A stretch of DNA of 60,887 nt from Clostridia bacterium. GTDB taxonomy: Bacteria; Bacillota; Clostridia; Oscillospirales; Acutalibacteraceae. Location: contig JAFSEP010000048.1 of assembly GCA_017435665.1 (NCBI GenBank), positions 1-60,887 on the forward strand, written 5' to 3'. Shown piece after piece: positions 1 to 60,887 of the stretch; position 1 is the stretch's first letter; each line of letters opens with the position of its first letter. The notes beneath the pieces were generated by a model. That model ran no database searches and had not been told where the DNA came from. It saw only the letters and a list, made by a program, of their open reading frames with translations. The position numbers and the translations under genes were made by a program.

Positions 1-6
1 CCAATC

Positions 7-60
7 GCTGTCTCTCTCAGACAGCTCGAAAAGTATATCACAAACATTTCTGTTTGTCAA
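7..60 (-). promoter_or_regulatory. Leftward promoter P2 with hairpin leader
   Basis: On the minus strand, TTGACA (55-60) and TATACT (32-37) are separated by exactly 17 bp, with TGTGA just before the -10. Transcription would start near 25 and run off the left edge. The first transcribed bases form a 7-bp hairpin (7-13 with 19-25). T-runs on the plus strand, centred near 65, 77, 88, 100 and 111, give A-tracts about one helical turn apart upstream of the -35, like an UP element or curved DNA. The served gene is outside the window; an rRNA or tRNA operon is my inference. Confidence 0.7.
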
Positions 61-199
61 CACTTTTCTCAAACTTTTTTCGAACTTTTTTCAGGATTTT
101 TTTATCCCTTTTTAAGTTCTTTCTTTTCGCTCTCAGGCTCGCTTCGCATTGCCTTCGTGCTCCTGTCTCCCCGCTTCCGCAGGTCTCGACAGTAGCGAT

Positions 200-228
200 A
201 TTTTATCACCATATTTCCCCTTTGTCAA
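200..228 (-). promoter_or_regulatory. Leftward promoter P1, tandem with P2
   Basis: On the minus strand, TTGACA (223-228), a 17-bp spacer and TAAAAT (200-205) form a near-consensus vegetative promoter, again with TGA directly before the -10. It lies about 170 bp upstream of P2 and points the same way. Strong tandem promoters are typical of rRNA operons, so both probably feed the same stable-RNA operon left of the window. Confidence 0.6.
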
Positions 229-384
229 CTGCTTTTTTACCCTTTTTTTGCCTATTCTTTTCCGTTCTGTACCCTTGTCCGTGTGTTTTTGATTTGTGTT
301 GGTTTTTGGGCACTATATGTTGTGTGGGGGGTGGCTTTGGTTTGGTTTTGTCTATATGTGGGGAGGGGCAAATGGAAAGCTTTG

Positions 385-420
385 GGAATGCAGAACGCAG
401 AATGCAGAGTGCAGAATTGT
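385..420. repeat. Heptamer repeat (AATGCAG type)
   Basis: Imperfect tandem 7-mers: AATGCAG, AACGCAG, AATGCAG, AGTGCAG. A similar run lies at 13251-13284, and related ATTGTGC heptamers occur at 1683-1716 and 20976-20992. All four are intergenic. No coding role is visible. The rest of 230-500 holds no gene that I can support. Confidence 0.6.
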
Positions 421-544
421 GGGGAGCAAAGCTCCGGATTTTATCCGACTCAGTCAGTTCTGACCGTTGGTCTGCTACCGCCTATCTGTATTGTTCTTCA
501 GGTCTTAGGAACATAGAGGATGCCGTCCCTTCAAAAGCCTCGCC

Positions 545-685
545 TGAAAGGGAATTCCCCCTGTCAGGGGGAGTGTCACGAATGTGACGAGGGGGTTCCC
601 GTTTCCGGAGGAAAAGGTGGATGCGACCAACGGGAGCAGACGGAGAGGTGCTCAAGCGGCACGAAGCGTGCCGGAATAAGCCGAC
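545..685. repeat. Palindrome-rich intergenic repeat
   Basis: Clustered inverted repeats: GGGAA/TTCCC as outer arms (about 550-590), CCCCCT with AGGGGG, GTCAC with GTGAC, and CGGCAC with GTGCCG near 656-673. This mosaic of short GC-rich hairpins resembles intergenic repeats scattered through Clostridia genomes. Open frames across it have no protein-like features. No second copy is present in this window. Confidence 0.45.
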
Positions 686-787
686 CTTTTGCAAAAACCG
701 GGATAAAATATCTGACATTCTTTTACGCAAAAGGCAGGGATGCGTGATAGTCATCCCTGCCAATACTACTATTGCTTTTATCACATT

Positions 788-1249
788 TCAACCATTAATG
801 TTATAATTTTCGGAAATGAGATTCATTGCTTTAAATAATTTGTGTGTATAAATAAATGGTCCGACAATAATTAACGCTCCAAGTATATTCCACAACCAAA
901 AATCTGTTGCACTAAACTTGAAATCAATGTTTCTTCTTGCTAACTCTGAACCAATTCGATTTGACATTTTGTGATACCACACAAAAACTGCAATTCCGCA
1001 AGTTATAGGCGCAACCAAAAAACTGAGCAAACAGTAATGCATTGTCTTTTTGCCGTCATATCTGCTGGCAATAACATTTATATCATTTGTCAAAGACGAC
1101 ATTGCAACAATACCATAAATGCCGAATGTTATCAGCGACAGCAAAATATACTTTAAAAGCCCCCTGTTTGTCCTCAATTGTCCTACCGGTCTGTTAGAAC
1201 TCTGCACTGTATTTTCCTGTGTTTGGTTTTCTTGATTAAAGTTTTCCAT
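788..1249 (-). CDS. DUF4234-family membrane protein
   Basis: A 153-residue protein with a Gln/Asn-rich cytoplasmic N-terminus (residues 1-28) and about four hydrophobic segments. The 'GLLKYILLSLITFGIYGI' opening and the following short helices match the DUF4234 family, small membrane proteins of unknown function. The ATG at 1249 was chosen because AAGGAG lies 9 bases upstream; an upstream in-frame ATG at 1309 falls inside the promoter. The gene is divergent from an Xre regulator, and its promoter is overlapped by two matching palindromes (1284-1327), so that regulator probably represses it. Confidence 0.8.
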   Translation of the reverse strand: MENFNQENQTQENTVQSSNRPVGQLRTNRGLLKYILLSLITFGIYGIVAMSSLTNDINVIASRYDGKKTMHYCLLSFLVAPITCGIAVFVWYHKMSNRIGSELARRNIDFKFSATDFWLWNILGALIIVGPFIYTHKLFKAMNLISENYNING

Positions 1250-1280
1250 CACTTTAACGCTCCTTTCTTTATTTGCAAAC

Positions 1281-1309
1281 ATTATATAACATTTTGTTAT
1301 ATAAGTCAA
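1281..1309 (-). promoter_or_regulatory. Promoter of the DUF4234 gene
   Basis: On the minus strand, TTGACT (1304-1309), a 17-bp spacer and TATAAT (1281-1286) give a near-consensus promoter. The spacer is filled by an inverted repeat (1284-1302), so a protein bound there would block RNA polymerase. Confidence 0.75.
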
Positions 1310-1327
1310 TATAACATTTTGTTTTAT
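1284..1327. promoter_or_regulatory. Paired operator-like palindromes
   Basis: Site 1 is ATATAAC-ATTTT-GTTATAT (1284-1302), a perfect 7-bp inverted repeat. Site 2 is ATATAAC-ATTTT-GTTTTAT (1309-1327), the same left arm and spacer with one changed base in the right arm. The two start 25 bp apart. They lie between the divergent Xre and DUF4234 genes, as expected for a small Xre repressor controlling both. Binding is inferred. Confidence 0.65.
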
Positions 1328-1364
1328 TTATAATTTTACTATATTTTATAGGCGGTAGTAAAAA

Positions 1365-1577
1365 ATGTATCAACGAATAAAAGATTTGCGAGAGGATCGT
1401 GACCTTAAACAACAAGATATTGCTAATTATCTGAAGTGTTCTCAGGTTTGTTATTCATATTACGAAAACGGACATCGTGATATTCCTACAGATGTTCTCA
1501 TAAGGCTGTCTAAATTTTATAACACCAGCGTCGATTATCTTTTAGGGCTCACAGACAACCCTGAAAAATACGATTAA
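1365..1577 (+). CDS. Small Xre/Cro-type transcriptional regulator
   Basis: A 70-residue protein consisting of little more than one helix-turn-helix domain (HTH_3/Xre family). Visible features are 'RIKDLREDRDLKQQDIANYL' at the N-terminus, the recognition-helix region 'CSQVCYSYYENGHRDIP', and the closing 'YNTSVDYLLGLTDNP' typical of SinR/Cro-like regulators. It has no sensor or oligomerisation domain. It is divergent from the DUF4234 gene and separated from it by two palindromes, so it most likely represses that gene and perhaps itself. The ligand or trigger is unknown. Confidence 0.85.
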   Translation: MYQRIKDLREDRDLKQQDIANYLKCSQVCYSYYENGHRDIPTDVLIRLSKFYNTSVDYLLGLTDNPEKYD

Positions 1578-1636
1578 CTTCCCAGGGTGCAATCGTTTCC
1601 CTGTTCCATCCCACCCGCATACCATATATAATAAGC

Positions 1637-1675
1637 AAAAGAAGTGCCTCAAAATGAAGCACTTCTTTATTTTAT
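1637..1675 (+). terminator. Terminator after the Xre gene
   Basis: AAGAAGTGC (1639-1647) pairs with GCACTTCTT (1659-1667), followed by a T-rich tail. It ends the small Xre transcript. Confidence 0.7.
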
Positions 1676-1682
1676 CTTAACT

Positions 1683-1716
1683 TAATTGTGCATTGTGAAT
1701 TGTGCATTGTGCATTG
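1683..1716. repeat. Heptamer repeat (ATTGTGC type)
   Basis: Tandem heptamers ATTGTGC, ATTGTGA, ATTGTGC, ATTGTGC lie between two terminators. A shorter relative occurs at 20976-20992. Confidence 0.6.
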
Positions 1717-1750
1717 AAAAAGTGCCGACCTTTCAGTCAGCACTTTCTTA
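1717..1750 (-). terminator. Terminator after the VanZ gene
   Basis: AAAGTGC (1719-1725) pairs with GCACTTT (1740-1746), with an inner GAC/GTC pairing. Read on the minus strand it ends in a T-run. Confidence 0.6.
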
Positions 1751-1775
1751 TACTATATATTATATATGCAATTTT

Positions 1776-2348
1776 CTATCTGCTTACCTTGCACCTTTTC
1801 GCAAACTCAGGGAAAATCTTCCCGATTATGAAACACAGGGCATACCCCATAACACCGCCAAGGGTATTCAGTATAACATCATCAATATCCGTTCCCCTGT
1901 CCTGAGGCAGCTGACACACCTCCACAAAAACCGAAAACGCCATAGTAATCAGCACGCACTTCAGGAAAGAGGGCTTGTTATAAAGCAACCCCACGAAAAA
2001 TGCTATGGGCAAGAACATAATAAGGTTGCCTATGAAGTTGACAAGGAAAAAGGATCCGCCGAGATAAAAGGCAATCTTTATTTCCTTGAAAGGCACAAGA
2101 TTCAATCGCTCCGTGTGTATTTCGATATTCTCCAAAGAAAATCCCGAAAGGTCCGGTATGATTGTCTGAGAAACAAGTGCCGCCATAAACATTATGAAAA
2201 GCACAGAAACAATCTCGTGTTCCGTAGTTGTGACTATTCCTTTTTCTTTAAACGTCTTTTTCCTGAAAAATCTCCACATCACCGCAAAGGGAAGTATCCC
2301 GAACGCATACGGTGCCATGGCAACCAGATAATCAACAACTGCTTCCAT
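1776..2348 (-). CDS. VanZ-like family membrane protein
   Basis: A 190-residue membrane protein with about five hydrophobic segments. VanZ-family signatures are clear: 'NLVPF' (about residue 86), 'NLIMFLPIAF', and the conserved 'SVFVEVCQL' followed by 'RGTDIDDVILNTLGG'. VanZ gives low-level teicoplanin resistance in enterococci, but most genomic homologues have no known role. Start chosen at the ATG at 2348, which has a purine-rich GAGATGG upstream; an ATG nine codons earlier lacks a ribosome site. It is transcribed alone and has its own terminator. Confidence 0.85.
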   Translation of the reverse strand: MEAVVDYLVAMAPYAFGILPFAVMWRFFRKKTFKEKGIVTTTEHEIVSVLFIMFMAALVSQTIIPDLSGFSLENIEIHTERLNLVPFKEIKIAFYLGGSFFLVNFIGNLIMFLPIAFFVGLLYNKPSFLKCVLITMAFSVFVEVCQLPQDRGTDIDDVILNTLGGVMGYALCFIIGKIFPEFAKRCKVSR

Positions 2349-2396
2349 AAGACCATCTCTTTCACGGCAACACACCGCTATACTATATATAATATA

Positions 2397-3332
2397 TTAT
2401 AATTTGCAAACTCTGTACGCAAAGTCAACAACGCCCTTGGCAACTGTCTCGAAGGCCTGACTTTCGTTGAGAATTTCATGTCTGCAGCCGGGGTAAAGTG
2501 TGAGAGTAACATCTTTGACTCCGTTTGCTCTCAGACCGTCGGCAACTTCCTTTACACCTTTTCCGTATGCGCCTACCGGGTCTTCCTCACCTGCAATCAC
2601 ATAAACAGGCAGGTCTTTATTAAAGCCGTGGTACCACTGCTCTGAGGATACATAGTCAAGTATGCACATAAGGTCCTTTGAACCTGTTGCTGTAAACAGG
2701 AAACCGCAATCCTCGTCAGCTATGTACTTGTCAACGATATCATTGTCACGTGTAAGCCAGTCAAAGTTTGTTCTCTTTTCAAATCTTTCGTTATATGTGC
2801 CGAAGGACATCTTGTCTATAAGCTTACTGCGGTGATGACTGCCGAAAATCTTGGCAATAAGTTTTGCAAGAACTATACCTACACTTGCAAGAGGGTTCTT
2901 GCCTGAGGTTCCGCATACAACCACACCGTCAATTTCGTTTGCATATTTGAATGCGTATGCTCTTGCCACAAAGGAGCCCATACTGTGACCGAAGAAGATG
3001 TAGGGCTTTCCGGGATTTTCATTCTTTGCGATTTTTGTCAGCTCGTGACAATCCTCAACAAAGTGCTTCCAGCCGTCCTTTTCACCGAAATAACCAAGCT
3101 CATCTCTTGACTTGATGCTCTTACCGTGACCGATATGGTCATTGATGTAAACAGCTATCCCGTTTGCTGTGAGATATTCTGCAAAAGCCTCATAGCGTTC
3201 AAGATGCTCTGCCATACCGTGAGCAATCTGGAGAACAATTTTTACATCTTCTTTGTTCTCAGGGAGATAGCTTGCGGCGTGGATGTCAGCAAGAGCTGAC
3301 GTTGACGGGAAAAAGAATTCGTTTTTAATCAT
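2397..3332 (-). CDS. Alpha/beta hydrolase, monoacylglycerol lipase-like
   Basis: A 311-residue serine hydrolase of the lysophospholipase/monoglyceride-lipase type (Hydrolase_4). The oxyanion region 'IAHGMAEHLERYE' (about 37-49) and the nucleophile elbow 'GHSMGS' (Ser117) are visible; the rest of the triad is probably Asp251 in 'GEEDPVG' and His285 in 'GCRHEIL'. There is no signal peptide, so it should be cytoplasmic and act on a small ester or acylglycerol. AAAAGGAGG precedes the ATG. It lies 48 bp upstream of the VanZ gene on the same strand and may be co-transcribed with it. Confidence 0.88.
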   Translation of the reverse strand: MIKNEFFFPSTSALADIHAASYLPENKEDVKIVLQIAHGMAEHLERYEAFAEYLTANGIAVYINDHIGHGKSIKSRDELGYFGEKDGWKHFVEDCHELTKIAKNENPGKPYIFFGHSMGSFVARAYAFKYANEIDGVVVCGTSGKNPLASVGIVLAKLIAKIFGSHHRSKLIDKMSFGTYNERFEKRTNFDWLTRDNDIVDKYIADEDCGFLFTATGSKDLMCILDYVSSEQWYHGFNKDLPVYVIAGEEDPVGAYGKGVKEVADGLRANGVKDVTLTLYPGCRHEILNESQAFETVAKGVVDFAYRVCKL

Positions 3333-3422
3333 ATTGTTTTCCTCCTTTTCGGACTGAAATCCAAATCAGCATATTTTCTTCCTTTTAATTATAGTATAAT
3401 CCCCAAGGGAATTTACTTTATC

Positions 3423-3869
3423 TTATAAAATATCTCCGTTTTCAATCTGTGCTATCTGGTCAACTCTTCTCTGATGTCTGCCACCCTCAAATTCGGTGTT
3501 GATAAACACGTCAACAAGCTCAATCGCAAGACCTGCGCCTACAACTCTGCCACCGAGGCAAAGTGCATTTGCGTCATTGTGAAGTCGGGTAAACTTTGCG
3601 CTGAAATAATCTGAACAGCAGGCTGCTCTGATGCCCTTGACCTTGTTTGCTGCCATTGAAATGCCTATGCCTGTTCCGCAGCAGAGAACAGCCTTCTCAC
3701 ATTCGCCGTTTACAACGCTGAGGCAGGTTCTCTGTGCTATTGCCGCATAGTCAACAGATTCGGGTGTATAGGTTCCGAAGTCCTTATACTCAATACCCTT
3801 TTCTTCAAGATATTTCTTAATGCTTTCCTTTAATTCATAACCGCCGTGGTCTGCACCTAATGCTATCAT
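3423..3869 (-). CDS. rpiB: Ribose-5-phosphate isomerase B
   Basis: A 148-residue RpiB/LacA/LacB-family sugar-phosphate isomerase that interconverts ribose 5-phosphate and ribulose 5-phosphate in the pentose phosphate pathway. Hallmarks are the N-terminal 'MIALGADHGGYELKE', the catalytic-cysteine segment 'VLCCGTGIGISMAANK' (about residues 61-76), and 'RLHNDANALCLGGRVVG', the conserved RpiB block. Its start overlaps the tsaB stop by 4 bp, so it is the last gene of a tsaE-tsaB-rpiB operon. Confidence 0.93.
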   Translation of the reverse strand: MIALGADHGGYELKESIKKYLEEKGIEYKDFGTYTPESVDYAAIAQRTCLSVVNGECEKAVLCCGTGIGISMAANKVKGIRAACCSDYFSAKFTRLHNDANALCLGGRVVGAGLAIELVDVFINTEFEGGRHQRRVDQIAQIENGDIL

Positions 3870-4579
3870 TTTAAATTCTCCTTTTCTTCCGTTCTCTTTT
3901 TCAGTTCTCTCTGAGCCTGAGGCAATCTTAAATAGGAAGGCATAAGTTCATTTGCAGAAACCGTTTCGCCCTTTTCTATCTTTAGTGTTGCCGCAAGAGC
4001 CACAGACAGAGCCTTCTGGTGTCGTCTGCCCTCGCTTATCACAGAGCAAGGCAGTCTGTCTTTATAATAATTATAGCACAACATTGCGCCATCACCAACA
4101 AAAATTACAGTTTTTTTATAATTTGTCAGTCTTTCTTCAAGATCGCTTATTGCGATAGCTTCATCATCACACAATCTTGTAACCGTATTACCGTCACAGT
4201 CAAAGGAGGCTGTATACACCTGCTGACAGCGGGCATCCATAACGCATACCGCAATACAGCTATTATCAATAAGATTGTATGCAAGTGATTCAAGAGTGGA
4301 TATCTCAACACAGGGCTTGCCAAGCATCTGTGCCATACCCTTGACCGCCGCAACGCCTATCCGCACCCCCGTAAATGAGCCGGGGCCGTTATTGACTGCA
4401 AAAAAGTCTATATCCTTTATATCAATATTAGCTCCCCTCACCGTGTTGTCAATCATAGGCATAAGGGTCTGTGAATGGGTTAGCCCCGTATTTGTGAAGC
4501 TTTCGCTGAGAAGCTTACCGTCACTTAATACCGCAACACTTGCGGCAGTAGCAGTAGTGTCAACAGCCAAAATTTTCAT
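3866..4579 (-). CDS. tsaB: tRNA threonylcarbamoyladenosine biosynthesis protein TsaB
   Basis: A 237-residue ASKHA-fold protein. TsaB is the partner of the TsaD transferase and, with TsaE, helps make t6A37 in ANN-decoding tRNAs. Characteristic segments are 'MKILAVDTTATAASVAV' (start), 'TLMPMIDN' and 'VNNGPGSFTGVRIGV' (about 63-77), which is the TsaB signature. Length is normal for Firmicutes. It overlaps tsaE by about 20 bp upstream and rpiB by 4 bp downstream, indicating translational coupling. tsaD and tsaC are not in the window. Confidence 0.93.
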   Translation of the reverse strand: MKILAVDTTATAASVAVLSDGKLLSESFTNTGLTHSQTLMPMIDNTVRGANIDIKDIDFFAVNNGPGSFTGVRIGVAAVKGMAQMLGKPCVEISTLESLAYNLIDNSCIAVCVMDARCQQVYTASFDCDGNTVTRLCDDEAIAISDLEERLTNYKKTVIFVGDGAMLCYNYYKDRLPCSVISEGRRHQKALSVALAATLKIEKGETVSANELMPSYLRLPQAQRELKKRTEEKENLK

Positions 4580-5003
4580 AGTTTCCCCCTCCTGTCACGG
4601 TGATGATTCTTTCGTCGGCGTTTTCCGTTCTTTCGAATTCTATTCTTATTGTATTTTCAGGCAGAGCATTTTCTATGTTCTCGCTCCACTCCACAAGAAG
4701 AATTCCGCCCATATCAATATATTCAAAAAACGATGTGGAATATAAGTCCTCCCAGGTGTCCACTCTGTACATATCAAAATGATATACGGGAGGATTGCCT
4801 CCGTATTCGTGAACGAGTGCAAAGGTGGGGCTTGAAACCTCAGCATCAATTCCTCTGCCCTTCACAAAGCCTGACGTAAAAGCAGTCTTGCCCATACCCA
4901 GTCCGCCGAAGAAGGCTATGACTACACCTGAATTTATTTTCTTAGCAAATGCTTCGGCAAACTCTTGTGTTTCCCGAACACTCTTTGTTATAACCTTAAA
5001 CAA
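4560..5003 (-). CDS. tsaE: tRNA threonylcarbamoyladenosine biosynthesis ATPase TsaE
   Basis: The P-loop ATPase of the t6A pathway (147 residues from a TTG start). 'FFGGLGMGKTAFTSGF' is the Walker A loop; 'SSPTFALVHEY' and 'VYHFDMYRV' are TsaE family blocks; 'LLVEWSENI' follows. Two starts are possible: TTG at 5003 (GGAAG seven bases upstream) or ATG at 5021. The promoter -10 is at 5035-5040, so the mRNA should begin near 5028. That would leave the ATG with no ribosome site on the message, so I prefer the TTG. First gene of the tsaE-tsaB-rpiB operon, divergent from rodA. Confidence 0.9.
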   Translation of the reverse strand: MFKVITKSVRETQEFAEAFAKKINSGVVIAFFGGLGMGKTAFTSGFVKGRGIDAEVSSPTFALVHEYGGNPPVYHFDMYRVDTWEDLYSTSFFEYIDMGGILLVEWSENIENALPENTIRIEFERTENADERIITVTGGGNYENFGC

Positions 5004-5034
5004 CCATATTCTTCCTTTCATAAGGATTTCCTTA

Positions 5035-5063
5035 ATTATATCACAAATAATCCGTAAGTTAAA
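5035..5063 (-). promoter_or_regulatory. Promoter of tsaE-tsaB-rpiB
   Basis: Minus-strand TTTAAC (5058-5063), 17-bp spacer, and TGTGA followed by TATAAT (5035-5040). The -35 is poor, but the extended -10 is strong. Confidence 0.65.
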
Positions 5064-5072
5064 GTATTTAAC

Positions 5073-5101
5073 TTGAAATATTAATAAATCCATACTATAA
5101 T
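5073..5101 (+). promoter_or_regulatory. Promoter of rodA
   Basis: TTGAAA (5073-5078), 17-bp spacer, and a perfect TATAAT (5096-5101). It points away from the tsaE promoter, giving a compact divergent control region. Confidence 0.75.
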
Positions 5102-5135
5102 AATATAAAACATATTACGGAAAGGAGGAAGTGTA

Positions 5136-6305
5136 TTGTCAGCCTTAGTAAAAAAGGCTGTTAAAGAAACAGATAAGCTGCTTATTCTATTGTGTCTGAC
5201 CTTGTCGGCAATCGGCGTTGTGGCAGTATCGAGTGCAACCCATTCCTACGCCGCAGAGGACGTTTTCCTCTCACGAGATGCTAAGGTTATGGTCCTTGCA
5301 GTTGCTATGGGATTGTTTGCTGCTCTGATTATTTCGCTGCTGGATTACGAGTTCGTTCTCAAGCTCTGGCCCGTTATCGGTGTGGTAGGCGTTGTGCTCA
5401 TGCTTCTGTTGATACCCTTCGGCGTTGCACCCAATGCACGAGATGACTCTATCTGCTGGTTCAAGATAACCGAAACCCTCTACTTTCAGCCGTCTGAAAT
5501 CGTAAAGATCGGCTTCGTTATTACCTTTGCTGCTCACTGCAACAGGGTAAAGGACGACCTTTCCTCTTTCAGGCAGGTTCTCTTTCTGGGTATACACGCC
5601 CTGATTTACATCGGACTTGTTATCATTACCGGAGATATGGGCTCGGCTCTTATTTTTATTATGATGTTCCTTGCCATGATGTTTACCGCAGGTGTTCACT
5701 GGATATACTTCCTGCTGGGCTTTCTTGTTCTTGCAGCCGTCTCACCTGTCCTTTGGTTCAAGGTGTTCGGCACAATTCAGCAGAACAGAATACTTGCTCT
5801 GTTCTATCCCGAGCTTTACCCCAACGAAATCTATCAGCAGAATCAGGCAGCTAAAGCTATGCGTAACGGCGGGCTTTTCGGAACAGGTCTTTTCAAGGGC
5901 ACCTACACCCAACACAATCTTGTGCCCGAGGATCAGAATGATATGGTTTTCTCGGTTATATGCGAAGAATTCGGTTTCATCGGTGCTGTGGCCCTTCTGC
6001 TCATCTTTGTTTTTTTAATAGTCAAAATTCTTCACGTAGGGAAAAAGTCCGGAAGCTATCCTGCACAGATTATGTGCAGCGGAATAGCCTTTATGCTGGG
6101 AAGTCAGATAATGGTAAACATCGGAATGTGTACCAAGCTTCTTCCCGTTATCGGAATCACGTTGCCCTTCATAAGTGCAGGCGGCTCATCCTCCTTATGT
6201 ATCTATCTTGCCATAGGAATTATCCTAGGAATTTACAGATACAGCAATATTCCCGAGCCGGGCGCCTTCACCTATAACAAGCTTTCAACAGCATACAGAA
6301 AATAA
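5136..6305 (+). CDS. rodA: FtsW/RodA/SpoVE-family peptidoglycan glycosyltransferase
   Basis: A 389-residue polytopic SEDS protein with about ten membrane segments. SEDS proteins polymerise lipid II into glycan strands together with a class B PBP. Family blocks include 'FQPSEIVKIGFVI' (about 122-134), 'ITGDMGSALIF', 'AMRNGGLFGTGLFKG' and the C-terminal 'VIGITLPFISAGGSSSL'. The final block and the 'NLVPEDQNDMVFSVICEEFG' segment favour the RodA/SpoVE branch; RodA is most likely. Translation starts at TTG with AAGGAGG seven bases upstream. A strong terminator follows, so it is monocistronic. Confidence 0.9.
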   Translation: MSALVKKAVKETDKLLILLCLTLSAIGVVAVSSATHSYAAEDVFLSRDAKVMVLAVAMGLFAALIISLLDYEFVLKLWPVIGVVGVVLMLLLIPFGVAPNARDDSICWFKITETLYFQPSEIVKIGFVITFAAHCNRVKDDLSSFRQVLFLGIHALIYIGLVIITGDMGSALIFIMMFLAMMFTAGVHWIYFLLGFLVLAAVSPVLWFKVFGTIQQNRILALFYPELYPNEIYQQNQAAKAMRNGGLFGTGLFKGTYTQHNLVPEDQNDMVFSVICEEFGFIGAVALLLIFVFLIVKILHVGKKSGSYPAQIMCSGIAFMLGSQIMVNIGMCTKLLPVIGITLPFISAGGSSSLCIYLAIGIILGIYRYSNIPEPGAFTYNKLSTAYRK

Positions 6306-6311
6306 AACCGA

Positions 6312-6346
6312 CGGTCTGACAGAATTTTTGTCAGACCGATTTTTAT
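6312..6346 (+). terminator. Terminator after rodA
   Basis: A 10-bp stem CGGTCTGACA / TGTCAGACCG (6312-6338) followed by a T-run. Confidence 0.85.
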
Positions 6347-6364
6347 ATATTTATAACAAATAGA

Positions 6365-6403
6365 AAAAGCGATAACAACCTGATCATAGTTGATATCGCT
6401 TTT
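6365..6403 (-). terminator. Terminator after the LPXTG-like gene
   Basis: AAAAGCGATA pairs with TATCGCTTTT, with inner CAAC/GTTG. T-runs on both strands suggest it works in both directions. Confidence 0.65.
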
Positions 6404-6477
6404 ATCCGTTTAAATTATAGGGCTTTCGCCTTTATAGACAAAGTACCATATAAAAAGTTTAGTTCAAGAACAAGAGA

Positions 6478-7257
6478 TCAGTCTCTCTTTTTCTTTGTGC
6501 AAACAAATGCTGCAGCAGAAGCCACTGAAAGTGTTGCAATAGCAACCATTACAGTTGAGGTATCACCTGTCTGAGGGATTTCGGGAACTGTTGTGGGAGC
6601 TTCTGTTGTGGGAGCTTCTGTTGTGGGTTCTTCAACAGGACCTACTGCACCGAGGTAGAGGTTTGCGAAGAAGTTTACGATGTCGTTATCGAGGAGACCT
6701 TCGATTACTGATGAATCAAGACCTAACATCTCAAGAACGCCACTGAAACCGTCCATGATAGAAGCCATGCCTGCACCGCTGCCTGAATTGCCTTCAAGAA
6801 GAGAAGCAATATCGAAGCTGCCGAAACTAAAGCTACTCAAGTCAATGCCTGCACCTGATAATGATTCGGTAAGACCACTGAAGAGAGAAGTGAGTGAATC
6901 AAGGCTGAGTCCTGATGTGAACTCTGTGAGAGCGCCTGTTGCGTCAAACTCGCCAAGAACACCTGTAACTGAATCAAGAGCACCACCTGCTGCATCAGTT
7001 GAACCCTCTGCACCGCCGGTTGAGCCTAAGCCACCGAGGAGACCGGTGATTGTGCCTAAAAGATCAGTTTCTTCCAAATCTGTGCTGATGTTACCGAGAA
7101 CGTCCTCTAAACCTGATACGTCGAAGTTCTCCATATCGAGTCCGCCGAGGGAATCAGAAACCTTGTCAAGGAGACCTGCATCTTCAGCTGCAAATGCAGG
7201 GAGACAAAGGCATGCACACATTGCGATAGCTACCATTACGCTGAATAACTTTTTCAT
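6478..7257 (-). CDS. Secreted, sortase-anchored low-complexity protein
   Basis: A 259-residue protein with a Sec signal peptide (residues 1-23, ending 'PAFAA'). The body is acidic and rich in Gly, Ser, Leu and Asp, with short leucine-glycine repeats such as 'GLLGGLGSTGG'. A Thr/Pro/Glu linker ('EAPTTEAPTT', about 212-222) leads to 'IPQTGD', an LPXTG-like sorting signal, then a hydrophobic helix and the basic tail 'KKKRD'. It should be anchored to the cell wall by sortase. No enzymatic domain is recognised. A promoter (TTGATT, 17 bp, TATTAT; 7331-7359) precedes it. Confidence 0.8.
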   Translation of the reverse strand: MKKLFSVMVAIAMCACLCLPAFAAEDAGLLDKVSDSLGGLDMENFDVSGLEDVLGNISTDLEETDLLGTITGLLGGLGSTGGAEGSTDAAGGALDSVTGVLGEFDATGALTEFTSGLSLDSLTSLFSGLTESLSGAGIDLSSFSFGSFDIASLLEGNSGSGAGMASIMDGFSGVLEMLGLDSSVIEGLLDNDIVNFFANLYLGAVGPVEEPTTEAPTTEAPTTVPEIPQTGDTSTVMVAIATLSVASAAAFVCTKKKRD

Positions 7258-7330
7258 ATGCCTTACTTCCTTTCGTAATATTTATATAATGACCCGAAGG
7301 TCAGAATACACAATATTTATTATCCTATAT

Positions 7331-7359
7331 ATAATATAACACTTTTTTCGAAAAATCAA
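7331..7359 (-). promoter_or_regulatory. Promoter of the LPXTG-like gene
   Basis: Minus-strand TTGATT (7354-7359), 17-bp spacer, TATTAT (7331-7336), in an AT-rich stretch. Confidence 0.5.
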
Positions 7360-7387
7360 TAGCTATTTGAAATTTTTTCGAAAATTA

Positions 7388-8326
7388 TTACCATTCAATG
7401 AACACGTCAAGTCCGTCCACAAAGAAGTTCTCACCTTCTATGAATACGAACTCTTCACAGGTTTCAAGACCGTTGATGAATGACTTGCGCATTTTCTTGT
7501 CCTTCATTGTGATTCTTGTCTTGATTGAAAGCTCTGAACGGTCTGAATACTTATCGAGCTTACCGGGCACGAAGCCTGTACACCACCAGTATTTCATATA
7601 CTCTCTTGAGAACAGCTCTTCGCCCTTGCGGTAGAAGGTCATATCCATGTAAAGTGCTTCCTCGTCATTAGCACAGTCGTAATGCTCAACTTCTCTGTCC
7701 ATGGGCTTTGTATAAACACCGATTTCCGCACCGATGAACACACCGCCGTACTGACCCTTCCAGAACTCAACCATCCAGTTCTTATCACCGTAGTCGAAGA
7801 AAATTCTTGCTGAATCATAGAACATAAATACGAACTGAGCGCCGAAGTCATATAATTTGTTGAAGCCGAAGTTTCTCTGCCAGGGGTCTGATGAGGTGTA
7901 ATAGAAGTTGCCGTCATCGTTGAACATATATCCCAGGAAACCCTGTGACTGCTGAGCAGCCTGCTGAATATACGGGTCTGTTGTTGAAGCAGCACTTGTT
8001 GTAGTGGGCTTCATTGTTGTGGGAGCCGTTGTTGTAGGAGCAACAATAGTTGTTGACGGTATAGGCTTCGTTGTTGACGGAAGCGTTGTTGTGGGCAGCG
8101 TTGTTGTAACTGTGGGTGCTGTAGTTGTGGGCTTCGTCGTTGTGGGGTCGGCTGCGGTAGAGTCTGAAGTTGACTCGGTAGGCATAGCCGTTGAGTTGTT
8201 TACGTTTATAATCGGATTATTTATCTGCTCATTTCTTGTAAGCTGTCTGACAGCTACAAATGAAGCGATGCAGACCGTTATAAACACAACAATCATAACT
8301 GTATTTTTTGTTACACGGTTCATCAT
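7388..8326 (-). CDS. Membrane-anchored DUF4474-domain protein
   Basis: A 312-residue protein with one N-terminal membrane segment (about 8-27), then a long Thr/Pro linker (about 45-115, many TTT and PTTT units), then a globular domain. The globular part ('FGFNKLYDFGAQFVF', 'KNWMVEFWKGQYG', 'GAEIGVYTK') matches DUF4474, a domain of unknown function in Clostridia surface proteins. The domain is exposed outside the cell on a flexible stalk. Start chosen at ATG 8326, 11 bases after GGAGG; an ATG ten codons upstream has no ribosome site. Confidence 0.75.
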   Translation of the reverse strand: MMNRVTKNTVMIVVFITVCIASFVAVRQLTRNEQINNPIINVNNSTAMPTESTSDSTAADPTTTKPTTTAPTVTTTLPTTTLPSTTKPIPSTTIVAPTTTAPTTMKPTTTSAASTTDPYIQQAAQQSQGFLGYMFNDDGNFYYTSSDPWQRNFGFNKLYDFGAQFVFMFYDSARIFFDYGDKNWMVEFWKGQYGGVFIGAEIGVYTKPMDREVEHYDCANDEEALYMDMTFYRKGEELFSREYMKYWWCTGFVPGKLDKYSDRSELSIKTRITMKDKKMRKSFINGLETCEEFVFIEGENFFVDGLDVFIEW

Positions 8327-8481
8327 TTTTTCTTCAACCTCCGGAATTTTATGCATAGTAACACATAATTACTCAGTCTAATTTAGTATAGAATAACAGA
8401 AAATTCCTGCATCGTCAATAGCAAAGCGTTAACTTAATAAAATATTCAAATAAAATACGCAAATTTTATATTTTAAAACTA

Positions 8482-8526
8482 TTGCAAATTGTGTTTTTAT
8501 ATTGTATAATACACAAGATATTGTGC
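8482..8526 (+). promoter_or_regulatory. nrdG promoter with NrdR-box-like palindrome
   Basis: TTGCAA (8482-8487), 17-bp spacer, TATAAT (8505-8510). Immediately downstream lies ACACAAGATATTGTGC (8511-8526), which fits the NrdR box pattern acaCwAtATaTwGtgT. A half-matching site ending ATTGTGT (8479-8494) lies 32 bp upstream, the usual spacing of NrdR box pairs. NrdR is the ATP/dATP-sensing repressor of ribonucleotide reductase genes. Confidence 0.7.
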
Positions 8527-8539
8527 TCGGAGGTGAAGT

Positions 8540-9232
8540 ATGAAGATTGGCGGCTTTCAGAAAATGACTGTTCTGGACTATCCGGGTAAGGTTGCCTGCA
8601 CAGTCTTCCTTGCCGGCTGCAATTTCCGCTGTCCCTTCTGTCACAATGCTTTGCTTGTCACAAAGCAGAATGAGAATGAAATTTCCGCAGAAGCAGTTAT
8701 TGATTATCTCAGCAGAAGAAAGGGCTTGCTTGACGGTGTATGCATCACAGGCGGAGAGCCACTTCTTAACGAAGATATTGAGCTTCTGCTGAACCCCATA
8801 AAGCAGCTTGGATACAGCATAAAGCTGGACACCAACGGTTCCAGGCCTCAGATGCTCAGAAGGCTGATTGAAAAAGGGCTTGTAGATTATATAGCAATGG
8901 ATATAAAAAGCTGTCCTGAGGATTATCCCGTTGTTTCAGGTGTAAAGGGGTTTGACTTTACAGATATCCGTGACAGTATACAATATATAATGTCCTGCGG
9001 TATTGACTACGAATTCCGCACAACTGTTGTAAAAGGACTTCATACCGTGGATAGTGTCACTTCCGCAGCGAAAATGATTCAGGGAGCAAAGCGTTACTAT
9101 CTTCAAGGCTTCAAAGACTCGGGCGAGCTTATAAACACAAGCGGTCTGAGCGCTCACAGCCGTGAAGCTACGGAAGAAATGCTGCTTCAGGTGCGCAAAT
9201 ACGTTCCGGAGGCAGAAATAAGAGGTCTGTAA
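8540..9232 (+). CDS. nrdG: Anaerobic ribonucleoside-triphosphate reductase activating protein
   Basis: A 230-residue radical-SAM enzyme that installs the glycyl radical on NrdD. The SAM-binding [4Fe-4S] motif is CxxxCxxC in 'CNFRCPFCHN' (about residues 27-36), followed by 'ITGGEPLLNEDI' and 'KLDTNGSRP'. The opening 'GGFQKMTVLDYPGKVACTVF' is typical of the longer, NrdG2-type activases. GGAGG lies upstream of the ATG. It precedes nrdD, with a partial terminator and a second promoter between them. Confidence 0.92.
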   Translation: MKIGGFQKMTVLDYPGKVACTVFLAGCNFRCPFCHNALLVTKQNENEISAEAVIDYLSRRKGLLDGVCITGGEPLLNEDIELLLNPIKQLGYSIKLDTNGSRPQMLRRLIEKGLVDYIAMDIKSCPEDYPVVSGVKGFDFTDIRDSIQYIMSCGIDYEFRTTVVKGLHTVDSVTSAAKMIQGAKRYYLQGFKDSGELINTSGLSAHSREATEEMLLQVRKYVPEAEIRGL

Positions 9233-9268
9233 AGCTCTGGCACTTTACAGATAATGTAAAATTAAAGC

Positions 9269-9316
9269 AAAAACTGTCGCAAAAACGTGCTTTTCGCATA
9301 ATTTGTGGCAGTTTTA
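9269..9316 (+). terminator. Stem-loop between nrdG and nrdD
   Basis: AAAACTGTCGCAAA pairs with TTTGTGGCAGTTTT (two G-U pairs), with an inner GC-rich hairpin. It probably ends or attenuates the nrdG transcript. Confidence 0.55.
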
Positions 9317-9325
9317 AAATTATTC

Positions 9326-9376
9326 CACAATATATTGTGTTTTGCTATTGACACCGCACTTTTTGTGTGATATTAT
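9326..9376 (+). promoter_or_regulatory. nrdD promoter with NrdR-box-like palindrome
   Basis: TTGACA (9348-9353), 17-bp spacer ending TGTGA, TATTAT (9371-9376). Just upstream is CACAATATATTGTG (9326-9339), a perfect 14-bp palindrome matching the NrdR box. A weaker TTTTGTGT half-site lies inside the spacer. Confidence 0.75.
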
Positions 9377-9419
9377 TACTGTGACATTTTTATGATAAAA
9401 GAAAAGGAGGCAATCACCA

Positions 9420-11798
9420 ATGTATAAAATCCTAAAGCGTGACGGCAAGGTTGTGGACTTTAATATGGCTAAAATCTCCGATGCCATCACACTTGCTTTT
9501 GAAGCCTGTGAAAAGCAGTTCAATGACGATATCATTGACTTCCTTGCCCTAAAGGTAACTGCAGATTTTGAACCGAAAATTGAGGACGAGCTTGTGGCTG
9601 TTGAAAACATACAGGACAGCGTTGAGTCAGTTCTTATCAAGGCAGGCTATGATGATGTTGCAAAGGCATACATTCTCTACCGTAAGCAGAGAGAAAAGCT
9701 CCGTAACCTGAGAACAACCCTTCTCGATTACAGAGACATTGTTAACAGCTACGTTAATATCACAGACTGGAGAGTTAAGGAAAATTCAACCGTAACATAT
9801 TCTGTCGGCGGTCTTATCCTTTCAAACTCAGGTGCTATTACAGCTAACTATTGGTTAAGCGAAATCTATGATGAAGAAATCGCAAACGCACACAGAAATG
9901 CCGATATTCATCTTCATGACCTTTCAATGCTTACAGGCTACTGTGCAGGCTGGTCTATCAAGCAGCTTATTCAGGAGGGTCTCGGCGGCATTCCCGGAAA
10001 GATTACCTCAGCTCCGGCGAAGCACCTTGCAACACTCTGTAACCAGATGGTTAACTTCCTCGGCATTATGCAGAATGAATGGGCAGGCGCTCAGGCATTC
10101 TCATCATTCGACACATATCTTGCTCCCTTCGTTAAGGTTGATAACCTTAACTACAAGCAGGTAAAGCAGTGCATTGAGTCCTTCATTTACGGTGTAAACA
10201 CACCCAGCCGTTGGGGTACTCAGGCACCCTTCTCAAACGTTACTCTTGACTGGACAGTACCTGCTGACCTTGCAAACGTTCCCGCTATCGTCGGCGGCAA
10301 GGAAATGGACTTCACCTACGGTGACTGTAAGGAAGAAATGGATATGGTCAACAAGGCCTTCATCGAAATTATGATTGAGGGCGATGCTAACGGCAGAGGC
10401 TTCCAGTATCCCATTCCCACTTACTCAATTACCAAGGATTTTGACTGGTCTGAGACAGAAAACAACAAATTATTGTTTGAAATGACATCAAAATACGGTA
10501 CTCCCTATTTCTCAAACTATGTTAACAGCGATATGGAGCCCAACGATGTAAGAAGTATGTGCTGCAGACTCCGTCTTGACCTTCGTGAGCTTCGCAAGAA
10601 GTCAGGCGGTTACTTCGGAAGCGGTGAAAGCACCGGTTCAATCGGTGTTGTTACCATCAATATGCCCAGAATCGCATACCTTGCAAAGGACGAGGAAGAC
10701 TTCTATGCAAGACTTGACCGTCTTATGGATATTTCAGCCCGTTCACTCAAGATAAAGAGAACTGTTATCACAAAGCTTCTTGACGAAGGCCTTTATCCCT
10801 ATACAAAGCGTTACCTCGGCACCTTCACCAACCACTTCTCAACAATCGGTCTTGTTGGTATGAACGAGGCAGGTCTCAACGCAAAGTGGATAGGCAAGGA
10901 TATGACTCATCCCGAAACCCAGAAGTTCACTCAGGACGTTCTCAATCATATGCGTGAGAGACTTTCCGACTATCAGGAAATGTATGACGGTGACCTTTAT
11001 AACCTTGAAGCAACTCCCGCCGAATCAACCTCTTACCGCCTTGCAAAGCACGATAAGAACAGATATCCCGACATTCAGACAGCTAATGAAAACGGTACTC
11101 CCTATTACACCAACAGTTCACACCTTCCCGTTGGTTTCACAGAGGACCTCTTCACAGCTCTTGATGTTCAGGACGAGCTTCAGACTCTTTACACTTCAGG
11201 TACTGTATTCCATGCGTTCCTCGGTGAAAAGCTTCCCGACTGGAAGGCAGCAGCAACTCTCGTTAAGAAGATCGCAGATAACTACCGCCTTCCCTACTAC
11301 TCAATTTCACCCACATATTCCGTATGTAAAAATCACGGATATATTGCAGGCGAGGTTTACAAGTGTCCCGAGTGTGGCAGCGTAACTGAGGTTTACTCAA
11401 GAATTACAGGCTATTACAGACCCGTTCAGAACTGGAACGACGGTAAGAGTCAGGAATTCAAGGACCGTAAGGTTTATGACCTTTCTTCATCAACACTTAC
11501 TCACACAGGTCCCCTCACTCCCGTAGGCGGCAAAACTGAAGATGTGTGTGTTGACGAAACGGCAGAGCTTAAAAACCTTCTTATCACAACAGCCACCTGT
11601 CCCAACTGCAAGATAGCAACTGCTATGCTTGACAAGGAAGGCATAAGCTATGAGAAGCTTCTTGCTAACGAAAATGAGGATCTTGTAAACGCATACGGCG
11701 TTAAGCAGGCCCCCACACTTATCGTCACAGACGGCAACAACTACAACAAGTTTGTGGGCGTTTCTGAAATCAAGAAGTTTATTTCTTCGGCTCAATAA
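9420..11798 (+). CDS. nrdD: Class III ribonucleotide reductase NrdD with C-terminal glutaredoxin-like domain
   Basis: A 792-residue oxygen-sensitive enzyme that makes deoxyribonucleotides for DNA synthesis. Residues 3-95 form an ATP-cone allosteric domain. The catalytic core follows. A zinc ribbon ('CKNHGYI' ... 'CPECGS') precedes the glycyl-radical loop 'RITGYYRPVQNW', with Gly664 as the likely radical site. After this normal end, a linker leads to about 80 extra residues with 'TTATCPNCKIATAML' (Cys727, Cys730) and 'KQAPTLIV', a thioredoxin/glutaredoxin fold. This suggests reduction by a dithiol protein rather than formate, consistent with trxB next door. NrdR-type control is predicted. Confidence 0.93.
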   Translation: MYKILKRDGKVVDFNMAKISDAITLAFEACEKQFNDDIIDFLALKVTADFEPKIEDELVAVENIQDSVESVLIKAGYDDVAKAYILYRKQREKLRNLRTTLLDYRDIVNSYVNITDWRVKENSTVTYSVGGLILSNSGAITANYWLSEIYDEEIANAHRNADIHLHDLSMLTGYCAGWSIKQLIQEGLGGIPGKITSAPAKHLATLCNQMVNFLGIMQNEWAGAQAFSSFDTYLAPFVKVDNLNYKQVKQCIESFIYGVNTPSRWGTQAPFSNVTLDWTVPADLANVPAIVGGKEMDFTYGDCKEEMDMVNKAFIEIMIEGDANGRGFQYPIPTYSITKDFDWSETENNKLLFEMTSKYGTPYFSNYVNSDMEPNDVRSMCCRLRLDLRELRKKSGGYFGSGESTGSIGVVTINMPRIAYLAKDEEDFYARLDRLMDISARSLKIKRTVITKLLDEGLYPYTKRYLGTFTNHFSTIGLVGMNEAGLNAKWIGKDMTHPETQKFTQDVLNHMRERLSDYQEMYDGDLYNLEATPAESTSYRLAKHDKNRYPDIQTANENGTPYYTNSSHLPVGFTEDLFTALDVQDELQTLYTSGTVFHAFLGEKLPDWKAAATLVKKIADNYRLPYYSISPTYSVCKNHGYIAGEVYKCPECGSVTEVYSRITGYYRPVQNWNDGKSQEFKDRKVYDLSSSTLTHTGPLTPVGGKTEDVCVDETAELKNLLITTATCPNCKIATAMLDKEGISYEKLLANENEDLVNAYGVKQAPTLIVTDGNNYNKFVGVSEIKKFISSAQ

Positions 11799-11809
11799 AC
11801 AATAATAAC

Positions 11810-11841
11810 TATGCCCAAGTGTCGTAAAGCGCTTGGGCATA
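11810..11841 (+). terminator. Stem-loop between nrdD and trxB
   Basis: TATGCCCAAG (11810-11819) pairs perfectly with CTTGGGCATA (11832-11841). There is no T-run after it, so it may be a processing or partial termination site; read-through into trxB is likely. Confidence 0.5.
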
Positions 11842-11887
11842 ACTGTCAGATATAATATTTAATTTGTCTTTATGGGAGAATAATAAT

Positions 11888-12790
11888 ATGTATGATATAA
11901 TTGTAATAGGCGGAGGTCCTGCCGGACTTACTGCCGCACTTTATGCCCTGAGAGCAAACAAAACCGTTCTCGTAATTGAGAAGGCTACCTTCGGCGGTCA
12001 GATAACATATTCGCCAAAGGTCGAAAACTATCCCGGTTTTCTCCAGATGAGTGGCAATGAATTTGCAGATAAGCTTGTTGAGCAGGTTTTGGCTCAGGGG
12101 GCTGAAATTGAGCTGGGAGAAGTCACTCAGGTTATAAACGGTGAAACAAAAAAGGTAATCACCGAAGACGGCGAATTTGAGGGCAAGGCAGTTATCATCG
12201 CAACGGGTGCAAAGCACCGTATGTTAGGTCTTGAGAATGAGGAAAACCTCGTAGGCGAAGGCATATCCTTCTGTGCTGTATGCGACGGTGCCTTCTATAA
12301 GGACAAGGAAGTGGCTGTTATCGGCGGCGGTAACTCAGCTCTGCAGGAGGCCATACTTCTCACTCAGACTGCAAGCAAGGTTTATGTCGTTCAGGATCTT
12401 GACTTCCTCACAGGCGAAAAGAAGCTTGCCGAACAGATTGAGAGCAATGACAAGGTTGAAATCATCACAGGCCACAGAGTTACTGCTCTCAAGGGTGAAA
12501 AGGAGCTTGAAGGAATCGTTATCACAAACAGCAAAACCGGTGAAGAAAAAGAACTCAACATAGACGGTATGTTTGTTGCTATCGGTCTTATTCCACAGAA
12601 CGAAATTTTCGCATCACTTATCGATACTGATGAAAGAGGATATGCCGCAGGTGACGAAAGCTGCCTTACGAAAACCGAGGGTATATTCGTTGCAGGCGAC
12701 TGCAGAAGCAAGAGGATAAGACAGGTTGCAACTGCTATAAGCGACGGCGCTGTTGCTGCGCTTGCCGCTTGTGAATATATTGACAGATAA
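11888..12790 (+). CDS. trxB: Thioredoxin-disulfide reductase
   Basis: A 300-residue low-molecular-weight flavoprotein that passes electrons from a reduced pyridine nucleotide to thioredoxin-like proteins. The FAD dinucleotide motif 'IIVIGGGPAGLTAALYALRA' opens the protein; the redox pair is 'CAVC' (Cys129, Cys132) in 'ISFCAVCDGAFY'; 'VAVIGGGNSALQEA' is the second nucleotide site; 'GIFVAGDCRSK' is the C-terminal FAD block. ATG at 11888 has GGGAGA upstream. Its place after a reductase carrying its own CPNC domain suggests that it reduces that domain. Confidence 0.9.
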   Translation: MYDIIVIGGGPAGLTAALYALRANKTVLVIEKATFGGQITYSPKVENYPGFLQMSGNEFADKLVEQVLAQGAEIELGEVTQVINGETKKVITEDGEFEGKAVIIATGAKHRMLGLENEENLVGEGISFCAVCDGAFYKDKEVAVIGGGNSALQEAILLTQTASKVYVVQDLDFLTGEKKLAEQIESNDKVEIITGHRVTALKGEKELEGIVITNSKTGEEKELNIDGMFVAIGLIPQNEIFASLIDTDERGYAAGDESCLTKTEGIFVAGDCRSKRIRQVATAISDGAVAALAACEYIDR

Positions 12791-12825
12791 CCGCAACAAA
12801 ACAAATAAAGAAAGAAGAGAGAAAA

Positions 12826-13251
12826 ATGTTTCAGAATTTGAAAATGAAGTTTTTTCAGTTTATGCAGGGACGCTATGGCGGTAACGATGGGCTGAACATA
12901 GGTCTTCTGGCAATTTATCTTGTTCTGGCTATTCTGAAAACCTTTATCAGAAACGGATTTGCAGGGTGGATTATATACCTTCTCAGTATGGCTGTTCTGA
13001 TTTATTCCGTATTCAGAATGTTCTCAAAGAACATTCCTGCAAGACAGGCAGAAAACGCAAAGTTTATGCGCTTCTGGTATAAGATAAAGCCGAAGCTTGT
13101 TCTTGTGAAGGACAGAGTCAAGGACATAAAGACCAAGCGTTACAGAACCTGTCCCCACTGCAAAAACGTTCTTCGCCTGCCCTATAAAAGAGGCAAGCAC
13201 AACGTAAGATGTCCCAAATGCGGAAAGGACTTCTCGGTAAGAATTATATAA
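12826..13251 (+). CDS. Membrane protein with C-terminal zinc ribbon
   Basis: A 141-residue protein of unknown function. Two hydrophobic segments (about 25-40 and 46-64) are followed by a strongly basic region and a four-cysteine zinc ribbon, 'CPHCKNVLRLPYKRGKHNVR' then 'CPKCGKDF' at the C-terminus. The ribbon should face the cytoplasm. It starts 35 bp after trxB and probably shares its transcript; similar zinc-ribbon proteins follow redox genes in other Clostridia, but no role can be assigned. Confidence 0.75.
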   Translation: MFQNLKMKFFQFMQGRYGGNDGLNIGLLAIYLVLAILKTFIRNGFAGWIIYLLSMAVLIYSVFRMFSKNIPARQAENAKFMRFWYKIKPKLVLVKDRVKDIKTKRYRTCPHCKNVLRLPYKRGKHNVRCPKCGKDFSVRII

Positions 13252-13284
13252 ATGCAAAGTGCAGAACGCAGAACGCAGAACGGT
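13251..13284. repeat. Heptamer repeat (TGCAGAA type)
   Basis: Tandem heptamers TGCAAAG, TGCAGAA, CGCAGAA, CGCAGAA begin at the stop codon of the preceding gene. They are related to the run at 385-420. Confidence 0.55.
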
Positions 13285-13325
13285 TGCTTCGCAAATGCTA
13301 ATTGCGGTCACATTTATAAAAAAAC

Positions 13326-13380
13326 AAACCCGCCAAAGTGGTTGGTATTTCTACCGACCACTTTGGCGGGTTATTTTATT
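13326..13380. terminator. Bidirectional terminator
   Basis: A long GC-rich stem, AACCCGCCAAAGTGGT pairing with ACCACTTTGGCGGGTT, with T-runs at both outer ends. It separates the convergent nrd/trx genes and the operon ending at 13376. Confidence 0.85.
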
Positions 13381-14752
13381 CAAGGATTATTTCATCCTCT
13401 GTTGTCACATATATGATTTCATCGTAATAATCGGATATGACGGGAAGGAAGCCGTCTCTTGCTTCATCCTCATATAAACAATGGTCAGTATTGAAGGTGC
13501 TTCCGTCATTGAACACTATAATGTAAAAGCCTCTGTCTATCCAGTCTCCGAAATCATTATAAAGACCGTCAACGTGATAAACTGCGGTTATATCCTTATA
13601 ATACTTGGTTTCGGTTTCAAAGGACAGGAATTTCTCACCGTCGTTATAAACAAATCTGTCCTCATAGCAGGCAAGGTTCATATTGCCGAACCAGACGGTG
13701 AATAAAAGACAGGCTATAAGCACAAGCTCGAAAACGAGGTTCAGGAATCTGTTTGATCCCCTGCTGTTTACCACTTCATCATATGCAAGAAGCTCTCTTT
13801 TTTTCTTGCCGGAAAGAAGTCTTATTAACGGTCGTCTGAGAGCCATCCCACCGAACATCGCCGGCAACGCCGCCAATATTGCAGACATTATATATGTTCC
13901 CGCATTCGAGAAGAAAAGAGTTCCCCGGGAAAAATATGCCTCAAAGCCAAGTCCGATAATCAGGAAAAGGGTGAAGAAGGCGGCATATGAAAACGCCCAG
14001 ACCTTAATCATTGTTTTATTGTTTGCCTTGCCCTGAATATAGCTGTTCACTTCCACAACATCTGAGCAACCGGGAAATACTGCTTCATAAACCGTTTCGC
14101 ATTGGGGGATGAAACTCAGCAGTCTTTCCTCATAGTCAAGAAGCACGTTTTTCTCCTTGGTCTTGCGGTACATAGCAAGTGCATAATCGTAATTGCCGTT
14201 AAGAAACGCTGTGTAGGCATCAAACCTTGTGTATCTTGTGAGAATAAGATGCTTCTCCACACGGTAGTTATACATATCAAGGTATTCGTCGCTGTCATCT
14301 TCAATTTCAACAACACGTTTATATTCAGCTCTTTTGCGTTCATATAACCCTTCACGTCGTTCCTCATCATAGGCAATTTCCCATAAGGCAGGAAGATGCT
14401 TTATATAAAAATCTCTGAGATGGCCGAAGCAGTTTTCCAGCTTTTCCTCGCTTTCAATATAAGGAAAATAATAACAATGGAAATCCTCAGGGTCAAGCTC
14501 GTCAATTATTTCGGGAATATGCAGAAACTCTTCTCCGTTTGTGTGGAGAAAAATTCTGCTGTAAAGCGTTGACACAGGAACAAAAATGCTTTCCTTCTTC
14601 GTCAGGACAAAATCAATTTTTATAAGCTTTGAATAAACTGTCCATACTGCAAGATTTTTATCCTCTCTGAAATCAAAGCCATTGCACATATCATTTCTGC
14701 TGAATTTTTCAACAAGTCTTGTGCAGGACTCGACAATTTCATTAATTTTCAT
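13376..14752 (-). CDS. Uncharacterised membrane protein
   Basis: A 458-residue protein that I do not recognise. The N-terminal ~245 residues are soluble, rich in aromatic and acidic residues, with a short TPR-like stretch near 175-205 ('YTAFLNGNYDYALAMYRKTK'). Three hydrophobic helices follow (about 249-273, 283-307, 337-356), then a C-terminal ~100-residue domain ending in a run of acidic residues, with a YcxB-like look ('GFYIIVFNDGSTFNT'). It is the last gene of the GPH symporter / M20 / CapA operon, eight bases after capA. Confidence 0.6.
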   Translation of the reverse strand: MKINEIVESCTRLVEKFSRNDMCNGFDFREDKNLAVWTVYSKLIKIDFVLTKKESIFVPVSTLYSRIFLHTNGEEFLHIPEIIDELDPEDFHCYYFPYIESEEKLENCFGHLRDFYIKHLPALWEIAYDEERREGLYERKRAEYKRVVEIEDDSDEYLDMYNYRVEKHLILTRYTRFDAYTAFLNGNYDYALAMYRKTKEKNVLLDYEERLLSFIPQCETVYEAVFPGCSDVVEVNSYIQGKANNKTMIKVWAFSYAAFFTLFLIIGLGFEAYFSRGTLFFSNAGTYIMSAILAALPAMFGGMALRRPLIRLLSGKKKRELLAYDEVVNSRGSNRFLNLVFELVLIACLLFTVWFGNMNLACYEDRFVYNDGEKFLSFETETKYYKDITAVYHVDGLYNDFGDWIDRGFYIIVFNDGSTFNTDHCLYEDEARDGFLPVISDYYDEIIYVTTEDEIILE

Positions 14753-14760
14753 ATTATCAC

Positions 14761-16080
14761 CTACGGTCTTTTCTGCTTTTTCAGGTACTTATTGCACTCC
14801 TTTGTCCCCTCTTCGACAATCTTCATTGTTCTTTCGTATGACCTTTTAGCCTCTGCAAGTCCGCCTGAGGTCTTGTTGAGACCTAAGCTTTCTGCCTTCT
14901 TGTCAAGGTTTTTGCTCAGGGGGACTATATTATACACGCTTTTTCCGTTCTGTGTATACAGGTGCACCCAGGTGGGAATTGAATCGATGCTCTCAAATAT
15001 AACGGTGCCGTCGCTGTATTTTGAAAAGGTCATTTCGAACACAAGACCGTCTTCCGTATGACCTGTCTGAAGTCTCATTCTGTTTCTGCGCTGATTGGAA
15101 ACAATATTGCCCATTGAATAAAGGCATACTGTTTTATGCTTTCCGTCGGTTGAGGTGATAAGGTCAACAGGCTCTACAACGTGGGGATGTCCTCCGACTA
15201 TTACGTCAACTCCCATATCGCAGAGCTTCTGTGCCATTTCTCTCTGATAGCTGTTTTCTGTCAGCTTGTATTCGTCACCCCAATGCATATATGCGGCTAT
15301 TGCTTCTGCGCCCTGCTTTTTCATAAGTCTGACCTGTTCATCAAATTCCTCATAGAAGGAATCAAGGTCATAGTAATCAAAGGAATTGATGAGGGGTGCG
15401 ATTTCGTTATTCATATTCATACCGTTAAGAGCCTTGTCATAGCCCGATGTGGAGCCTGTCTCGTAGGTATAGCAGATAAATCCGATTTTTATTCCGTTGA
15501 TATCTTTGATAAGAAACTTCGGGTCCTCTTCCGTCTTGCGTGTACCCGTATAGTCAAGCTTATTCTTTTCTATTATGTCAATGGTACGCAGAAAGCCCTT
15601 TGAAAATGAATCGTAGGAATGATTGTTTGCTGTCAGCAGACAGTCCACACCTATATCTCTGAGGTTTACTGCAAGCTCATCGGGGGAATTAAAAAGAGGA
15701 TAGCCTGAAATTTCTCTGCCGTCCCTGCCGCCGAAGGTGGTTTCAAGGTTTATGACAAAGTAGTCGCAACCCTCTGCAACCTTTTTCAGGTTGGTAAAAA
15801 TGTTACTGAAATCATAGCTTCCGTCCGACTTCTTTGCAGCTCTGTGAATGGGGTTGTGAATGAGTATATCTCCTGCTGAGCGAATAACTGCAGTTGAGGT
15901 TATATACGGCTCGGTTATTTTCTCTGTCGTCGGCTCAGTAGTTGTAACAGTCGTCTCAGGCTCGGCAGTAAAGCCTCCGTCTCTTGTCTGCATTACCGCA
16001 AAAACTGAAAGCAGCACCGCCAGAGCAGCAACGAATATTACAAAATAAGACTGATTTATTCTTTTGGTTTTCTTTTTCAT
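14761..16080 (-). CDS. CapA-family (PGA_cap) metallophosphoesterase-like protein
   Basis: A 439-residue protein with an N-terminal membrane anchor (about 9-27) and a Thr/Glu linker (about 38-62). The rest is a CapA/PGA_cap domain related to calcineurin-like phosphoesterases. Visible blocks are 'SAGDILIHNPIHRAAKK', 'INLETTFGGRD', 'TANNHSYDSFSKG', 'AYMHWGDEY' and 'IVGGHPHVVEPVD', carrying the predicted metal-binding residues. CapA/PgsA acts in poly-gamma-glutamate synthesis in Bacillus, but no pgsBC genes are nearby, so another envelope or peptide role is possible. Confidence 0.85.
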   Translation of the reverse strand: MKKKTKRINQSYFVIFVAALAVLLSVFAVMQTRDGGFTAEPETTVTTTEPTTEKITEPYITSTAVIRSAGDILIHNPIHRAAKKSDGSYDFSNIFTNLKKVAEGCDYFVINLETTFGGRDGREISGYPLFNSPDELAVNLRDIGVDCLLTANNHSYDSFSKGFLRTIDIIEKNKLDYTGTRKTEEDPKFLIKDINGIKIGFICYTYETGSTSGYDKALNGMNMNNEIAPLINSFDYYDLDSFYEEFDEQVRLMKKQGAEAIAAYMHWGDEYKLTENSYQREMAQKLCDMGVDVIVGGHPHVVEPVDLITSTDGKHKTVCLYSMGNIVSNQRRNRMRLQTGHTEDGLVFEMTFSKYSDGTVIFESIDSIPTWVHLYTQNGKSVYNIVPLSKNLDKKAESLGLNKTSGGLAEAKRSYERTMKIVEEGTKECNKYLKKQKRP

Positions 16081-16100
16081 TAGTAATCACCCTGAGCAAA

Positions 16101-17474
16101 TCATATTTTTCTGATAAAATCCTTATAGAAGCAAACGCACTGACCGACGTTGAGGGTCTTTATATGCTCATCAGCACCGTGAATTGATGCAAACTGCTTA
16201 CTGTCAAGGTCAATGGGAGCAAAACGGAGAATGCTGTCAGCGATATCAGTAAAGCGTCTTGCATCGGTTCCTGCAGTAAGAAGGAAGGGTGCTACGATAA
16301 CGTCGGGGAAGTTTGTGTACATAACCTCCTCCAGCACCCTGAAGGGTCTGCTTTCGAAGGATGAGGGCTGACAGTAATCCCTTTCAAGCTGTTCGATTTC
16401 AACGTCATATTTTTTCGCAATAGCCTTGATTTTCTCAAGCCCGTTAAGAAGGTCATCCTCACGGACACATCTCAGAAACATTGTGCACTCAGCATCCTTT
16501 GCTCTCATCTGAGGATCCTCCTTTGACCCTGCAAAGAAGGTGGTGAAGGAAATACTTGTGGAAAGCATTGCCTTTGTCTGAGGAATACCCAGCATAATCT
16601 TTTTAATGAGAGGAGAAAACAAAGTCAGATTTTTAAAGAGCACATTCAGGGGAAAAGCCATATAGGGAGCGTGGCTTTCAAAGGTTGCTCTGACCTCCGG
16701 CTGAAAAACACCTTTATATATTTTTGCCTTATTCACCTCATTCATAAACCCGCTGAGTCTGAGAATTGCGCTGTCGTCCGAAGGATTGAGACCGCCGTGA
16801 CCTGATGTGTTAAGCTCAGCTCTGCAACGGTAAAGATGTCTGCTCTTTTCGTGAACTGCAACCATTGCGCTTTTGTTCTTCACACCGGGAATCATCCCCG
16901 TTGTTACGGCGCCGCCTTCATCGAGTACGGCTTCAAATCTGATGCCCTGCTCCTTGAAGTATTCCGTTGCAAGCACCATTCCGTCACCGCAGACCTCTTC
17001 GTTATCTGAAGATCCGATATAAAGGTTTATTCCTTCAAAGTCATAGCCTTCCTCAAGCAATTCCTCGCAGGCCTGAAGCTCGGCAAAAAGCGGTGTCTTT
17101 GTGTCAATCGTACCTCTGCCCCAGAGAGCGCCGTCCTTTTCCACAGCGCAGAATGGGTCGGTTGTCCACTTATCGTCGCCCTCGACAACATCGTGGTGTG
17201 ACATAAGCATTATATTTTTCTTTGCATTCTTACCCTTTATCACATAGACAAAGCAGCCGCTTCCGAAGGTCAGACGCTCGGCTCTTTTGGCGATTTCGGG
17301 GAAGCATTCTTCTATGGTCTTATAAAATCTATCGTATTCAGCCTGATTTTCAAAATCACGGGTAAACACGGTTTTGCAGTCAACCATTTTTTTGAGAATT
17401 TCAATATACTTTTTGTTTTTCTCAGGTGCGGCATTCTTACGGTTTTCCTCACCTGTCAATACTCTTTTTTTCAT
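16101..17474 (-). CDS. M20-family zinc carboxypeptidase (CPS1-like)
   Basis: A 457-residue cytoplasmic metallopeptidase of the M20/M25/M40 family. Metal-binding and catalytic blocks are 'MLMSHHDVVEGDDKW' (about 92-106), 'LWGRGTIDTK', 'GSSDNEEVCGDG', 'AVLDEGGAV' and the C-terminal 'FASIHGADEHI'. The dimerisation domain interrupts the catalytic domain, as usual. It would cleave a short peptide or N-acyl amino acid. Its start overlaps the symporter stop by one base, so the two are coupled and the symporter may bring in a substrate or product. Confidence 0.88.
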   Translation of the reverse strand: MKKRVLTGEENRKNAAPEKNKKYIEILKKMVDCKTVFTRDFENQAEYDRFYKTIEECFPEIAKRAERLTFGSGCFVYVIKGKNAKKNIMLMSHHDVVEGDDKWTTDPFCAVEKDGALWGRGTIDTKTPLFAELQACEELLEEGYDFEGINLYIGSSDNEEVCGDGMVLATEYFKEQGIRFEAVLDEGGAVTTGMIPGVKNKSAMVAVHEKSRHLYRCRAELNTSGHGGLNPSDDSAILRLSGFMNEVNKAKIYKGVFQPEVRATFESHAPYMAFPLNVLFKNLTLFSPLIKKIMLGIPQTKAMLSTSISFTTFFAGSKEDPQMRAKDAECTMFLRCVREDDLLNGLEKIKAIAKKYDVEIEQLERDYCQPSSFESRPFRVLEEVMYTNFPDVIVAPFLLTAGTDARRFTDIADSILRFAPIDLDSKQFASIHGADEHIKTLNVGQCVCFYKDFIRKI

Positions 17475-18865
17475 TACTTATCACCTTTCACGTGCTTTTC
17501 GATAGTTTCCGTAACTCTCTTATCGTTATATAAGATAAAGAAGATAAGAGAAAGCAAGCTGAAGCCTCCTGCAAAAACACCGGTGAGCTTAACACCCTGA
17601 AGTCCTACGGATTCGCCTGCAAGCGCACCGACTGCAAGTATGCTTGAAACGCCCATCATTGCAATAGCAGAAGCAATCTTTTCAATAAACGTCTTTACTG
17701 CCGAGAAGGTGCCCTCACGGTTGACACCGCTTACAAGGCTGTCCATCTGGATGATATCGGAAATAACCGACTGAGGCAGAATGTTTATTGCAGCAAAGGG
17801 GAAGGAAACTATAACGCCCATAGCAAGACCTATAAACAGCTCGTTGCCCGGTGCGAGTGCCGCAATTTTATCGCCGAAGTAAATCAGGCAGAACACAGCA
17901 GTAAAGATAACACTTGCTATAATAAGAGGCATTCTTTTGTTATACTTGCGGCTGATTTTGATTATCAGCGGGAACAGGCATATTGCAACGGCAATAGCGC
18001 AGAGCATTACAAGGAAGGACTGGGATTCGGGAACGTTGAGAAGCATTGTTATGTAATAGAGCATTGCGGTCTGGAAGAACGCCATAGAAACACCGCTGAA
18101 AAGGTCGCCGAGACTGAATATAACAAAGTCTCTGTTTTTCAGAACAATGCCGAAGGACTTGATAATGGATTCCTTGGGCTTCACGTTTTCCTCAACGTAG
18201 TCCTTTTCGTTGAAGGCGGTTGCACTGAGAAGAAGGCAGGTAACACCGATTGCAGCAAAGACGGTGAATACCGTGCGCCAAGCCCAGAGAGGTGAAAGAC
18301 CTGCGTTTTTAAGCATATCAACAAAGAGCGTTGCCGCATACATAAAGGAGCTTGAGCCCATAAAGAACACTGTGCTTATGCCGTAATATCCGACTCTCAC
18401 CTTTGCATCGGGAATAATCTCGGGAACAAGGGCGTTTCTGGGGATAAAGTAGAAGGTATACGCCGTGTAATATGCAATAAGGAAGAAGCCTACCCAGACT
18501 GCATTTGCCGCAGAGCCTACCGTGAAGGGAGCATAGAAAATCAGAAGCACGGACAGAGCATAGGGAACGGCAGCACCTCGCAGGAAGGGCATACGTCTGC
18601 CGCTTTTGTGTGTACATTTATCGGAGAGGGAGGCTACTATGGGGTCTGTGACCGCATCAACGATTTTGCCCAATGCGGTAATAAGCGCCATAATCGTAAT
18701 AAATCCCAGGAGCTTATTCTCGGGAAGAAGAATAGGCAGACCGCTTTTTGCCGTGGGCTGGAAAAAGTATAAAAGATAGTTGCCTATCATACCGTTGAAA
18801 AGTCCCTTTGCAATATCTGCAAGGCAGTAACGGTAAAGTTTTCTCTTAGGTAATGCTTTTGACAT
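17474..18865 (-). CDS. GPH-family (MelB-like) cation symporter
   Basis: A 463-residue transporter with about twelve membrane helices, of the glycoside-pentoside-hexuronide:cation symporter family in the major facilitator superfamily. The family signature 'KIVDAVTDPIVASLSDKC' followed by 'KSGRRMPFLRGA' lies at about residues 62-95. ATG at 18865 has AAAGGTGA upstream. It is first in an operon with the M20 peptidase, CapA-like and unknown membrane genes, so the substrate might be a modified sugar or glycopeptide; specificity cannot be read from sequence. Confidence 0.85.
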   Translation of the reverse strand: MSKALPKRKLYRYCLADIAKGLFNGMIGNYLLYFFQPTAKSGLPILLPENKLLGFITIMALITALGKIVDAVTDPIVASLSDKCTHKSGRRMPFLRGAAVPYALSVLLIFYAPFTVGSAANAVWVGFFLIAYYTAYTFYFIPRNALVPEIIPDAKVRVGYYGISTVFFMGSSSFMYAATLFVDMLKNAGLSPLWAWRTVFTVFAAIGVTCLLLSATAFNEKDYVEENVKPKESIIKSFGIVLKNRDFVIFSLGDLFSGVSMAFFQTAMLYYITMLLNVPESQSFLVMLCAIAVAICLFPLIIKISRKYNKRMPLIIASVIFTAVFCLIYFGDKIAALAPGNELFIGLAMGVIVSFPFAAINILPQSVISDIIQMDSLVSGVNREGTFSAVKTFIEKIASAIAMMGVSSILAVGALAGESVGLQGVKLTGVFAGGFSLLSLIFFILYNDKRVTETIEKHVKGDK

Positions 18866-18899
18866 AGAAGTCACCTTTCTTTATTATATTTCTTTTTAT

Positions 18900-18928
18900 A
18901 TGATATCACACAATACGTCATATTTCAA
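18900..18928 (-). promoter_or_regulatory. Promoter of the GPH symporter operon
   Basis: Minus-strand TTGAAA (18923-18928), 17-bp spacer ending TGTGA, TATCAT (18900-18905). Confidence 0.6.
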
Positions 18929-18998
18929 CAAAGTAATGTATTGAAATGTTATGTATTTTTTGATATAGTATAATAACCAAACAGAAAGGCTCTTGCTT

Positions 18999-19670
18999 AT
19001 GAAACCAATTGCACATATTTGCACAGACTTTCCTACAAAGTTCGGTATACCCAGACAGAGTGGGCTTGCCGAAACCCAAGGGATAATAATATTTGAAAAA
19101 GAATATCGCACACCTGAGGCTTTCAGAGGTCTTGAAGAATTTTCGCACATATGGCTTTTATGGGAATTCTCCGAAGCAAAAAGGGATAAATGGCAGCCTA
19201 CCGTCAGGCCACCTCTCCTGGGCGGTAACAAGCGTATGGGGGTTTTTGCAACACGCTCACCCTTCAGGCCGAATCCCATTGGCTTGTCCTGTGTCAGACT
19301 TGATAAAATTGAATTAACATCAAAATACGGTACGGTCCTTTATATTGAGGGAGCTGACCTTATGGACGGTACGCCGATTTATGACATAAAGCCTTATCTG
19401 GCTTATACGGATTCGCATCCCGATGCCAAAGGCGGTTTTACGGAAGCTCTCGGTGACAACAGACTTACCGTAATTATCCCGGATGAAATCAAAGCAGGCT
19501 TTGCTGAAAATAAGCTTCAGTCTTTGCTCAGTATATTGGAGCAGGAACCGAGACCTCACTATATAGACGATTCCGAACGTGTTTATGGTTTTATGTTTGC
19601 AGGGTATGAAATCAAATTCAAGGTTAACGGTAAAACATTAACTGTGGTAAGCACAGAAAAAGCAGAATAA
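18999..19670 (+). CDS. trmO: tRNA (N6-threonylcarbamoyladenosine37-N6)-methyltransferase TrmO
   Basis: A 223-residue SAM-dependent enzyme (YaeB/TsaA family) that methylates t6A37 to m6t6A in tRNA-Thr. Family blocks are 'HIWLLWEFSEA' (about 48-58), 'GVFATRSPFRPNPIGLS' (about 78-94), 'DGTPIYDIKPYL' and the C-terminal 'DIKPYLAYTDSHPDA'. ATG at 18999 has AAAGG nine bases upstream; a TTG two codons earlier is too close to that site. Its substrate is the modification made with TsaB and TsaE, encoded 14 kb away. Confidence 0.88.
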   Translation: MKPIAHICTDFPTKFGIPRQSGLAETQGIIIFEKEYRTPEAFRGLEEFSHIWLLWEFSEAKRDKWQPTVRPPLLGGNKRMGVFATRSPFRPNPIGLSCVRLDKIELTSKYGTVLYIEGADLMDGTPIYDIKPYLAYTDSHPDAKGGFTEALGDNRLTVIIPDEIKAGFAENKLQSLLSILEQEPRPHYIDDSERVYGFMFAGYEIKFKVNGKTLTVVSTEKAE

Positions 19671-19673
19671 GAC

Positions 19674-19702
19674 TTGATTATATTGCTGATATGTGATAGA
19701 AT
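19674..19702 (+). promoter_or_regulatory. Promoter of tRNA-Val
   Basis: TTGATT (19674-19679), 17-bp spacer ending TGTGA, TAGAAT (19697-19702), thirteen bases before the tRNA. Confidence 0.6.
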
Positions 19703-19714
19703 ATCAGCATATAC

Positions 19715-19791
19715 GGAGGCTTAGCTCAGTTGGTTAGAGTACTTGCTTGACATGCAAGGGGTCACTGGTTCAAGTCCAGCAGTCTCCACCA
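19715..19791 (+). tRNA. tRNA-Val(GAC)
   Basis: A 77-nt cloverleaf. GGAGGCT pairs with AGTCTCC in the acceptor stem; the D-arm has TAGCTCAGTTGGTTAGAG; the anticodon stem CTTGC/GCAAG closes the loop TTGACAT with anticodon GAC (19749-19751); the T-loop has GGTTCAAGTCC. The 3' CCA is encoded. Confidence 0.95.
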
Positions 19792-19793
19792 TG

Positions 19794-19833
19794 AAAAAAG
19801 TCACTTTTGTCTACCGACAAAAGTGACTTTTTT
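19794..19833 (+). terminator. Terminator after tRNA-Val
   Basis: AAAGTCACTTTTGTC pairs with GACAAAAGTGACTTT, followed by T's. The inner CTTTTGTC/GACAAAAG arm is shared with the terminator after tRNA-Glu (29964-29999). Confidence 0.85.
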
Positions 19834-20006
19834 CAATGATATCCGTTCCTTCCGGAACGGGTGATATATCTTCGATATGATATCGCTCTGCGAGCGATGA
19901 TATATGCCTTCGGCATATGAAGGAACGGATATTATATCATACTTGCGTAGCAAGTATATCATGCGGCGCAAGCCGTATATCATATCGCACAGGCGATACA
20001 TCATTG
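19834..20006. repeat. Hairpin-array repeat, copy 1
   Basis: A 173-bp element bounded by CAATGAT and ATCATTG. It holds seven short hairpins (loops mostly 3-5 nt). The left half is punctuated by TGATAT and the right half by its complement ATATCA. ATATCCGTTCC (19839-19849) can pair locally with GGAACGG or distally with GGAACGGATAT (19922-19932). Copy 2 is at 30001-30174, also downstream of tRNA genes. The terminal TTG forms the -35 of the next promoter. Both strands read the same general pattern, so orientation is assigned only from context. Confidence 0.8.
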
Positions 20007-20032
20007 AAAATCGTAACATTATGTGATATAAT
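20004..20032 (+). promoter_or_regulatory. Promoter of the GH43 gene
   Basis: TTGAAA (20004-20009), whose first bases are the end of the repeat element, a 17-bp spacer ending TGTGA, and TATAAT (20027-20032). Confidence 0.75.
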
Positions 20033-20054
20033 ATCATTGAAAGAAGGTGCTTTT

Positions 20055-20927
20055 ATGTCAAAATATCTTTTTGTCTATTTCGTGGGCAACAGACCTGAGG
20101 AGGAAAGACTGCACTTTGCTGTCAGCTCCGACGGCTACCACTTCACTCCCCTTAACAACAATGAGCCTGTTATCGAGCATAACAAGGGTAAAAAGTGTGT
20201 CCGTGACCCGTTTATATTCAAAGGTCAGGACGGTTTCAGCTATATTATCGGCACGGATATGATGTGTGAGGAGGGTTGGGAATCAAATCACGCCCTTGTA
20301 ACCTGGAGGTCAGCCGACCTTGTCAATTGGACAGACGAAACCATAATTGACATAAAGGCTCTCGGCGTGGATTATGCCGACACCACCCGTGCCTGGGCAC
20401 CTCAGGCTATGTGGGATAAGGATGCGGGAATGTATATGCTTTACTGGGCGCACTCCACAAAGAGACACAATGTGGCAGGGCTTTACTATGCCCACTCGGC
20501 TGATATGAAAACTATCACCGAGCCTAAGCCTTTATATTGCAGAGAAGGCATACAGACCATTGACGGTGATATCATATATAATGAAAAGGAAAAGCTCTAC
20601 TACCTTTTCTTCAAGCACGACGAGGATCAGACCATAGCCTATGTCACCTCTGATAAGCTGACAGGACCCTATGCAGATGAGTCTGTTGTTATATCTTTAG
20701 CACCAAGCGGTGTTGAGGGCAGTCAGATGTACCGTCTTGAGGGGACGGATAAATACATCCTCATAATGGACGAATACTCAAAGGGCAGATTCTTTATGCA
20801 GGAAACCACAGATTTTAAGAACTACACTCCCGTTGAAGATTATTCAATGGATTTCGGTCCCCGTCACGGAAGCATTATGGCAATAACTGATGAGGAGTAT
20901 GAAAGGCTCATAAAACATTTCGGATAA
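20055..20927 (+). CDS. Glycoside hydrolase family 43-like enzyme
   Basis: A 290-residue five-bladed beta-propeller glycosidase, probably arabinofuranosidase or xylosidase type. The three expected acidic residues are visible: Asp51 in 'CVRDPFIFKG' (base), an Asp in 'TIDGDIIYN' (about 170-172, pKa modulator) and Glu220 in 'SGVEGSQMY' (acid). 'RAWAPQAMWDKDAGMYMLYW' is a typical GH43 blade. There is no signal peptide, so it should act on imported oligosaccharides. ATG at 20055 has GAAGG upstream. A strong terminator follows, so it is monocistronic. Confidence 0.82.
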   Translation: MSKYLFVYFVGNRPEEERLHFAVSSDGYHFTPLNNNEPVIEHNKGKKCVRDPFIFKGQDGFSYIIGTDMMCEEGWESNHALVTWRSADLVNWTDETIIDIKALGVDYADTTRAWAPQAMWDKDAGMYMLYWAHSTKRHNVAGLYYAHSADMKTITEPKPLYCREGIQTIDGDIIYNEKEKLYYLFFKHDEDQTIAYVTSDKLTGPYADESVVISLAPSGVEGSQMYRLEGTDKYILIMDEYSKGRFFMQETTDFKNYTPVEDYSMDFGPRHGSIMAITDEEYERLIKHFG

Positions 20928-20944
20928 TTCCCACATAACGCAAC

Positions 20945-20976
20945 AAAGCACCTGTTGAACTCAACAGGTGCTTTAA
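20945..20976 (+). terminator. Terminator after the GH43 gene
   Basis: AAAGCACCTGTT pairs perfectly with AACAGGTGCTTT over a short loop. A remnant of the ATTGTGC heptamer repeat follows (20976-20992). Confidence 0.85.
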
Positions 20977-21003
20977 TTGTTCATTGTGCATTTTGATTTG
21001 AAT

Positions 21004-22209
21004 TTATCTCATCATACCTCTGATTACCTTTTCGCAATCAGCCTTGTCCATAATCTTGGGAACGGGATAGAGGGGGTTAGCTTCCTTGAGAGCTCTTTCA
21101 ACAATGATGCCAAGATCCTTTTCCTGAATCTGCTCAAAGCCGTCGGGAATGTTCATATTCTTGTTCATTGTCTTGATAGCTTCAATGAATGCAACTGCCT
21201 TTTCTGCGTCTGTGCCGTCAGTCTTAACGCCTGAGATAACTGCAAGCTTTGCAAGTCTGGGGTATGCGCTTTCACCGTAGTATTCAAGAACGTGGGGAAG
21301 AATAACAGCCATTGCAAGGCCGTGGGGGATGTGATACTGACCGCCGAAGTTATGACCGATAGCGTGAACATAACCAACGTATGCTCTTGTAAATGCCATA
21401 CCTGCATAGTATGAAGCCTTGAGCATATTCATTCTGGCGTCAATGTTCTTTCCGTCTGCATATGCTGTTTCAAGGTTTTCAAAAATCAGCTTGACTGCCT
21501 TTTCAGCATACATTTCTGTTGACTTAACGTTACTTCTGCCTATGTAAGCTTCAACAGCGTGAGTAAGAGCATCCATACCTGTTGTTGATGTGATATGGGG
21601 AGGAAGACCTATTGTAAGTGCAGGGTCAAGCACTGCATACTTGGGACGGAGATAAGGTGAGTTACAAGCATTCTTTTCCTGAGTTTCAGGATCGGAAACA
21701 ACTGCTGCAAGTGTAACCTCTGAGCCTGTACCTGCTGTTGTGGGAACAGCGAAGAAGGGAGGAAGCTTATGTGTAACCTTGAGAAGACCTCTCATCTTCT
21801 TTACAGACTTCTTGGGGTTTGTAACTCTTGCTGCTGCAATCTTAGCGCAGTCCATAGGTGAACCGCCGCCGAATGCGATAACACCTTCACAACCGTTATC
21901 AACATACATCTGACGTGCATCCTCGATGTTCTGGATAGTGGGGTTGGGCTGTGTTCCGTCATAAACAGCGTATTCTATTCCGTCTTCTTCAAGCTTTGCA
22001 TAAAGCCCGTCAAGAAGGTGTAAGGATGTAAGACCCTTATCTGTTACGATAAGAACCTTTTTAAGACCCTTTGTCTTAATGAAAGCGGGAAGTCTTTCGA
22101 TAGCACCCTCGCCCTCAAGAAGCTCAGGCTCTGACCAGTCGAAAGCACACATAGCAATCTTGAAAACAGACTGATATGTTCTGAAAAATGCCTTTTTTAA
22201 CTGCCACAT
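21004..22209 (-). CDS. Iron-containing alcohol dehydrogenase
   Basis: A 401-residue group III (Fe-ADH) oxidoreductase that interconverts an aldehyde and alcohol with NAD(P)H, likely in fermentation. The cofactor loop 'AFGGGSPMDCAK' (about 114-125) and 'PTTAGTGSEVT' are clear; metal-ligand blocks are 'TTGMDALTHAVEAYIG' and 'HAIGHNFGGQYHIPHG'. The N-terminal ~30 residues extend beyond the usual start of the family but are in good frame. A promoter lies at 22247-22275. Butanol, lactaldehyde or propanediol specificity cannot be decided. Confidence 0.9.
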   Translation of the reverse strand: MWQLKKAFFRTYQSVFKIAMCAFDWSEPELLEGEGAIERLPAFIKTKGLKKVLIVTDKGLTSLHLLDGLYAKLEEDGIEYAVYDGTQPNPTIQNIEDARQMYVDNGCEGVIAFGGGSPMDCAKIAAARVTNPKKSVKKMRGLLKVTHKLPPFFAVPTTAGTGSEVTLAAVVSDPETQEKNACNSPYLRPKYAVLDPALTIGLPPHITSTTGMDALTHAVEAYIGRSNVKSTEMYAEKAVKLIFENLETAYADGKNIDARMNMLKASYYAGMAFTRAYVGYVHAIGHNFGGQYHIPHGLAMAVILPHVLEYYGESAYPRLAKLAVISGVKTDGTDAEKAVAFIEAIKTMNKNMNIPDGFEQIQEKDLGIIVERALKEANPLYPVPKIMDKADCEKVIRGMMR

Positions 22210-22246
22210 GGTTAAAATCTCCTTTTTGTTTTTATTACCAAGCTGT

Positions 22247-22275
22247 ATTTTACTACTTTTAACCTATGCTTGCAA
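22247..22275 (-). promoter_or_regulatory. Promoter of the Fe-ADH gene
   Basis: Minus-strand TTGCAA (22270-22275), 17-bp spacer, TAAAAT (22247-22252). Confidence 0.55.
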
Positions 22276-22455
22276 TACTTATTTGTAAACTTTATTTAAC
22301 CTTCAGTCAATAAATCCGTTCTTTTCGACAAAAACGCATATCCGTCTTTTGCATTTTTACCTTGCACTAATATATTGTTTATTTTCAGTTAATATTTATA
22401 TACTATGATTTTAATAAATGTTAGAAATATTTTATATTTGTTTAGGAGAATGAAT

Positions 22456-23454
22456 ATGAAGAAGAAAAAGGCTGCGATTGCGCTTTCGGTGGTAGGTGCC
22501 GTTATTTTCACATTCGTCGGCTTATCTCACGGAACCATGCAACGCTCGGTTATGGCATCTCTTTCCGAACTCTATATGATGGCAATCAACAGGGATGAAA
22601 TTTACGAGGAGGGCGAGGCTTACGAGGCGAATATGAAGATTCGCTCCGTTGAAAATCTTCAGGACTGCGAAAAACCCGGGGGTGTCAGAATGACCGTTCC
22701 TTATTACGACACTCACGAGCACGGTATGCAGGTATTTTATTTCAACGAGGAAACCTTCACCGATACAATCATAATCTATATCCCCGGCGGCGGATACACA
22801 AACAATCCTCTGAAGTATCATTGGAAAATTATCAATACTCTTTCAAAGAAAACCGAAACCCCCGTTATAATGCCCATATATCTCAAGGTTCCGAACTATA
22901 CCTGTGAGGAATCCTATGAAAGTATGATTAGTTTTTATCTTGACGTGGCTTCAAGAGAAAACGTTGAGCGTATAATACTTATAGGCGATTCATCCGGCGG
23001 CGGAATGTCTCTTGTTCTTGCTCAGCTTATCAGAGATAACTATCCCGATGTTCTTCAGCCTGATGATCTGATTCTTCTTGCACCCTGGATGGACGTTTCA
23101 ATGGAAAACGAAGAAATCCACGATTATGAAGATGTTGACCCCATGCTTGACATTTTCGGCACAAAGGACATAGGTAAGCTCTGGGCAGGAGAAAAGGACG
23201 TTCACGACCCTCTTGTCAGTCCCATTTACGGAACCTTTGAAAAGCTCGGAAGAATAACAATGTTTGTAGGCACTCACGATATGCTCTGCCCCGATATTGA
23301 AAAATTCTCGGATATCCTTGATGAGCAGAATATAGATCATACTCTTATCGTAAAAGAAAATCTCGCTCACCCCTATCCTCTCTTCCCCACACCTGAGGCA
23401 AGAGCAGCTCAAAATATGATGATTGAGATAATAAACGAAACCGATGCTTATTGA
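22456..23454 (+). CDS. Membrane-anchored alpha/beta hydrolase (acetyl-hydrolase type)
   Basis: A 332-residue alpha/beta hydrolase of the hormone-sensitive-lipase-like group. One N-terminal membrane segment (about 5-24) anchors or exports it. The oxyanion motif is 'IIYIPGGGY' and the nucleophile elbow 'GDSSGGG' (about 181-187); probable acid and base are in 'VGTHDMLCPD' and 'AHPYPLF'. Start chosen at the ATG 22456 with AGGAG upstream. It probably de-esterifies a sugar or lipid outside the membrane. Not part of an operon. Confidence 0.82.
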   Translation: MKKKKAAIALSVVGAVIFTFVGLSHGTMQRSVMASLSELYMMAINRDEIYEEGEAYEANMKIRSVENLQDCEKPGGVRMTVPYYDTHEHGMQVFYFNEETFTDTIIIYIPGGGYTNNPLKYHWKIINTLSKKTETPVIMPIYLKVPNYTCEESYESMISFYLDVASRENVERIILIGDSSGGGMSLVLAQLIRDNYPDVLQPDDLILLAPWMDVSMENEEIHDYEDVDPMLDIFGTKDIGKLWAGEKDVHDPLVSPIYGTFEKLGRITMFVGTHDMLCPDIEKFSDILDEQNIDHTLIVKENLAHPYPLFPTPEARAAQNMMIEIINETDAY

Positions 23455-23470
23455 TAAACCGAAATAACCT

Positions 23471-23505
23471 GAAGGCTCTGCCGTGAAAACCACGGCAGAG
23501 CCTTC
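23471..23505. terminator. Bidirectional terminator
   Basis: A perfect 15-bp stem (23471-23485 with 23491-23505) and a 5-nt loop between two convergent genes. Confidence 0.85.
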
Positions 23506-23511
23506 TTAACT

Positions 23512-26500
23512 TTATTCAATTGATTTAAGCGATTCAACCATATCGATTTTTTTCAGATGCACTCTCATCACAAGATTTACAAAGCCTGTGAAGGCGAGGG
23601 AAAGAACAACAGCATAGACAAATGACATAAAACTTATGTCTCTGCCAAAGGTTACAACGTCAACCTCTGCGATTGAAACCACTACTCTGTGCAACGGAAT
23701 ACCGAACAACAGACCGATAAGTGTTCCCAACACGGTCAGTATCCAGTTCTCATTTGCAACATATGCGGAAACCTCGTTTTTATTAAAGCCGAGGACCTTG
23801 AGAGTTGCAATTTCCTTAAATCTCTCGTTTATGTTTATATTTGAAAGATTGTAAAGAACGATAAATGCAAGAAGTGCCGCCGATACCACGATAATTATAA
23901 CAACATAGTTAAGCGCCGTTATAATGTTTCTGAAGCTGTCAACAATCTGAGACGTATATGCAACGGCTGTTATGCCGTTTTTCAGCATAAGGTCGGTAGC
24001 AAGACTGTTTTTCTGCTCGCTTGTAATATCCTCCTTGAGACTTGCGGTAACGTAGTTATATTCAACCTTTTCTTCAAATGCATTAGCATATGCGGTAGGT
24101 GAAATATAAATATAATGGAACGTATAATTCTTAACAATACCCGTTACCGTTATTGCTGCATCAGACTTGTTTTCACGGGGAATAAATATCTGGTCGCCGA
24201 TGCTTATTCCGAGACTCTTCGCAAGCTTGTCGGTAACAATGCATCCCTTGTCCCCCAAAACATAATATCCGTTCTGCTTCGCACTGCGAAGCTCAACAAA
24301 TCGGGAAAGTGCCTGAGGATCGGAAGGAATAAGCATATTAACCTCCATTGAGGAGTCGCCCTTTGCATTATTTGCTCTGCACACCTTCATTGATGTGAGC
24401 AATACATCGCTGATTTCCTGCCTTGACTTGATCTGATTAAAGATCTCGCTTTCGGTGCTTTCCTGCTCGTTTTTAAGAACAATCTGCACGTCATATTTGC
24501 AGATGCTTTCTGAGGATTCAAACTGGTTTGCTATAACCGAACCTATGGAATCGCTCAGACCGAAGCCTGCAACAAGAAGAGCCGTACAGCCTGCAACACC
24601 GCCCATAACCATAGCCATTCGTTTCTTGTTTCTGAAAACATTACGGCAGGTTACCTTGGTGGAGAAATTGAGTCTTGTCCATATCTTATCAATCTTTTCA
24701 AGGAAAATCCTTGTTCCTATCGCCGGTGCTTTGGGTCTCATAAGCACCGAGGGCTCGATTTCAAGACATTTCACAACAGAGCAATACGCAGCAACAACCG
24801 TAGAGCATACTGCAAGAATAAATCCGATTACGGAATAGAACCACCTGAAGCTGATTATTACCGCAGGAACGTCAAAGAGTATTCCGAAAGCGGTGGTAAT
24901 AACCGTCGGGAACAGCCAGCTTCCCACAAGGGAACCGATAAGCGAGCCCGCCACGCTTGCCGACATAGCATATATAAGATACTTTACCATTATCTGTGTG
25001 TCCACAAAGCCGAGGGCCTTGAGTGTACCTATCTGAACTCTGTCCTCGTCAACCATTCTGGTCATAGTGTTAAGGCTGACCATAGCGGCTACAAGGAAGA
25101 ACATCCAGGGGAAAAGCTTCGAAATAGCCGATACTCTGTTTGCCGATTGCTCATATTCCGTATAGCCCTTTATGCTGTCCTCACGGAGAGAAACAATCCA
25201 TTGAGCTTTATCAAGGCTTTCAAGAAGGGATTCGCCCTCCTCAAGAGCGTATTTTGCAATGTCAAGATTACGGTAAACCTCTGCAACCTTGATTTCATAT
25301 TCCGTATCAACCGAAGGTGCTCTTTCCTTTGCAAGAGCAACCTGAATTTCCATATTACTGATTTCAGTCTTGAGCTCAAGAAGCTGATTAAGAGCCTCCT
25401 GCTCACCGAACTGAATCTGATATTCTGCATCGTCAAGCGCCGCCTTTGCCTCTGCAAGCTGAGTTTCAGCCACAGCAAGCTTAGTCCTGACTTCCTTGAG
25501 CTTTTCAACAAGCTGTTTTGCCTTTTCAAGCTCAGCCTCTTTTTCCTTGAGGGTTTTCTGAGCTGCAGAAAGAGCCGCATTTGCCGCATTAAGACTTACT
25601 TCAAGTCTCTGAAGCTCGGGCTCCATATATGCTGAAATTTCTTCAGCCGTACCCACCGCCGTAAAGCTCTTTATTCCTGTGATAAGCTCCTGCATCTGCT
25701 CCGTATCATAGCCCGTTGCATTGAGTCTGTCGATAAGGTCGTCTGCGGTGCTGTCCTGAGATTCGTTGAATTTATCAAGCGCCGTTCTGCCTGCCGCAAG
25801 AGTCTGAGTCAGCGATTCAACCGTTGTTTTCGAGCTCTGCACGGTATTGTTTGCAACATTCCATGTGGTGTATGCGTTATTATACTGTGTTTCCGCATCG
25901 GCATACTGCTCAACAAGGGCCTTAGCCTCAAGGTATTCCTTGTTCTTGGCTTCCCACTGTGCATACTGTGTGGTCTGCTCCAGCTTTGCCATATTGACCT
26001 GGTCGTCAACACTGAGTGCGCTCTCATTATACTTCTGTTTGAGCTGATTGATAAGCTCATCACCGTAAACGGCATAGTACTTAACATCCTCAACCTGCTT
26101 CTTAGCTGCCGCAATCTGTTCCTCAACAGTTGCCCTCATAGTCTCATATTTCTGTCTTCCGTTTGTTACCTCAACAGAAAGCTGATTATAAAGACTCTGT
26201 ACTCTGGGTGCAAGCTGAGCCTGGGCTATTGCCTGAATTTTTTCTGTATAGGGTGCAACGAAATTATCATATGCTTTTGTATATGCCTTATAGCTTTCGC
26301 TTCCCGCAATTTTCACACCGATTGAGGTATAGTGATCTGCTGTAAAGCATTCCTCGGGAATATAGATGAAGGTGCCGAGCTTACCTGTTCCCACGTCCGT
26401 ATAGCCTCTTTCATAGGAAACGTAAAGGGGACTTCTGATAATACCGACAATTTTATACTCGGTGGTATTCAGCTTCGTGGCAAGGTCAGCCGTATCAGAT

Positions 26501-27138
26501 TCAATGGTGATGGTCTCACCTATTCTGAATTCCTCGGGGGTTGACAGAGCACTGGCATCCACAAGACATTCATTTGTTGCCGAGGGCCATGAGCCTTCAA
26601 GAAGCGTGACTCTGTTCATATAGTCAGCCTTGTTTTCTCCGTTATACTGATGATTATATGCATCGGTAACATTAAGAGAGATTACCTTGACCGTATATTC
26701 CGAGCCGTCAATATCGGAAAGTCTCTCTCCGTTTACAGCAAGAATACCGTCAACGGTTTTCATAGGGCTTACTGCCGACACACCTTCCACTGCTGCAATG
26801 GCATTCACGTCCTCAGCGGTAAGACCCACTGTGGACTGAACATTGATATCCATCATATTTGTCTGCTGATAGTAAGCCTGCGCTGTATCCATCATATCGG
26901 GGGCAGTAGCATTCATACCCACAAAAAAGCTCATACCGAGAGCAACAATAGCGATTATGGAGATAAATCTCGCAATAGATTTTTCAACTGTTCTTTTGGT
27001 GTCTGTCATAAGAACCTTATTGAAATCTCTTTTTATGTTAAATTTAGGTATGTTAAGATTTATTTTTCTGTTTTTCTTTTCTCCGGTCTTCCTGCCGTCC
27101 TGTTGAGTTTTGTTCTTTGCAACAGGTTTATTTTTCAT
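23512..27138 (-). CDS. FtsX-like ABC transporter permease with long coiled coil
   Basis: A 1208-residue MacB/FtsX-type permease. A basic cytoplasmic N-terminus (1-55) precedes the first helix ('RFISIIAIVALGMSFFVGMN'). A periplasmic-type MacB_PCD region follows, then a roughly 300-residue coiled coil (about 310-640, rich in Ala, Glu, Lys, Gln and Leu). A first FtsX domain ('AAMVSLNTMTRMVDEDRVQI') and, after a second extracellular domain, another FtsX domain ('LYNLSNININERFKEIATLK') complete it. Its ATPase is encoded directly upstream. Such large permeases in Firmicutes are often mechanotransmission-type exporters; the cargo is unknown. Confidence 0.88.
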   Translation of the reverse strand: MKNKPVAKNKTQQDGRKTGEKKNRKINLNIPKFNIKRDFNKVLMTDTKRTVEKSIARFISIIAIVALGMSFFVGMNATAPDMMDTAQAYYQQTNMMDINVQSTVGLTAEDVNAIAAVEGVSAVSPMKTVDGILAVNGERLSDIDGSEYTVKVISLNVTDAYNHQYNGENKADYMNRVTLLEGSWPSATNECLVDASALSTPEEFRIGETITIESDTADLATKLNTTEYKIVGIIRSPLYVSYERGYTDVGTGKLGTFIYIPEECFTADHYTSIGVKIAGSESYKAYTKAYDNFVAPYTEKIQAIAQAQLAPRVQSLYNQLSVEVTNGRQKYETMRATVEEQIAAAKKQVEDVKYYAVYGDELINQLKQKYNESALSVDDQVNMAKLEQTTQYAQWEAKNKEYLEAKALVEQYADAETQYNNAYTTWNVANNTVQSSKTTVESLTQTLAAGRTALDKFNESQDSTADDLIDRLNATGYDTEQMQELITGIKSFTAVGTAEEISAYMEPELQRLEVSLNAANAALSAAQKTLKEKEAELEKAKQLVEKLKEVRTKLAVAETQLAEAKAALDDAEYQIQFGEQEALNQLLELKTEISNMEIQVALAKERAPSVDTEYEIKVAEVYRNLDIAKYALEEGESLLESLDKAQWIVSLREDSIKGYTEYEQSANRVSAISKLFPWMFFLVAAMVSLNTMTRMVDEDRVQIGTLKALGFVDTQIMVKYLIYAMSASVAGSLIGSLVGSWLFPTVITTAFGILFDVPAVIISFRWFYSVIGFILAVCSTVVAAYCSVVKCLEIEPSVLMRPKAPAIGTRIFLEKIDKIWTRLNFSTKVTCRNVFRNKKRMAMVMGGVAGCTALLVAGFGLSDSIGSVIANQFESSESICKYDVQIVLKNEQESTESEIFNQIKSRQEISDVLLTSMKVCRANNAKGDSSMEVNMLIPSDPQALSRFVELRSAKQNGYYVLGDKGCIVTDKLAKSLGISIGDQIFIPRENKSDAAITVTGIVKNYTFHYIYISPTAYANAFEEKVEYNYVTASLKEDITSEQKNSLATDLMLKNGITAVAYTSQIVDSFRNIITALNYVVIIIVVSAALLAFIVLYNLSNININERFKEIATLKVLGFNKNEVSAYVANENWILTVLGTLIGLLFGIPLHRVVVSIAEVDVVTFGRDISFMSFVYAVVLSLAFTGFVNLVMRVHLKKIDMVESLKSIE

Positions 27139-27184
27139 AACATCTCACTCCTTTTCCGTTGATACGTGAAATTTCTTTCAGATT

Positions 27185-27886
27185 TTACCATTCAATCATA
27201 TCAACGGGCAGCGGAGTGTCATTGACTGCAATCTGCTTTACTCTGCCGCTTTTCATTGTGATTATTCTGTCTGCCATAGGAGCAAGTGCCTGGTTATGCG
27301 TGATAACAACAACCGTCATACCTGTTTCACGGCAAGCCTCCTGAAGGAGCTTGAGTATCTGCTTACCTGTGTTATAGTCAAGGGCACCCGTGGGCTCGTC
27401 ACAAAGAAGAAGCTTGGGGTTTTTGGCAAGAGCTCTTGCAATAGAAACTCTCTGCTGTTCACCGCCCGAAAGCTGTGAAGGGAAGTTATCGATTCTGTCG
27501 CCGAGACCGACCTTTTCAAGCATTCTTGCCGGGTCGATGCTCTTTGAGGAAATCTGTGTTGCAAGCTCAACGTTTTCGAGAGCTGTAAGGGTGGGAATAA
27601 GGTTATAGAACTGGAAAACGAAGCCTACGTCGCATCTTCTGTATTCCACCATTCTTTTTTCGTCATATGCGTTTATCAGCTCGCCGTCAACCCTGATTCT
27701 TCCGTCGTTACATTCATCCATACCGCCCAGCATATTGAGAACTGTTGTCTTGCCTGCACCCGACGTGCCGAGAATAAGGCAGAATTCGCCCTGCTCTATA
27801 TCAAAGCTAACACCGTCGGCAGCGTTTATGGAGATTTCTCCCATTTTATATTTTTTATAAACATCTCTGAATTCAATAAATGCCAT
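27185..27886 (-). CDS. ABC transporter ATP-binding protein (MacB/LolD type)
   Basis: A 233-residue ATPase. Walker A is '[13 protein letters not shown]' (about 39-51), the Q-loop region '[20 protein letters not shown]', the signature '[15 protein letters not shown]', and Walker B '[12 protein letters not shown]'; the switch His is in 'VVVITHN'. It pairs with the 1208-residue permease 46 bp downstream. The preceding gene encodes a small membrane-anchored protein, so the three form one leftward operon. Confidence 0.92.
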
Positions 27887-27908
27887 AATAAATCATTCCT
27901 TTATTGTT

Positions 27909-28475
27909 TTATTCCTCTTCAAATGCATCCTGAGTGAAGAGCTCCTTAGCGATGATTTCCTTTGTCACCGCATCTCTTACAATTACCGTGCAATTCTGCT
28001 CCTCACGGGGCATATCGGTATAAGAGAGATAAACTATACAGCTGTTTCCCGTCAGAGGAATCATTGCACTGTATGAGCTGTCTGACTCATACACCGTTCT
28101 GTCAACGTCAATTCTCATCTCAGTGAAATTATCGTTTCTTTCTATGCTTTTGATACAGTTATAATACGGACTGTCGCTGTTCATCATTCCGTAGACGTTA
28201 GAAATAACGCTTTTACCGAGCTGATACATCATTTTCTGATGGTCGAAATCGTCCAGCACAACCGTTACCGTTCCGTCTTTTCTGTTATACTTCGCACTTA
28301 TGTATCCGTTCTTTTCCGCAAATTCATCAAGGTCATCAAGATCATCCTTGGTAAGACTGCTTGCAGAAATATTAATCTTCACTCTTTCCTGATCATCGGA
28401 GCCGTTTCTGAACACCAGAACCGCAGCTATAATGCACACGATAACGACTGCAGCGATTGCTATTTTCTTTTTCAT
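27909..28475 (-). CDS. Membrane-anchored protein of unknown function
   Basis: A 188-residue protein with an N-terminal signal or anchor helix (about 3-22) and an exposed domain of roughly 165 residues. I recognise no domain. It has an Asp-rich stretch ('TKDDLDDLDEFAEKNGY') and ends in 'FEEE'. ATG at 28475 follows AAAGGAGG. It is first in the operon with the ABC ATPase and FtsX-like permease, so it could be an accessory or adaptor outside the membrane. Confidence 0.7.
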   Translation of the reverse strand: MKKKIAIAAVVIVCIIAAVLVFRNGSDDQERVKINISASSLTKDDLDDLDEFAEKNGYISAKYNRKDGTVTVVLDDFDHQKMMYQLGKSVISNVYGMMNSDSPYYNCIKSIERNDNFTEMRIDVDRTVYESDSSYSAMIPLTGNSCIVYLSYTDMPREEQNCTVIVRDAVTKEIIAKELFTQDAFEEE

Positions 28476-28633
28476 TTTACTTCCTCCTTTAATCTGAACA
28501 TTATTAATCAATTTATAATACCACATAAAGCAGAAAAATGCTATCAAAAAATTAATGTTTTCCTGTTAAATTACTGTTAATTAGCGCAAAAAGCAGACAG
28601 ACCAAACAGTCGGGGGTGCCGGATATAACAAAA

Positions 28634-28673
28634 AAGGATATACCGAAGCGAAAAACCGCATCAGTATATCCTT
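28634..28673 (-). terminator. Terminator after the SDR gene
   Basis: AAGGATATAC pairs with GTATATCCTT; the minus strand continues into a T-run. Confidence 0.75.
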
Positions 28674-28691
28674 GTGTGTCGGATAATTTTA

Positions 28692-29528
28692 TCAATCCTT
28701 GAAGGTTTCTTCAAAGAGAGGTAACTTTGAAATTTCCATTACCTTGCTGCTGAGCTTTGAGGTCTGAACAGCAAAAAGTCTGTTTCCGCCGCCCATAAGC
28801 TTTGCATCGATACCGAATACCATAAGGTCTCTCTTGTGAGAAATGCCGTTTACAATCTTGCTTACCATTGAATCACAGGCTGTGCTTACCATATCAATTG
28901 CCTTGTTAGCGGTACCTGCGTGTTCACCCTGACCTGAGAAAATATCTGTCTTTGTAAAGCCGGGGCATACCAGACCAATATAGCACTTGCCTCTGTATTC
29001 CTCTCTTGCTGCCTCTGTGAGACCCTTGAGCGCTGCCTTACTTGCTGTATAAACCGAAGTTCCTGCAAGAGCACAGAGAGCCGCCGATGAAGCAACATTT
29101 ACAATAGCAGGAGTTCTGCTCTTGAGAATCATGGGCATAAGGTGATGCATCGAATAAACTGCTGAATAGAAGTTAATATCCATTGCAAACTTTATGTAGT
29201 CGATTGTATAGTTGCCGAACTTATTGAACTTGGGAAGAATACCTGCGTTGTTGATAAGAACGTCGGGCTGGATATTGTTGTCTTCAAGATACTTCTTGAA
29301 CTCAACCCAGTTTTCTTCCTTTGCCACGTCGAAAAGCTGATATGTGAAGTTTGCACTCTTGCTTCCCAGCTCTGCAACAACCTGCTTCATCTTTTCTTCG
29401 TTTCTTGCAATACCGATAACCTTGCAGTTATAATCATTGATAAGCTTCATTGCAATACCCTTACCGAGACCGCCCGAAGCACCTGTTATAACGACAGTTG
29501 CATTGTATAACCAATTATTGTTTGACAT
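28692..29528 (-). CDS. Short-chain dehydrogenase/reductase
   Basis: A 278-residue SDR-family NAD(P)-dependent oxidoreductase. The Rossmann glycine motif is 'VITGASGGLGKGIA' (about 13-26), 'VLINNAG' (about 91-97) stabilises the fold, and the catalytic Ser and YxxxK are in 'NVASSAALCALAGTSVYTAS' and following K. The C-terminal ~70 residues resemble the substrate-lid region of DltE-like and sepiapterin-type SDRs; the substrate is unknown. It is transcribed alone. Confidence 0.88.
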   Translation of the reverse strand: MSNNNWLYNATVVITGASGGLGKGIAMKLINDYNCKVIGIARNEEKMKQVVAELGSKSANFTYQLFDVAKEENWVEFKKYLEDNNIQPDVLINNAGILPKFNKFGNYTIDYIKFAMDINFYSAVYSMHHLMPMILKSRTPAIVNVASSAALCALAGTSVYTASKAALKGLTEAAREEYRGKCYIGLVCPGFTKTDIFSGQGEHAGTANKAIDMVSTACDSMVSKIVNGISHKRDLMVFGIDAKLMGGGNRLFAVQTSKLSSKVMEISKLPLFEETFKD

Positions 29529-29703
29529 CTCCTGAACCTCCGTTGAGTTTTATTCTGCCAAGACAATATACCACAAAACTATTGTTTCGTCAAATAATTT
29601 ATCCTAAATTTCTTCATAATTATATTAAAAATGATAAATTTATCATTAACTGCCTTCCGAAACAAAAAAACCTGAGAAAAAATAAAAAAATTTCAAAAAA
29701 GTG

Positions 29704-29732
29704 TTGACAAATCTGAGAATGTATAATATAAT
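29704..29732 (+). promoter_or_regulatory. Promoter of the tRNA-Met/tRNA-Glu operon
   Basis: TTGACA (29704-29709), 17-bp spacer, TATAAT (29727-29732): both boxes perfect, with an A-rich upstream region like the promoters at the left edge. Confidence 0.85.
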
Positions 29733-29762
29733 ACACAAGCGCTCGAAAGAGTGTTGATATGT

Positions 29763-29839
29763 GGCGGTATAGCTCAGCTGGCTAGAGTACTCGGTTCATA
29801 CCCGATTGGTCGTAGGTTCGAATCCCACTGCCGCTACCA
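29763..29839 (+). tRNA. tRNA-Met(CAT), elongator type
   Basis: A 77-nt cloverleaf. GGCGGTA pairs with TGCCGCT (with terminal and internal wobbles), D-arm AGCTCAGCTGGCTAGAG, anticodon loop TTCATAC with CAT, T-loop GGTTCGAATCC, encoded CCA. It lacks the initiator's three G-C pairs above the anticodon loop and the mismatched first pair, so elongator Met is favoured; tRNA-Ile2 is less likely. Confidence 0.9.
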
Positions 29840-29885
29840 GATGATTATCCGGTGAGAAATCACCTTGATATATATAATTTCATAA

Positions 29886-29960
29886 GGCCCGGTGGTCAAG
29901 CGGTTAAGACACCGCCCTTTCACGGCGGTAACACGAGTTCGATTCTCGTCCGGGTCACCA
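29886..29960 (+). tRNA. tRNA-Glu(TTC)
   Basis: A 75-nt cloverleaf. GGCCCGG pairs with CCGGGTC (one wobble), D-arm GGTCAAGCGGTTAAGAC, anticodon stem CCGCC/GGCGG around CTTTCAC with anticodon TTC, T-loop AGTTCGATTCT, encoded CCA. It lies 46 bp after tRNA-Met on the same transcript. Confidence 0.95.
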
Positions 29961-29963
29961 TGC

Positions 29964-29999
29964 AAAAGCTCTTTTGTCTAATTGACAAAAGAGCTTTTT
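29964..29999 (+). terminator. Terminator after tRNA-Glu
   Basis: AAAAGCTCTTTTGTC pairs with GACAAAAGAGCTTTT, followed by T's. It resembles the terminator after tRNA-Val in layout and inner arm. Confidence 0.85.
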
Positions 30000-30000
30000 G

Positions 30001-30174
30001 CAATGATATCCGTTCCTGTCGGAACGTGTGATATACCCTACAGGTATGATATCTGCTTCGCAGATGATATACGCTATGCGTATAAAGGAACGGATATTAC
30101 ATCATATTTTTACGGAGTAGAAATATATCATACGGTGCTGCCGTATATCATATCGTGCAAGCGATATATCATTG
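30001..30174. repeat. Hairpin-array repeat, copy 2
   Basis: A 174-bp homologue of 19834-20006 with the same ends (CAATGATAT, ATATCATTG), the same seven-hairpin plan and the same TGATAT/ATATCA separators. Hairpin stems differ in sequence from copy 1 but stay complementary, for example ATCTGC/GCAGAT against ATCGCTC/GAGCGAT. ATATCCGTTCC (30006-30016) again has two possible partners. Confidence 0.8.
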
Positions 30175-30200
30175 AAAAGCAGAATTAATTATGATATAAT
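30172..30200 (+). promoter_or_regulatory. Promoter at the end of repeat copy 2
   Basis: TTGAAA (30172-30177), 17-bp spacer, TATAAT (30195-30200), in the same position relative to the repeat as the GH43 promoter. No clear gene follows for 250 bp. A 25-codon frame (30254-30331) is the only candidate, and the base matching the GH43 start codon reads ATA at 30222-30224. It may be an orphan module. Confidence 0.6.
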
Positions 30201-30201
30201 T

Positions 30202-30455
30202 GTTTTGAAAGCAGATGCTTTTATACCTGAAAACAAGTTATTGGCTGAAACTGATGTATGAAACAAAAGAATTGATATTGCCACATATCAGCACACTGAG
30301 AGACTTTGCGGCAATATTTGAAGATTGTTAATTGCATCCTGCAAAAATAAAATGACTTTAAAAAACGGTGTTGTTCTTTAGAATAGTGAAAAAGACCTTC
30401 TTTCCTTATTCAAGGTGCCGACAGAACAACACAACAAAAATCAAGGGGTGATATT
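30202..30455 (+). other. Gene-poor remnant after repeat copy 2
   Basis: About 250 bp between the orphan promoter and the SDR gene. The first 25 bases resemble the leader of the GH43 gene (GAAAG...GCTTTTAT). A short frame (ATG at 30254, 25 codons, with GATG-poor ribosome context) reads protein-like but is too small to judge. Nothing else is supported. Confidence 0.35.
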
Positions 30456-31244
30456 ATGAAAACAGTTGTTGTAACGGGAGCCAGCAGCGGCATAGGTCTT
30501 GCCATAGCTGAGCTTTTTATCACAAAGGGATATAAGGTATATAATTTCAGCAGACACCGTAACGAAGCCTCCTCAGCCGAGTATATCTGTTGCGATGTAA
30601 CTGACGAATCAGCAGTCAGAAATGCCTTCAGGACCGTGTTTGACAAGGAAGGCAGAATCGACATCCTTGTAAACAATGCAGGCTTCGGAATTTCCGGTGC
30701 CACTGAATTCACTACCCTTGAAAGTGCAAAAAAGCAATTTGAGGTCAATTTTTTCGGCACGGTCACCTGTTCCAATCAGGTTGCAGGATATATGAGAAAT
30801 CAGGGCGGAGGTATGATAATAAACATCAGCTCCCTTGCAGCTCAGCTTTCGATTCCCTTCCAGACCTTCTATTCAGCCTCCAAGGCTGCGGTCAATTCAC
30901 TTACTCTTGCCCTCGCCAATGAGCTCAACCCCTTCGGCATAAAGGTGTGCGCCGTAATGCCGGGAGACGTTAAAACAGGCTTTACGGATGCAAGAGAGAA
31001 GGGCTCTTCCGAAGACGGTGTGTATTCGGAAATTCTGCAGAAAAGCGTAGCCACCATGGAAAAAGACGAGCAGAACGGTATGTCTCCCGAGGAAATCGCC
31101 AAGGCTGTATACAGACTTTCTCAGAAGAAGAATCCCAAGCCTCTTTCAACGGTGGGCTTTCAATATAAATCTCTTTCCACTCTGGCAAAGCTTTTGCCCG
31201 TCAGAGCAGTAAATTATATAATCGGAACAATTTACGCAAAATAA
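30456..31244 (+). CDS. Short-chain dehydrogenase/reductase (classical)
   Basis: A 262-residue classical SDR, only distantly similar to the one at 28692. Cofactor motif 'VVTGASSGIGLAIAELF' (about 5-21), 'DILVNNAGFGISG' (about 69-81), catalytic Ser in 'NISSLAAQLSIP' and Tyr/Lys in 'FYSASKAAVNSL'. The tail 'KPLSTVGFQYKSLSTLAKLL' suggests a membrane-associated or DltE-like member. It leads a rightward cluster with the CPBP, tadA, Mrp and YbaK genes. Confidence 0.88.
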   Translation: MKTVVVTGASSGIGLAIAELFITKGYKVYNFSRHRNEASSAEYICCDVTDESAVRNAFRTVFDKEGRIDILVNNAGFGISGATEFTTLESAKKQFEVNFFGTVTCSNQVAGYMRNQGGGMIINISSLAAQLSIPFQTFYSASKAAVNSLTLALANELNPFGIKVCAVMPGDVKTGFTDAREKGSSEDGVYSEILQKSVATMEKDEQNGMSPEEIAKAVYRLSQKKNPKPLSTVGFQYKSLSTLAKLLPVRAVNYIIGTIYAK

Positions 31245-31272
31245 CCCTTGCAAAAATAAAGAGGAAAAACAA

Positions 31273-32268
31273 ATGAATAATAATTATTTTGATAATCCTG
31301 CCCTGTATCTTGAGAAGGAACAGCAGATACAGGAAATCAGAAAATACGGAATGGTTGCGGGAATATGTGTTCTTTCGTTCTTTGCAATTCAGGAGCTTCT
31401 TTCCGCAGCACTCATAGCCTTGGGCTTCTATGATCTTTATCAGAACGATACCCTTTTCGGTCAAAGCTTCGAGCTGATTGTCACCGTAACAGCAATATGC
31501 GTCCCCTTTCTTCTTGCAGGAAAGTATTTTTCAAAAAAGACGGAATATGACGTAATTCCTGCCGGAAAAGCAAACAGAACCTCTCTTGCGCTTCTTGCAG
31601 TACCTGCAGGCGCAGGCTTGTGTCTTATAGCAAGCTATGTTACGGCGTATGCTTCAATGATACCGGAAATCTTCGGTTTCGAATTCACAATGCCGGATAT
31701 GACTCCCCCCTCGTCCGGCTACGAGTTGTTTATTTATCTTCTTCGTCTGACTCTGATTGCGGGAGTTATTGAGGAAACCTGCTTCAGAGGTGTAATTCTC
31801 CAGCCTCTGAGAAAATACGGGAATTGGTTTGCAATTCTAATGTCGGCAGTAATTTTTGCTCTGATACACTGCAATCTTGTTCAGGCCCCCTTCGCCCTTC
31901 TTGCAGGTATGGTAATAGGATACTTCACGGTTGTAACAGAGAGCCTCTGGGTAGGCATTGCCATTCATATTATAAATAACGGCATTTCAGCCCTCATAGG
32001 TCAGCTTTCAGCTTCAATGGGCGTTGATACAGCAAACGTAATCGGCACTTACATCATTTTCGGCACCATAATAATCGGACTTGCCTGCTGTGTATTCTTT
32101 GTTATTCTCAGAGGCAAAATAGCCTTTGACAGAGAAACGGAAATTTACGGCGACAGAATTCACTTGTTAAGCAAAAGCGAAAAAGCAAAGGCGTTTTTCG
32201 GCAATCTTCCTATGGTACTTGCTATTGCGGCAGTTTGCTGGTATACTCATTACTATATTTCCATATGA
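31273..32268 (+). CDS. CPBP-family intramembrane glutamic protease
   Basis: A 331-residue membrane protein with about eight helices and the CPBP (Abi/CAAX) motifs: 'EETCFRG' (Glu167, Glu168, Arg172), 'FALIHCN' (His199), and a third block 'WVGIAIHIINN'. Members cleave prenylated proteins in eukaryotes; bacterial ones are linked to bacteriocin self-immunity and membrane-protein processing. Its stop overlaps the tadA start (ATGA), indicating coupling. No bacteriocin gene is visible nearby. Confidence 0.88.
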   Translation: MNNNYFDNPALYLEKEQQIQEIRKYGMVAGICVLSFFAIQELLSAALIALGFYDLYQNDTLFGQSFELIVTVTAICVPFLLAGKYFSKKTEYDVIPAGKANRTSLALLAVPAGAGLCLIASYVTAYASMIPEIFGFEFTMPDMTPPSSGYELFIYLLRLTLIAGVIEETCFRGVILQPLRKYGNWFAILMSAVIFALIHCNLVQAPFALLAGMVIGYFTVVTESLWVGIAIHIINNGISALIGQLSASMGVDTANVIGTYIIFGTIIIGLACCVFFVILRGKIAFDRETEIYGDRIHLLSKSEKAKAFFGNLPMVLAIAAVCWYTHYYISI

Positions 32269-32714
32269 CAGATAAAGATTTTATGTTGGCCGCCATTGCT
32301 CAGGCAAGACTTGCGGCAGAGGAAAACGAAGTCCCCGTAGGGGCAGTTATAACCCGAAAGGGAGAAATAGTTTCTGTGGGCAGAAACAGACGTGAATACG
32401 GCAAAAATGCTCTGTACCATGCCGAAATTGAGGCTATCGACAACGCCTGTAAGGCGCTCGGCGGCTGGAGGCTCTGGGAATGCGAAATGTTCGTCACTCT
32501 TGAGCCCTGCCCCATGTGTACAGGTGCGATTATAAATTCAAGAATAAGACGTGTAGTTTTCGGCGCATACGATAAAAAGGCAGGCTGCTGCGGCTCGGTT
32601 ACAAACCTTTTTGATATGCCCTTCAACCATAAGCCCGAGCTTGAAGGCGGATTTATGCAGGAGGAATGCGCTGCTATACTCAGCGACTTTTTCAAACGGT
32701 TAAGAAATAAATAA
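32265..32714 (+). CDS. tadA: tRNA-specific adenosine deaminase TadA
   Basis: A 149-residue zinc deaminase converting A34 to inosine in tRNA-Arg(ACG). The zinc and proton-shuttle residues are His52 and Glu54 in 'YHAEIEAI' and Cys82/Cys85 in 'TLEPCPMCTGAI'. 'DKKAGCCGSVTNLFDMPFNH' is a typical TadA C-terminal block. ATG at 32265 overlaps the CPBP stop by 4 bp; the Mrp gene follows 21 bp later. Confidence 0.93.
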   Translation: MTDKDFMLAAIAQARLAAEENEVPVGAVITRKGEIVSVGRNRREYGKNALYHAEIEAIDNACKALGGWRLWECEMFVTLEPCPMCTGAIINSRIRRVVFGAYDKKAGCCGSVTNLFDMPFNHKPELEGGFMQEECAAILSDFFKRLRNK

Positions 32715-32735
32715 TTATATACAGAGGTGTTTAAA

Positions 32736-33560
32736 ATGAGCGAAAATTGTAACGGTAATTGCTCAAGCTGCTCATCAAAGTGCAGCGAAGAAAAAAAGGA
32801 TCTCAGACTCAAGCAGAATGATTACAGCGACATTAAAAAGGTTATTGCCGTTGTCAGCGGTAAGGGCGGCGTAGGCAAGTCCTCCGTAACCTCTCTGCTT
32901 GCCACAGCTATGCAGTCAAGAGGCTATGCAACAGCAGTCCTCGATGCAGACATTACAGGTCCGTCAATTCCCAAGATGTTCGGTATCAAGGGCAGAGCTG
33001 AGGCTGATGCTACCGGCATAATCCCTAAAGCATCAAAAACAGGTATAAAGACAATGTCCATCAACCTTCTTCTTGAAAAAGAAGAGGCTCCCGTTGTCTG
33101 GAGAGGCCCTGTTATAAGCGGTGTTATCCAACAGTTCTGGTCAGACGTTGCCTGGGGTGATGTAGACTATATGTTCGTTGATATGCCTCCGGGAACCGGC
33201 GACGTTGCTCTGACCGTGTTCCAGAATCTTCCCGTTGACGGCATTGTGGTTGTAGCCACTCCTCAGGACCTTGTTTCTCTCATCGTAAAGAAGGCTCTCA
33301 ATATGGCTGAGCTTATGAATATACCCATCTTAGGTATTGTTGAGAATATGAGTTATTTCGAGTGCCCCGACTGCAAGAAAAAGCACTATATCTTCGGCGA
33401 AAGCACGGTTGATGAAACTGCTGCTCAGTATAATCTCCCCGTTCTTGCAAAGCTCCCCATTAATCCCGTTACGGCCTCACTTGCCGACAAGGGTGCCGTT
33501 GAGCTTGCAGACACGGATATTATCAATGACGGTCTTGATGAAATGCTGAAAAGATTATAA
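32736..33560 (+). CDS. Mrp/NBP35-family iron-sulfur carrier ATPase
   Basis: A 274-residue P-loop NTPase of the ApbC/Mrp/NBP35 group that carries Fe-S clusters to apoproteins. A Cys-rich N-terminus ('CNGNCSSCSSKC', residues 4-15) may bind a cluster, as in NBP35. The deviant Walker A is 'SGKGGVGKS' (41-49), with 'DADITGPSIPKMFG' and 'FVDMPPGTGDV' following; a second CxxC lies in 'FECPDCKKKH'. ATG at 32736 is used; an in-frame GTG three codons earlier overlaps the ribosome site. Confidence 0.9.
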   Translation: MSENCNGNCSSCSSKCSEEKKDLRLKQNDYSDIKKVIAVVSGKGGVGKSSVTSLLATAMQSRGYATAVLDADITGPSIPKMFGIKGRAEADATGIIPKASKTGIKTMSINLLLEKEEAPVVWRGPVISGVIQQFWSDVAWGDVDYMFVDMPPGTGDVALTVFQNLPVDGIVVVATPQDLVSLIVKKALNMAELMNIPILGIVENMSYFECPDCKKKHYIFGESTVDETAAQYNLPVLAKLPINPVTASLADKGAVELADTDIINDGLDEMLKRL

Positions 33561-33573
33561 GAGGTAAAAGCAG

Positions 33574-34044
33574 ATGTCAATAGAAAAAGCAAGAGAATAC
33601 CTCAGGTCATGCGGCTTTGAGGATAAAATTCAGGAATTTACGGTTTCAAGCGCAACTGTTGAGCTTGCAGCTCAGGCTCTCGGTGTGGAAGGCGCAAGAA
33701 TTGCAAAAACCATGTCTTTCAAAATCGGCGAGGAGGCAATTCTCATTGTTGCAGCAGGCGACGTAAGAATTGACAACCGTAAATACAAGGACAAATTTCA
33801 CACAAAGGCAAAGATGCTAGCTCCCGACGAGGTCGAAGCTCTTATCGGTCACGCAATCGGAGGTGTATGCCCCTTCGGTATAAACGAAGGTGTTACGGTA
33901 TACCTTGACGAAAGCCTCAAGAGATTTGAAACGGTTTTCCCTGCCTGCGGAAGCAGTAACAGCGCAATTGAGCTGACAATTCCCGAGCTGGAAAAGTTAT
34001 CACAGTTTACAGAGTGGGTAGATGTTTGTAAGTTACCCGAATAA
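33574..34044 (+). CDS. YbaK/EbsC-family aminoacyl-tRNA deacylase
   Basis: A 156-residue YbaK/EbsC protein that hydrolyses mischarged tRNAs (Cys-tRNA-Pro type or related). Recognisable blocks are 'RIAKTMSFKIGEEAILIVAAG', the Lys-containing core 'VRIDNRKYKDKF' and the 'GGVCPFGINEGVTVYLD' loop near residue 95. It is the last gene of the CPBP-tadA-Mrp-YbaK run, 13 bp after Mrp, and is followed by a terminator. Confidence 0.88.
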   Translation: MSIEKAREYLRSCGFEDKIQEFTVSSATVELAAQALGVEGARIAKTMSFKIGEEAILIVAAGDVRIDNRKYKDKFHTKAKMLAPDEVEALIGHAIGGVCPFGINEGVTVYLDESLKRFETVFPACGSSNSAIELTIPELEKLSQFTEWVDVCKLPE

Positions 34045-34051
34045 ACGCACA

Positions 34052-34085
34052 AAGACCTGCAAGTTTTTCTTGCAGGTCTTCATTA
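34052..34085 (+). terminator. Terminator after ybaK
   Basis: AAGACCTGCAAG pairs perfectly with CTTGCAGGTCTT over a T5 loop. Confidence 0.85.
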
Positions 34086-34112
34086 TTTAATTTAAGATGA
34101 CGGGTATAATTA

Positions 34113-35066
34113 TTATTTCAGCTTATATTCAAATCTTGTATAGTCCCCGTGAACATATTCACCCTTGAGGAAGTTTCTTGCCTTGAAGATAACTCTGTCT
34201 TCATACACCTCGCAGTAATAGCCCACACCGCAATCGGTTATACCGAAATTGTTTTCTTTTCTGTAACCGGGAATACTGAGAGAATAAACACCGTTTTCCT
34301 CGTTAAGCACCTCTTCAACCTTTTCAAATATGCCGCCGTGAAGGTGTCCGTTGATGAAAAACACATTCTTATATTTTTCCATAACGGCTCTGACTTCGTT
34401 GCTCTGCTCTCCCATATCGCCCGTTTTCCAGACCTCAGGCAGACCGTGTGTAAAAGCGAAGGGCTGATGACACATAACAAATACCGGCTTGCCGTTCTCA
34501 GTACCCTCAGCAAGCTCCCTATCAAGAAAAGCTATCTGCTCATCGGATATATACGCTTTTTCAAGAACTCTCTTTTCCGTGCAGAGAACAACTAATCTGT
34601 ATCCCTTTATATCGTAAGAATAATAGCTCTTGCCGTGGGTTTTTATATTAAGGTACTGCTCCACCTTGTTCATAACAATACGGTTGTTCTTACCGAAGGT
34701 AAAGCGGGCATCGTGATTTCCGAGGGTAACAAAAAGCTTGTCCACTACCTTCTGATTATCAAGCACCCTGAAAAATCTCTCGTATTCCTTGGCAAGACCG
34801 TAATCAGCAACGTCACCGGCTATAAGCCAGGCATCAAATTTTTCCTCGGAATTCGCCAGATCCTCAAAGCAGTTTGCAAGGTTAAGCTCTGCGGCAGGTC
34901 TGTCGGGAAGATGTGTATCGGCAATTATCGCCATAGACAATTTCACGTTTTTGCTGTCCTCAAAGATAATGGGATTATCCTTTGAAAGCTCATAAACCAC
35001 GTCATATTTCGGAGACATAGCTCTGATCTGCTTTACATACTTGTCAATAAAGTTTTCTCCTATCAT
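34113..35066 (-). CDS. Calcineurin-like metallophosphoesterase
   Basis: A 317-residue cytoplasmic phosphoesterase. The five metal-binding blocks are all present: 'IADTHLPD' (about 48), 'WLIAGDVADYG', 'VTLGNHDARF', 'VMCHQPFAF' and 'FFINGHLHGG'. The organisation resembles cyclic-nucleotide or Icc-type phosphodiesterases, but no signal peptide or extra domain helps to fix the substrate. It has its own strand position between two rightward units. Confidence 0.87.
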   Translation of the reverse strand: MIGENFIDKYVKQIRAMSPKYDVVYELSKDNPIIFEDSKNVKLSMAIIADTHLPDRPAAELNLANCFEDLANSEEKFDAWLIAGDVADYGLAKEYERFFRVLDNQKVVDKLFVTLGNHDARFTFGKNNRIVMNKVEQYLNIKTHGKSYYSYDIKGYRLVVLCTEKRVLEKAYISDEQIAFLDRELAEGTENGKPVFVMCHQPFAFTHGLPEVWKTGDMGEQSNEVRAVMEKYKNVFFINGHLHGGIFEKVEEVLNEENGVYSLSIPGYRKENNFGITDCGVGYYCEVYEDRVIFKARNFLKGEYVHGDYTRFEYKLK

Positions 35067-35217
35067 ACTTTTCCTCCGCCTTGTCAGTTTTCTGCTTTAT
35101 TATAATAGTTATACCACCTTTTTGCAATAGATATAATGCAATTTTTGCAAATGTGTTATTTAAAAAGTCTTAATCAAAAAAGTAGCGAAACTCTGACTTT
35201 AAAAAGCAAAAATTCTA

Positions 35218-35246
35218 TTGAAAAGGCTTTAGAATTATGTTATAAT
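35218..35246 (+). promoter_or_regulatory. Promoter of the LtaS-like gene
   Basis: TTGAAA (35218-35223), 17-bp spacer ending TATGT, TATAAT (35241-35246). Confidence 0.75.
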
Positions 35247-35281
35247 TCCTCAATGTAAAATATGAAGGGAGACATTTGTTT

Positions 35282-37120
35282 ATGATCTGGTTCTGCGCAA
35301 TACTTGTGGGTGCACTTGTCAGCGTAGCAGATATTTTTCTGCTTGCTGAGAATAAAAGTGCAAAGACCTGCATACACGCTGTTATCCGTGATGTTCTCAC
35401 GGTAAATCTCAGCGCATTTTTCATTATGAAAAATGTTTTTAAAATGGATAATCTGTTCACGGGAGCAACACACGGCCCCCACTATGAGTCAAAATACACC
35501 CTCCTTGCCCTGGCAGTCGGCATAGTTTTTCTCTGCCTTATCGGCCTTGTTAACAAAAGTCTTCAGCTTGAACGTGTTACACCAAAGCACAGAAAGGGCG
35601 CTATGGCATTAAAGGTTGTATCTGCGGTGTTTACGGCTCTGGGTTGTGCCGCTTATACAGGAACTCTCTGGGGAAAGGAAGCCTTCGGCGACCTGACTCC
35701 CGACCAGATTTTGATCAACCTCAATTCACCCACCGAGGGAACGGATACCGGCGTATACATATCCCTCTTTGAAGGTCCCGTCCTCACTACTGCACTGGTT
35801 ACGGCATTGTTCTGCATTGTGGTTTTCTCAAACCTCAGCCTTGTTTATAAGAAAAAGGAACATTCACTCAAGGTTATTCCCGCATTGGCAGTCAGAATTA
35901 TCAGCTTCGCTCTTGCCGTTGCCATACTTGTCGGCGGCTGCGCTTACGGTATTGAAAAATTCCAGCTTCTGACTCTTTATGATGCATATATGTCAGCCTC
36001 ATCTTACATAGAGGACAATTTTGCTGACCCGAAAAAGGTTGAGCTCACCTTCCCTGAAAAGAAGCGTAACCTTATTTTCATTTATCTTGAATCTATGGAA
36101 AACACCTTCTTCTCAAAGGAGCTTGGCGGATACTTTGAAGAAAATCTTATGCCCGATATGGCAAAGCTTATGAAGGAGGGCATCAGCTTCTCTCATAAGG
36201 AAAAGGGCTTCGGCGGTATGGCAAAAACCCCCGGCTCAGGCTGGTCTGTGGCAGGTATGGTCAATATGTTCACGGGACTTCCCATGAAGGTACCCGTAAA
36301 CGGCAATTCTTACGGTCAGCCGGACAACTTCCTTCCCGGAGCAACGGCACTGGGTGATATCCTCGAGGAACAGGGCTATGAGCAGTCAATTATGTTCGGC
36401 GCAGAAGCAGCCTTCGGCGGTCTGAACTTCTTTTATCAGTCTCACGGAAATTACAATATCCTCGACTGGCTTGCAGTCAAGGAAAAGGGCTGGCTTCCTA
36501 AAAATTATAAGCAGTTCTGGGGCTTCGAGGACGACAAGCTTTACGAGTTTGCAAAGAGGGAAATCACAAGACTTCACAAAACAGGCAAGCCCTTCAACTT
36601 TGTAATGGAAACAGCAGACACACACGCTCCCGAAGGATATCTGAGCAAGCACGTTGAGGATAAATTCTGGACAAGGTATGCAAACGTTGTTCATTACAGT
36701 CAGGGCGAAGCAGTAAAATTCATCCGTTGGATTCAGAAGCAGCCCTTCTATAAAAACACAACCGTAATTGTCGTCGGTGACCATCTGAGTATGGCAAGTG
36801 AATTCTTCAAGGATGTTACCGACTATGAGCGAACAATATTCAACCTCATTCTCAACGCTCCCGAAAAAGTCACAGACATTCCCAAGGAACACACGTTTAA
36901 CAGAAAATGGGCACCTTTCGATATGTTCCCCACCACCCTTGCAAGTCTCGGTGTTGAAATCGAAGGCAACCGTCTGGGCATAGGCACAAATATGTTCTCA
37001 GGTGAACAGACGCTTCTGGAAAGAGACGGCCCGGAAACAGTTGAAGCCGAGCTGAAAAACCGCAGTAACTTCTATAACAACAATATCCTCGTTGACTGGT
37101 CAACGGTAGGTAAAAACTGA
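35282..37120 (+). CDS. LTA synthase family phosphoglycerol transferase
   Basis: A 612-residue membrane protein of the LtaS/sulfatase fold. About five N-terminal helices precede a large extracellular catalytic domain (from about 250). The catalytic Thr lies in 'GGMAKTPGSGWSVAG' (about residue 316), a metal Glu in 'FIYLESMENT' (about 270), and Asp-His in 'VVGDHLSM'; 'ETADTHAPEGY' is another family block. Such enzymes transfer glycerol phosphate to lipoteichoic acid or to glycans. Start: ATG at 35282 with AAGGGAGA upstream; a TTG two codons earlier is an alternative. Confidence 0.88.
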   Translation: MIWFCAILVGALVSVADIFLLAENKSAKTCIHAVIRDVLTVNLSAFFIMKNVFKMDNLFTGATHGPHYESKYTLLALAVGIVFLCLIGLVNKSLQLERVTPKHRKGAMALKVVSAVFTALGCAAYTGTLWGKEAFGDLTPDQILINLNSPTEGTDTGVYISLFEGPVLTTALVTALFCIVVFSNLSLVYKKKEHSLKVIPALAVRIISFALAVAILVGGCAYGIEKFQLLTLYDAYMSASSYIEDNFADPKKVELTFPEKKRNLIFIYLESMENTFFSKELGGYFEENLMPDMAKLMKEGISFSHKEKGFGGMAKTPGSGWSVAGMVNMFTGLPMKVPVNGNSYGQPDNFLPGATALGDILEEQGYEQSIMFGAEAAFGGLNFFYQSHGNYNILDWLAVKEKGWLPKNYKQFWGFEDDKLYEFAKREITRLHKTGKPFNFVMETADTHAPEGYLSKHVEDKFWTRYANVVHYSQGEAVKFIRWIQKQPFYKNTTVIVVGDHLSMASEFFKDVTDYERTIFNLILNAPEKVTDIPKEHTFNRKWAPFDMFPTTLASLGVEIEGNRLGIGTNMFSGEQTLLERDGPETVEAELKNRSNFYNNNILVDWSTVGKN

Positions 37121-37131
37121 TAACAACACAA

Positions 37132-37192
37132 AACCCGTAATCACTCTTACCGGAATTATATCTCGGCAAAAGCGATTGCGGGTTCTCTTTTA
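37132..37192 (+). terminator. Terminator after the LtaS-like gene
   Basis: AACCCGTAATC (37132-37142) pairs with GATTGCGGGTT (37174-37184), followed by a T-rich run. A second stem, GGCTCTGTGCC/GGCATAGAGCC (37201-37229), lies just after it and may serve the opposite gene. Confidence 0.65.
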
Positions 37193-37236
37193 TTCTTTTC
37201 GGCTCTGTGCCAACAACAGGCATAGAGCCAAGTCTT

Positions 37237-38325
37237 TTATTTAAGTATGAACTCAAGTAATACGGGATTATGGTCGGAATAAACAAAGTCGGTCTGAATG
37301 TTTTCAACACGGCTTACTTCAATATTGTCAGTCACAAGGAAGCCGTCCACTATAAAGGTGGGATTACCCTTTTCATAAGGGATATCACAGTTTCTGCAGG
37401 TGGGAACAAGCTCGTCTCCCGTATAGTCTGTGCACCTAATGATGCATTCGGGCAGGAACTCCTCAGGGAATGGCTGTGCCCAACCGAAATCAACCGTCTG
37501 TCCTCCGTTGAGCTTCTGTGTGGAATCGCCCGTAAAATCGTGGTTAAAATCACCGCCGCAAAGGCAGTAATTACCCTTATCGTATTCACCCTTGATGTCT
37601 TCAAAAAGCATATTCATCTGTGCAGCTCTGATCTCGTCACTTCCGCCGTAGGCTGAAAGGTGCACGTTGTAAATCACCAGCTCCTTACCGTTTTCGGCAG
37701 GCACTCTTGATACGGAATAACATCTGTCAAGGTCGAGGAACTTACTGAAGCTCTCGGAAATGGGAAGACTTCTTCTGAGTGAAGATAAAATATTGAATCT
37801 GCTCAGAGTAAGTATACCGCTGTTTGAAGCACCGTGGGGCTGTGTAAACGGATAAGCAAGAAATGCGGAATGATAGTTGACCGCAAAAGCACCGCTGTAA
37901 TCAGCAAAGCGGGTTTCGAGCATTTCCCTCTGATTTATGTGGTAGCTTCTTGTGGAATCGAAGTCAACCTCCTGGAAAAGTATAAAGTCGGGATTATAGG
38001 ACTCAGCCTTATCGGCAGCGGCATTTATGCATTTCTTCACGCTTTCCTCACTCTCAGCCCAGGACTGTGTTCCTCCGTCCATAAAGAAGGTGAAATCCTG
38101 TGTGTATGCGCCGAAGCCCAGGTTCTGTATAATTGCCGTATAGCTTTTCTCTGTCTGAACACTTTCCGCAGCTCCCGTTGAAGACGGTGTTATCTCTTGT
38201 CTGTCCTCAATACGTGAATAGCTCAGCAGCACATAGCCCGCATAGGCTCCCACGACGAGCACAAAAGCAAGAACTATACTCAGCACAGCTTTCAGGATTT
38301 TTCGGGTTTTCTTTTTTTCTTTCAT
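37237..38325 (-). CDS. Membrane-anchored endonuclease/exonuclease/phosphatase-fold protein
   Basis: A 362-residue protein with an N-terminal anchor (about 10-34) and an extracellular EEP domain. Metal and catalytic blocks are 'IIQNLGFG', 'FILFQEVD' (metal Glu), 'IYNVHLSAYG' (His), 'LCGGDFNHD' (Asp-Asn) and 'VYSDHNPVLLE' (final Asp-His). Exported EEP proteins may cleave nucleic acids, sphingomyelin or phosphoinositides; the substrate is unknown. ATG at 38325 has GAAGGAG upstream. It follows the SGNH hydrolase by 25 bp, in one operon. Confidence 0.85.
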   Translation of the reverse strand: MKEKKKTRKILKAVLSIVLAFVLVVGAYAGYVLLSYSRIEDRQEITPSSTGAAESVQTEKSYTAIIQNLGFGAYTQDFTFFMDGGTQSWAESEESVKKCINAAADKAESYNPDFILFQEVDFDSTRSYHINQREMLETRFADYSGAFAVNYHSAFLAYPFTQPHGASNSGILTLSRFNILSSLRRSLPISESFSKFLDLDRCYSVSRVPAENGKELVIYNVHLSAYGGSDEIRAAQMNMLFEDIKGEYDKGNYCLCGGDFNHDFTGDSTQKLNGGQTVDFGWAQPFPEEFLPECIIRCTDYTGDELVPTCRNCDIPYEKGNPTFIVDGFLVTDNIEVSRVENIQTDFVYSDHNPVLLEFILK

Positions 38326-38350
38326 AATACTTTCTCCTTCGGTATCCGTG

Positions 38351-38992
38351 TTATGCAAATTCTATAAGATTTTCTATGGCATCGACCATCACCTTATGTC
38401 CGAGATTTGTAGGATGAATTCCGTCAATAGCAAGCTTTTTCGGCTCGATTGTTTTCTGTGCATCGTAAAAAACCTGCTGCAAATCAAGAACAGCGGCATT
38501 GTTTTCAAGAGCAATTTCCTTCAGCTCCGCACGGAATTCGTCAAGTATTTTATGGAAGGGTAGCTTTTCCTCTACGGAATCAATCATAAAGGGCATCAGA
38601 TACAGCACCTGCGTATCGGGAAGCTCCGTTCTTATTCTTCTGTATATTTCACGTATGTGCGGCTCCATAGGTCTCACAAGCGGCGGATACCGATCCGGAA
38701 CATAATTCTCCCATGCATCGTTGACACCTATAAGCATAATAATGACATCAGGCTTCAGACTGATACAATCTTCCGTGAGTCTGTCATAAACGTGATACGT
38801 TCTGTTACTGGCTATGCCTCTGATTTCCACATCAATATCGGGGCTATACTTTTTCAGGCGTTTTTTCAGCTGCAGAGCATATACATTTCTGCCCTTTATG
38901 CTTGACATCTTTTTAAAGTTAAATTTAACGTCAGTAATGCTGTCTCCCAGGAACAGCACCCTGCTGTCTTTTTTTATTGTAATTTTTTCCAT
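38351..38992 (-). CDS. SGNH/GDSL hydrolase
   Basis: A 213-residue esterase or deacetylase. Block I is 'VLFLGDSITD' (Ser about 18), block III 'MLIGVNDAWEN' (Asn), and block V 'AIDGIHPTNLGHKVM' (Asp and His). No signal peptide is present, so it is likely cytoplasmic. It is first in a two-gene operon with the exported EEP-fold protein, driven by a promoter at 39054-39082. Confidence 0.87.
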   Translation of the reverse strand: MEKITIKKDSRVLFLGDSITDVKFNFKKMSSIKGRNVYALQLKKRLKKYSPDIDVEIRGIASNRTYHVYDRLTEDCISLKPDVIIMLIGVNDAWENYVPDRYPPLVRPMEPHIREIYRRIRTELPDTQVLYLMPFMIDSVEEKLPFHKILDEFRAELKEIALENNAAVLDLQQVFYDAQKTIEPKKLAIDGIHPTNLGHKVMVDAIENLIEFA

Positions 38993-39053
38993 ATAAGCCT
39001 CCTTGCCTTTTCTATTACATTTTTCTCAAGGTTATACCTATGATGTGGTTTGA

Positions 39054-39082
39054 TTATAGCATATTTAGGTACAGATAGCAAT
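39054..39082 (-). promoter_or_regulatory. Promoter of the SGNH hydrolase operon
   Basis: Minus-strand TTGCTA (39077-39082), 17-bp spacer ending TATGC, TATAAT (39054-39059). Confidence 0.65.
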
Positions 39083-39100
39083 AAGGGAAGATGCAGAAAA

Positions 39101-39139
39101 AAACAGAAGGCCTATGCACAAGCATATATACCTTCTGTT
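39101..39139 (-). terminator. Terminator, probably of the radical-SAM operon
   Basis: AACAGAAGG pairs with CCTTCTGTT, with an inner TATGC/GCATA; the minus strand continues into a T-run. It lies 145 bp beyond the operon's last gene. The bases between 39139 and 39284 hold nothing else that I can identify. Confidence 0.7.
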
Positions 39140-39283
39140 ATCAGTCTCATTTGTCTTTACTTTTGATAAGCTTTCTTTTAGGAGTAAATCGCACCCTCAG
39201 CGCTGTAAACAGATACATTGCGGTTTTAGCGGCAGAATTTTTAGACTTTCCTTCTGTGCGAGGGAAACTTAAAAAAGTGTGAA

Positions 39284-40522
39284 TTATCCTTCCGGATCGA
39301 AAACTAAAAAGACGTACATAAGATAATAAAGAAAAACTACTGCTTTGGGGATTTTTTTTATTAAAGCAGTTAAAATACCGGATATGTTCTCTCTTTCGTA
39401 ATAAACGACATAAAAAAATGAAGCAATTAAAAGTGAATATGCGTGTCCTATAAATCTTACCACATCTGACGAAAAAATGATACAAATAGCAATAGACATA
39501 AAAAACATTGCAGACATACAGAACAACACAAATTTTTTTAATCCGCTAATACCATGGCACTTTATAAACTTATTGAAGCAATAAATGACCACAACAACTG
39601 TAGGCGAAGAAACAAGAAAAGGCAATACACCCTTTTCAAATGCTGTCATTTTCAAAGTCAGCAGGAACCGCTGAAAAACAAAATATAAAGCACGGTATAT
39701 CGGAGACTCTATACCATTTATGCCCGCATAATCAACAGTATCGTAATAGGGTTCAGAATACAAACCTGTCGCATAATACCTAGATACACCATCATAGCCT
39801 CTGTTGTTAAGGATTTGTGTAAATTCTTCAAAAGTATATACTAGATTTCCCTGCTCATATATAACAAAATATCCACTTAGAAGTATTGACAATACAGTCG
39901 TTATTGCAGCAACAACACAAAGATAATATTTCTCAGATTTTTCTTGTATAACCGTTGACTTGTAAATTGTTAGGAGTATTATAAACGGAATATAAACAAA
40001 TATTCCTCCAAAATTCACCATAATAACCATAAGTGATGATGGTATGATCAACAAATACAACCTTCTGTCTGAAAGAAAAACTACAGATAATATTGTGAAA
40101 TATATCCAGTAAGAATCCAATGATCCCATTTTATAAACACACATTGGGAACACAGATATTCCTGTCAGAAAAAGTATCGACATACAGAAAAAATTTTTTC
40201 TGTCATCATATCCAACCCTTAAAATCAGTTTTTCCAACATAACAAACACAACAAGAACAAATGCAATAAAGATAAATGTGTTATACGAAAAAACAGCCAC
40301 TCTGCTTGTGTTGTCAAAAAGAAAATTATATATTGCTCCCGGAAGCAGTTTAGAACAGAATCCCATAGAAAAATCCACAAGGAAATACGGATAGCAAACA
40401 TCAGAAAGTCTCAAGGGATTAAGTGAGGCAGTCACAACATAGTTGTGCGCCAAGAAAAGCAGTGCAAAGAAGATTACATACGAATGCTTATTCTTTTCCG
40501 TTGTTCGCATACGGTTAGCCAC
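39284..40522 (-). CDS. Polytopic membrane protein of the radical-SAM locus
   Basis: A 412-residue protein with about ten to eleven hydrophobic helices and one larger extramembrane loop (about 225-275, 'NNRGYDGVSRYYATGLYSEP'). I do not recognise a family. Its size and topology fit GT-C-type glycosyltransferases, O-antigen-polymerase-like proteins or the 'GtrX' position in gtr clusters, but no catalytic motif is certain. It ends the six-gene operon that starts at 48914, 21 bp after the CX4CX2C radical-SAM gene. Its base composition is notably AT-rich. Confidence 0.7.
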   Translation of the reverse strand: MANRMRTTEKNKHSYVIFFALLFLAHNYVVTASLNPLRLSDVCYPYFLVDFSMGFCSKLLPGAIYNFLFDNTSRVAVFSYNTFIFIAFVLVVFVMLEKLILRVGYDDRKNFFCMSILFLTGISVFPMCVYKMGSLDSYWIYFTILSVVFLSDRRLYLLIIPSSLMVIMVNFGGIFVYIPFIILLTIYKSTVIQEKSEKYYLCVVAAITTVLSILLSGYFVIYEQGNLVYTFEEFTQILNNRGYDGVSRYYATGLYSEPYYDTVDYAGINGIESPIYRALYFVFQRFLLTLKMTAFEKGVLPFLVSSPTVVVVIYCFNKFIKCHGISGLKKFVLFCMSAMFFMSIAICIIFSSDVVRFIGHAYSLLIASFFYVVYYERENISGILTALIKKIPKAVVFLYYLMYVFLVFDPEG

Positions 40523-40543
40523 ACCTTTCTTCTTTCAGATATT

Positions 40544-42367
40544 TTAAAAATTATGCTTTCTGTATTTCAATCGATAATCTCGCACCCATTGTGCACCATA
40601 CTTTGAAGTATATAACAAAATATGATCTGTATCTGTAAATTCAATTGACCAAAGACTATCTGCCGTCTTTTTTAAAAAATCTAATTGAAAATCCATTCTT
40701 TCTTTCTTTATGTTACGTGTTTCTTTCCCGTTCATCACATAATTACAGGATATATGAAAATCACCATTATCTTTTATATTTTCTAAACCTGCGCGATCAA
40801 CCTCGTTAATCATAATGGCATTCTTTTTCAGTGCGAAATTAGAGGGTGTACAACTATCAACAAGATTGCGATTTCGTATAACATTTTTGGTCGCCTCTGT
40901 TTCCTCTTTAGTTTCGCCGGGATACCCGAGAAGAAAAGTGCAATGATTCCACAATCCCACTTCTTTTGCATTCTCAAGAAGAGTCTTACGGTACGAACAA
41001 TCTATGCCTTTGTTTAAAATTTTCATTACTCTTTCTGATTCCGCCTCGTATCCCCAACAGAAGAAGCGTCCACCGGCATTATACAGGTTCTGCAAAACCT
41101 CTTTTGTAAATGATTTTTCCATACGAGCAAAAGAATAGAAATAAATTTCTATTCCTCTGTTAATAATCTCTGTTGCTAACTGATCATAATACTTAGGTGG
41201 GACTGCCTCATCCACAAAAATAAAGTGTTTGCAGCCGTATTTGTTTACCAGACTCTGTATCTCATCTGCCGCAGTATTCACGGATTTTATATCGAAACAT
41301 TGCTGTCCTGTATAAAAATCACAAAAAGTACATTTTGCCCAATAACAGCTTTTTGAAAGTTGCATCGGAATTACAGTATCTGCCGAAAAATACAAATCAA
41401 AGTCATAACCGTCGAAGCACGGTGGCGCAAGTGCATCCATATCAAGCAGAGGTGCTGACTCGGTTTCTATAATTTCACCTTCTGAATTCTTAAAAATCAG
41501 AGAATATGCGTTTTCCAAAGACACACCGCTTTGCAAAGTTTCAACAAGCCTTACCACTGAAATTTCTCCATCACCAAGTTGTACCGAATCGCAAAACACA
41601 TCAAAAAATTCGGGCATGTTTTTTATTGCCTCACGTATTTTGAAAATGTAGTTGCCGCCAAGGGTGATGTGTGCATTGGTTCTCTCTTTGAGATACTTGG
41701 CAAGTGTCAATCCCGGAACTATCTGGCTAAGGTCAAAAATACTTATCCCTATAACGGAAAATTCCATAAAATCCTCTGGCTGTATTTTTTGATCAAAATA
41801 CTCAACGAACATATTCAAATCAGGAGAATTCACTTGTAACTTTATGTCGTCATAATTATATGTATATACCGGATTTGCAATAAAATTTTCAAGCATTATC
41901 TTACTTGGCATATACGGCAATGAGATTATTCGCAATGCATCCCTCATTACATCCTTTGCCCAAAACAACTGCTCAGGATCATAAAAACGGTCTTTATCTT
42001 TAGTAACAGAAACAGCATCTTCGATATTCTCGGCCACCTCTTCAACTTTAATTCCGCTTTCAAGGAATTCTTGATATGCCATTAAACGAAGAATTTTTGT
42101 TTGCAATTTGCGAGAATAGGTATCAAAGTATTCTTCGCAATAACCCCCGGTGGAAAACTCCGGAAGAAAATCGTTGTAAAATTTTTCAGCCTTGTTAGCC
42201 GCACTAATGACATTTTCTTTATTTAAAATATCGTTAAAAAACTCTATATTCAGATCTCTGGTTTTAGCATCGAACCCTTTGGCCTTGAGTTGACCTACGA
42301 GTTGGGCTCCAGAAAGATAGGGGTTCATAGGATACCATTGCGGTGGTATAACAAAAAGTGTTTTCAT
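40544..42367 (-). CDS. B12-binding-type radical SAM protein with CX4CX2C motif
   Basis: A 607-residue protein. The N-terminus ('LFVIPPQWYPMNPYLSGAQL') and the Rossmann-like 'HITLGGNYIFKIREAI' (about 233-248) indicate a cobalamin-binding-type domain. The radical-SAM core starts at 'CYWAKCTFC' (Cys341, Cys346, Cys349). This gives CX4CX2C, one residue longer than the canonical CX3CX2C. Later blocks 'FFCWGYEAESERVMKILNKG' and 'FLLGYPGETKEETEAT' are typical of class B radical-SAM enzymes. It is not a close paralogue of the three upstream radical-SAM proteins. Four bases after the GT2 gene. Confidence 0.85.
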   Translation of the reverse strand: MKTLFVIPPQWYPMNPYLSGAQLVGQLKAKGFDAKTRDLNIEFFNDILNKENVISAANKAEKFYNDFLPEFSTGGYCEEYFDTYSRKLQTKILRLMAYQEFLESGIKVEEVAENIEDAVSVTKDKDRFYDPEQLFWAKDVMRDALRIISLPYMPSKIMLENFIANPVYTYNYDDIKLQVNSPDLNMFVEYFDQKIQPEDFMEFSVIGISIFDLSQIVPGLTLAKYLKERTNAHITLGGNYIFKIREAIKNMPEFFDVFCDSVQLGDGEISVVRLVETLQSGVSLENAYSLIFKNSEGEIIETESAPLLDMDALAPPCFDGYDFDLYFSADTVIPMQLSKSCYWAKCTFCDFYTGQQCFDIKSVNTAADEIQSLVNKYGCKHFIFVDEAVPPKYYDQLATEIINRGIEIYFYSFARMEKSFTKEVLQNLYNAGGRFFCWGYEAESERVMKILNKGIDCSYRKTLLENAKEVGLWNHCTFLLGYPGETKEETEATKNVIRNRNLVDSCTPSNFALKKNAIMINEVDRAGLENIKDNGDFHISCNYVMNGKETRNIKKERMDFQLDFLKKTADSLWSIEFTDTDHILLYTSKYGAQWVRDYRLKYRKHNF

Positions 42368-42371
42368 ACTT

Positions 42372-43118
42372 TCATTCCTTTCCTGTTAACAGTATATCTT
42401 CTTTGGACATAAATCTGATATGCAGTGCTACCCTCAAATACGAGAAGGTCTGCTTTGTTGAATTACTTGACTTGCCTTCTTTTCTGGAATAACAGTTTGT
42501 CGGTGTTTCCGTAAACTTATAGCCAAGTCTGATGGGCTTCAGAACCATTTCGATCAAAATCGGAAAACCGGTCTCTTCGAATCTGATGGATTTATACAGT
42601 TCTGTGGGAGCAATCTGAACCGGAATTGTAAAATCGGTAAGCTTTCTCATATATAGTACAGCCAAAAATTTCTGTGCACAAAAATTCAGAATCTTTCTAA
42701 ATCTCCCGTATCCGTAAAACCTACACCCCTTCATCCAACGAGACAAGGAGTGGATTGCTTCGGGCTCAAGTTTGGCTTTCTCTATAAGTTGCGGAATTAC
42801 AGTTAAATCCAAAGCACCGTCAGAAGCGACCAGCATACAATGAGAGCCCCGAGAAATATCAATGGCATCATTTATACATCCCATAAACGGTCTTTTTTGC
42901 TGAATTGCGACTATAGGGACTTTATCCTGTTCAGATTCAAGTTCTCTAATAACTTGCATTGTTTCAGGAGTTGCTCTGTCGGCATAGCATATTATTATTT
43001 CGCACAAGTCTTCCGCATCACAAAAATCAAGGATCGTTTTTACCGTTTCTCTCAGCGAGTCCGTTTCTGTAACGGCTCCCATCATAATGCTTAACTTCTC
43101 AAACTTCAACATTTCCAC
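42372..43118 (-). CDS. Family 2 glycosyltransferase
   Basis: A 248-residue GT-A fold enzyme of the dolichol-/polyprenol-phosphate sugar synthase type. It opens 'LSIMMGAVTETDSLRETVKT'; 'IIICYADRATPETM' corresponds to the nucleotide-binding strand and 'MLVASDGALDLTVIPQLIEK' to the acceptor/DxD region (here SDGALD). No C-terminal membrane helices are present. With a divergent GtrA flippase and a polytopic protein in the same locus it could make a polyprenyl-phosphate sugar. Confidence 0.82.
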   Translation of the reverse strand: MEMLKFEKLSIMMGAVTETDSLRETVKTILDFCDAEDLCEIIICYADRATPETMQVIRELESEQDKVPIVAIQQKRPFMGCINDAIDISRGSHCMLVASDGALDLTVIPQLIEKAKLEPEAIHSLSRWMKGCRFYGYGRFRKILNFCAQKFLAVLYMRKLTDFTIPVQIAPTELYKSIRFEETGFPILIEMVLKPIRLGYKFTETPTNCYSRKEGKSSNSTKQTFSYLRVALHIRFMSKEDILLTGKE

Positions 43119-43127
43119 TTTTAACGA

Positions 43128-45050
43128 TTACTCCGTTTCTAAGTATGTTATTTCATCTCTCGGATTCACCATAAGAGTAGCGCTGTAACGCTTTCCGAAC
43201 CAAACAAACTCTCTTGCATAATCTGCCCATGAAGAAACTGTTTTTTGTGCCCTTATTCTTAGAACGTTTTTAACTTGCTTCAGCTCTGCCTTTTCTCCTT
43301 CTTCAATCGCCTTAAAGTACGGATAAAAATTATACTCAGATCTTACACAAACCTCTTGTGTATCGATTAATCGGACAAGGCTTGTCTGGTATTTATAAAG
43401 CTCTTCAAACAGCTTATCTTCAATATCAAATTTTTTCAGGAAGGGCTTTATTTCTTCCTTGAAAACTTCAAAATGGTAAGCAAGCTCCAAAAAAGCTCCT
43501 TCCTCAAAATACCATCCGGTTGTTCCGAAAACATCCTTCTGATATGTCCAGTCGGCAGTTTCGACATCGAGCTTACGCTTATACAAATCAAGGAAAAGTG
43601 AATGTATATAGCCCCGACATTCATTATAAATATAATCAAACAGCATACTGTAAAAAACAAAATACGGCACACTTTTTTCTTTGTTAAGATAAACAGCAAA
43701 ATATCTTGTAACACCCAGATGATGGAAGGTTTGCAAAACAACCGAAAACATATAGGCTTTTACCCAGTCTTCCTTGGGCATAGTTTTTGTTCCGGTAATA
43801 ATATCCATATATTCCTGCACTCCGCTGTAGTCAGGATTGTAATGTATACCGAAACTGGGTATTCTGGACACCTCTATACCATATTTTTCTCTGTATTCAG
43901 GCTCACCCATCGGAGAATTGTCATATACCTGACACTCATATACAGTCATGGAATTGCTCTGACCGAATTCAAGCAAATCACATATTCCTTTACAGAAGCT
44001 TTCATAAGTCTCTCCCGGCAATCCCAGAATCAGCCCTGTATATGTGGGAATGCCTGCTTCACTGTAACGTGAATACAAGTCAGAAAAGTGCTCCAGAGTA
44101 AGATTTCTTCTGCCGATATTTTCCAATGTCTGCGAGTCAAGCGTCTGGTAAGCCAGTGTGACACCCTTATCAATGTGATTGCTGTTAAGAATATATCCTG
44201 CTTCAAACACGGTGTCATCACTATCCTTGGCATAACAGGGCTTGAAAACCTCGGGATACCCATATTTTTTGTTCTGCTCGACCACATATCGGGCTATGTC
44301 TACGTCTCTTTCAAGAATACCGAAGTTTGCATCAGCACAATAACAATACCTGATTTTATTTTTCGCAATCCACTCAATTTCCGATTTGATTTTACTAATC
44401 GGAAACTGCCTTATCCTGTGTGTAAAGCACCACTCGCAATAAGAGCAGGTGTATGGACAACCCCTGTTTGTCTCCAATGTAGCGTGAAATTCAACGTCGG
44501 GATATTCCCTGAAGAAGTGCTCAAATATTCCCTCCGTGTACGGAGAAGGGTATTCAGATATATCGGCAGGGTGATATTTATGGGTTGTCACATTTCCGTT
44601 CCCTGTCCGATATGACAAATTGGGAACAAGAGATAAATCCGTCCCGTCGGCCAATGCTTTCAGAAATGCAGCAACGGCCTCTTCACCTTCGTTGTGCACA
44701 AGATAGTCAACAAAATCATATTTATCAAGAAAAGAAGAATCACCCGGCACACTATGTCCGCCAAAAACAATCTTAACATCAGGATAAGCCTTTTTGAGTT
44801 CGGTAGCCAGCTTCTTGTTATACTCCAGATTCCAGACAAAATTAGTAAAACCGACCAGATACGGATTGTCGATGCGTTTTAAAATATCGGGGATTTTTTC
44901 CCTCATACCGATAACATCTGCAATTTCATAGTTTTTAAGAATATCTGCGTCCTTCTTTAAAAAGGCGGCTATACAACCTGCAGAATACGGCAAAAAGCAA
45001 GGAGAGGAATAAGAGAGCGCAACCTGAATCAAATAAATCTTTTTCTTCAT
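43128..45050 (-). CDS. B12-binding-domain radical SAM protein, paralogue A
   Basis: A 640-residue class B radical-SAM protein. The N-terminal ~130 residues form a cobalamin-binding-type Rossmann domain ('PDVKIVFGGHSVPGD', 'DYLVHNEGEEAV'); a DxHxxG His ligand is not evident. The [4Fe-4S] motif is Cys198, Cys202, Cys205 in 'RGCPYTCSYCEWC'. 'YCYCADANFGILERDVDIAR' and 'LILGLPGETYESF' continue the barrel. A ~200-residue C-terminal domain shared with paralogues B and C follows ('YFAVYLNKE', 'YLETE' end). The closest neighbours in sequence are the two genes directly upstream. Substrate unknown; methylation or another SAM-radical reaction is possible. Confidence 0.88.
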   Translation of the reverse strand: MKKKIYLIQVALSYSSPCFLPYSAGCIAAFLKKDADILKNYEIADVIGMREKIPDILKRIDNPYLVGFTNFVWNLEYNKKLATELKKAYPDVKIVFGGHSVPGDSSFLDKYDFVDYLVHNEGEEAVAAFLKALADGTDLSLVPNLSYRTGNGNVTTHKYHPADISEYPSPYTEGIFEHFFREYPDVEFHATLETNRGCPYTCSYCEWCFTHRIRQFPISKIKSEIEWIAKNKIRYCYCADANFGILERDVDIARYVVEQNKKYGYPEVFKPCYAKDSDDTVFEAGYILNSNHIDKGVTLAYQTLDSQTLENIGRRNLTLEHFSDLYSRYSEAGIPTYTGLILGLPGETYESFCKGICDLLEFGQSNSMTVYECQVYDNSPMGEPEYREKYGIEVSRIPSFGIHYNPDYSGVQEYMDIITGTKTMPKEDWVKAYMFSVVLQTFHHLGVTRYFAVYLNKEKSVPYFVFYSMLFDYIYNECRGYIHSLFLDLYKRKLDVETADWTYQKDVFGTTGWYFEEGAFLELAYHFEVFKEEIKPFLKKFDIEDKLFEELYKYQTSLVRLIDTQEVCVRSEYNFYPYFKAIEEGEKAELKQVKNVLRIRAQKTVSSWADYAREFVWFGKRYSATLMVNPRDEITYLETE

Positions 45051-45063
45051 ATTATTCCCCCCC

Positions 45064-46989
45064 TTATTTTTCAGATATATCGTCCTTGTAACTTGCCCAC
45101 CCTATTCTTTCGTACCAAATAACATATTTCGCAAAATCAGGCCAATTGTTATGAAGCTTGCTGTCTCTCAAAACGAGTGTATGCTCCCTACGTACCAAGG
45201 GATGCCATTTATTTACATAGATGTCCGTTACATAGCTATGCACATCATAGTTTAACGAAATCTCTTTTACACTCTCACAAGGTCTTCTTATCACTGCCTT
45301 CTGATATTCAAGCAAATCATCGAAAACAGCTTCGCTTATTTTATAATTCCTCAGATAAGGAATAAATTCTTCATAAACCCTATCGAACTGAGCTAGAAAA
45401 TTAAGTACCGCATACTCATGTTCTTCCCAAAGAACTTCTCCGGTGTAAGAAAACATCATTCTTTCATTATTTCCACCCCGAGACAGTTTTTCAACTTTTT
45501 CCTTAATGTCGAAATATATGCCGGAAACAAATAAATTGGGGTTATCTTCAAAATAATCAATTATCTTATCGTAAAAGGTCTCAAACGGTATTCCGTATTC
45601 ATGGAACAGGTACAATGCAAAAACTCGCAGAAATCCGTTACCGTGCAACGCCTTGACAATATGGCTGAACACAGAGGCTCTTACCCACATATCACGGCTC
45701 ATAGTATTTGTCTCAACAATTATACGATTATACTCCGCTACATCGAATGAAGCATTGTTAAAATGTGGTCTCAAAATTTCTACACGAACCGTCTTAATCC
45801 CGTGCTTCTCGACAAAATCCTTCTGCCCCATAACGGCATTTGGAAGCAGCATACAGTTATAAACCTCAAATACAAAGTGCTGGCCTATTTCAAAAAGCTT
45901 TCCTATACCCTGAATAAAGCTTTCATAGGTTTCTCCGGGCAAACCAAGTATAAGCTCTGAGTATGTTTTCATACCCTCTTTGTTATATGCTTCAAGTAAA
46001 TTTTTATAAAAATCTAAAGAAGAATTTGTTCTTCCTATGTTTTTAAGCACAACAGGCGATAAACTCTGGAATGACAAAGTAGCACCCACTCTGTCAAATT
46101 CGCATTCTTTGAATTTTTTGACAATAGCAAAAACATTCTCGAACTTGTTTTTTGCATAGTTCATTCGCATTCTTTCCGGATATCCTGTTTCTTTCTTTGC
46201 TTTAACAAGTTCATCAGCAATTTCCAAATCTCGATCAAACAAGCCAAAATTAGCATCGGCTCCCCAAACAAAAGCGATTTTATGCTCACACATCCAGCGT
46301 ATTTCTGCTTTTATTCTGTCAAAGGGAAACAGTCTGGTTTTTGCTTTAAGTAATCCCCAGTCACAGTAAGCACACTGATTGGGGCAACCTCGACTTGTTT
46401 CAAGTATTGCATTAAATGTTATTTCGGGATGTGAGGCGACAATGTTGTCAAACCAACCTCCCAGATATGGGGACGGATAGTCAAGAGTGGTCTGCAGAAC
46501 GGTTGCTGTTCTTATAAAATTTCCTGCCTCTGTTCTGAATGAAACATTATTAACTCTCGCAAAATCTCTACCGAGAGCATATGTCTCCAACAGCTCCCTG
46601 ATAGTATCCTCGCCTTCACCGTGACAAAGAACATCTATAAACGGACATTCTTCAAGCAAATCAAAGCTATCGGGAACATCGTGTCCACCAAATACAATAA
46701 GACATTCGGGGTATTTTTTCTTCACAGCTTCAGCAAGACACTTGTTATATTCAGTGCTCCAACAATAACTGGAAAATCCTACAAACGACGGATTTTCCAT
46801 TCGTTCTGCAACCTCTTCTATATTTTCGCGCAAAAATATAAATTCTTTGAAAGCGAAATGTGATTTTACCACATCACTTTGAAAAGCTGAAGCCACTAAA
46901 ATACCTGCAGTATATGGCAAATAGGCGTTCTGTGCTTCTGAGGATGCAGAAACATCCACCTGAACAAAATATACATTTTTCTTCTTCAT
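45064..46989 (-). CDS. B12-binding-domain radical SAM protein, paralogue B
   Basis: A 641-residue paralogue of the flanking radical-SAM proteins. The cobalamin-type domain shows 'CLIVFGGHDVPDSFDLLEEC' and 'VLCHGEGEDTIREL'. The cluster motif is Cys202, Cys206, Cys209 in 'SRGCPNQCAYCDWG', followed by 'FVWGADANFGLFDRDLEIAD', 'NIGRTNSSLDFYKNLLEAY' and 'LILGLPGETYESFIQG'. The C-terminal extension parallels that of A and C. It overlaps paralogue C's stop by 4 bp and lies 13 bp before A, so the three are co-translated as a set. Confidence 0.88.
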   Translation of the reverse strand: MKKKNVYFVQVDVSASSEAQNAYLPYTAGILVASAFQSDVVKSHFAFKEFIFLRENIEEVAERMENPSFVGFSSYCWSTEYNKCLAEAVKKKYPECLIVFGGHDVPDSFDLLEECPFIDVLCHGEGEDTIRELLETYALGRDFARVNNVSFRTEAGNFIRTATVLQTTLDYPSPYLGGWFDNIVASHPEITFNAILETSRGCPNQCAYCDWGLLKAKTRLFPFDRIKAEIRWMCEHKIAFVWGADANFGLFDRDLEIADELVKAKKETGYPERMRMNYAKNKFENVFAIVKKFKECEFDRVGATLSFQSLSPVVLKNIGRTNSSLDFYKNLLEAYNKEGMKTYSELILGLPGETYESFIQGIGKLFEIGQHFVFEVYNCMLLPNAVMGQKDFVEKHGIKTVRVEILRPHFNNASFDVAEYNRIIVETNTMSRDMWVRASVFSHIVKALHGNGFLRVFALYLFHEYGIPFETFYDKIIDYFEDNPNLFVSGIYFDIKEKVEKLSRGGNNERMMFSYTGEVLWEEHEYAVLNFLAQFDRVYEEFIPYLRNYKISEAVFDDLLEYQKAVIRRPCESVKEISLNYDVHSYVTDIYVNKWHPLVRREHTLVLRDSKLHNNWPDFAKYVIWYERIGWASYKDDISEK

Positions 46990-48914
46990 TTTCCACTCAC
47001 CTCTTTTTCCACTTGTACTTCTTTTATATAAGTGCTTCTACCATTTTTTCTTCCGTACCATGCAATAACTTTTGAAAACTCTTCCCAATTTTCAAACATT
47101 TCACCGTTGGCAGAAACGGTTTCCTCTGAGCATTCAAGCTCCTGCTTTTTCCCTTCTATAATACCAACAAAATACTCAGTAAAATTATATCGAACATTAA
47201 ATCTGCAATTCTGTTCATACGGATGTTTCATAATCCTTCGCTGAAATTTCATCATTTCTGCAAAAACTTCATAATCAATGTTGAAATTTCTAAGAAAAGG
47301 TATGATTTCACTGTAAAAGTCATCCAACTCATAAACAATACAGAGATAAGCATACTCCTCAAAGGGCCACTGTACCTTACCGAATCTTTCGTCGCAACAG
47401 CTGAGCGTCCCTTTTTCCTGAAGAACATCATCAAGATAAGAATCAATTCTGTCAAACACCCTTCCTCCTACGGTATCGGGGTTTGAGAGAAAAAACTCAA
47501 GAAGGGATGTGTAGAAAGCCTTATACGAGCAAATGCCCTCATTATAGAGATAAAGGGCAAAAAACTGCAGAAGCCCCATATGATGAAATGCCTGGACGGT
47601 ATAAGAAAACAAATTCATCTTCTTCCACTCGTCGGTGTTCATAGAATAGGTTGAGGTCACAACCTGAGACCACTCCTGAATATCATCGTCGTCATCAGGC
47701 TCACGATGCGGTTGATTCAAAGGAATGCGTGAAGTTTTTATCCCATATTTTTCAACATAGTCCTCCTGACCCATTATAGAGCAAGGCAACCATTCGCAGT
47801 TGTGTATATATATGGAGTTGTGCTGACCGAGAACAAGGAGTCGGTCTATACCGTCAACTATACTCTCGTAGGTTTCTCCGGGGAGTCCGAGAATAAGCTC
47901 GGTATATGTAGATACCCCTGCCTCATTATAAAGAGCCATTAACTCAGAATAGTAATCGATGCTGATATTCTCTCTGCATATATTTTTCAGAACAGCCTCG
48001 CTCATTGACTGAAAAGAAAGAGTAATCCCTCTGTTCATATCCGCTCTCTCAAGGTTCATTCCTATATCAAAAACACGTTTACTGCTGTTTTTTGCATAAG
48101 ATGTCTGAAATCTAACGGGATATCCTGTCTTTTTCTTTGCTTTAACAACTTTGTCGGCTATTTCCTCATCACGGGGAAACATACCGAAATTGGAATCTGC
48201 CGAACCTAATACACAGATCTTATTTTTCATAACCCAGTCAATTTCACCAAAAATGCGCTCAATGGGAAACTTTCGGATTTTCGATTTCATATTACTCCAG
48301 TCACAGTAAGCGCAGGAATTGGGACATCCTCTTGAGGTTTCGATAAGAGCCATAAATTCCGTATCGGGATTTTCTTCGATGATCTTATCAAAATAACCCT
48401 CGAGGTACGGCGACGGGAAATTGCATTCAGATGAAATTTCCTCAGGATTTGTAATAATGCCTTTTTCGGTTCTCACAGATATACCCGGTATTTTTTCAAT
48501 GTTCTCAAGCCCTGTTATACCTCGCATAAGCTTGCGGAAAATTATTTCGCCCTCACCGTGAAGAAGATAATCAATATACGGACATTCTTCAAGCATACCC
48601 CCTCCGGGAGCCACGTGGTGTCCGCCGAAAATTATTACGCATTCGGGATACTTTTCCTTTATCAGCCTTGCCAATGTCTTGTTGTAATTGCAGTTCCATA
48701 TATACGTGGAGAATGCTGCAACGGCAGGCTCCTCAATCTGAGCCATCACTTTATCCGGACTTTCTCTGAGGAAAAAAATTCTTTCAAGCTCAAAGCTCTC
48801 CGCCACATCCACGTCAGCGAAAGCATATGCCGCAAGCTGTCCTGCAGTATAGGGTATGTGGGCAGATTTGCCGTAAGGATAATTCACCTGAAAGAAATAA
48901 AGCTTCTTTTTCAT
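46986..48914 (-). CDS. B12-binding-domain radical SAM protein, paralogue C
   Basis: A 642-residue paralogue and first gene of the operon. The cobalamin-type domain has 'CVIIFGGHHVAPGGGMLEEC' and 'LLHGEGEIIFR'. The cluster motif is Cys197, Cys201, Cys204 in 'SRGCPNSCAYCDWS', followed by 'VLGSADSNFGMFPRDEEIAD' and 'LILGLPGETYESIVDG'. ATG at 48914 has AGGAGG upstream; the longer frame begins at the transcription start and is not used. The strong promoter at 48957-48985 drives the operon. The triplication suggests related but distinct reactions on one product. Confidence 0.88.
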   Translation of the reverse strand: MKKKLYFFQVNYPYGKSAHIPYTAGQLAAYAFADVDVAESFELERIFFLRESPDKVMAQIEEPAVAAFSTYIWNCNYNKTLARLIKEKYPECVIIFGGHHVAPGGGMLEECPYIDYLLHGEGEIIFRKLMRGITGLENIEKIPGISVRTEKGIITNPEEISSECNFPSPYLEGYFDKIIEENPDTEFMALIETSRGCPNSCAYCDWSNMKSKIRKFPIERIFGEIDWVMKNKICVLGSADSNFGMFPRDEEIADKVVKAKKKTGYPVRFQTSYAKNSSKRVFDIGMNLERADMNRGITLSFQSMSEAVLKNICRENISIDYYSELMALYNEAGVSTYTELILGLPGETYESIVDGIDRLLVLGQHNSIYIHNCEWLPCSIMGQEDYVEKYGIKTSRIPLNQPHREPDDDDDIQEWSQVVTSTYSMNTDEWKKMNLFSYTVQAFHHMGLLQFFALYLYNEGICSYKAFYTSLLEFFLSNPDTVGGRVFDRIDSYLDDVLQEKGTLSCCDERFGKVQWPFEEYAYLCIVYELDDFYSEIIPFLRNFNIDYEVFAEMMKFQRRIMKHPYEQNCRFNVRYNFTEYFVGIIEGKKQELECSEETVSANGEMFENWEEFSKVIAWYGRKNGRSTYIKEVQVEKEVSGK

Positions 48915-48956
48915 CAGCCCACACCTCCTGAAAATAATCATACTAACTGACACTAC

Positions 48957-48985
48957 ATTATAACATTTCGCATATACTAAGTCAA
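48957..48985 (-). promoter_or_regulatory. Promoter of the radical-SAM operon
   Basis: Minus-strand TTGACT (48980-48985), 17-bp spacer, TATAAT (48957-48962), a strong vegetative promoter with a short leader of about 35 nt. Confidence 0.8.
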
Positions 48986-49016
48986 CCGAAAATCCATTAA
49001 GAACTTTTTAATCGGG

Positions 49017-49045
49017 TTGAAAATCTTATTTTTTCGTGTTAATAT
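49017..49045 (+). promoter_or_regulatory. Promoter of the GtrA gene
   Basis: TTGAAA (49017-49022), 17-bp spacer, TAATAT (49040-49045), back to back with the radical-SAM promoter. Confidence 0.55.
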
Positions 49046-49110
49046 ACTCATCAGACAGATGTCTGCTGCCGGTCCGGAAGCTGATTAACCAATATCGGAG
49101 AAATATAAAT

Positions 49111-49587
49111 ATGATTAAACGCATCATCAGTCTGTTAAAAAAGAATACGGAGTTCATTCTCTACGCCTTTTTCGGAGTAATTACTGCCCTTATAAGCTTT
49201 TCGGTGTTTTACCTCTGCAATATGCTGTTCGGCAACGACTTTTATCTTCTGAACAATACAGTTGCTTGGTTTTGTGCCGTCACCTTTGCCTGCTTCACAA
49301 ACAAATTTTTTGTATTCAAATCCGAAAGCCTCGAGCCAAAGGTTATAATAAGGGAGATTGTTGTTTTTTATTCATCAAGAATTATGACCCTCGCCATCGA
49401 GGAAATCGGTCTGTGGGTTCTTGTTGAGGGTCTGAATATGAAGCAGCTTTGCTTTGTCATATTTACATTTGAAATCACGGGACATCTGATTTCAAAGGGT
49501 ATAGTGGGAATAATATCTGTGACCATCAACTATCTGTTCAGCAAATTTATAACATTTGCAAAGAAAAGCAAAAATACAGACTCCTGA
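49111..49587 (+). CDS. GtrA-family membrane protein (putative polyprenyl-phosphate sugar flippase)
   Basis: A 158-residue protein with four membrane helices typical of GtrA ('FILYAFFGVITALISFSVFY' to 'VTINYLFSKFITFAKK'). 'TFACFTNKFFVFKSE' is the conserved GtrA block, with the Asn-Lys pair. GtrA members are thought to flip undecaprenyl-phosphate-linked sugars across the membrane. It is divergent from the radical-SAM/GT2 operon, which supplies a GT2 enzyme and polytopic protein, the usual partners. ATG at 49111 has GGAG upstream; an earlier in-frame start overlaps the promoter. Confidence 0.85.
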   Translation: MIKRIISLLKKNTEFILYAFFGVITALISFSVFYLCNMLFGNDFYLLNNTVAWFCAVTFACFTNKFFVFKSESLEPKVIIREIVVFYSSRIMTLAIEEIGLWVLVEGLNMKQLCFVIFTFEITGHLISKGIVGIISVTINYLFSKFITFAKKSKNTDS

Positions 49588-49598
49588 AAACCAAAAAT

Positions 49599-49650
49599 AA
49601 GACCCTGCTGTAAAAGAACGCCAAGTGCGTGTTTACAGTAGGGTCTTTCT
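49599..49650. terminator. Bidirectional terminator
   Basis: AAGACCCT..CTGTAAA pairs with TTTACAG..AGGGTCTTT between the convergent GtrA and NimA-like genes, with T's on each strand. Confidence 0.75.
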
Positions 49651-50138
49651 CACTTTTCCGGCATGGGCCTGTGCTTGGCCGTGTAATCAATTACATCAAT
49701 TCTTATTATTCCTACGACAGATGCCAGCTTTTCATTGAATTCAAAATGCTTATCCGTCTGTGTTTTCATAAGAATTGAAAGTGCCTTCTGCTTTTCCGAA
49801 ACATCCTCAATAATATGAGCAATGCCTCTGCCCATAAGTGATGAATAGCTGATTCCGTAACGGCAGGCAACATCACCCTCAAAAGGCACCAGATCACATT
49901 CCATTTCGAAGCATACCTTGGGATTTTTCCTTATAAGGTCATACTTTCTGCCCCTGAGTGCTCCGTGGAGCCAGATTGTAAGCTTGTCATCCTCAAAGGT
50001 GTATCCGTAATTCATCGGCACGATATATGGCTCGTCACCGTCAACCAGTCCCAGATGCATAACCTTCGCCTTGTCAAGAATTTCTAAAATTTTATCCCTG
50101 TCCGTAACAAGTCTTTCACGTCTTGTAAGTCCGTTCAT
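49650..50138 (-). CDS. Pyridoxamine 5'-phosphate oxidase-family flavoprotein (NimA-like)
   Basis: A 162-residue split-barrel flavin-binding protein. 'KVMHLGLVDGDEPYIVPMNY' (about 25-44), 'LTIWLHGALRGRKYDLIRKN' and 'VCFEMECD' match the NimA group, which is linked with 5-nitroimidazole reduction and resistance in anaerobes; most genomic members have no proven role. A promoter lies directly upstream (50172-50200), bounded by a 44-bp palindrome. Confidence 0.85.
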   Translation of the reverse strand: MNGLTRRERLVTDRDKILEILDKAKVMHLGLVDGDEPYIVPMNYGYTFEDDKLTIWLHGALRGRKYDLIRKNPKVCFEMECDLVPFEGDVACRYGISYSSLMGRGIAHIIEDVSEKQKALSILMKTQTDKHFEFNEKLASVVGIIRIDVIDYTAKHRPMPEK

Positions 50139-50171
50139 AATATCCTCTCCTTGAAAATACTGCTTTTAAGT

Positions 50172-50200
50172 ATTATATCACATCAAAGTCCCTGACGCAA
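50172..50200 (-). promoter_or_regulatory. Promoter of the NimA-like gene
   Basis: Minus-strand TTGCGT (50195-50200), 17-bp spacer ending TGTGA, TATAAT (50172-50177). Confidence 0.65.
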
Positions 50201-50201
50201 T

Positions 50202-50245
50202 ATCTCCCTATAACTATACCTGCGCAGGTATAATTATAGGGAGAT
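50202..50245. terminator. 44-bp near-perfect palindrome, probable terminator
   Basis: Arms of 22 nt (ATCTCCCTATAA and on to the centre TGCGCA) pair with a single mismatch. T's follow on the plus strand only. On the minus strand it lies just after the 200-residue membrane protein gene and just before the NimA-like promoter, so it may end that transcript or act as an operator. Confidence 0.55.
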
Positions 50246-50253
50246 AGTTTTAT

Positions 50254-50856
50254 TCATTTTCGGACGTACTGCTCCGTTTCTGCTTTAATCCACGGGGTGA
50301 AATTAACCGCAAGCAAAAACATCTCTATAAGTGCAAGGGGTATCATTTCCATTAAGGCGCTCTTTCCCACAAAAGCAAATATCAAAACAAAGGAAGCAAG
50401 TATCAGAAAGGTGCATACGGTGAGAAGGTCAAATTTCGGGTGCTTCCTTCTGTTTATAATAAAGAACAAAGCAACCGAAGCCACCGTAAATGCAATAAAG
50501 CAGCCTGTGGCTATCCAATGAGTAAGTCTTTTCGGATTCCAGTCCTCTATGCTGTGTCCCAGAGTCAAAGCTACAAGTGCCATACTTGCAACTCCGAGAG
50601 CCCCCAGCACCGTCAGAAATCTGCTTTTCATTGCAAATCTTCCGTACATATACTGCGTATTGATAAATATTCCTCCTGAGGTGAGTGCTCCCCAGAGCCA
50701 GAAGTAAAGCTTTCTGTTTTCACAGAGAAGCGAAAGTGTCCCTGTTTCGGATGCAGGGTTGTTTCCCCACATAAACGGCAATACCAGTCCGTAAACAAGA
50801 GCACAGAATAAAACGATTATGCAAATGCCCTTATCGAGCTTTTTGCAGGATTTCAA
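50254..50856 (-). CDS. Uncharacterised six-helix membrane protein
   Basis: A 200-residue protein with about six hydrophobic helices, resembling DUF998-type or frpC-like small membrane proteins; I cannot assign a family with confidence. The start is the TTG at 50856, eight bases after GGAGG; the longer frame has no ribosome site. 'TLGHSIEDWNPKRLTHW' between helices three and four may be a functional loop. It stands alone on the minus strand. Confidence 0.6.
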   Translation of the reverse strand: MKSCKKLDKGICIIVLFCALVYGLVLPFMWGNNPASETGTLSLLCENRKLYFWLWGALTSGGIFINTQYMYGRFAMKSRFLTVLGALGVASMALVALTLGHSIEDWNPKRLTHWIATGCFIAFTVASVALFFIINRRKHPKFDLLTVCTFLILASFVLIFAFVGKSALMEMIPLALIEMFLLAVNFTPWIKAETEQYVRK

Positions 50857-50976
50857 AGTGCTTTCCCTCCTGTTATTTTTCGTTTTTGTAATTTTATACC
50901 GAAAACGGATTTCTGTCAATGATTACGAAGACAAAGAATCTGCCGGCTTGTGCCGGCAAGAGAAATCAATGCTATT

Positions 50977-51378
50977 TCAAAATTTAATTTTATGCTCTGC
51001 AATCCACCTTGTGCTCCAGCGATCATACTCACCGTCGCAATTCGGATAATTGTCAACCGTTTCTGTGTGTCCGAAGCTTATTACAAAGGCACCGTCCTTC
51101 ATTTCAAACCTGAATTCAAGGTATTTCTCCCCGGTTTCATCAAAGGAAGCAATCGGATTATTGCCGTAATCATACAGATTTACCCCACCCCTATCAGAGA
51201 TTTCCGCCTTATATCCCTTGCAGGAGAATTTATTCAGGATTTCCCCCGACAGCTTAATCTCGTACTCACAGGGTTCAATAATAAGGCGCACCCTTTCTTC
51301 TTCGCCGAATACGGCCGGGCTGTCCGTTGCGTCCGGATAGTAATTGCCACCCTTGAAGGAATAGATATATTCTTTCAT
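50977..51378 (-). CDS. Small protein of unknown function
   Basis: A 133-residue acidic soluble protein, unrecognised. It has a beta-rich look ('VRLIIEPCEYEIKLSG', 'KYLEFRFEMKDGAFVISFGH') and no signal or membrane segment. ATG at 51378 has AGGGAGGG upstream. Short homologues of this kind are common hypothetical proteins in Clostridia. It is divergent from the large surface-protein gene. Confidence 0.6.
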   Translation of the reverse strand: MKEYIYSFKGGNYYPDATDSPAVFGEEERVRLIIEPCEYEIKLSGEILNKFSCKGYKAEISDRGGVNLYDYGNNPIASFDETGEKYLEFRFEMKDGAFVISFGHTETVDNYPNCDGEYDRWSTRWIAEHKIKF

Positions 51379-51459
51379 AAAACTCCCTCCCTTTTCGCTT
51401 GTATTATACACCATAATCAAGAAATTTTCAATGTACGGAAAAGGATTTTCTGCTTCCGA

Positions 51460-51488
51460 TTGAAATGTTTATACTAATTTGTTATAAT
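51460..51488 (+). promoter_or_regulatory. Promoter of the large surface-protein gene
   Basis: TTGAAA (51460-51465), 17-bp spacer, TATAAT (51483-51488). Confidence 0.75.
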
Positions 51489-51518
51489 CAATACAAATTA
51501 ACTATGAGGAGTGTTGAA

Positions 51519-54500
51519 ATGAAAAAGAGTATCACACGTATTACGGCATTATTGCTATCACTTATTATCCTTACCGGCGGCTTACCGATAAGCATTTCAG
51601 CCACATCAGCTGCTAATGTAGCTGAATTATGGATCGACGGTGAGCTTGAGTCAGCTTCGGCAGACAGCTTTGAGGATTTATGGGTAAAGGCAGTAAAACT
51701 GGCTCCCCTGAAAACAGATAAAAATAAAAAACCTACCGTTGTTTTCAAGCTTCTCGCGGATTGGAAGGCAGATTCAGGCTCCTTCGGCGACGGCATAGGC
51801 TTCAAAAACGGTGCTCTCGCAGTTCCTGCAAACAGAATTATTACCCTAGACCTTAACGGGCATGTTCTGAACAGAGGTCTTACCAAAGCAGTTTCGGGCG
51901 GTACGGTACTTTACATCTGTAAGGGTGCGAATCTCACCGTGACCGACAGCGCCGGCGATAAGATTAACAAGGGAACTCTTTCCAACGGAATCTGGATTCC
52001 CGACAAAAACGGAAGCACAGAAATAAAGGGCGGTGTCATCACGGGCGGTCGCAACCTCTTAGACGGTGGCGGTATCTATATGGAAGAGCAGACTACAGTA
52101 ACTCTCGAAAGCGGTACGGTTGCCGGCAATACTGCAAACGACGGCGGCGGTGTACAGATTGAAGGAAGCACATCTAAGCTTCAGATGAGTGAAACCGCTT
52201 TTATATCATATAACAGAGCAGACGGCCTTACATACGGTGGCGGCGGTATCTGTACAGACGGTACAGGCGTAACAATCGCAGGCGGCAATGTGACCTGCAA
52301 CAAAGCCAAATACGGCGGCGGTATATACTGCTACGAAGACAGTGTGAGTATTATCGGCGTTAAGATAAAAGACAACTCTGCCACAGGAGACGGTGGCGGT
52401 ATTTATCCTCAGGGATCAGGTGTTTCCGTTTCAAGCTGCGAGCTTACGGATAATACCGCAGGCGGAAACGGCGGTGCAATTTTTGTTTATACAACAGACA
52501 CATCCCTTGCTGACAGCACAGTTATGCACAATTCTGCAAAGGATAAAGGCGACGGCATCTACGTTACCACTGACTGCGATTTATCAATATCAGGAAAAAT
52601 GACAATCAAAGATAACGGTGATGAAAACCTTTATCTTGAGGGCAACGATGACCTTTATGCAGGCTCTCTTTCAAGAGGCTCTGAGGTATATATCAGTATT
52701 TCAGGAGATTTTTCTGAATTTACAGGTCTTAATAAGCCTTTTGTTTCTTCAACCGCAGACACAAAGGCAGAATACTTTTTCAGCGATACAGACGGCTACT
52801 ACGCAGTCCGTCAGAACGACCCTGCTCTTGACAACTATCGTTATCTCTATTTTGAAAAGGGTCAGCGTCCGCAGATTGACAGTCAGGTTATAAAATCCTC
52901 ATCTGTCAATACCTCTTACGGTACATATGAGGGCGACAACGGTACCTACGGTCTTTACAAGGGTAATTTCGAGTATGCTTCCGTTCTTGATTCCGAAAAC
53001 AACTACGCACCTGTTTTCTACTATTCTGACGGATACTTTGATTCGGACCCCAAAAAGTATAACAGCCACCTTGCAACAATGTCTCTTAGCATTGCTATGT
53101 CGGCATTTGCTAAAAACACAACCGATAAGGACAGATATTTCAATCAGTTCGGAAACGTAAAACAGTTACTTGCAGATATAGGCTGCAATGACGAGGACAT
53201 ATATATAAATGATGACTACACCAAAAAGCCCGCATACTTCGGTGAAGACGGTGACCGTCTGAGCACTATCGGTGTGATTATTGCAAACAAGAAGATAAAG
53301 ATTGCAGATAAAGAATACACCCTCATTCCTCTTGCGGTACGAGGTGCAGGCTACGAAATTGAGTGGGGAAGCAATGCTACGGTTGGTGCCTCAGGAGAAT
53401 CACAGGGCTTTGCCGATGCGGCAACTCAGGCATTTGCACAGGTTGAGCAGTACATAAAGGATTACGGACTTGAGGACGAAGTGCAGAACGGTAACGTCAA
53501 ATTCTGGCTTATGGGATATTCCCGTGCCAGCGTAACTGCCAACATTACAGCAAAAAGACTTGTTGACAAGTACGGACAGAACAATGATGTTTACGGATAC
53601 TGCTTTGAGGTTCCCCAGGGTGGCAGTAATGAGGCTGCGCTCAAGGAGGAATGGACAGATAACGGTGAATACCACAGCATACACAACATCATCAACAAGG
53701 CTGACTTTGTTACTATGCTTATGCCCACGGAAATGGGAATAAAGCGTTACGGCGTTGACCATTATGTTCCCGGTAACCCTGAGCTGTTCAACACACCCGA
53801 AAGCAAAACCGAAGAATATAACGGCGGCAAGGTAACCACTGCCTCAGATAACAGCTACAAGGGCTACGAGGTTTCACACGATCCCGAAAGCCTCTACTAT
53901 AAACAGCGTCAGCTTATGCTCAGTCAGCTTCAGGCAGTAAACCCCGATCTTCAGTTTGAGGATTATTTCCACTACGCTACCATAAACTATATCGGCTATG
54001 TGGTAGGTTTTCAGGATCTCCTTGGCGAAATCAAATCAAAGGGAAGCACTCCCGATGAATTTGTGCTCGATTTCTACGGAAAGCTTCAGGAATGGGCTCT
54101 TTGTAATGATGAGGTTTCGGACTACCGTGAGTATTTCACAAGCTATAAGCCCTGGTCAGCTGATTCATGGGGTGCCGACAAGCCCTCAGACCTGGGATAC
54201 TTCGAAAGTGAAATGACGGTTGAGGATGCCGTTGTTGTTGTGATAAAGATGATTTTCGGCAAAAGCAGCGAGGATGCAGATGCAATTATCAATATCCTTC
54301 TTGAAAGTGCTCTGGGCATCAGCGCAGTTGACTTTAACAATATAAGTCTTCTTGAGGTATATGCATCCTATCTTCGTGACTGGCACAACAGAACGAGGGC
54401 AGAAAAGGTTGAAATGGGTAACAAGCTGATTGAGGCTCTGCTTGCGGAACGCTATCCCGGTGCAGATACGGTTTACGACTATCTTACCGACGAGGAGGAA

Positions 54501-55103
54501 AAGGAGCTTCTGGAGGCACTTCCTGTTGTGCTTGACCTGGCACTTACCTTCGCCGCAAAGGATTACAACACCACAACCCTTGACAGCAGTCAGGTTTATC
54601 TGGGCACCTTTGCGTATAATATGGATACACTCATTTCTGCACACTATCCCGAAATCAATCTTGCGTGGCTTCGCAGCTATGACAGCTTCTTTGAAAAAGA
54701 TACAACCGCATACACAATCGAAGCGGACTCAGCACAGGCTCCCGAAGGCACATTAACTGCCGACGGTGTGCTTACTATTTCTGCAGCACCGGGCAGTGCG
54801 ATTTACTATTCGGACGATAACGGAGAAACCTACAAGCTCTACCGCAGAGCCTTTACAATGGACAATAATGCCGGGCAGATAAAGGCCTATGCCGTTTCCT
54901 ACGGTGTAAAAAGCAGCGAGACGCTGATTGAAAAGCAGACAGCGCAGTCTCCCGAAGACACTACCGCAAATCAGGGTGGAGAGAATAACGAGGGTGGCTC
55001 TGGCAATGCCGCGAAATACATCATTCCTTCCGTTGCCACGGTAACAATCGCCGGGGCGGCTCTGGCAGCAGTATTCTTGCTCAAAAAGCGCAAGGAAGGG
55101 TAA
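51519..55103 (+). CDS. Large exported protein: right-handed beta-helix plus lipase-like domain
   Basis: A 1194-residue surface protein. A signal peptide (1-30) is followed by a right-handed beta-helix (about 120-420) with repeated 'DGGGIYMEEQ', 'DGGGVQIEG', 'YGGGGICTDG', 'DGGGIYPQG' turns, as in polymorphic-outer-membrane-type and pectate-lyase-like folds. A large alpha/beta-hydrolase-type region carries the elbow 'GYSRAS' (Ser about 668). A beta-sandwich near 1070-1140 ('GSAIYYSDDNGETYKLYRR') resembles chitobiase-type or Big-like modules. The C-terminus is a single membrane helix plus 'KKRKEG', without an LPXTG motif. ATG at 51519 has GAGGAG upstream. Confidence 0.8.
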   Translation: MKKSITRITALLLSLIILTGGLPISISATSAANVAELWIDGELESASADSFEDLWVKAVKLAPLKTDKNKKPTVVFKLLADWKADSGSFGDGIGFKNGALAVPANRIITLDLNGHVLNRGLTKAVSGGTVLYICKGANLTVTDSAGDKINKGTLSNGIWIPDKNGSTEIKGGVITGGRNLLDGGGIYMEEQTTVTLESGTVAGNTANDGGGVQIEGSTSKLQMSETAFISYNRADGLTYGGGGICTDGTGVTIAGGNVTCNKAKYGGGIYCYEDSVSIIGVKIKDNSATGDGGGIYPQGSGVSVSSCELTDNTAGGNGGAIFVYTTDTSLADSTVMHNSAKDKGDGIYVTTDCDLSISGKMTIKDNGDENLYLEGNDDLYAGSLSRGSEVYISISGDFSEFTGLNKPFVSSTADTKAEYFFSDTDGYYAVRQNDPALDNYRYLYFEKGQRPQIDSQVIKSSSVNTSYGTYEGDNGTYGLYKGNFEYASVLDSENNYAPVFYYSDGYFDSDPKKYNSHLATMSLSIAMSAFAKNTTDKDRYFNQFGNVKQLLADIGCNDEDIYINDDYTKKPAYFGEDGDRLSTIGVIIANKKIKIADKEYTLIPLAVRGAGYEIEWGSNATVGASGESQGFADAATQAFAQVEQYIKDYGLEDEVQNGNVKFWLMGYSRASVTANITAKRLVDKYGQNNDVYGYCFEVPQGGSNEAALKEEWTDNGEYHSIHNIINKADFVTMLMPTEMGIKRYGVDHYVPGNPELFNTPESKTEEYNGGKVTTASDNSYKGYEVSHDPESLYYKQRQLMLSQLQAVNPDLQFEDYFHYATINYIGYVVGFQDLLGEIKSKGSTPDEFVLDFYGKLQEWALCNDEVSDYREYFTSYKPWSADSWGADKPSDLGYFESEMTVEDAVVVVIKMIFGKSSEDADAIINILLESALGISAVDFNNISLLEVYASYLRDWHNRTRAEKVEMGNKLIEALLAERYPGADTVYDYLTDEEEKELLEALPVVLDLALTFAAKDYNTTTLDSSQVYLGTFAYNMDTLISAHYPEINLAWLRSYDSFFEKDTTAYTIEADSAQAPEGTLTADGVLTISAAPGSAIYYSDDNGETYKLYRRAFTMDNNAGQIKAYAVSYGVKSSETLIEKQTAQSPEDTTANQGGENNEGGSGNAAKYIIPSVATVTIAGAALAAVFLLKKRKEG

Positions 55104-55131
55104 AATGACAGTTTATTTTTAAGATACAGCG

Positions 55132-55166
55132 ACCCACCCCACCGAATTCGGTGGGGTGGGTTTATT
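55132..55166. terminator. Bidirectional terminator with CCCCACCG palindrome
   Basis: ACCCACCCCACCG pairs perfectly with CGGTGGGGTGGGT. The inner CCCCACCG/CGGTGGGG arms recur at 55766-55787 on the other side of the next gene. Confidence 0.85.
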
Positions 55167-55167
55167 T

Positions 55168-55683
55168 TCACTTCTTTTTTCTGTATCTCACCATGGCAAC
55201 AATAATTGAAGCGATTGCAATTACGGAGCCCAAAGTTGCGCCGTATGCCTGAGAAATAAAGTTATACACAAGCCAGAAGGGCGCTCCCAGAAGCCCCAGC
55301 TTACGGATATTCTGTTCATCGGTGCACCACATACTGCCTGCCTGCAAAAGAGTTCCTGCAACAGGCAGAAGCTCGATCCATTGGTGCTGAAGAAAGGCTG
55401 AGATAACGCCTACAACGGCAATCAGAAGCATATTTGACCATACAAGCAGCTTGGTATGCGCCCTGAAAGCGGGAGAATTCTTCTTTGCTGCCAAGAAGGA
55501 GGAAACCGTAGACAAAAAATCCATAATTGCTCCCGAAAAAGCACCCAACAGTATATACTGAAGAACATACAGAGCATTGGAAACACAGGTGACCCGAACT
55601 ATATCTTTGCGCTTTTTAAGCTGATAGCTCAAAAGATACAGAGCCACGCCTGCAATTCCGATAATCTGCGAAGCAATAAGCAT
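55168..55683 (-). CDS. YgjV-family inner-membrane protein
   Basis: A 171-residue protein with about five to six helices, matching the YgjV family of small membrane proteins of unknown function ('IIGIAGVALYLLSYQLKKRK' at the start; 'LQYILLGAFSGAIMDFLST'; 'LGAPFWLVYNFISQAYGATL'). It is flanked on both sides by the same palindromic arms and convergent with the large surface-protein gene. No neighbour suggests a role. Confidence 0.78.
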   Translation of the reverse strand: MLIASQIIGIAGVALYLLSYQLKKRKDIVRVTCVSNALYVLQYILLGAFSGAIMDFLSTVSSFLAAKKNSPAFRAHTKLLVWSNMLLIAVVGVISAFLQHQWIELLPVAGTLLQAGSMWCTDEQNIRKLGLLGAPFWLVYNFISQAYGATLGSVIAIASIIVAMVRYRKKK

Positions 55684-55765
55684 TTCCTCATCCCCTTTTC
55701 TGTAAAATCCGCTGTATATTTTACATTATTAATGACGGTTTGTAAAGTGGGAGGATATGCAAACT

Positions 55766-55787
55766 CCCCACCGATTGCTCGGTGGGG
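55766..55787. repeat. Second CCCCACCG palindrome
   Basis: CCCCACCG (55766-55773), 6-nt loop, CGGTGGGG (55780-55787), matching the inner stem at 55137-55156. Confidence 0.6.
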
Positions 55788-55891
55788 AAAAACTATCTTG
55801 CCTGTCAGATTAATTCAGTTAAGAATTATCCCTTGATTGCTGCCTGTATTACCGTTCACGAAACGCACCAATCAGAAATTGTCAAAATATA

Positions 55892-55920
55892 TTGCATTTG
55901 CTACGATAAAGTGATAAAAT
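55892..55920 (+). promoter_or_regulatory. Promoter of the SPFH gene cluster
   Basis: TTGCAT (55892-55897), 17-bp spacer, AGTGA then TAAAAT (55915-55920). The predicted start (about 55926-55928) coincides with the first base of a long inverted repeat. Confidence 0.5.
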
Positions 55921-55926
55921 ATATTT

Positions 55927-56070
55927 GCCAAACTAAGTTAATAGTAAAATCAGGAGCATTTTATTCTATGGGGTATTATACCCTTTTTTGTCATTTTGCT
56001 ATGAATTTGATAAAAATGCAAATTCCATCAGCATAATGGCAGAAATGCTCTTATATTGACTTAGTTTGGC
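55927..56070 (+). ncRNA. Structured leader RNA or hairpin element
   Basis: GCCAAACTAAGTTAATA (55927-55943) pairs with TATTGACTTAGTTTGGC (56054-56070), and GAGCATTT (55954-55961) with AAATGCTC (56043-56050). Inside are a small hairpin GGGTA/TACCC followed by six T's (55971-55989) and an extended hairpin around GAATTTG/CAAATTC. This gives a closed multi-branch structure of 144 nt beginning at the predicted transcription start. It could be a regulatory leader or a MITE with terminal inverted repeats; no target-site duplication is obvious. It matches no riboswitch class that I recognise. Confidence 0.5.
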
Positions 56071-56094
56071 GACTATCGGAGTTTGCGTTTTTTG

Positions 56095-56127
56095 TGCGGC
56101 TACTTCGGTAGCCGCATTTTTTGTTTT
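56095..56127 (+). terminator. Intrinsic terminator within the SPFH leader
   Basis: TGCGGCTAC - TTCG - GTAGCCGCA (56095-56116) followed by TTTTTT. No rightward gene lies between the preceding terminator and this hairpin, so it sits in the leader of the 56142 gene, as an attenuator would. Confidence 0.7.
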
Positions 56128-56141
56128 TAGGAGGTTGTTAA

Positions 56142-57314
56142 ATGGCACAGATTGCCGAAATAATCAAGTATGAAGGCGACAACAGTACCTTCATATGGAA
56201 GCATCCGTGCGAGGATTTTAACACGACCACTCAGTTGATCGTGCACGAAAGTCAGGAAGCCATATTCTTTATGAATGGACAAGTTCTTGATTTATTCGGT
56301 CCCGGACGGCACACACTTGAAACTCAAAACATCCCGCTACTCAGGAAGTTTATCAACATTCCTACCGGTGGCGAAACACCTTTCCACTGCGAAGTTTATT
56401 TTATCAATAAAACTGAGCAGATGGCGATTAAATGGGGTACGGACAGTAAAGTTCAGTATGTTGAGCCTACATATAAGTTCCCATTATCAATCGGTGCATC
56501 CGGTGAAATGGCGCTTAGCGTGGAGGATTCCCGAAAACTGCTTGTAAAACTTGTTGGCACCGAACGTGTTCTTGATAGAAATCAACTTACTACATTCTTC
56601 CGTGCTTTCTTGATGACAAGGGTTAAAACCTACATTGCACAAGAGATGAAGGCAAGTGCCATCAATATCTTTGAGATTGATGAAAGTCTTGAAGTTTTCT
56701 CTAAAGGTATTCAGTCACGTTTGCTTGGTGATTTTGAAGAATACGGCGTAACGCTAAACCGCTTTTTTGTAACCACTATCGTAAAGCCCGATGGCGATCC
56801 TCAATACGAAAAATTCAAAGAACTTCATTTCCGTCAGTATGCAGATATTGCGGAAGCAAAGTTAAAGCAGCAAACCGATGTGATTTATGCTCAGACTGAG
56901 GCGCAAAAGACTGTGATCGAATCGCAGGCATTGGCGCAGAAACGAGCTACCGAAGGTTACACATATCAGCAAGAACGTGGCTTTGATGTTGCTGAGCACG
57001 CCGCTCAAAATGAGGGCGTAGGCGAATTCACCAATATGGGTATCGGTCTCGGCGTTATGTCAGGTATCGGCGGAACTGTTGGTGGTATGGTCGGCGGTGC
57101 TGTAAATAATGCATTTGCGGAGATTGGTACCGAGCCACAAACAGTTAGTAATGCCTTCTGCGATAATTGTGGTGCAAAACTAACACCCGGCGCTGCCTTC
57201 TGTGATGAGTGTGGAACACCTCAGTCATCACCAGATACTTGTAGCAACTGTGGTTTTAAGTTTATTAAACCCGGTAAATTCTGTCCGAAATGCGGCAGTA
57301 AAAGGGAGGGTTGA
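56142..57314 (+). CDS. SPFH-domain protein with double zinc ribbon (YdjI-like)
   Basis: A 390-residue protein. Residues about 25-240 form an SPFH/band-7-type domain ('QLIVHESQEAIFFMNGQVLD' to 'FVTTIVKPDGDPQYEKFKEL'). A charged, Gln-rich coiled coil (about 240-285) and a Gly-rich segment ('GIGLGVMSGIGGTVGGMVGG') follow, then two zinc ribbons, 'FCDNCGAKL ... FCDECGTP' and 'CSNCGFKF ... FCPKCGSK'. This matches the YdjI type, which in Bacillus subtilis belongs to a membrane-stress operon. ATG after GGAGG. First of a three-gene operon. Confidence 0.87.
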   Translation: MAQIAEIIKYEGDNSTFIWKHPCEDFNTTTQLIVHESQEAIFFMNGQVLDLFGPGRHTLETQNIPLLRKFINIPTGGETPFHCEVYFINKTEQMAIKWGTDSKVQYVEPTYKFPLSIGASGEMALSVEDSRKLLVKLVGTERVLDRNQLTTFFRAFLMTRVKTYIAQEMKASAINIFEIDESLEVFSKGIQSRLLGDFEEYGVTLNRFFVTTIVKPDGDPQYEKFKELHFRQYADIAEAKLKQQTDVIYAQTEAQKTVIESQALAQKRATEGYTYQQERGFDVAEHAAQNEGVGEFTNMGIGLGVMSGIGGTVGGMVGGAVNNAFAEIGTEPQTVSNAFCDNCGAKLTPGAAFCDECGTPQSSPDTCSNCGFKFIKPGKFCPKCGSKREG

Positions 57315-57317
57315 TAA

Positions 57318-57986
57318 ATGAAGAAAAATAAGGGTATGGCTTATGCCGTATTAGCAATAGCTTTTGTGCTTTTTAATGTAATCGCTTTTGCAATACCAAC
57401 AGCAAAAACCGCAACATTTTGGATTGCTTATGCGTTTTCCGTAGTTGCATTCGCTTTGCAAATCGTCATTTGGAAATTTGCGTTTAAAGGTACAGATACT
57501 TTAAAGAGCAAATTCCTTGGCATTCCGTTAATATCGGTTGGTATTACATATTTAATCATTCAGATTATCGCATTTGCAATATTTATGGCGCTGCCATTAA
57601 CGGCAAGTTGGATTGCCATTGTGGTGTGTGCATTGATACTTGGCATTTCCGCAATCTGTTTGATTGGAACGGAAACCGGTAGAGAGGAAATCAAACGTGT
57701 TGAAGAAAAGGTAGAAAAGAAAGTTTTCTATATCAAAGCACTTCAGGTCGACATTGAAATGTTGGCGAGTACCGAAACGGATTCCGATACCAAAGCGGCG
57801 CTAACTAAACTTGCTGAGAAAATCCGATTTAGTGATCCGATGAGCAATGATGTTCTTACAGATCTTGAAGCAGAAATTACTGATAAAGTCAATGAACTCA
57901 AAACCGTAGAAAATAAAGCGGAAATTATCACTGTCCTTGATTCGCTTATTACCGAGCGGAATAAAAAAGCAAAATTATTAAAATAA
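57318..57986 (+). CDS. Membrane protein with C-terminal helical domain
   Basis: A 222-residue protein of unknown function. Four hydrophobic helices (about 7-27, 33-52, 67-90, 96-118) are followed by a ~100-residue cytoplasmic helical domain rich in Lys, Glu, Asp and Thr ('EEIKRVEEKVEKKVFYIKAL'). It lies three bases after the SPFH gene and 17 bases before the CFI-box gene, so it is probably a membrane partner of both. Confidence 0.7.
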   Translation: MKKNKGMAYAVLAIAFVLFNVIAFAIPTAKTATFWIAYAFSVVAFALQIVIWKFAFKGTDTLKSKFLGIPLISVGITYLIIQIIAFAIFMALPLTASWIAIVVCALILGISAICLIGTETGREEIKRVEEKVEKKVFYIKALQVDIEMLASTETDSDTKAALTKLAEKIRFSDPMSNDVLTDLEAEITDKVNELKTVENKAEIITVLDSLITERNKKAKLLK

Positions 57987-58003
57987 AATTGGAGGATTCG
58001 AAA

Positions 58004-59044
58004 ATGAAACAATTAACGTGTGAAATGTGTGGTAGTACAGACTTGATGAAACAGGATGGTGTGTTTGTATGTCAATCCTGTGGAATGAAGTATTCTGTTG
58101 AAGAAGCGAAGAAAATGATGGTCGAAGGCGTCGTTAAAATTGACGTCTCCGAGGAGTTAAAAAATTTATACGTTCTTGCACGACGTGCAAAAGATGAAGG
58201 TAATACTGAAAACGCTCAAAAGTATTATGAAATGATTGTATTAAAGGATCCTTCTTCGTGGGAAGCTACATTTTACTCAGTATATTATAAATCCATGAAT
58301 TGTCGAATTGCTGAAATTAAAACAGCGGCGGATAATGTTAATACGGTTGTTACTACATCATTAAAACTAATTCATGACAATCTTGAAACTGCCCAAGAAA
58401 AATGTGCTGCGATAACAGAGATATCAGAAAAGGCGTTTGGTATATCCAAAATGTTTATAGATGCCAGCAAGAGACATCATAATGATATAGATGCCTCCAT
58501 TAGAAGCCAATACGCTTTTGAAGCTGTGGACAGAATGGTGGCAGCTGAATTTATAGTTGATAACAACTGCAACCAGCTTGTTAATTTGTTCTTAAATGAT
58601 GCGGATGTTTTTCCTGCGGCATGTGTTCCTGTATTAAAATCAAGAATAAATAAGGGTGCTGTGAAACCTGCGTTTGTTGAAGCGATAAAAAAATATGAAC
58701 CCGATTATATGCCGCCCAAAAAAGAAGAGCCCGTTAATAATTCTCCCGCACCTCAGTCAGCCAGTTCAAGTTCAGGCGGTTGTTATGTAGCTACTGCTGT
58801 TTATGGCTCTTATGATTGTCCGCAGGTTTGGACTCTACGTCGCTTCCGTGACTATACTCTTGCAGAAACTTGGTATGGCAGGGCATTCATTCGCACCTAT
58901 TATGCAATCAGCCCCACACTGGTAAAGTGGTTCGGACATACTGAGTGGTTCAAGAAAATGTGGAAAGGCAAGCTCGACCGAATGGTTGCCAATCTGAATG
59001 CTGAAGGTGTAGAGGATACGCCCTATGAAGATAAACCTTGGTGA
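58004..59044 (+). CDS. Zinc-ribbon protein with CFI-box C-terminus
   Basis: A 346-residue protein. The N-terminal ribbon is 'CEMCGSTDLM ... CQSCGMKYS' (Cys6, Cys9, Cys23, Cys26). A TPR-like helix pair ('RRAKDEGNTENAQKYYEMIV', about 64-83) and a helical middle region follow. The Ser-rich linker leads to 'GCYVATAVYGSYDCPQVWTL' then 'RRFRDYTLAETWYGRAFIRT', the CFI-box-CTERM signature, whose biochemical role is not known. GGAGG precedes the ATG at 58004. Third gene of the SPFH operon. Confidence 0.83.
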   Translation: MKQLTCEMCGSTDLMKQDGVFVCQSCGMKYSVEEAKKMMVEGVVKIDVSEELKNLYVLARRAKDEGNTENAQKYYEMIVLKDPSSWEATFYSVYYKSMNCRIAEIKTAADNVNTVVTTSLKLIHDNLETAQEKCAAITEISEKAFGISKMFIDASKRHHNDIDASIRSQYAFEAVDRMVAAEFIVDNNCNQLVNLFLNDADVFPAACVPVLKSRINKGAVKPAFVEAIKKYEPDYMPPKKEEPVNNSPAPQSASSSSGGCYVATAVYGSYDCPQVWTLRRFRDYTLAETWYGRAFIRTYYAISPTLVKWFGHTEWFKKMWKGKLDRMVANLNAEGVEDTPYEDKPW

Positions 59045-59059
59045 TAAAGTGCTCCCAAA

Positions 59060-59088
59060 TTGAAAAATTCATAAAAATATGGTATAAT
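59060..59088 (+). promoter_or_regulatory. Promoter of the RES-domain gene
   Basis: TTGAAA (59060-59065), 17-bp spacer ending TATGG, TATAAT (59083-59088). Confidence 0.75.
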
Positions 59089-59135
59089 AAGGTGGCTTAG
59101 GTTGCCTTTATTTATTGCCACAAAGAGGTTATTGT

Positions 59136-60206
59136 ATGGATAAAATATTAGAATTACTTGAAAAATACCATTGCCACCTAAGACGTGGTACACAGAGTAT
59201 GGCAGATTTTCTTGATAGCAATTTTCAAGATTACATCAATGATGTACGACAGTCCATTGCTGTTGAAGATAATCCCCTTGTTGGAAACGAAATGTGCAAA
59301 ATGATTGCTGATTGTATTGATGAAATCAGCACTAACGCTTCCTCCATTGTAGATGTTTTAAGATTATACGGCAACGGAAAAATCGTAGAAGCATCCATTA
59401 AGGCTTTCAATGTATTTGATATTATGAAACCGCAACTTATGCAGCGCTATTCTGGGGCATATCATATAGATGTGTACTACCGAATCAGAGGAATCGGAGG
59501 AACTCCGTTTCCTCTTGAAAGAAAAGAATTATTCCATATACCGTATAGCAAAAACTATTTGATAGGTACTGAACGTTATAGTATGCCCGGTCACCCATGT
59601 CTGTATTTAGCATCACAAGCAGAACTTGCATGGCATGAATGCGGAAAGCCCGAAACATTTGCCATTGCGAAATTTAGCATCCCACAGGAAGAAGAAAACT
59701 GCCTTAAATTCATTGATTTTTCTGAAAAGCTAATGCCACTAAAGCATAGTTTTTTCTGTTGGTTTCACAACGAGAATGACAAGGAAGCAGTTCGCAAATA
59801 TTTATTAAAATATATTTATACTTATCCGCTGAGAGCCGCTTGTTCAGTTGTAGTCCAACATCATGGGGCGAGATTTATTGAAGAATATATAATACCTCAA
59901 CTTTTATTACAATGGGTACGCAACGATGAGGACTTTGATGGTATTCGCTATGAATCATGTTCGGAGTCTGATGAAGTAAAATCCTATGGCGGACACAATA
60001 TTGTCTTGATGACAAAGCTGTTTGATGCTGATGGTTACGATGTAAAGTTACGAGAGTGTATTAAAATCGGAGTCCCCGAAAAGTTTGACATTAACGACCT
60101 AAAATGTGATGAGCGTTTGGTTGATCTGTTGGACGGAAAGGAATTAACATCTGATCCGTTTTTGTGGGGAATGGAAAGTATCTCTGATGACTATCAACCG
60201 ATCTAA
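59136..60206 (+). CDS. RES-domain protein
   Basis: A 356-residue protein whose central region resembles the RES domain: 'DVYYRIRG' (about 112-119), 'TERYSMPGHPCLYLASQAEL' (about 144-163) and 'AWHECGKPE', with the expected Arg, Tyr and Glu. RES proteins of the Xre-RES toxin-antitoxin systems degrade NAD+; larger RES proteins like this one, without an adjacent Xre antitoxin, have no established role. The N-terminal ~100 residues are helical and unrecognised. ATG at 59136 has AGAGG upstream. It has its own promoter. Confidence 0.7.
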   Translation: MDKILELLEKYHCHLRRGTQSMADFLDSNFQDYINDVRQSIAVEDNPLVGNEMCKMIADCIDEISTNASSIVDVLRLYGNGKIVEASIKAFNVFDIMKPQLMQRYSGAYHIDVYYRIRGIGGTPFPLERKELFHIPYSKNYLIGTERYSMPGHPCLYLASQAELAWHECGKPETFAIAKFSIPQEEENCLKFIDFSEKLMPLKHSFFCWFHNENDKEAVRKYLLKYIYTYPLRAACSVVVQHHGARFIEEYIIPQLLLQWVRNDEDFDGIRYESCSESDEVKSYGGHNIVLMTKLFDADGYDVKLRECIKIGVPEKFDINDLKCDERLVDLLDGKELTSDPFLWGMESISDDYQPI

Positions 60207-60247
60207 CGCTTCTGAAAAAATCCCTTTGGAACAAAGGGCGCACTTCT

Positions 60248-60268
60248 ATACAGGGGCAAGCCCTGTAT
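60248..60268. repeat. Inverted repeat near a probable mobile-element edge
   Basis: ATACAGGG (60248-60255) pairs with CCCTGTAT (60261-60268), with further GCAC/GTGC pairing outside. It lies 40 bp after the RES gene. Hairpins like this occur near transfer regions of Firmicute elements, but no relaxase is in the window, so this is only suggestive. Confidence 0.4.
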
Positions 60269-60288
60269 GTGTGCTCTGCGAGGCTAAC

Positions 60289-60318
60289 AGCCCGGACTTC
60301 AATCGTCCGGGCTGTTTT
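60289..60318 (+). terminator. Terminator after the RES gene
   Basis: GCCCGGAC (60290-60297) pairs with GTCCGGGC (60305-60312), followed by TGTTTT. Confidence 0.75.
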
Positions 60319-60507
60319 GCGTCACTCCGTTCCGAACAAGGGGCTGCAAATTATCGGGTGTTATGAAAAAATTTTTATGGTACGCTTTTTAAGCATTTTT
60401 TATCGGAATACCTTCCGTGTTTTTTGCACTTTATCGGATAGATTTTCCCTGAACGATGATTTGTTCAAAGAAAAATTTCTATTGACTGAACAGAAATACC
60501 GATAAAA

Positions 60508-60534
60508 AAGACCAACTGAAAAACAGTTAGTCTT
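60508..60534 (-). terminator. Terminator of the Cys-rich VLP gene
   Basis: AAGACTAACTG pairs with CAGTTGGTCTT on the minus strand, followed by a T-run. It overlaps the stop codon. Confidence 0.75.
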
Positions 60535-60754
60535 AAAGTTCGGTTATTCTTTTCAGCAATGTTTTATCACCCGGCAGTACAGATTCGAAAAAATATCTGC
60601 AGATAATGCGGCTCGGTGTTATGAGCTGAGGGCAGATGTGAGCTTCTCCGTCATCAAGCAACAGACAGTTATCTTCATAACAGTTACAACACTCCGTTTT
60701 AATCAGCGTTGATACTTTCTCGAATAGCTGCGAGTTAAGTTTTAATTTTTGCAT
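60533..60754 (-). CDS. Cysteine-rich VLP-family small protein
   Basis: A 73-residue protein matching the 'cysteine-rich VLP' family. The conserved core is visible: 'ECCNCYEDNCLLLDDGE' (about 21-37), 'CPQL' and 'CRYFFESVLPGD'. Members are common cargo of conjugative and mobilisable elements in Firmicutes; the cysteines probably bind metal, and the function is unknown. AAAGGAGG lies upstream of the ATG. It marks the right end of the window as probable mobile DNA. Confidence 0.8.
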   Translation of the reverse strand: MQKLKLNSQLFEKVSTLIKTECCNCYEDNCLLLDDGEAHICPQLITPSRIICRYFFESVLPGDKTLLKRITEL

Positions 60755-60795
60755 GAGGATTGCCTCCTTTCGTTTGAATTTTTGATATAAAAATA

Positions 60796-60825
60796 CACCC
60801 GTCAGAATCTGACGAGTGCTATGTA
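60796..60825 (-). terminator. Terminator of a gene right of the window
   Basis: CACCCGTCAG (60796-60805) pairs with CTGACGAGTG (60809-60818). On the minus strand T's follow, so it should end a leftward gene lying beyond 60887. Confidence 0.6.
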
Positions 60826-60887
60826 AAAAATAGTAAAGCTGAAAAATGTGACGCAGTATTCATATACCGGAATTCTGCATTTGTGGG

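Follow-up and report, generated by a model that had tools for sequence, protein, structure and literature searches.

A tight minus-strand operon at positions 39284-48926 of the window, i.e. the whole stretch of 60,887 nucleotides analysed, encodes three TokK/CysS-like B12 radical-SAM proteins, a GT2 glycosyltransferase, a fourth radical-SAM protein and a polytopic membrane protein, and I propose, with a probability of about 0.5, that it is half of a two-locus pathway for a branched (C-methylated) cell-surface sugar. The operon is more than a chance assembly, because homology to solved enzymes extends over most of the length and the gene order is kept in other genomes. A sugar is favoured as the substrate since the second locus carries heptose-type nucleotide-sugar genes.

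The first three genes encode B12 radical-SAM C-methyltransferase-like paralogues of the groups K0 (46986-48926, minus strand; Pfam and the TokK-like family profile A3), K3 (45064-46989, minus; Pfam and a match to TokK at E 2.4e-99) and K1 (43128-45050, minus; Pfam and the family profile). The reading frame of the K0 paralogue extends to 48953, where it opens at a GTG; the in-frame ATG at 48914, with which the family alignment begins, is its likely start. On the same strand follow a DPMS-type, polyprenyl-phosphate glycosyltransferase-like GT2 (42372-43118; PF00535, and a match to 5mlz via the profile A5), the fourth radical-SAM protein, belonging to a separate family, FOUR (40544-42367; CX4CX2C motif and a remote B12-type domain), and the polytopic protein, of an unnamed family, POLY (39284-40522; nine TM-like segments by hydropathy); a GtrA-type membrane protein (49036-49587, plus strand; PF04138) is divergent. 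Neighbouring genes of the operon are spaced, in order, by -4, 13, 9, 4 and 21 bp. The first-pass annotation had described this very layout, including a 4-bp overlap and a 13-bp gap between the tandem paralogues, and 7/7 genes lie where it had placed them. Upstream of the first gene, a promoter-like site TTGACT-17-TATAAT (48957-48985, minus strand, read from 48985 to 48957), recognised by consensus match only, agrees at 11/12 positions and has an extended -10; over the whole region such sites number 27 vs a shuffle mean of 32.1, that is, no excess over shuffles. At the Rfam gathering score the window yielded five matches, a cobalamin riboswitch not being among them.

Pfam recognises a Radical_SAM domain in all four radical-SAM proteins of the operon, and B12-binding exceeds its cut-off of 32.1 bits in two paralogues (32.7 and 36.6), the third falling slightly below (30.4). 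In a search of solved structures, the A3 profile, built from 79 of 131 paralogues with close ones dropped, matched TokK at E 9.1e-165 (positions 17-586 of 641) and CysS at E 1.3e-97 (positions 21-493), the homology with TokK spanning the B12 and radical-SAM domains and much of the C-terminal part. Each cysteine of the CX3CX2C cluster is present in 194/194 aligned paralogues; a Trp aligned with TokK W76 is found in 192/194 of them, and a Trp aligned with W215, two residues past the last Cys, in 191/194. In the accessible text of PMC9692996, W76 is the Trp under the cobalt and W215 the one between SAM and cobalamin, and the accessible part of PMC12846815 gives CysS Trp75 as the counterpart of the TokK Trp. 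These matches support, at the level of sequence, the assignment of the three paralogues to the C-methyltransferase type, as had been suggested by the first-pass annotation; their scores with the NCBIfam KedN5 family NF033712 (243, 247 and 207 bits) are all below its curated cut-off of 700. A recent duplication as the origin of the three paralogues was rejected, for they share 34-42% identity and are each closer to orthologues from other genera than to one another.

Pfam B12-binding has no match in the fourth radical-SAM protein of the window, while 12/28 members of its family do match. Its best NCBIfam match, rSAM_ocin_1 (TIGR03975), would point to RiPP maturation, i.e. to a ribosomal peptide modified by radical-SAM enzymes; yet the 109 bits do not reach the cut-off of 281.85, the gaps inside the operon are of 21 bp at most, and a GT2 and nucleotide-sugar partners would fit a RiPP poorly. 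Moreover, a survey of the gaps between family genes of related arrays (161 short ORFs, 41 gaps of at least 90 bp) found no conserved precursor peptide, no similar set recurring in more than three loci. RiPP maturation, already doubted on first inspection for want of a precursor, is thus highly improbable.

The GT2 protein matches PF00535 at 28.7 bits, above cut-off, and the A5 profile, built from 38 of 41 GT2s, matches the dolichol-phosphate mannose synthase PfDPMS (5mlz) at E 6.4e-21 over positions 5-233 of 247, which supports the polyprenyl-phosphate-carrier type predicted earlier. Of the DXD motif expected of DPMS-type GT2s, the last Asp (D100) is invariant and the first is replaced, so the motif is not intact. 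Each of the 44 GT2-family genes has a radical-SAM gene at most 100 bp away, in 41 cases on the same strand. The array family occurs in 15 of 150 family genomes, and both the GT2 (14/15 genomes with the array family vs 1/135 without; Fisher 1.2e-17) and POLY (13/15 vs 1/135; Fisher 7.9e-16) co-occur with it. The exceptions are one array-bearing genome without GT2 (G013), two without POLY (G048 and G128) and, among the array-less genomes, G045 and G111; the GT2 match of G045 is weak (3.4e-22) and adjoins a membrane protein that is GT-C-like by eye. G003 is an example of a genome lacking all three: its best array-family match is only 1.4e-20, and neither GT2 nor POLY is matched in it.

Of the 33 POLY genes, 14 have a radical-SAM gene no more than 100 bp away. 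The POLY protein of the window belongs to no Pfam family; one of the 33 members matches PMT_2 at 7e-4 and another GtrII at 0.022, the window member matching neither. Solved structures gave no match below E 0.1, and comparison with GT-C enzymes no confident relation. Kinship with the neighbouring DDxxY-type membrane protein of locus L054 was rejected (probability 0.6%). POLY genes are located near PgfS/ArnC-type GT2s in the loci L047, L155, L157 and L163, and near a decaprenyl-phosphate phosphoribosyltransferase-like gene in L164; such partners hint that this unnamed family of membrane proteins uses polyprenyl-phosphate sugars, and it is proposed to act as a transferase of them. As for GtrA, it is a real gene (PF04138 at 58.6 bits, above cut-off) with a possible flippase role, but not a conserved array partner: all 35 GtrA places in 14 other array-bearing genomes are more than 10 kb away from the array places among the matches listed, and it was rejected as a core part. 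Hence the neighbourhood check proposed in the first-pass annotation upheld part of the GtrA, GT2 and polytopic layout, GT2 and polytopic partners recurring with the arrays and GtrA not.

The five paralogues of the genome fall into five orthologous groups of 25-35 members each, and these recur in Oscillospiraceae-like MAGs, often in tandem. The possibility that homologues occur mostly as single genes in unrelated contexts had been raised at the outset as a refutation, and the Clostridia do not bear it out: in them at least two full paralogues are present in 48 of 73 loci (24 have one), whereas in other phyla 17/17 loci with a recognised copy hold a single copy. Of the Clostridia loci, where stretches were often ended by contig ends, 44/73 have a match to the polyprenyl-phosphate-type GT2 profile, only 28/73 a nucleotide-sugar-type gene and 14/73 none of the six partner families; the linkage between arrays and nucleotide-sugar genes is partial, which weighs against the proposed pathway. 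Nor are such genes often close to radical-SAM genes: 1/13 HddA-like, 6/15 HddC-like and 4/26 EPI genes have one at 100 bp or less. Among distant loci in other phyla, 11/19 carry HddA-, HddC-, GmhA- or SDR-type genes, the EPI matches there being mostly weak and of a general SDR kind.

None of the nucleotide-sugar genes lies inside the window itself. On contig C55 of the same genome, a second locus (L007) contains a further pair of paralogues together with another polytopic protein and nucleotide-sugar genes of the heptose type, namely an HddA-like kinase, a GmhB-fused nucleotidyltransferase and SDRs; the window operon is probably half of a two-locus system. The GmhB domain of the fusion scores 151.5 bits with TIGR00213, above the cut-off of 149.6, and the fusion remains under the cut-offs of other models (NF006506, 165.6 of 178; NF050049, 113.9 of 250). 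The best NCBIfam match of the kinase is HddA, at 166 bits vs an equivalog cut-off of 600. A GmhA-like isomerase gene is found on a third contig, C41. Since HddA-like proteins (129-166 bits; cut-off 600) and GmhA-like ones (93-152; cut-off 209) all score below the equivalog cut-offs, the exact sugar is best left wide. In the sister species G138 (L038), the series K0-K3-K1-GT2-FOUR comes immediately after an HddA-profile kinase gene of the same strand.

In the pathway that I infer, where the sugar nature of the methylated substrate, the order of the steps, the role of POLY, the product and the joint working of both loci are all conjectural, a heptose-type nucleotide sugar would be made by a GmhA-like isomerase, an HddA-like kinase, the GmhB-nucleotidyltransferase fusion, SDR and cupin enzymes, encoded at the second locus except for the isomerase on the third contig. 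The five TokK/CysS-type methyltransferases (three from the window, two from C55) and the FOUR enzyme would then act on different carbons of the sugar, each adding a methyl or building a larger alkyl group, either on the nucleotide sugar or after its loading onto polyprenyl phosphate by the DPMS-type GT2. Finally, the lipid-linked sugar would be flipped by GtrA or another flippase, and the polytopic protein would hand it to an acceptor outside.

The same genes may be read otherwise. The arrays are linked more tightly to the DPMS-type GT2 than to any nucleotide-sugar gene, as would be expected if polyprenyl phosphate or another isoprenoid were C-methylated or otherwise altered and then glycosylated by the GT2; a geranylgeranyl-reductase-like protein in L007 and L038 and a CrtI-like protein in L049 go along the same line. 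However, the reductase-like gene occurs in just 2/73 loci, and distant single-copy homologues are accompanied by HddA-, HddC- or SDR-type genes in 11/19 loci and by a GT2-profile match, a weak one of 38 bits, in only 1/19, which renders a lipid substrate unlikely. Also on the sugar, the enzymes might catalyse epimerisation, dehydration or ring contraction rather than methylation: the weaker matches include OxsB and AprD4 (putative apramycin oxidoreductase 4), and other B12 radical-SAM types perform such reactions, according to the accessible text of PMC13331322. The methylases TokK and CysS match far better and over more length, though, and the two Trp residues are almost invariably kept (192/194 and 191/194), making this reading quite improbable.

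A small secreted glycosylated natural product, comparable to moenomycin or the aminoglycosides, with the polytopic proteins serving assembly or export, appears unlikely. TokK/CysS-type B12 radical methylases are known mostly from antibiotic pathways, with one or two in each, and the fructosamine-kinase/APH superfamily, of which L007 encodes a phosphotransferase beside the nucleotidyltransferase (PF03881, 75 bits; PF01636, 43 bits), includes aminoglycoside phosphotransferases. The distribution is sporadic (15/150 family genomes) and gene content variable. MoeK5, GenK and GenD1 carry out radical C-methylation of sugar rings, in the moenomycin case on a phosphoglycolipid, and their pathways have one or two such enzymes each. 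The accessible texts place the nearest solved enzymes, TokK and CysS, in antibiotic pathways, and that of PMC8992657 describes B12 radical-SAM methylation in the moenomycin and gentamicin pathways, naming MoeK5, GenK and GenD1. On the other hand, no NRPS/PKS gene was recognised among the neighbours viewed (some by Pfam, some by eye), and polyprenyl-phosphate-type GT2 profile matches occur in 44/73 loci.

For the pathway to a C-methylated surface sugar, MoeK5, GenK and GenD1 set a precedent by their described role. TokK, the carbapenem C6 sequential C-methyltransferase (PDB 7kdx), resembles the paralogues in most of its length, in CX3CX2C and in both Trp residues, but it acts on a carbapenam in an antibiotic context, whereas here several paralogues stand in a row beside a GT2 and a polytopic protein, and some loci have sugar genes as well. 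CysS, the iterative methylase of cystobactamid (PDB 9n1b), is alike in enzyme type, its Trp75 included (PMC12846815, accessible part), and differs in acting on a methoxy group, with no glycan context. The gtrA-gtrB-gtrC systems of O-antigen modification comprise GtrA, the GT2 GtrB and a polytopic serotype-specific transferase. Likewise, the window has a GtrA, a GtrB/DPMS-like GT2 (phrog_841, 31.9 bits) and a polytopic protein; however, its GtrA is transcribed divergently and does not recur with the arrays, no confident GtrC-type match was obtained for its polytopic protein, and four radical-SAM genes are added. The GDP-heptose pathway (GmhA/HddA/GmhB/HddC) has homologues in the kinase and phosphatase-nucleotidyltransferase fusion of L007 and the isomerase-like gene of C41, but most scores are below equivalog cut-offs and the product would be further C-methylated. 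A literature search, within reach of few subscription papers, found no described system of such make-up, as the first-pass annotation had held.

With its five old paralogue groups and its apparent link to glycans, such a system would turn branched-carbon sugars into a surface trait of ordinary gut bacteria and yield many new enzymes that methylate C-H bonds selectively. Tentatively, and with the odds against it, one may envisage in gut Clostridia a line of enzymes that alkylate lipid-linked surface sugars combinatorially by radical chemistry: at least five dedicated B12 radical methylases and two further radical-SAM families would set C-methyl branches, or bulkier ones, in strain-specific patterns on glycans derived from heptose, a chemically inert surface variation against host, phage or glycosidases. 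There is also a hint that group K2 is tied to nucleotide-sugar genes, from which it lies within 4 kb in 15/26 cases vs 34/117 for K0, K1, K3 and K4 (Fisher 0.01, a statistic that ignores kinship among loci that are not independent). In one relative, a single contig of 76 kb carries 17 radical-SAM genes, along with ten polytopic proteins.

In the gene calls the operon occupies positions 39284-48926 of the minus strand with the same genes that the first-pass annotation had listed, almost contiguous (spacings of -4, 13, 9, 4 and 21 bp). The contig (C37), which is the entire window, belongs to a 2.23-Mb draft genome that is 98.9% complete; G+C content is about 44% in the flank and drops to 34-40% in the cluster. 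Directly downstream, at 35276-38992, lie genes for a membrane protein with a sulfatase domain (LTA-synthase-like, judged by eye), a member of the endonuclease/exonuclease/phosphatase family and a GDSL hydrolase.

The three tandem radical-SAM paralogues are, by sequence, predicted B12-dependent radical methylases, because they are homologous to TokK and CysS and keep the corresponding Trp and Cys residues. A profile of 79 family members, drawn from the 131 left after close ones were removed from 188, has its best match among solved structures in TokK (positions 17-586 of 641, E 9.1e-165), followed by CysS at E 1.3e-97, OxsB and others being far weaker; the middle paralogue as a single query matches TokK at E 2.4e-99. 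The best named NCBIfam family is KedN5, with a score below its cut-off. Sequential methylation is known within this type of methylase. Published work puts a Trp under the cobalt in both TokK (W76) and CysS (Trp75), and locates W215 of TokK two residues past the last cluster Cys (PMC9692996, PMC12846815, PMC13331322). Among 194 aligned family members, the counterparts of W76 and W215 are Trp in 192 and 191, respectively, and the three cluster cysteines are invariant.

In a FastTree tree of 194 paralogues, orthologous groups were defined as the largest clades that have support of at least 0.9 and in which no locus appears twice; the five largest, K0-K4, hold 35, 32, 26, 25 and 25 members (support 0.92-1.0), with identities of 46-58% inside groups versus 37-43% between them. 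The genome studied here carries K0, K3 and K1 in the window and K2 and K4 on a second contig (C55), and all five occur together in two loci, L044 and L069. These sequences are thus old, separate paralogues, which would suit different target carbons or sugars. The extreme case is a 76-kb contig (G102:C83; L155, L156, L053, L054) with 17 radical-SAM genes, namely 7 paralogues and 10 of a third family, R485, together with 10 polytopic proteins and 2 DPMS-type GT2s of the operon's GT2 family.

The fourth enzyme is of a distinct family, with a CX4CX2C cysteine motif, Pfam Radical_SAM in 28/28 members and Pfam B12-binding in 12/28, the window's own member lacking the latter. Its profile-profile match to the paralogues runs from the B12-type region into the radical-SAM one, and it matches OxsB weakly (5.6e-7). 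Two copies directly flank the GT2 in six loci (L044, L059, L062, L065, L098, L114). For R485, the single member scanned, from L044, carries both a B12-binding and a Radical_SAM domain.

The GT2 profile (38 of 41 members) matches Pyrococcus furiosus dolichol-phosphate mannose synthase over almost its full length. For the polytopic family (33 aligned members), hydropathy gives 9 TM-like segments, and searches of solved structures and family databases returned no named relative. Its neighbours, PgfS/ArnC-type GT2s in L047, L155, L157 and L163 and a decaprenyl-phosphate phosphoribosyltransferase-like gene adjoining the L164 member (L164 936-3072; G111:C280, in a genome without a paralogue match at 1e-100), point to polyprenyl-phosphate sugars. 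The divergent GtrA gene is genuine, but its proposed place in a conserved layout did not hold: across 14 other paralogue-bearing genomes, none of 35 GtrA places lay near the paralogue places listed.

The second locus, on C55, adds two paralogues and another polytopic protein. It also encodes an HddA-like kinase, a fusion of a nucleotidyltransferase with a GmhB-type phosphatase, two SDR epimerases/reductases and a cupin, as well as one protein of the fructosamine-kinase/APH family and one that is geranylgeranyl-reductase-like; a GmhA-like isomerase gene, scoring under cut-off, lies on C41. In a sister species (G138, L038) an HddA-profile kinase immediately precedes K0-K3-K1-GT2 and the fourth enzyme. 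The B12 radical-SAM methylases of the gentamicin and moenomycin pathways act on sugar rings. The most economical reading is that a heptose-derived sugar undergoes radical C-methylation while travelling the polyprenyl-phosphate route to the surface, the putative substrate being read solely from gene neighbours. Precedent comes from the methylases described for the gentamicin and moenomycin pathways (PMC8992657). Less likely readings are that the lipid part, e.g. the polyprenyl phosphate, is what becomes methylated, or that the locus makes a small secreted glycosylated natural product.

Neighbourhoods were counted as profile matches at E 1e-6 in 73 Clostridia loci (77 minus the duplicates L070, L076, L101 and L113). 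GT2 occurs in 44, the polytopic family in 27, the fourth enzyme and R485 in 19 each, SDR-type genes in 18, HddA-like in 17, HddC-like in 15, and GmhA-like and GtrA (single-sequence profile) in 1 each. Any nucleotide-sugar-type gene is present in 28, any of six partner families in 59 and none of the six in 14; at least two full paralogues occur in 48 and one in 24. In 21 manually picked control stretches (window 1-33000 and 20 others, each about 20 kb long), GT2, polytopic, SDR-type, HddA-like, fourth-enzyme and R485 matches were 0 each, with one HddC-like match, a weak reductase match in one and weak paralogue matches in two (42.5 and 29.4 bits). In three loci (L045, L052, L102) a 768-821 aa HddA-profile protein replaces the short kinase, fucokinase/guanylyltransferase-like in the one scanned (L045); L045 has five paralogues and L052 four.

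Among 19 distant loci from other phyla, 17 have a recognised copy, single in each; nucleotide-sugar-type genes occur in 11 and none in 8 (SDR-type 9, several weak; HddA-like 7; HddC-like 6; GmhA-like 1). L126 combines an HddA-like kinase with GDP-mannose-dehydratase-like and GmhA-like proteins, and L118 an HddA-profile kinase with an SDR and a GDP-fucose-synthase-like protein, all below equivalog cut-offs where scored. In L118, L126, L130, L121 and L124 (Planctomycetota, Proteobacteria and others) a lone TokK-like gene lies no more than about 10 kb from genes for HddA-profile kinases and SDRs; NCBIfam concurs, under cut-off, with HddA for L126, L130 and L121 and with GDP-mannose dehydratase for L126.

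Within a sample of 150 genomes of the bacterial family, including the present one, 15 carry the paralogues at E 1e-100 or better (best 8 or fewer candidates scored per genome). GT2 (E 1e-20) occurs in 14/15 of these versus 1/135 others (Fisher 1.2e-17) and the polytopic family (E 1e-15) in 13/15 versus 1/135 (Fisher 7.9e-16), by profiles built from the paralogue loci and among related genomes that are not independent. Phylum-wide, the present genome alone among 398 reached E 1e-60 (best 3 or fewer candidates scored per genome). A full-text literature search, covering neither subscription papers nor most preprints, returned no system of this make-up. A profile search of contigs gave at least 74 loci; among the matches listed, 19 are of other phyla and 55 have Clostridia-type titles (Clostridia, Clostridiales, Clostridiaceae, Oscillospiraceae, Ruminococcaceae, Bacillota), and the isolate names of many of these refer to ruminant gut samples. 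Elsewhere in the window, two Gut-1 RNAs (RF01706) lie on the plus strand at 19834-19908 and 30001-30075, with a tRNA-Val and a tRNA-Glu gene, respectively, immediately upstream.
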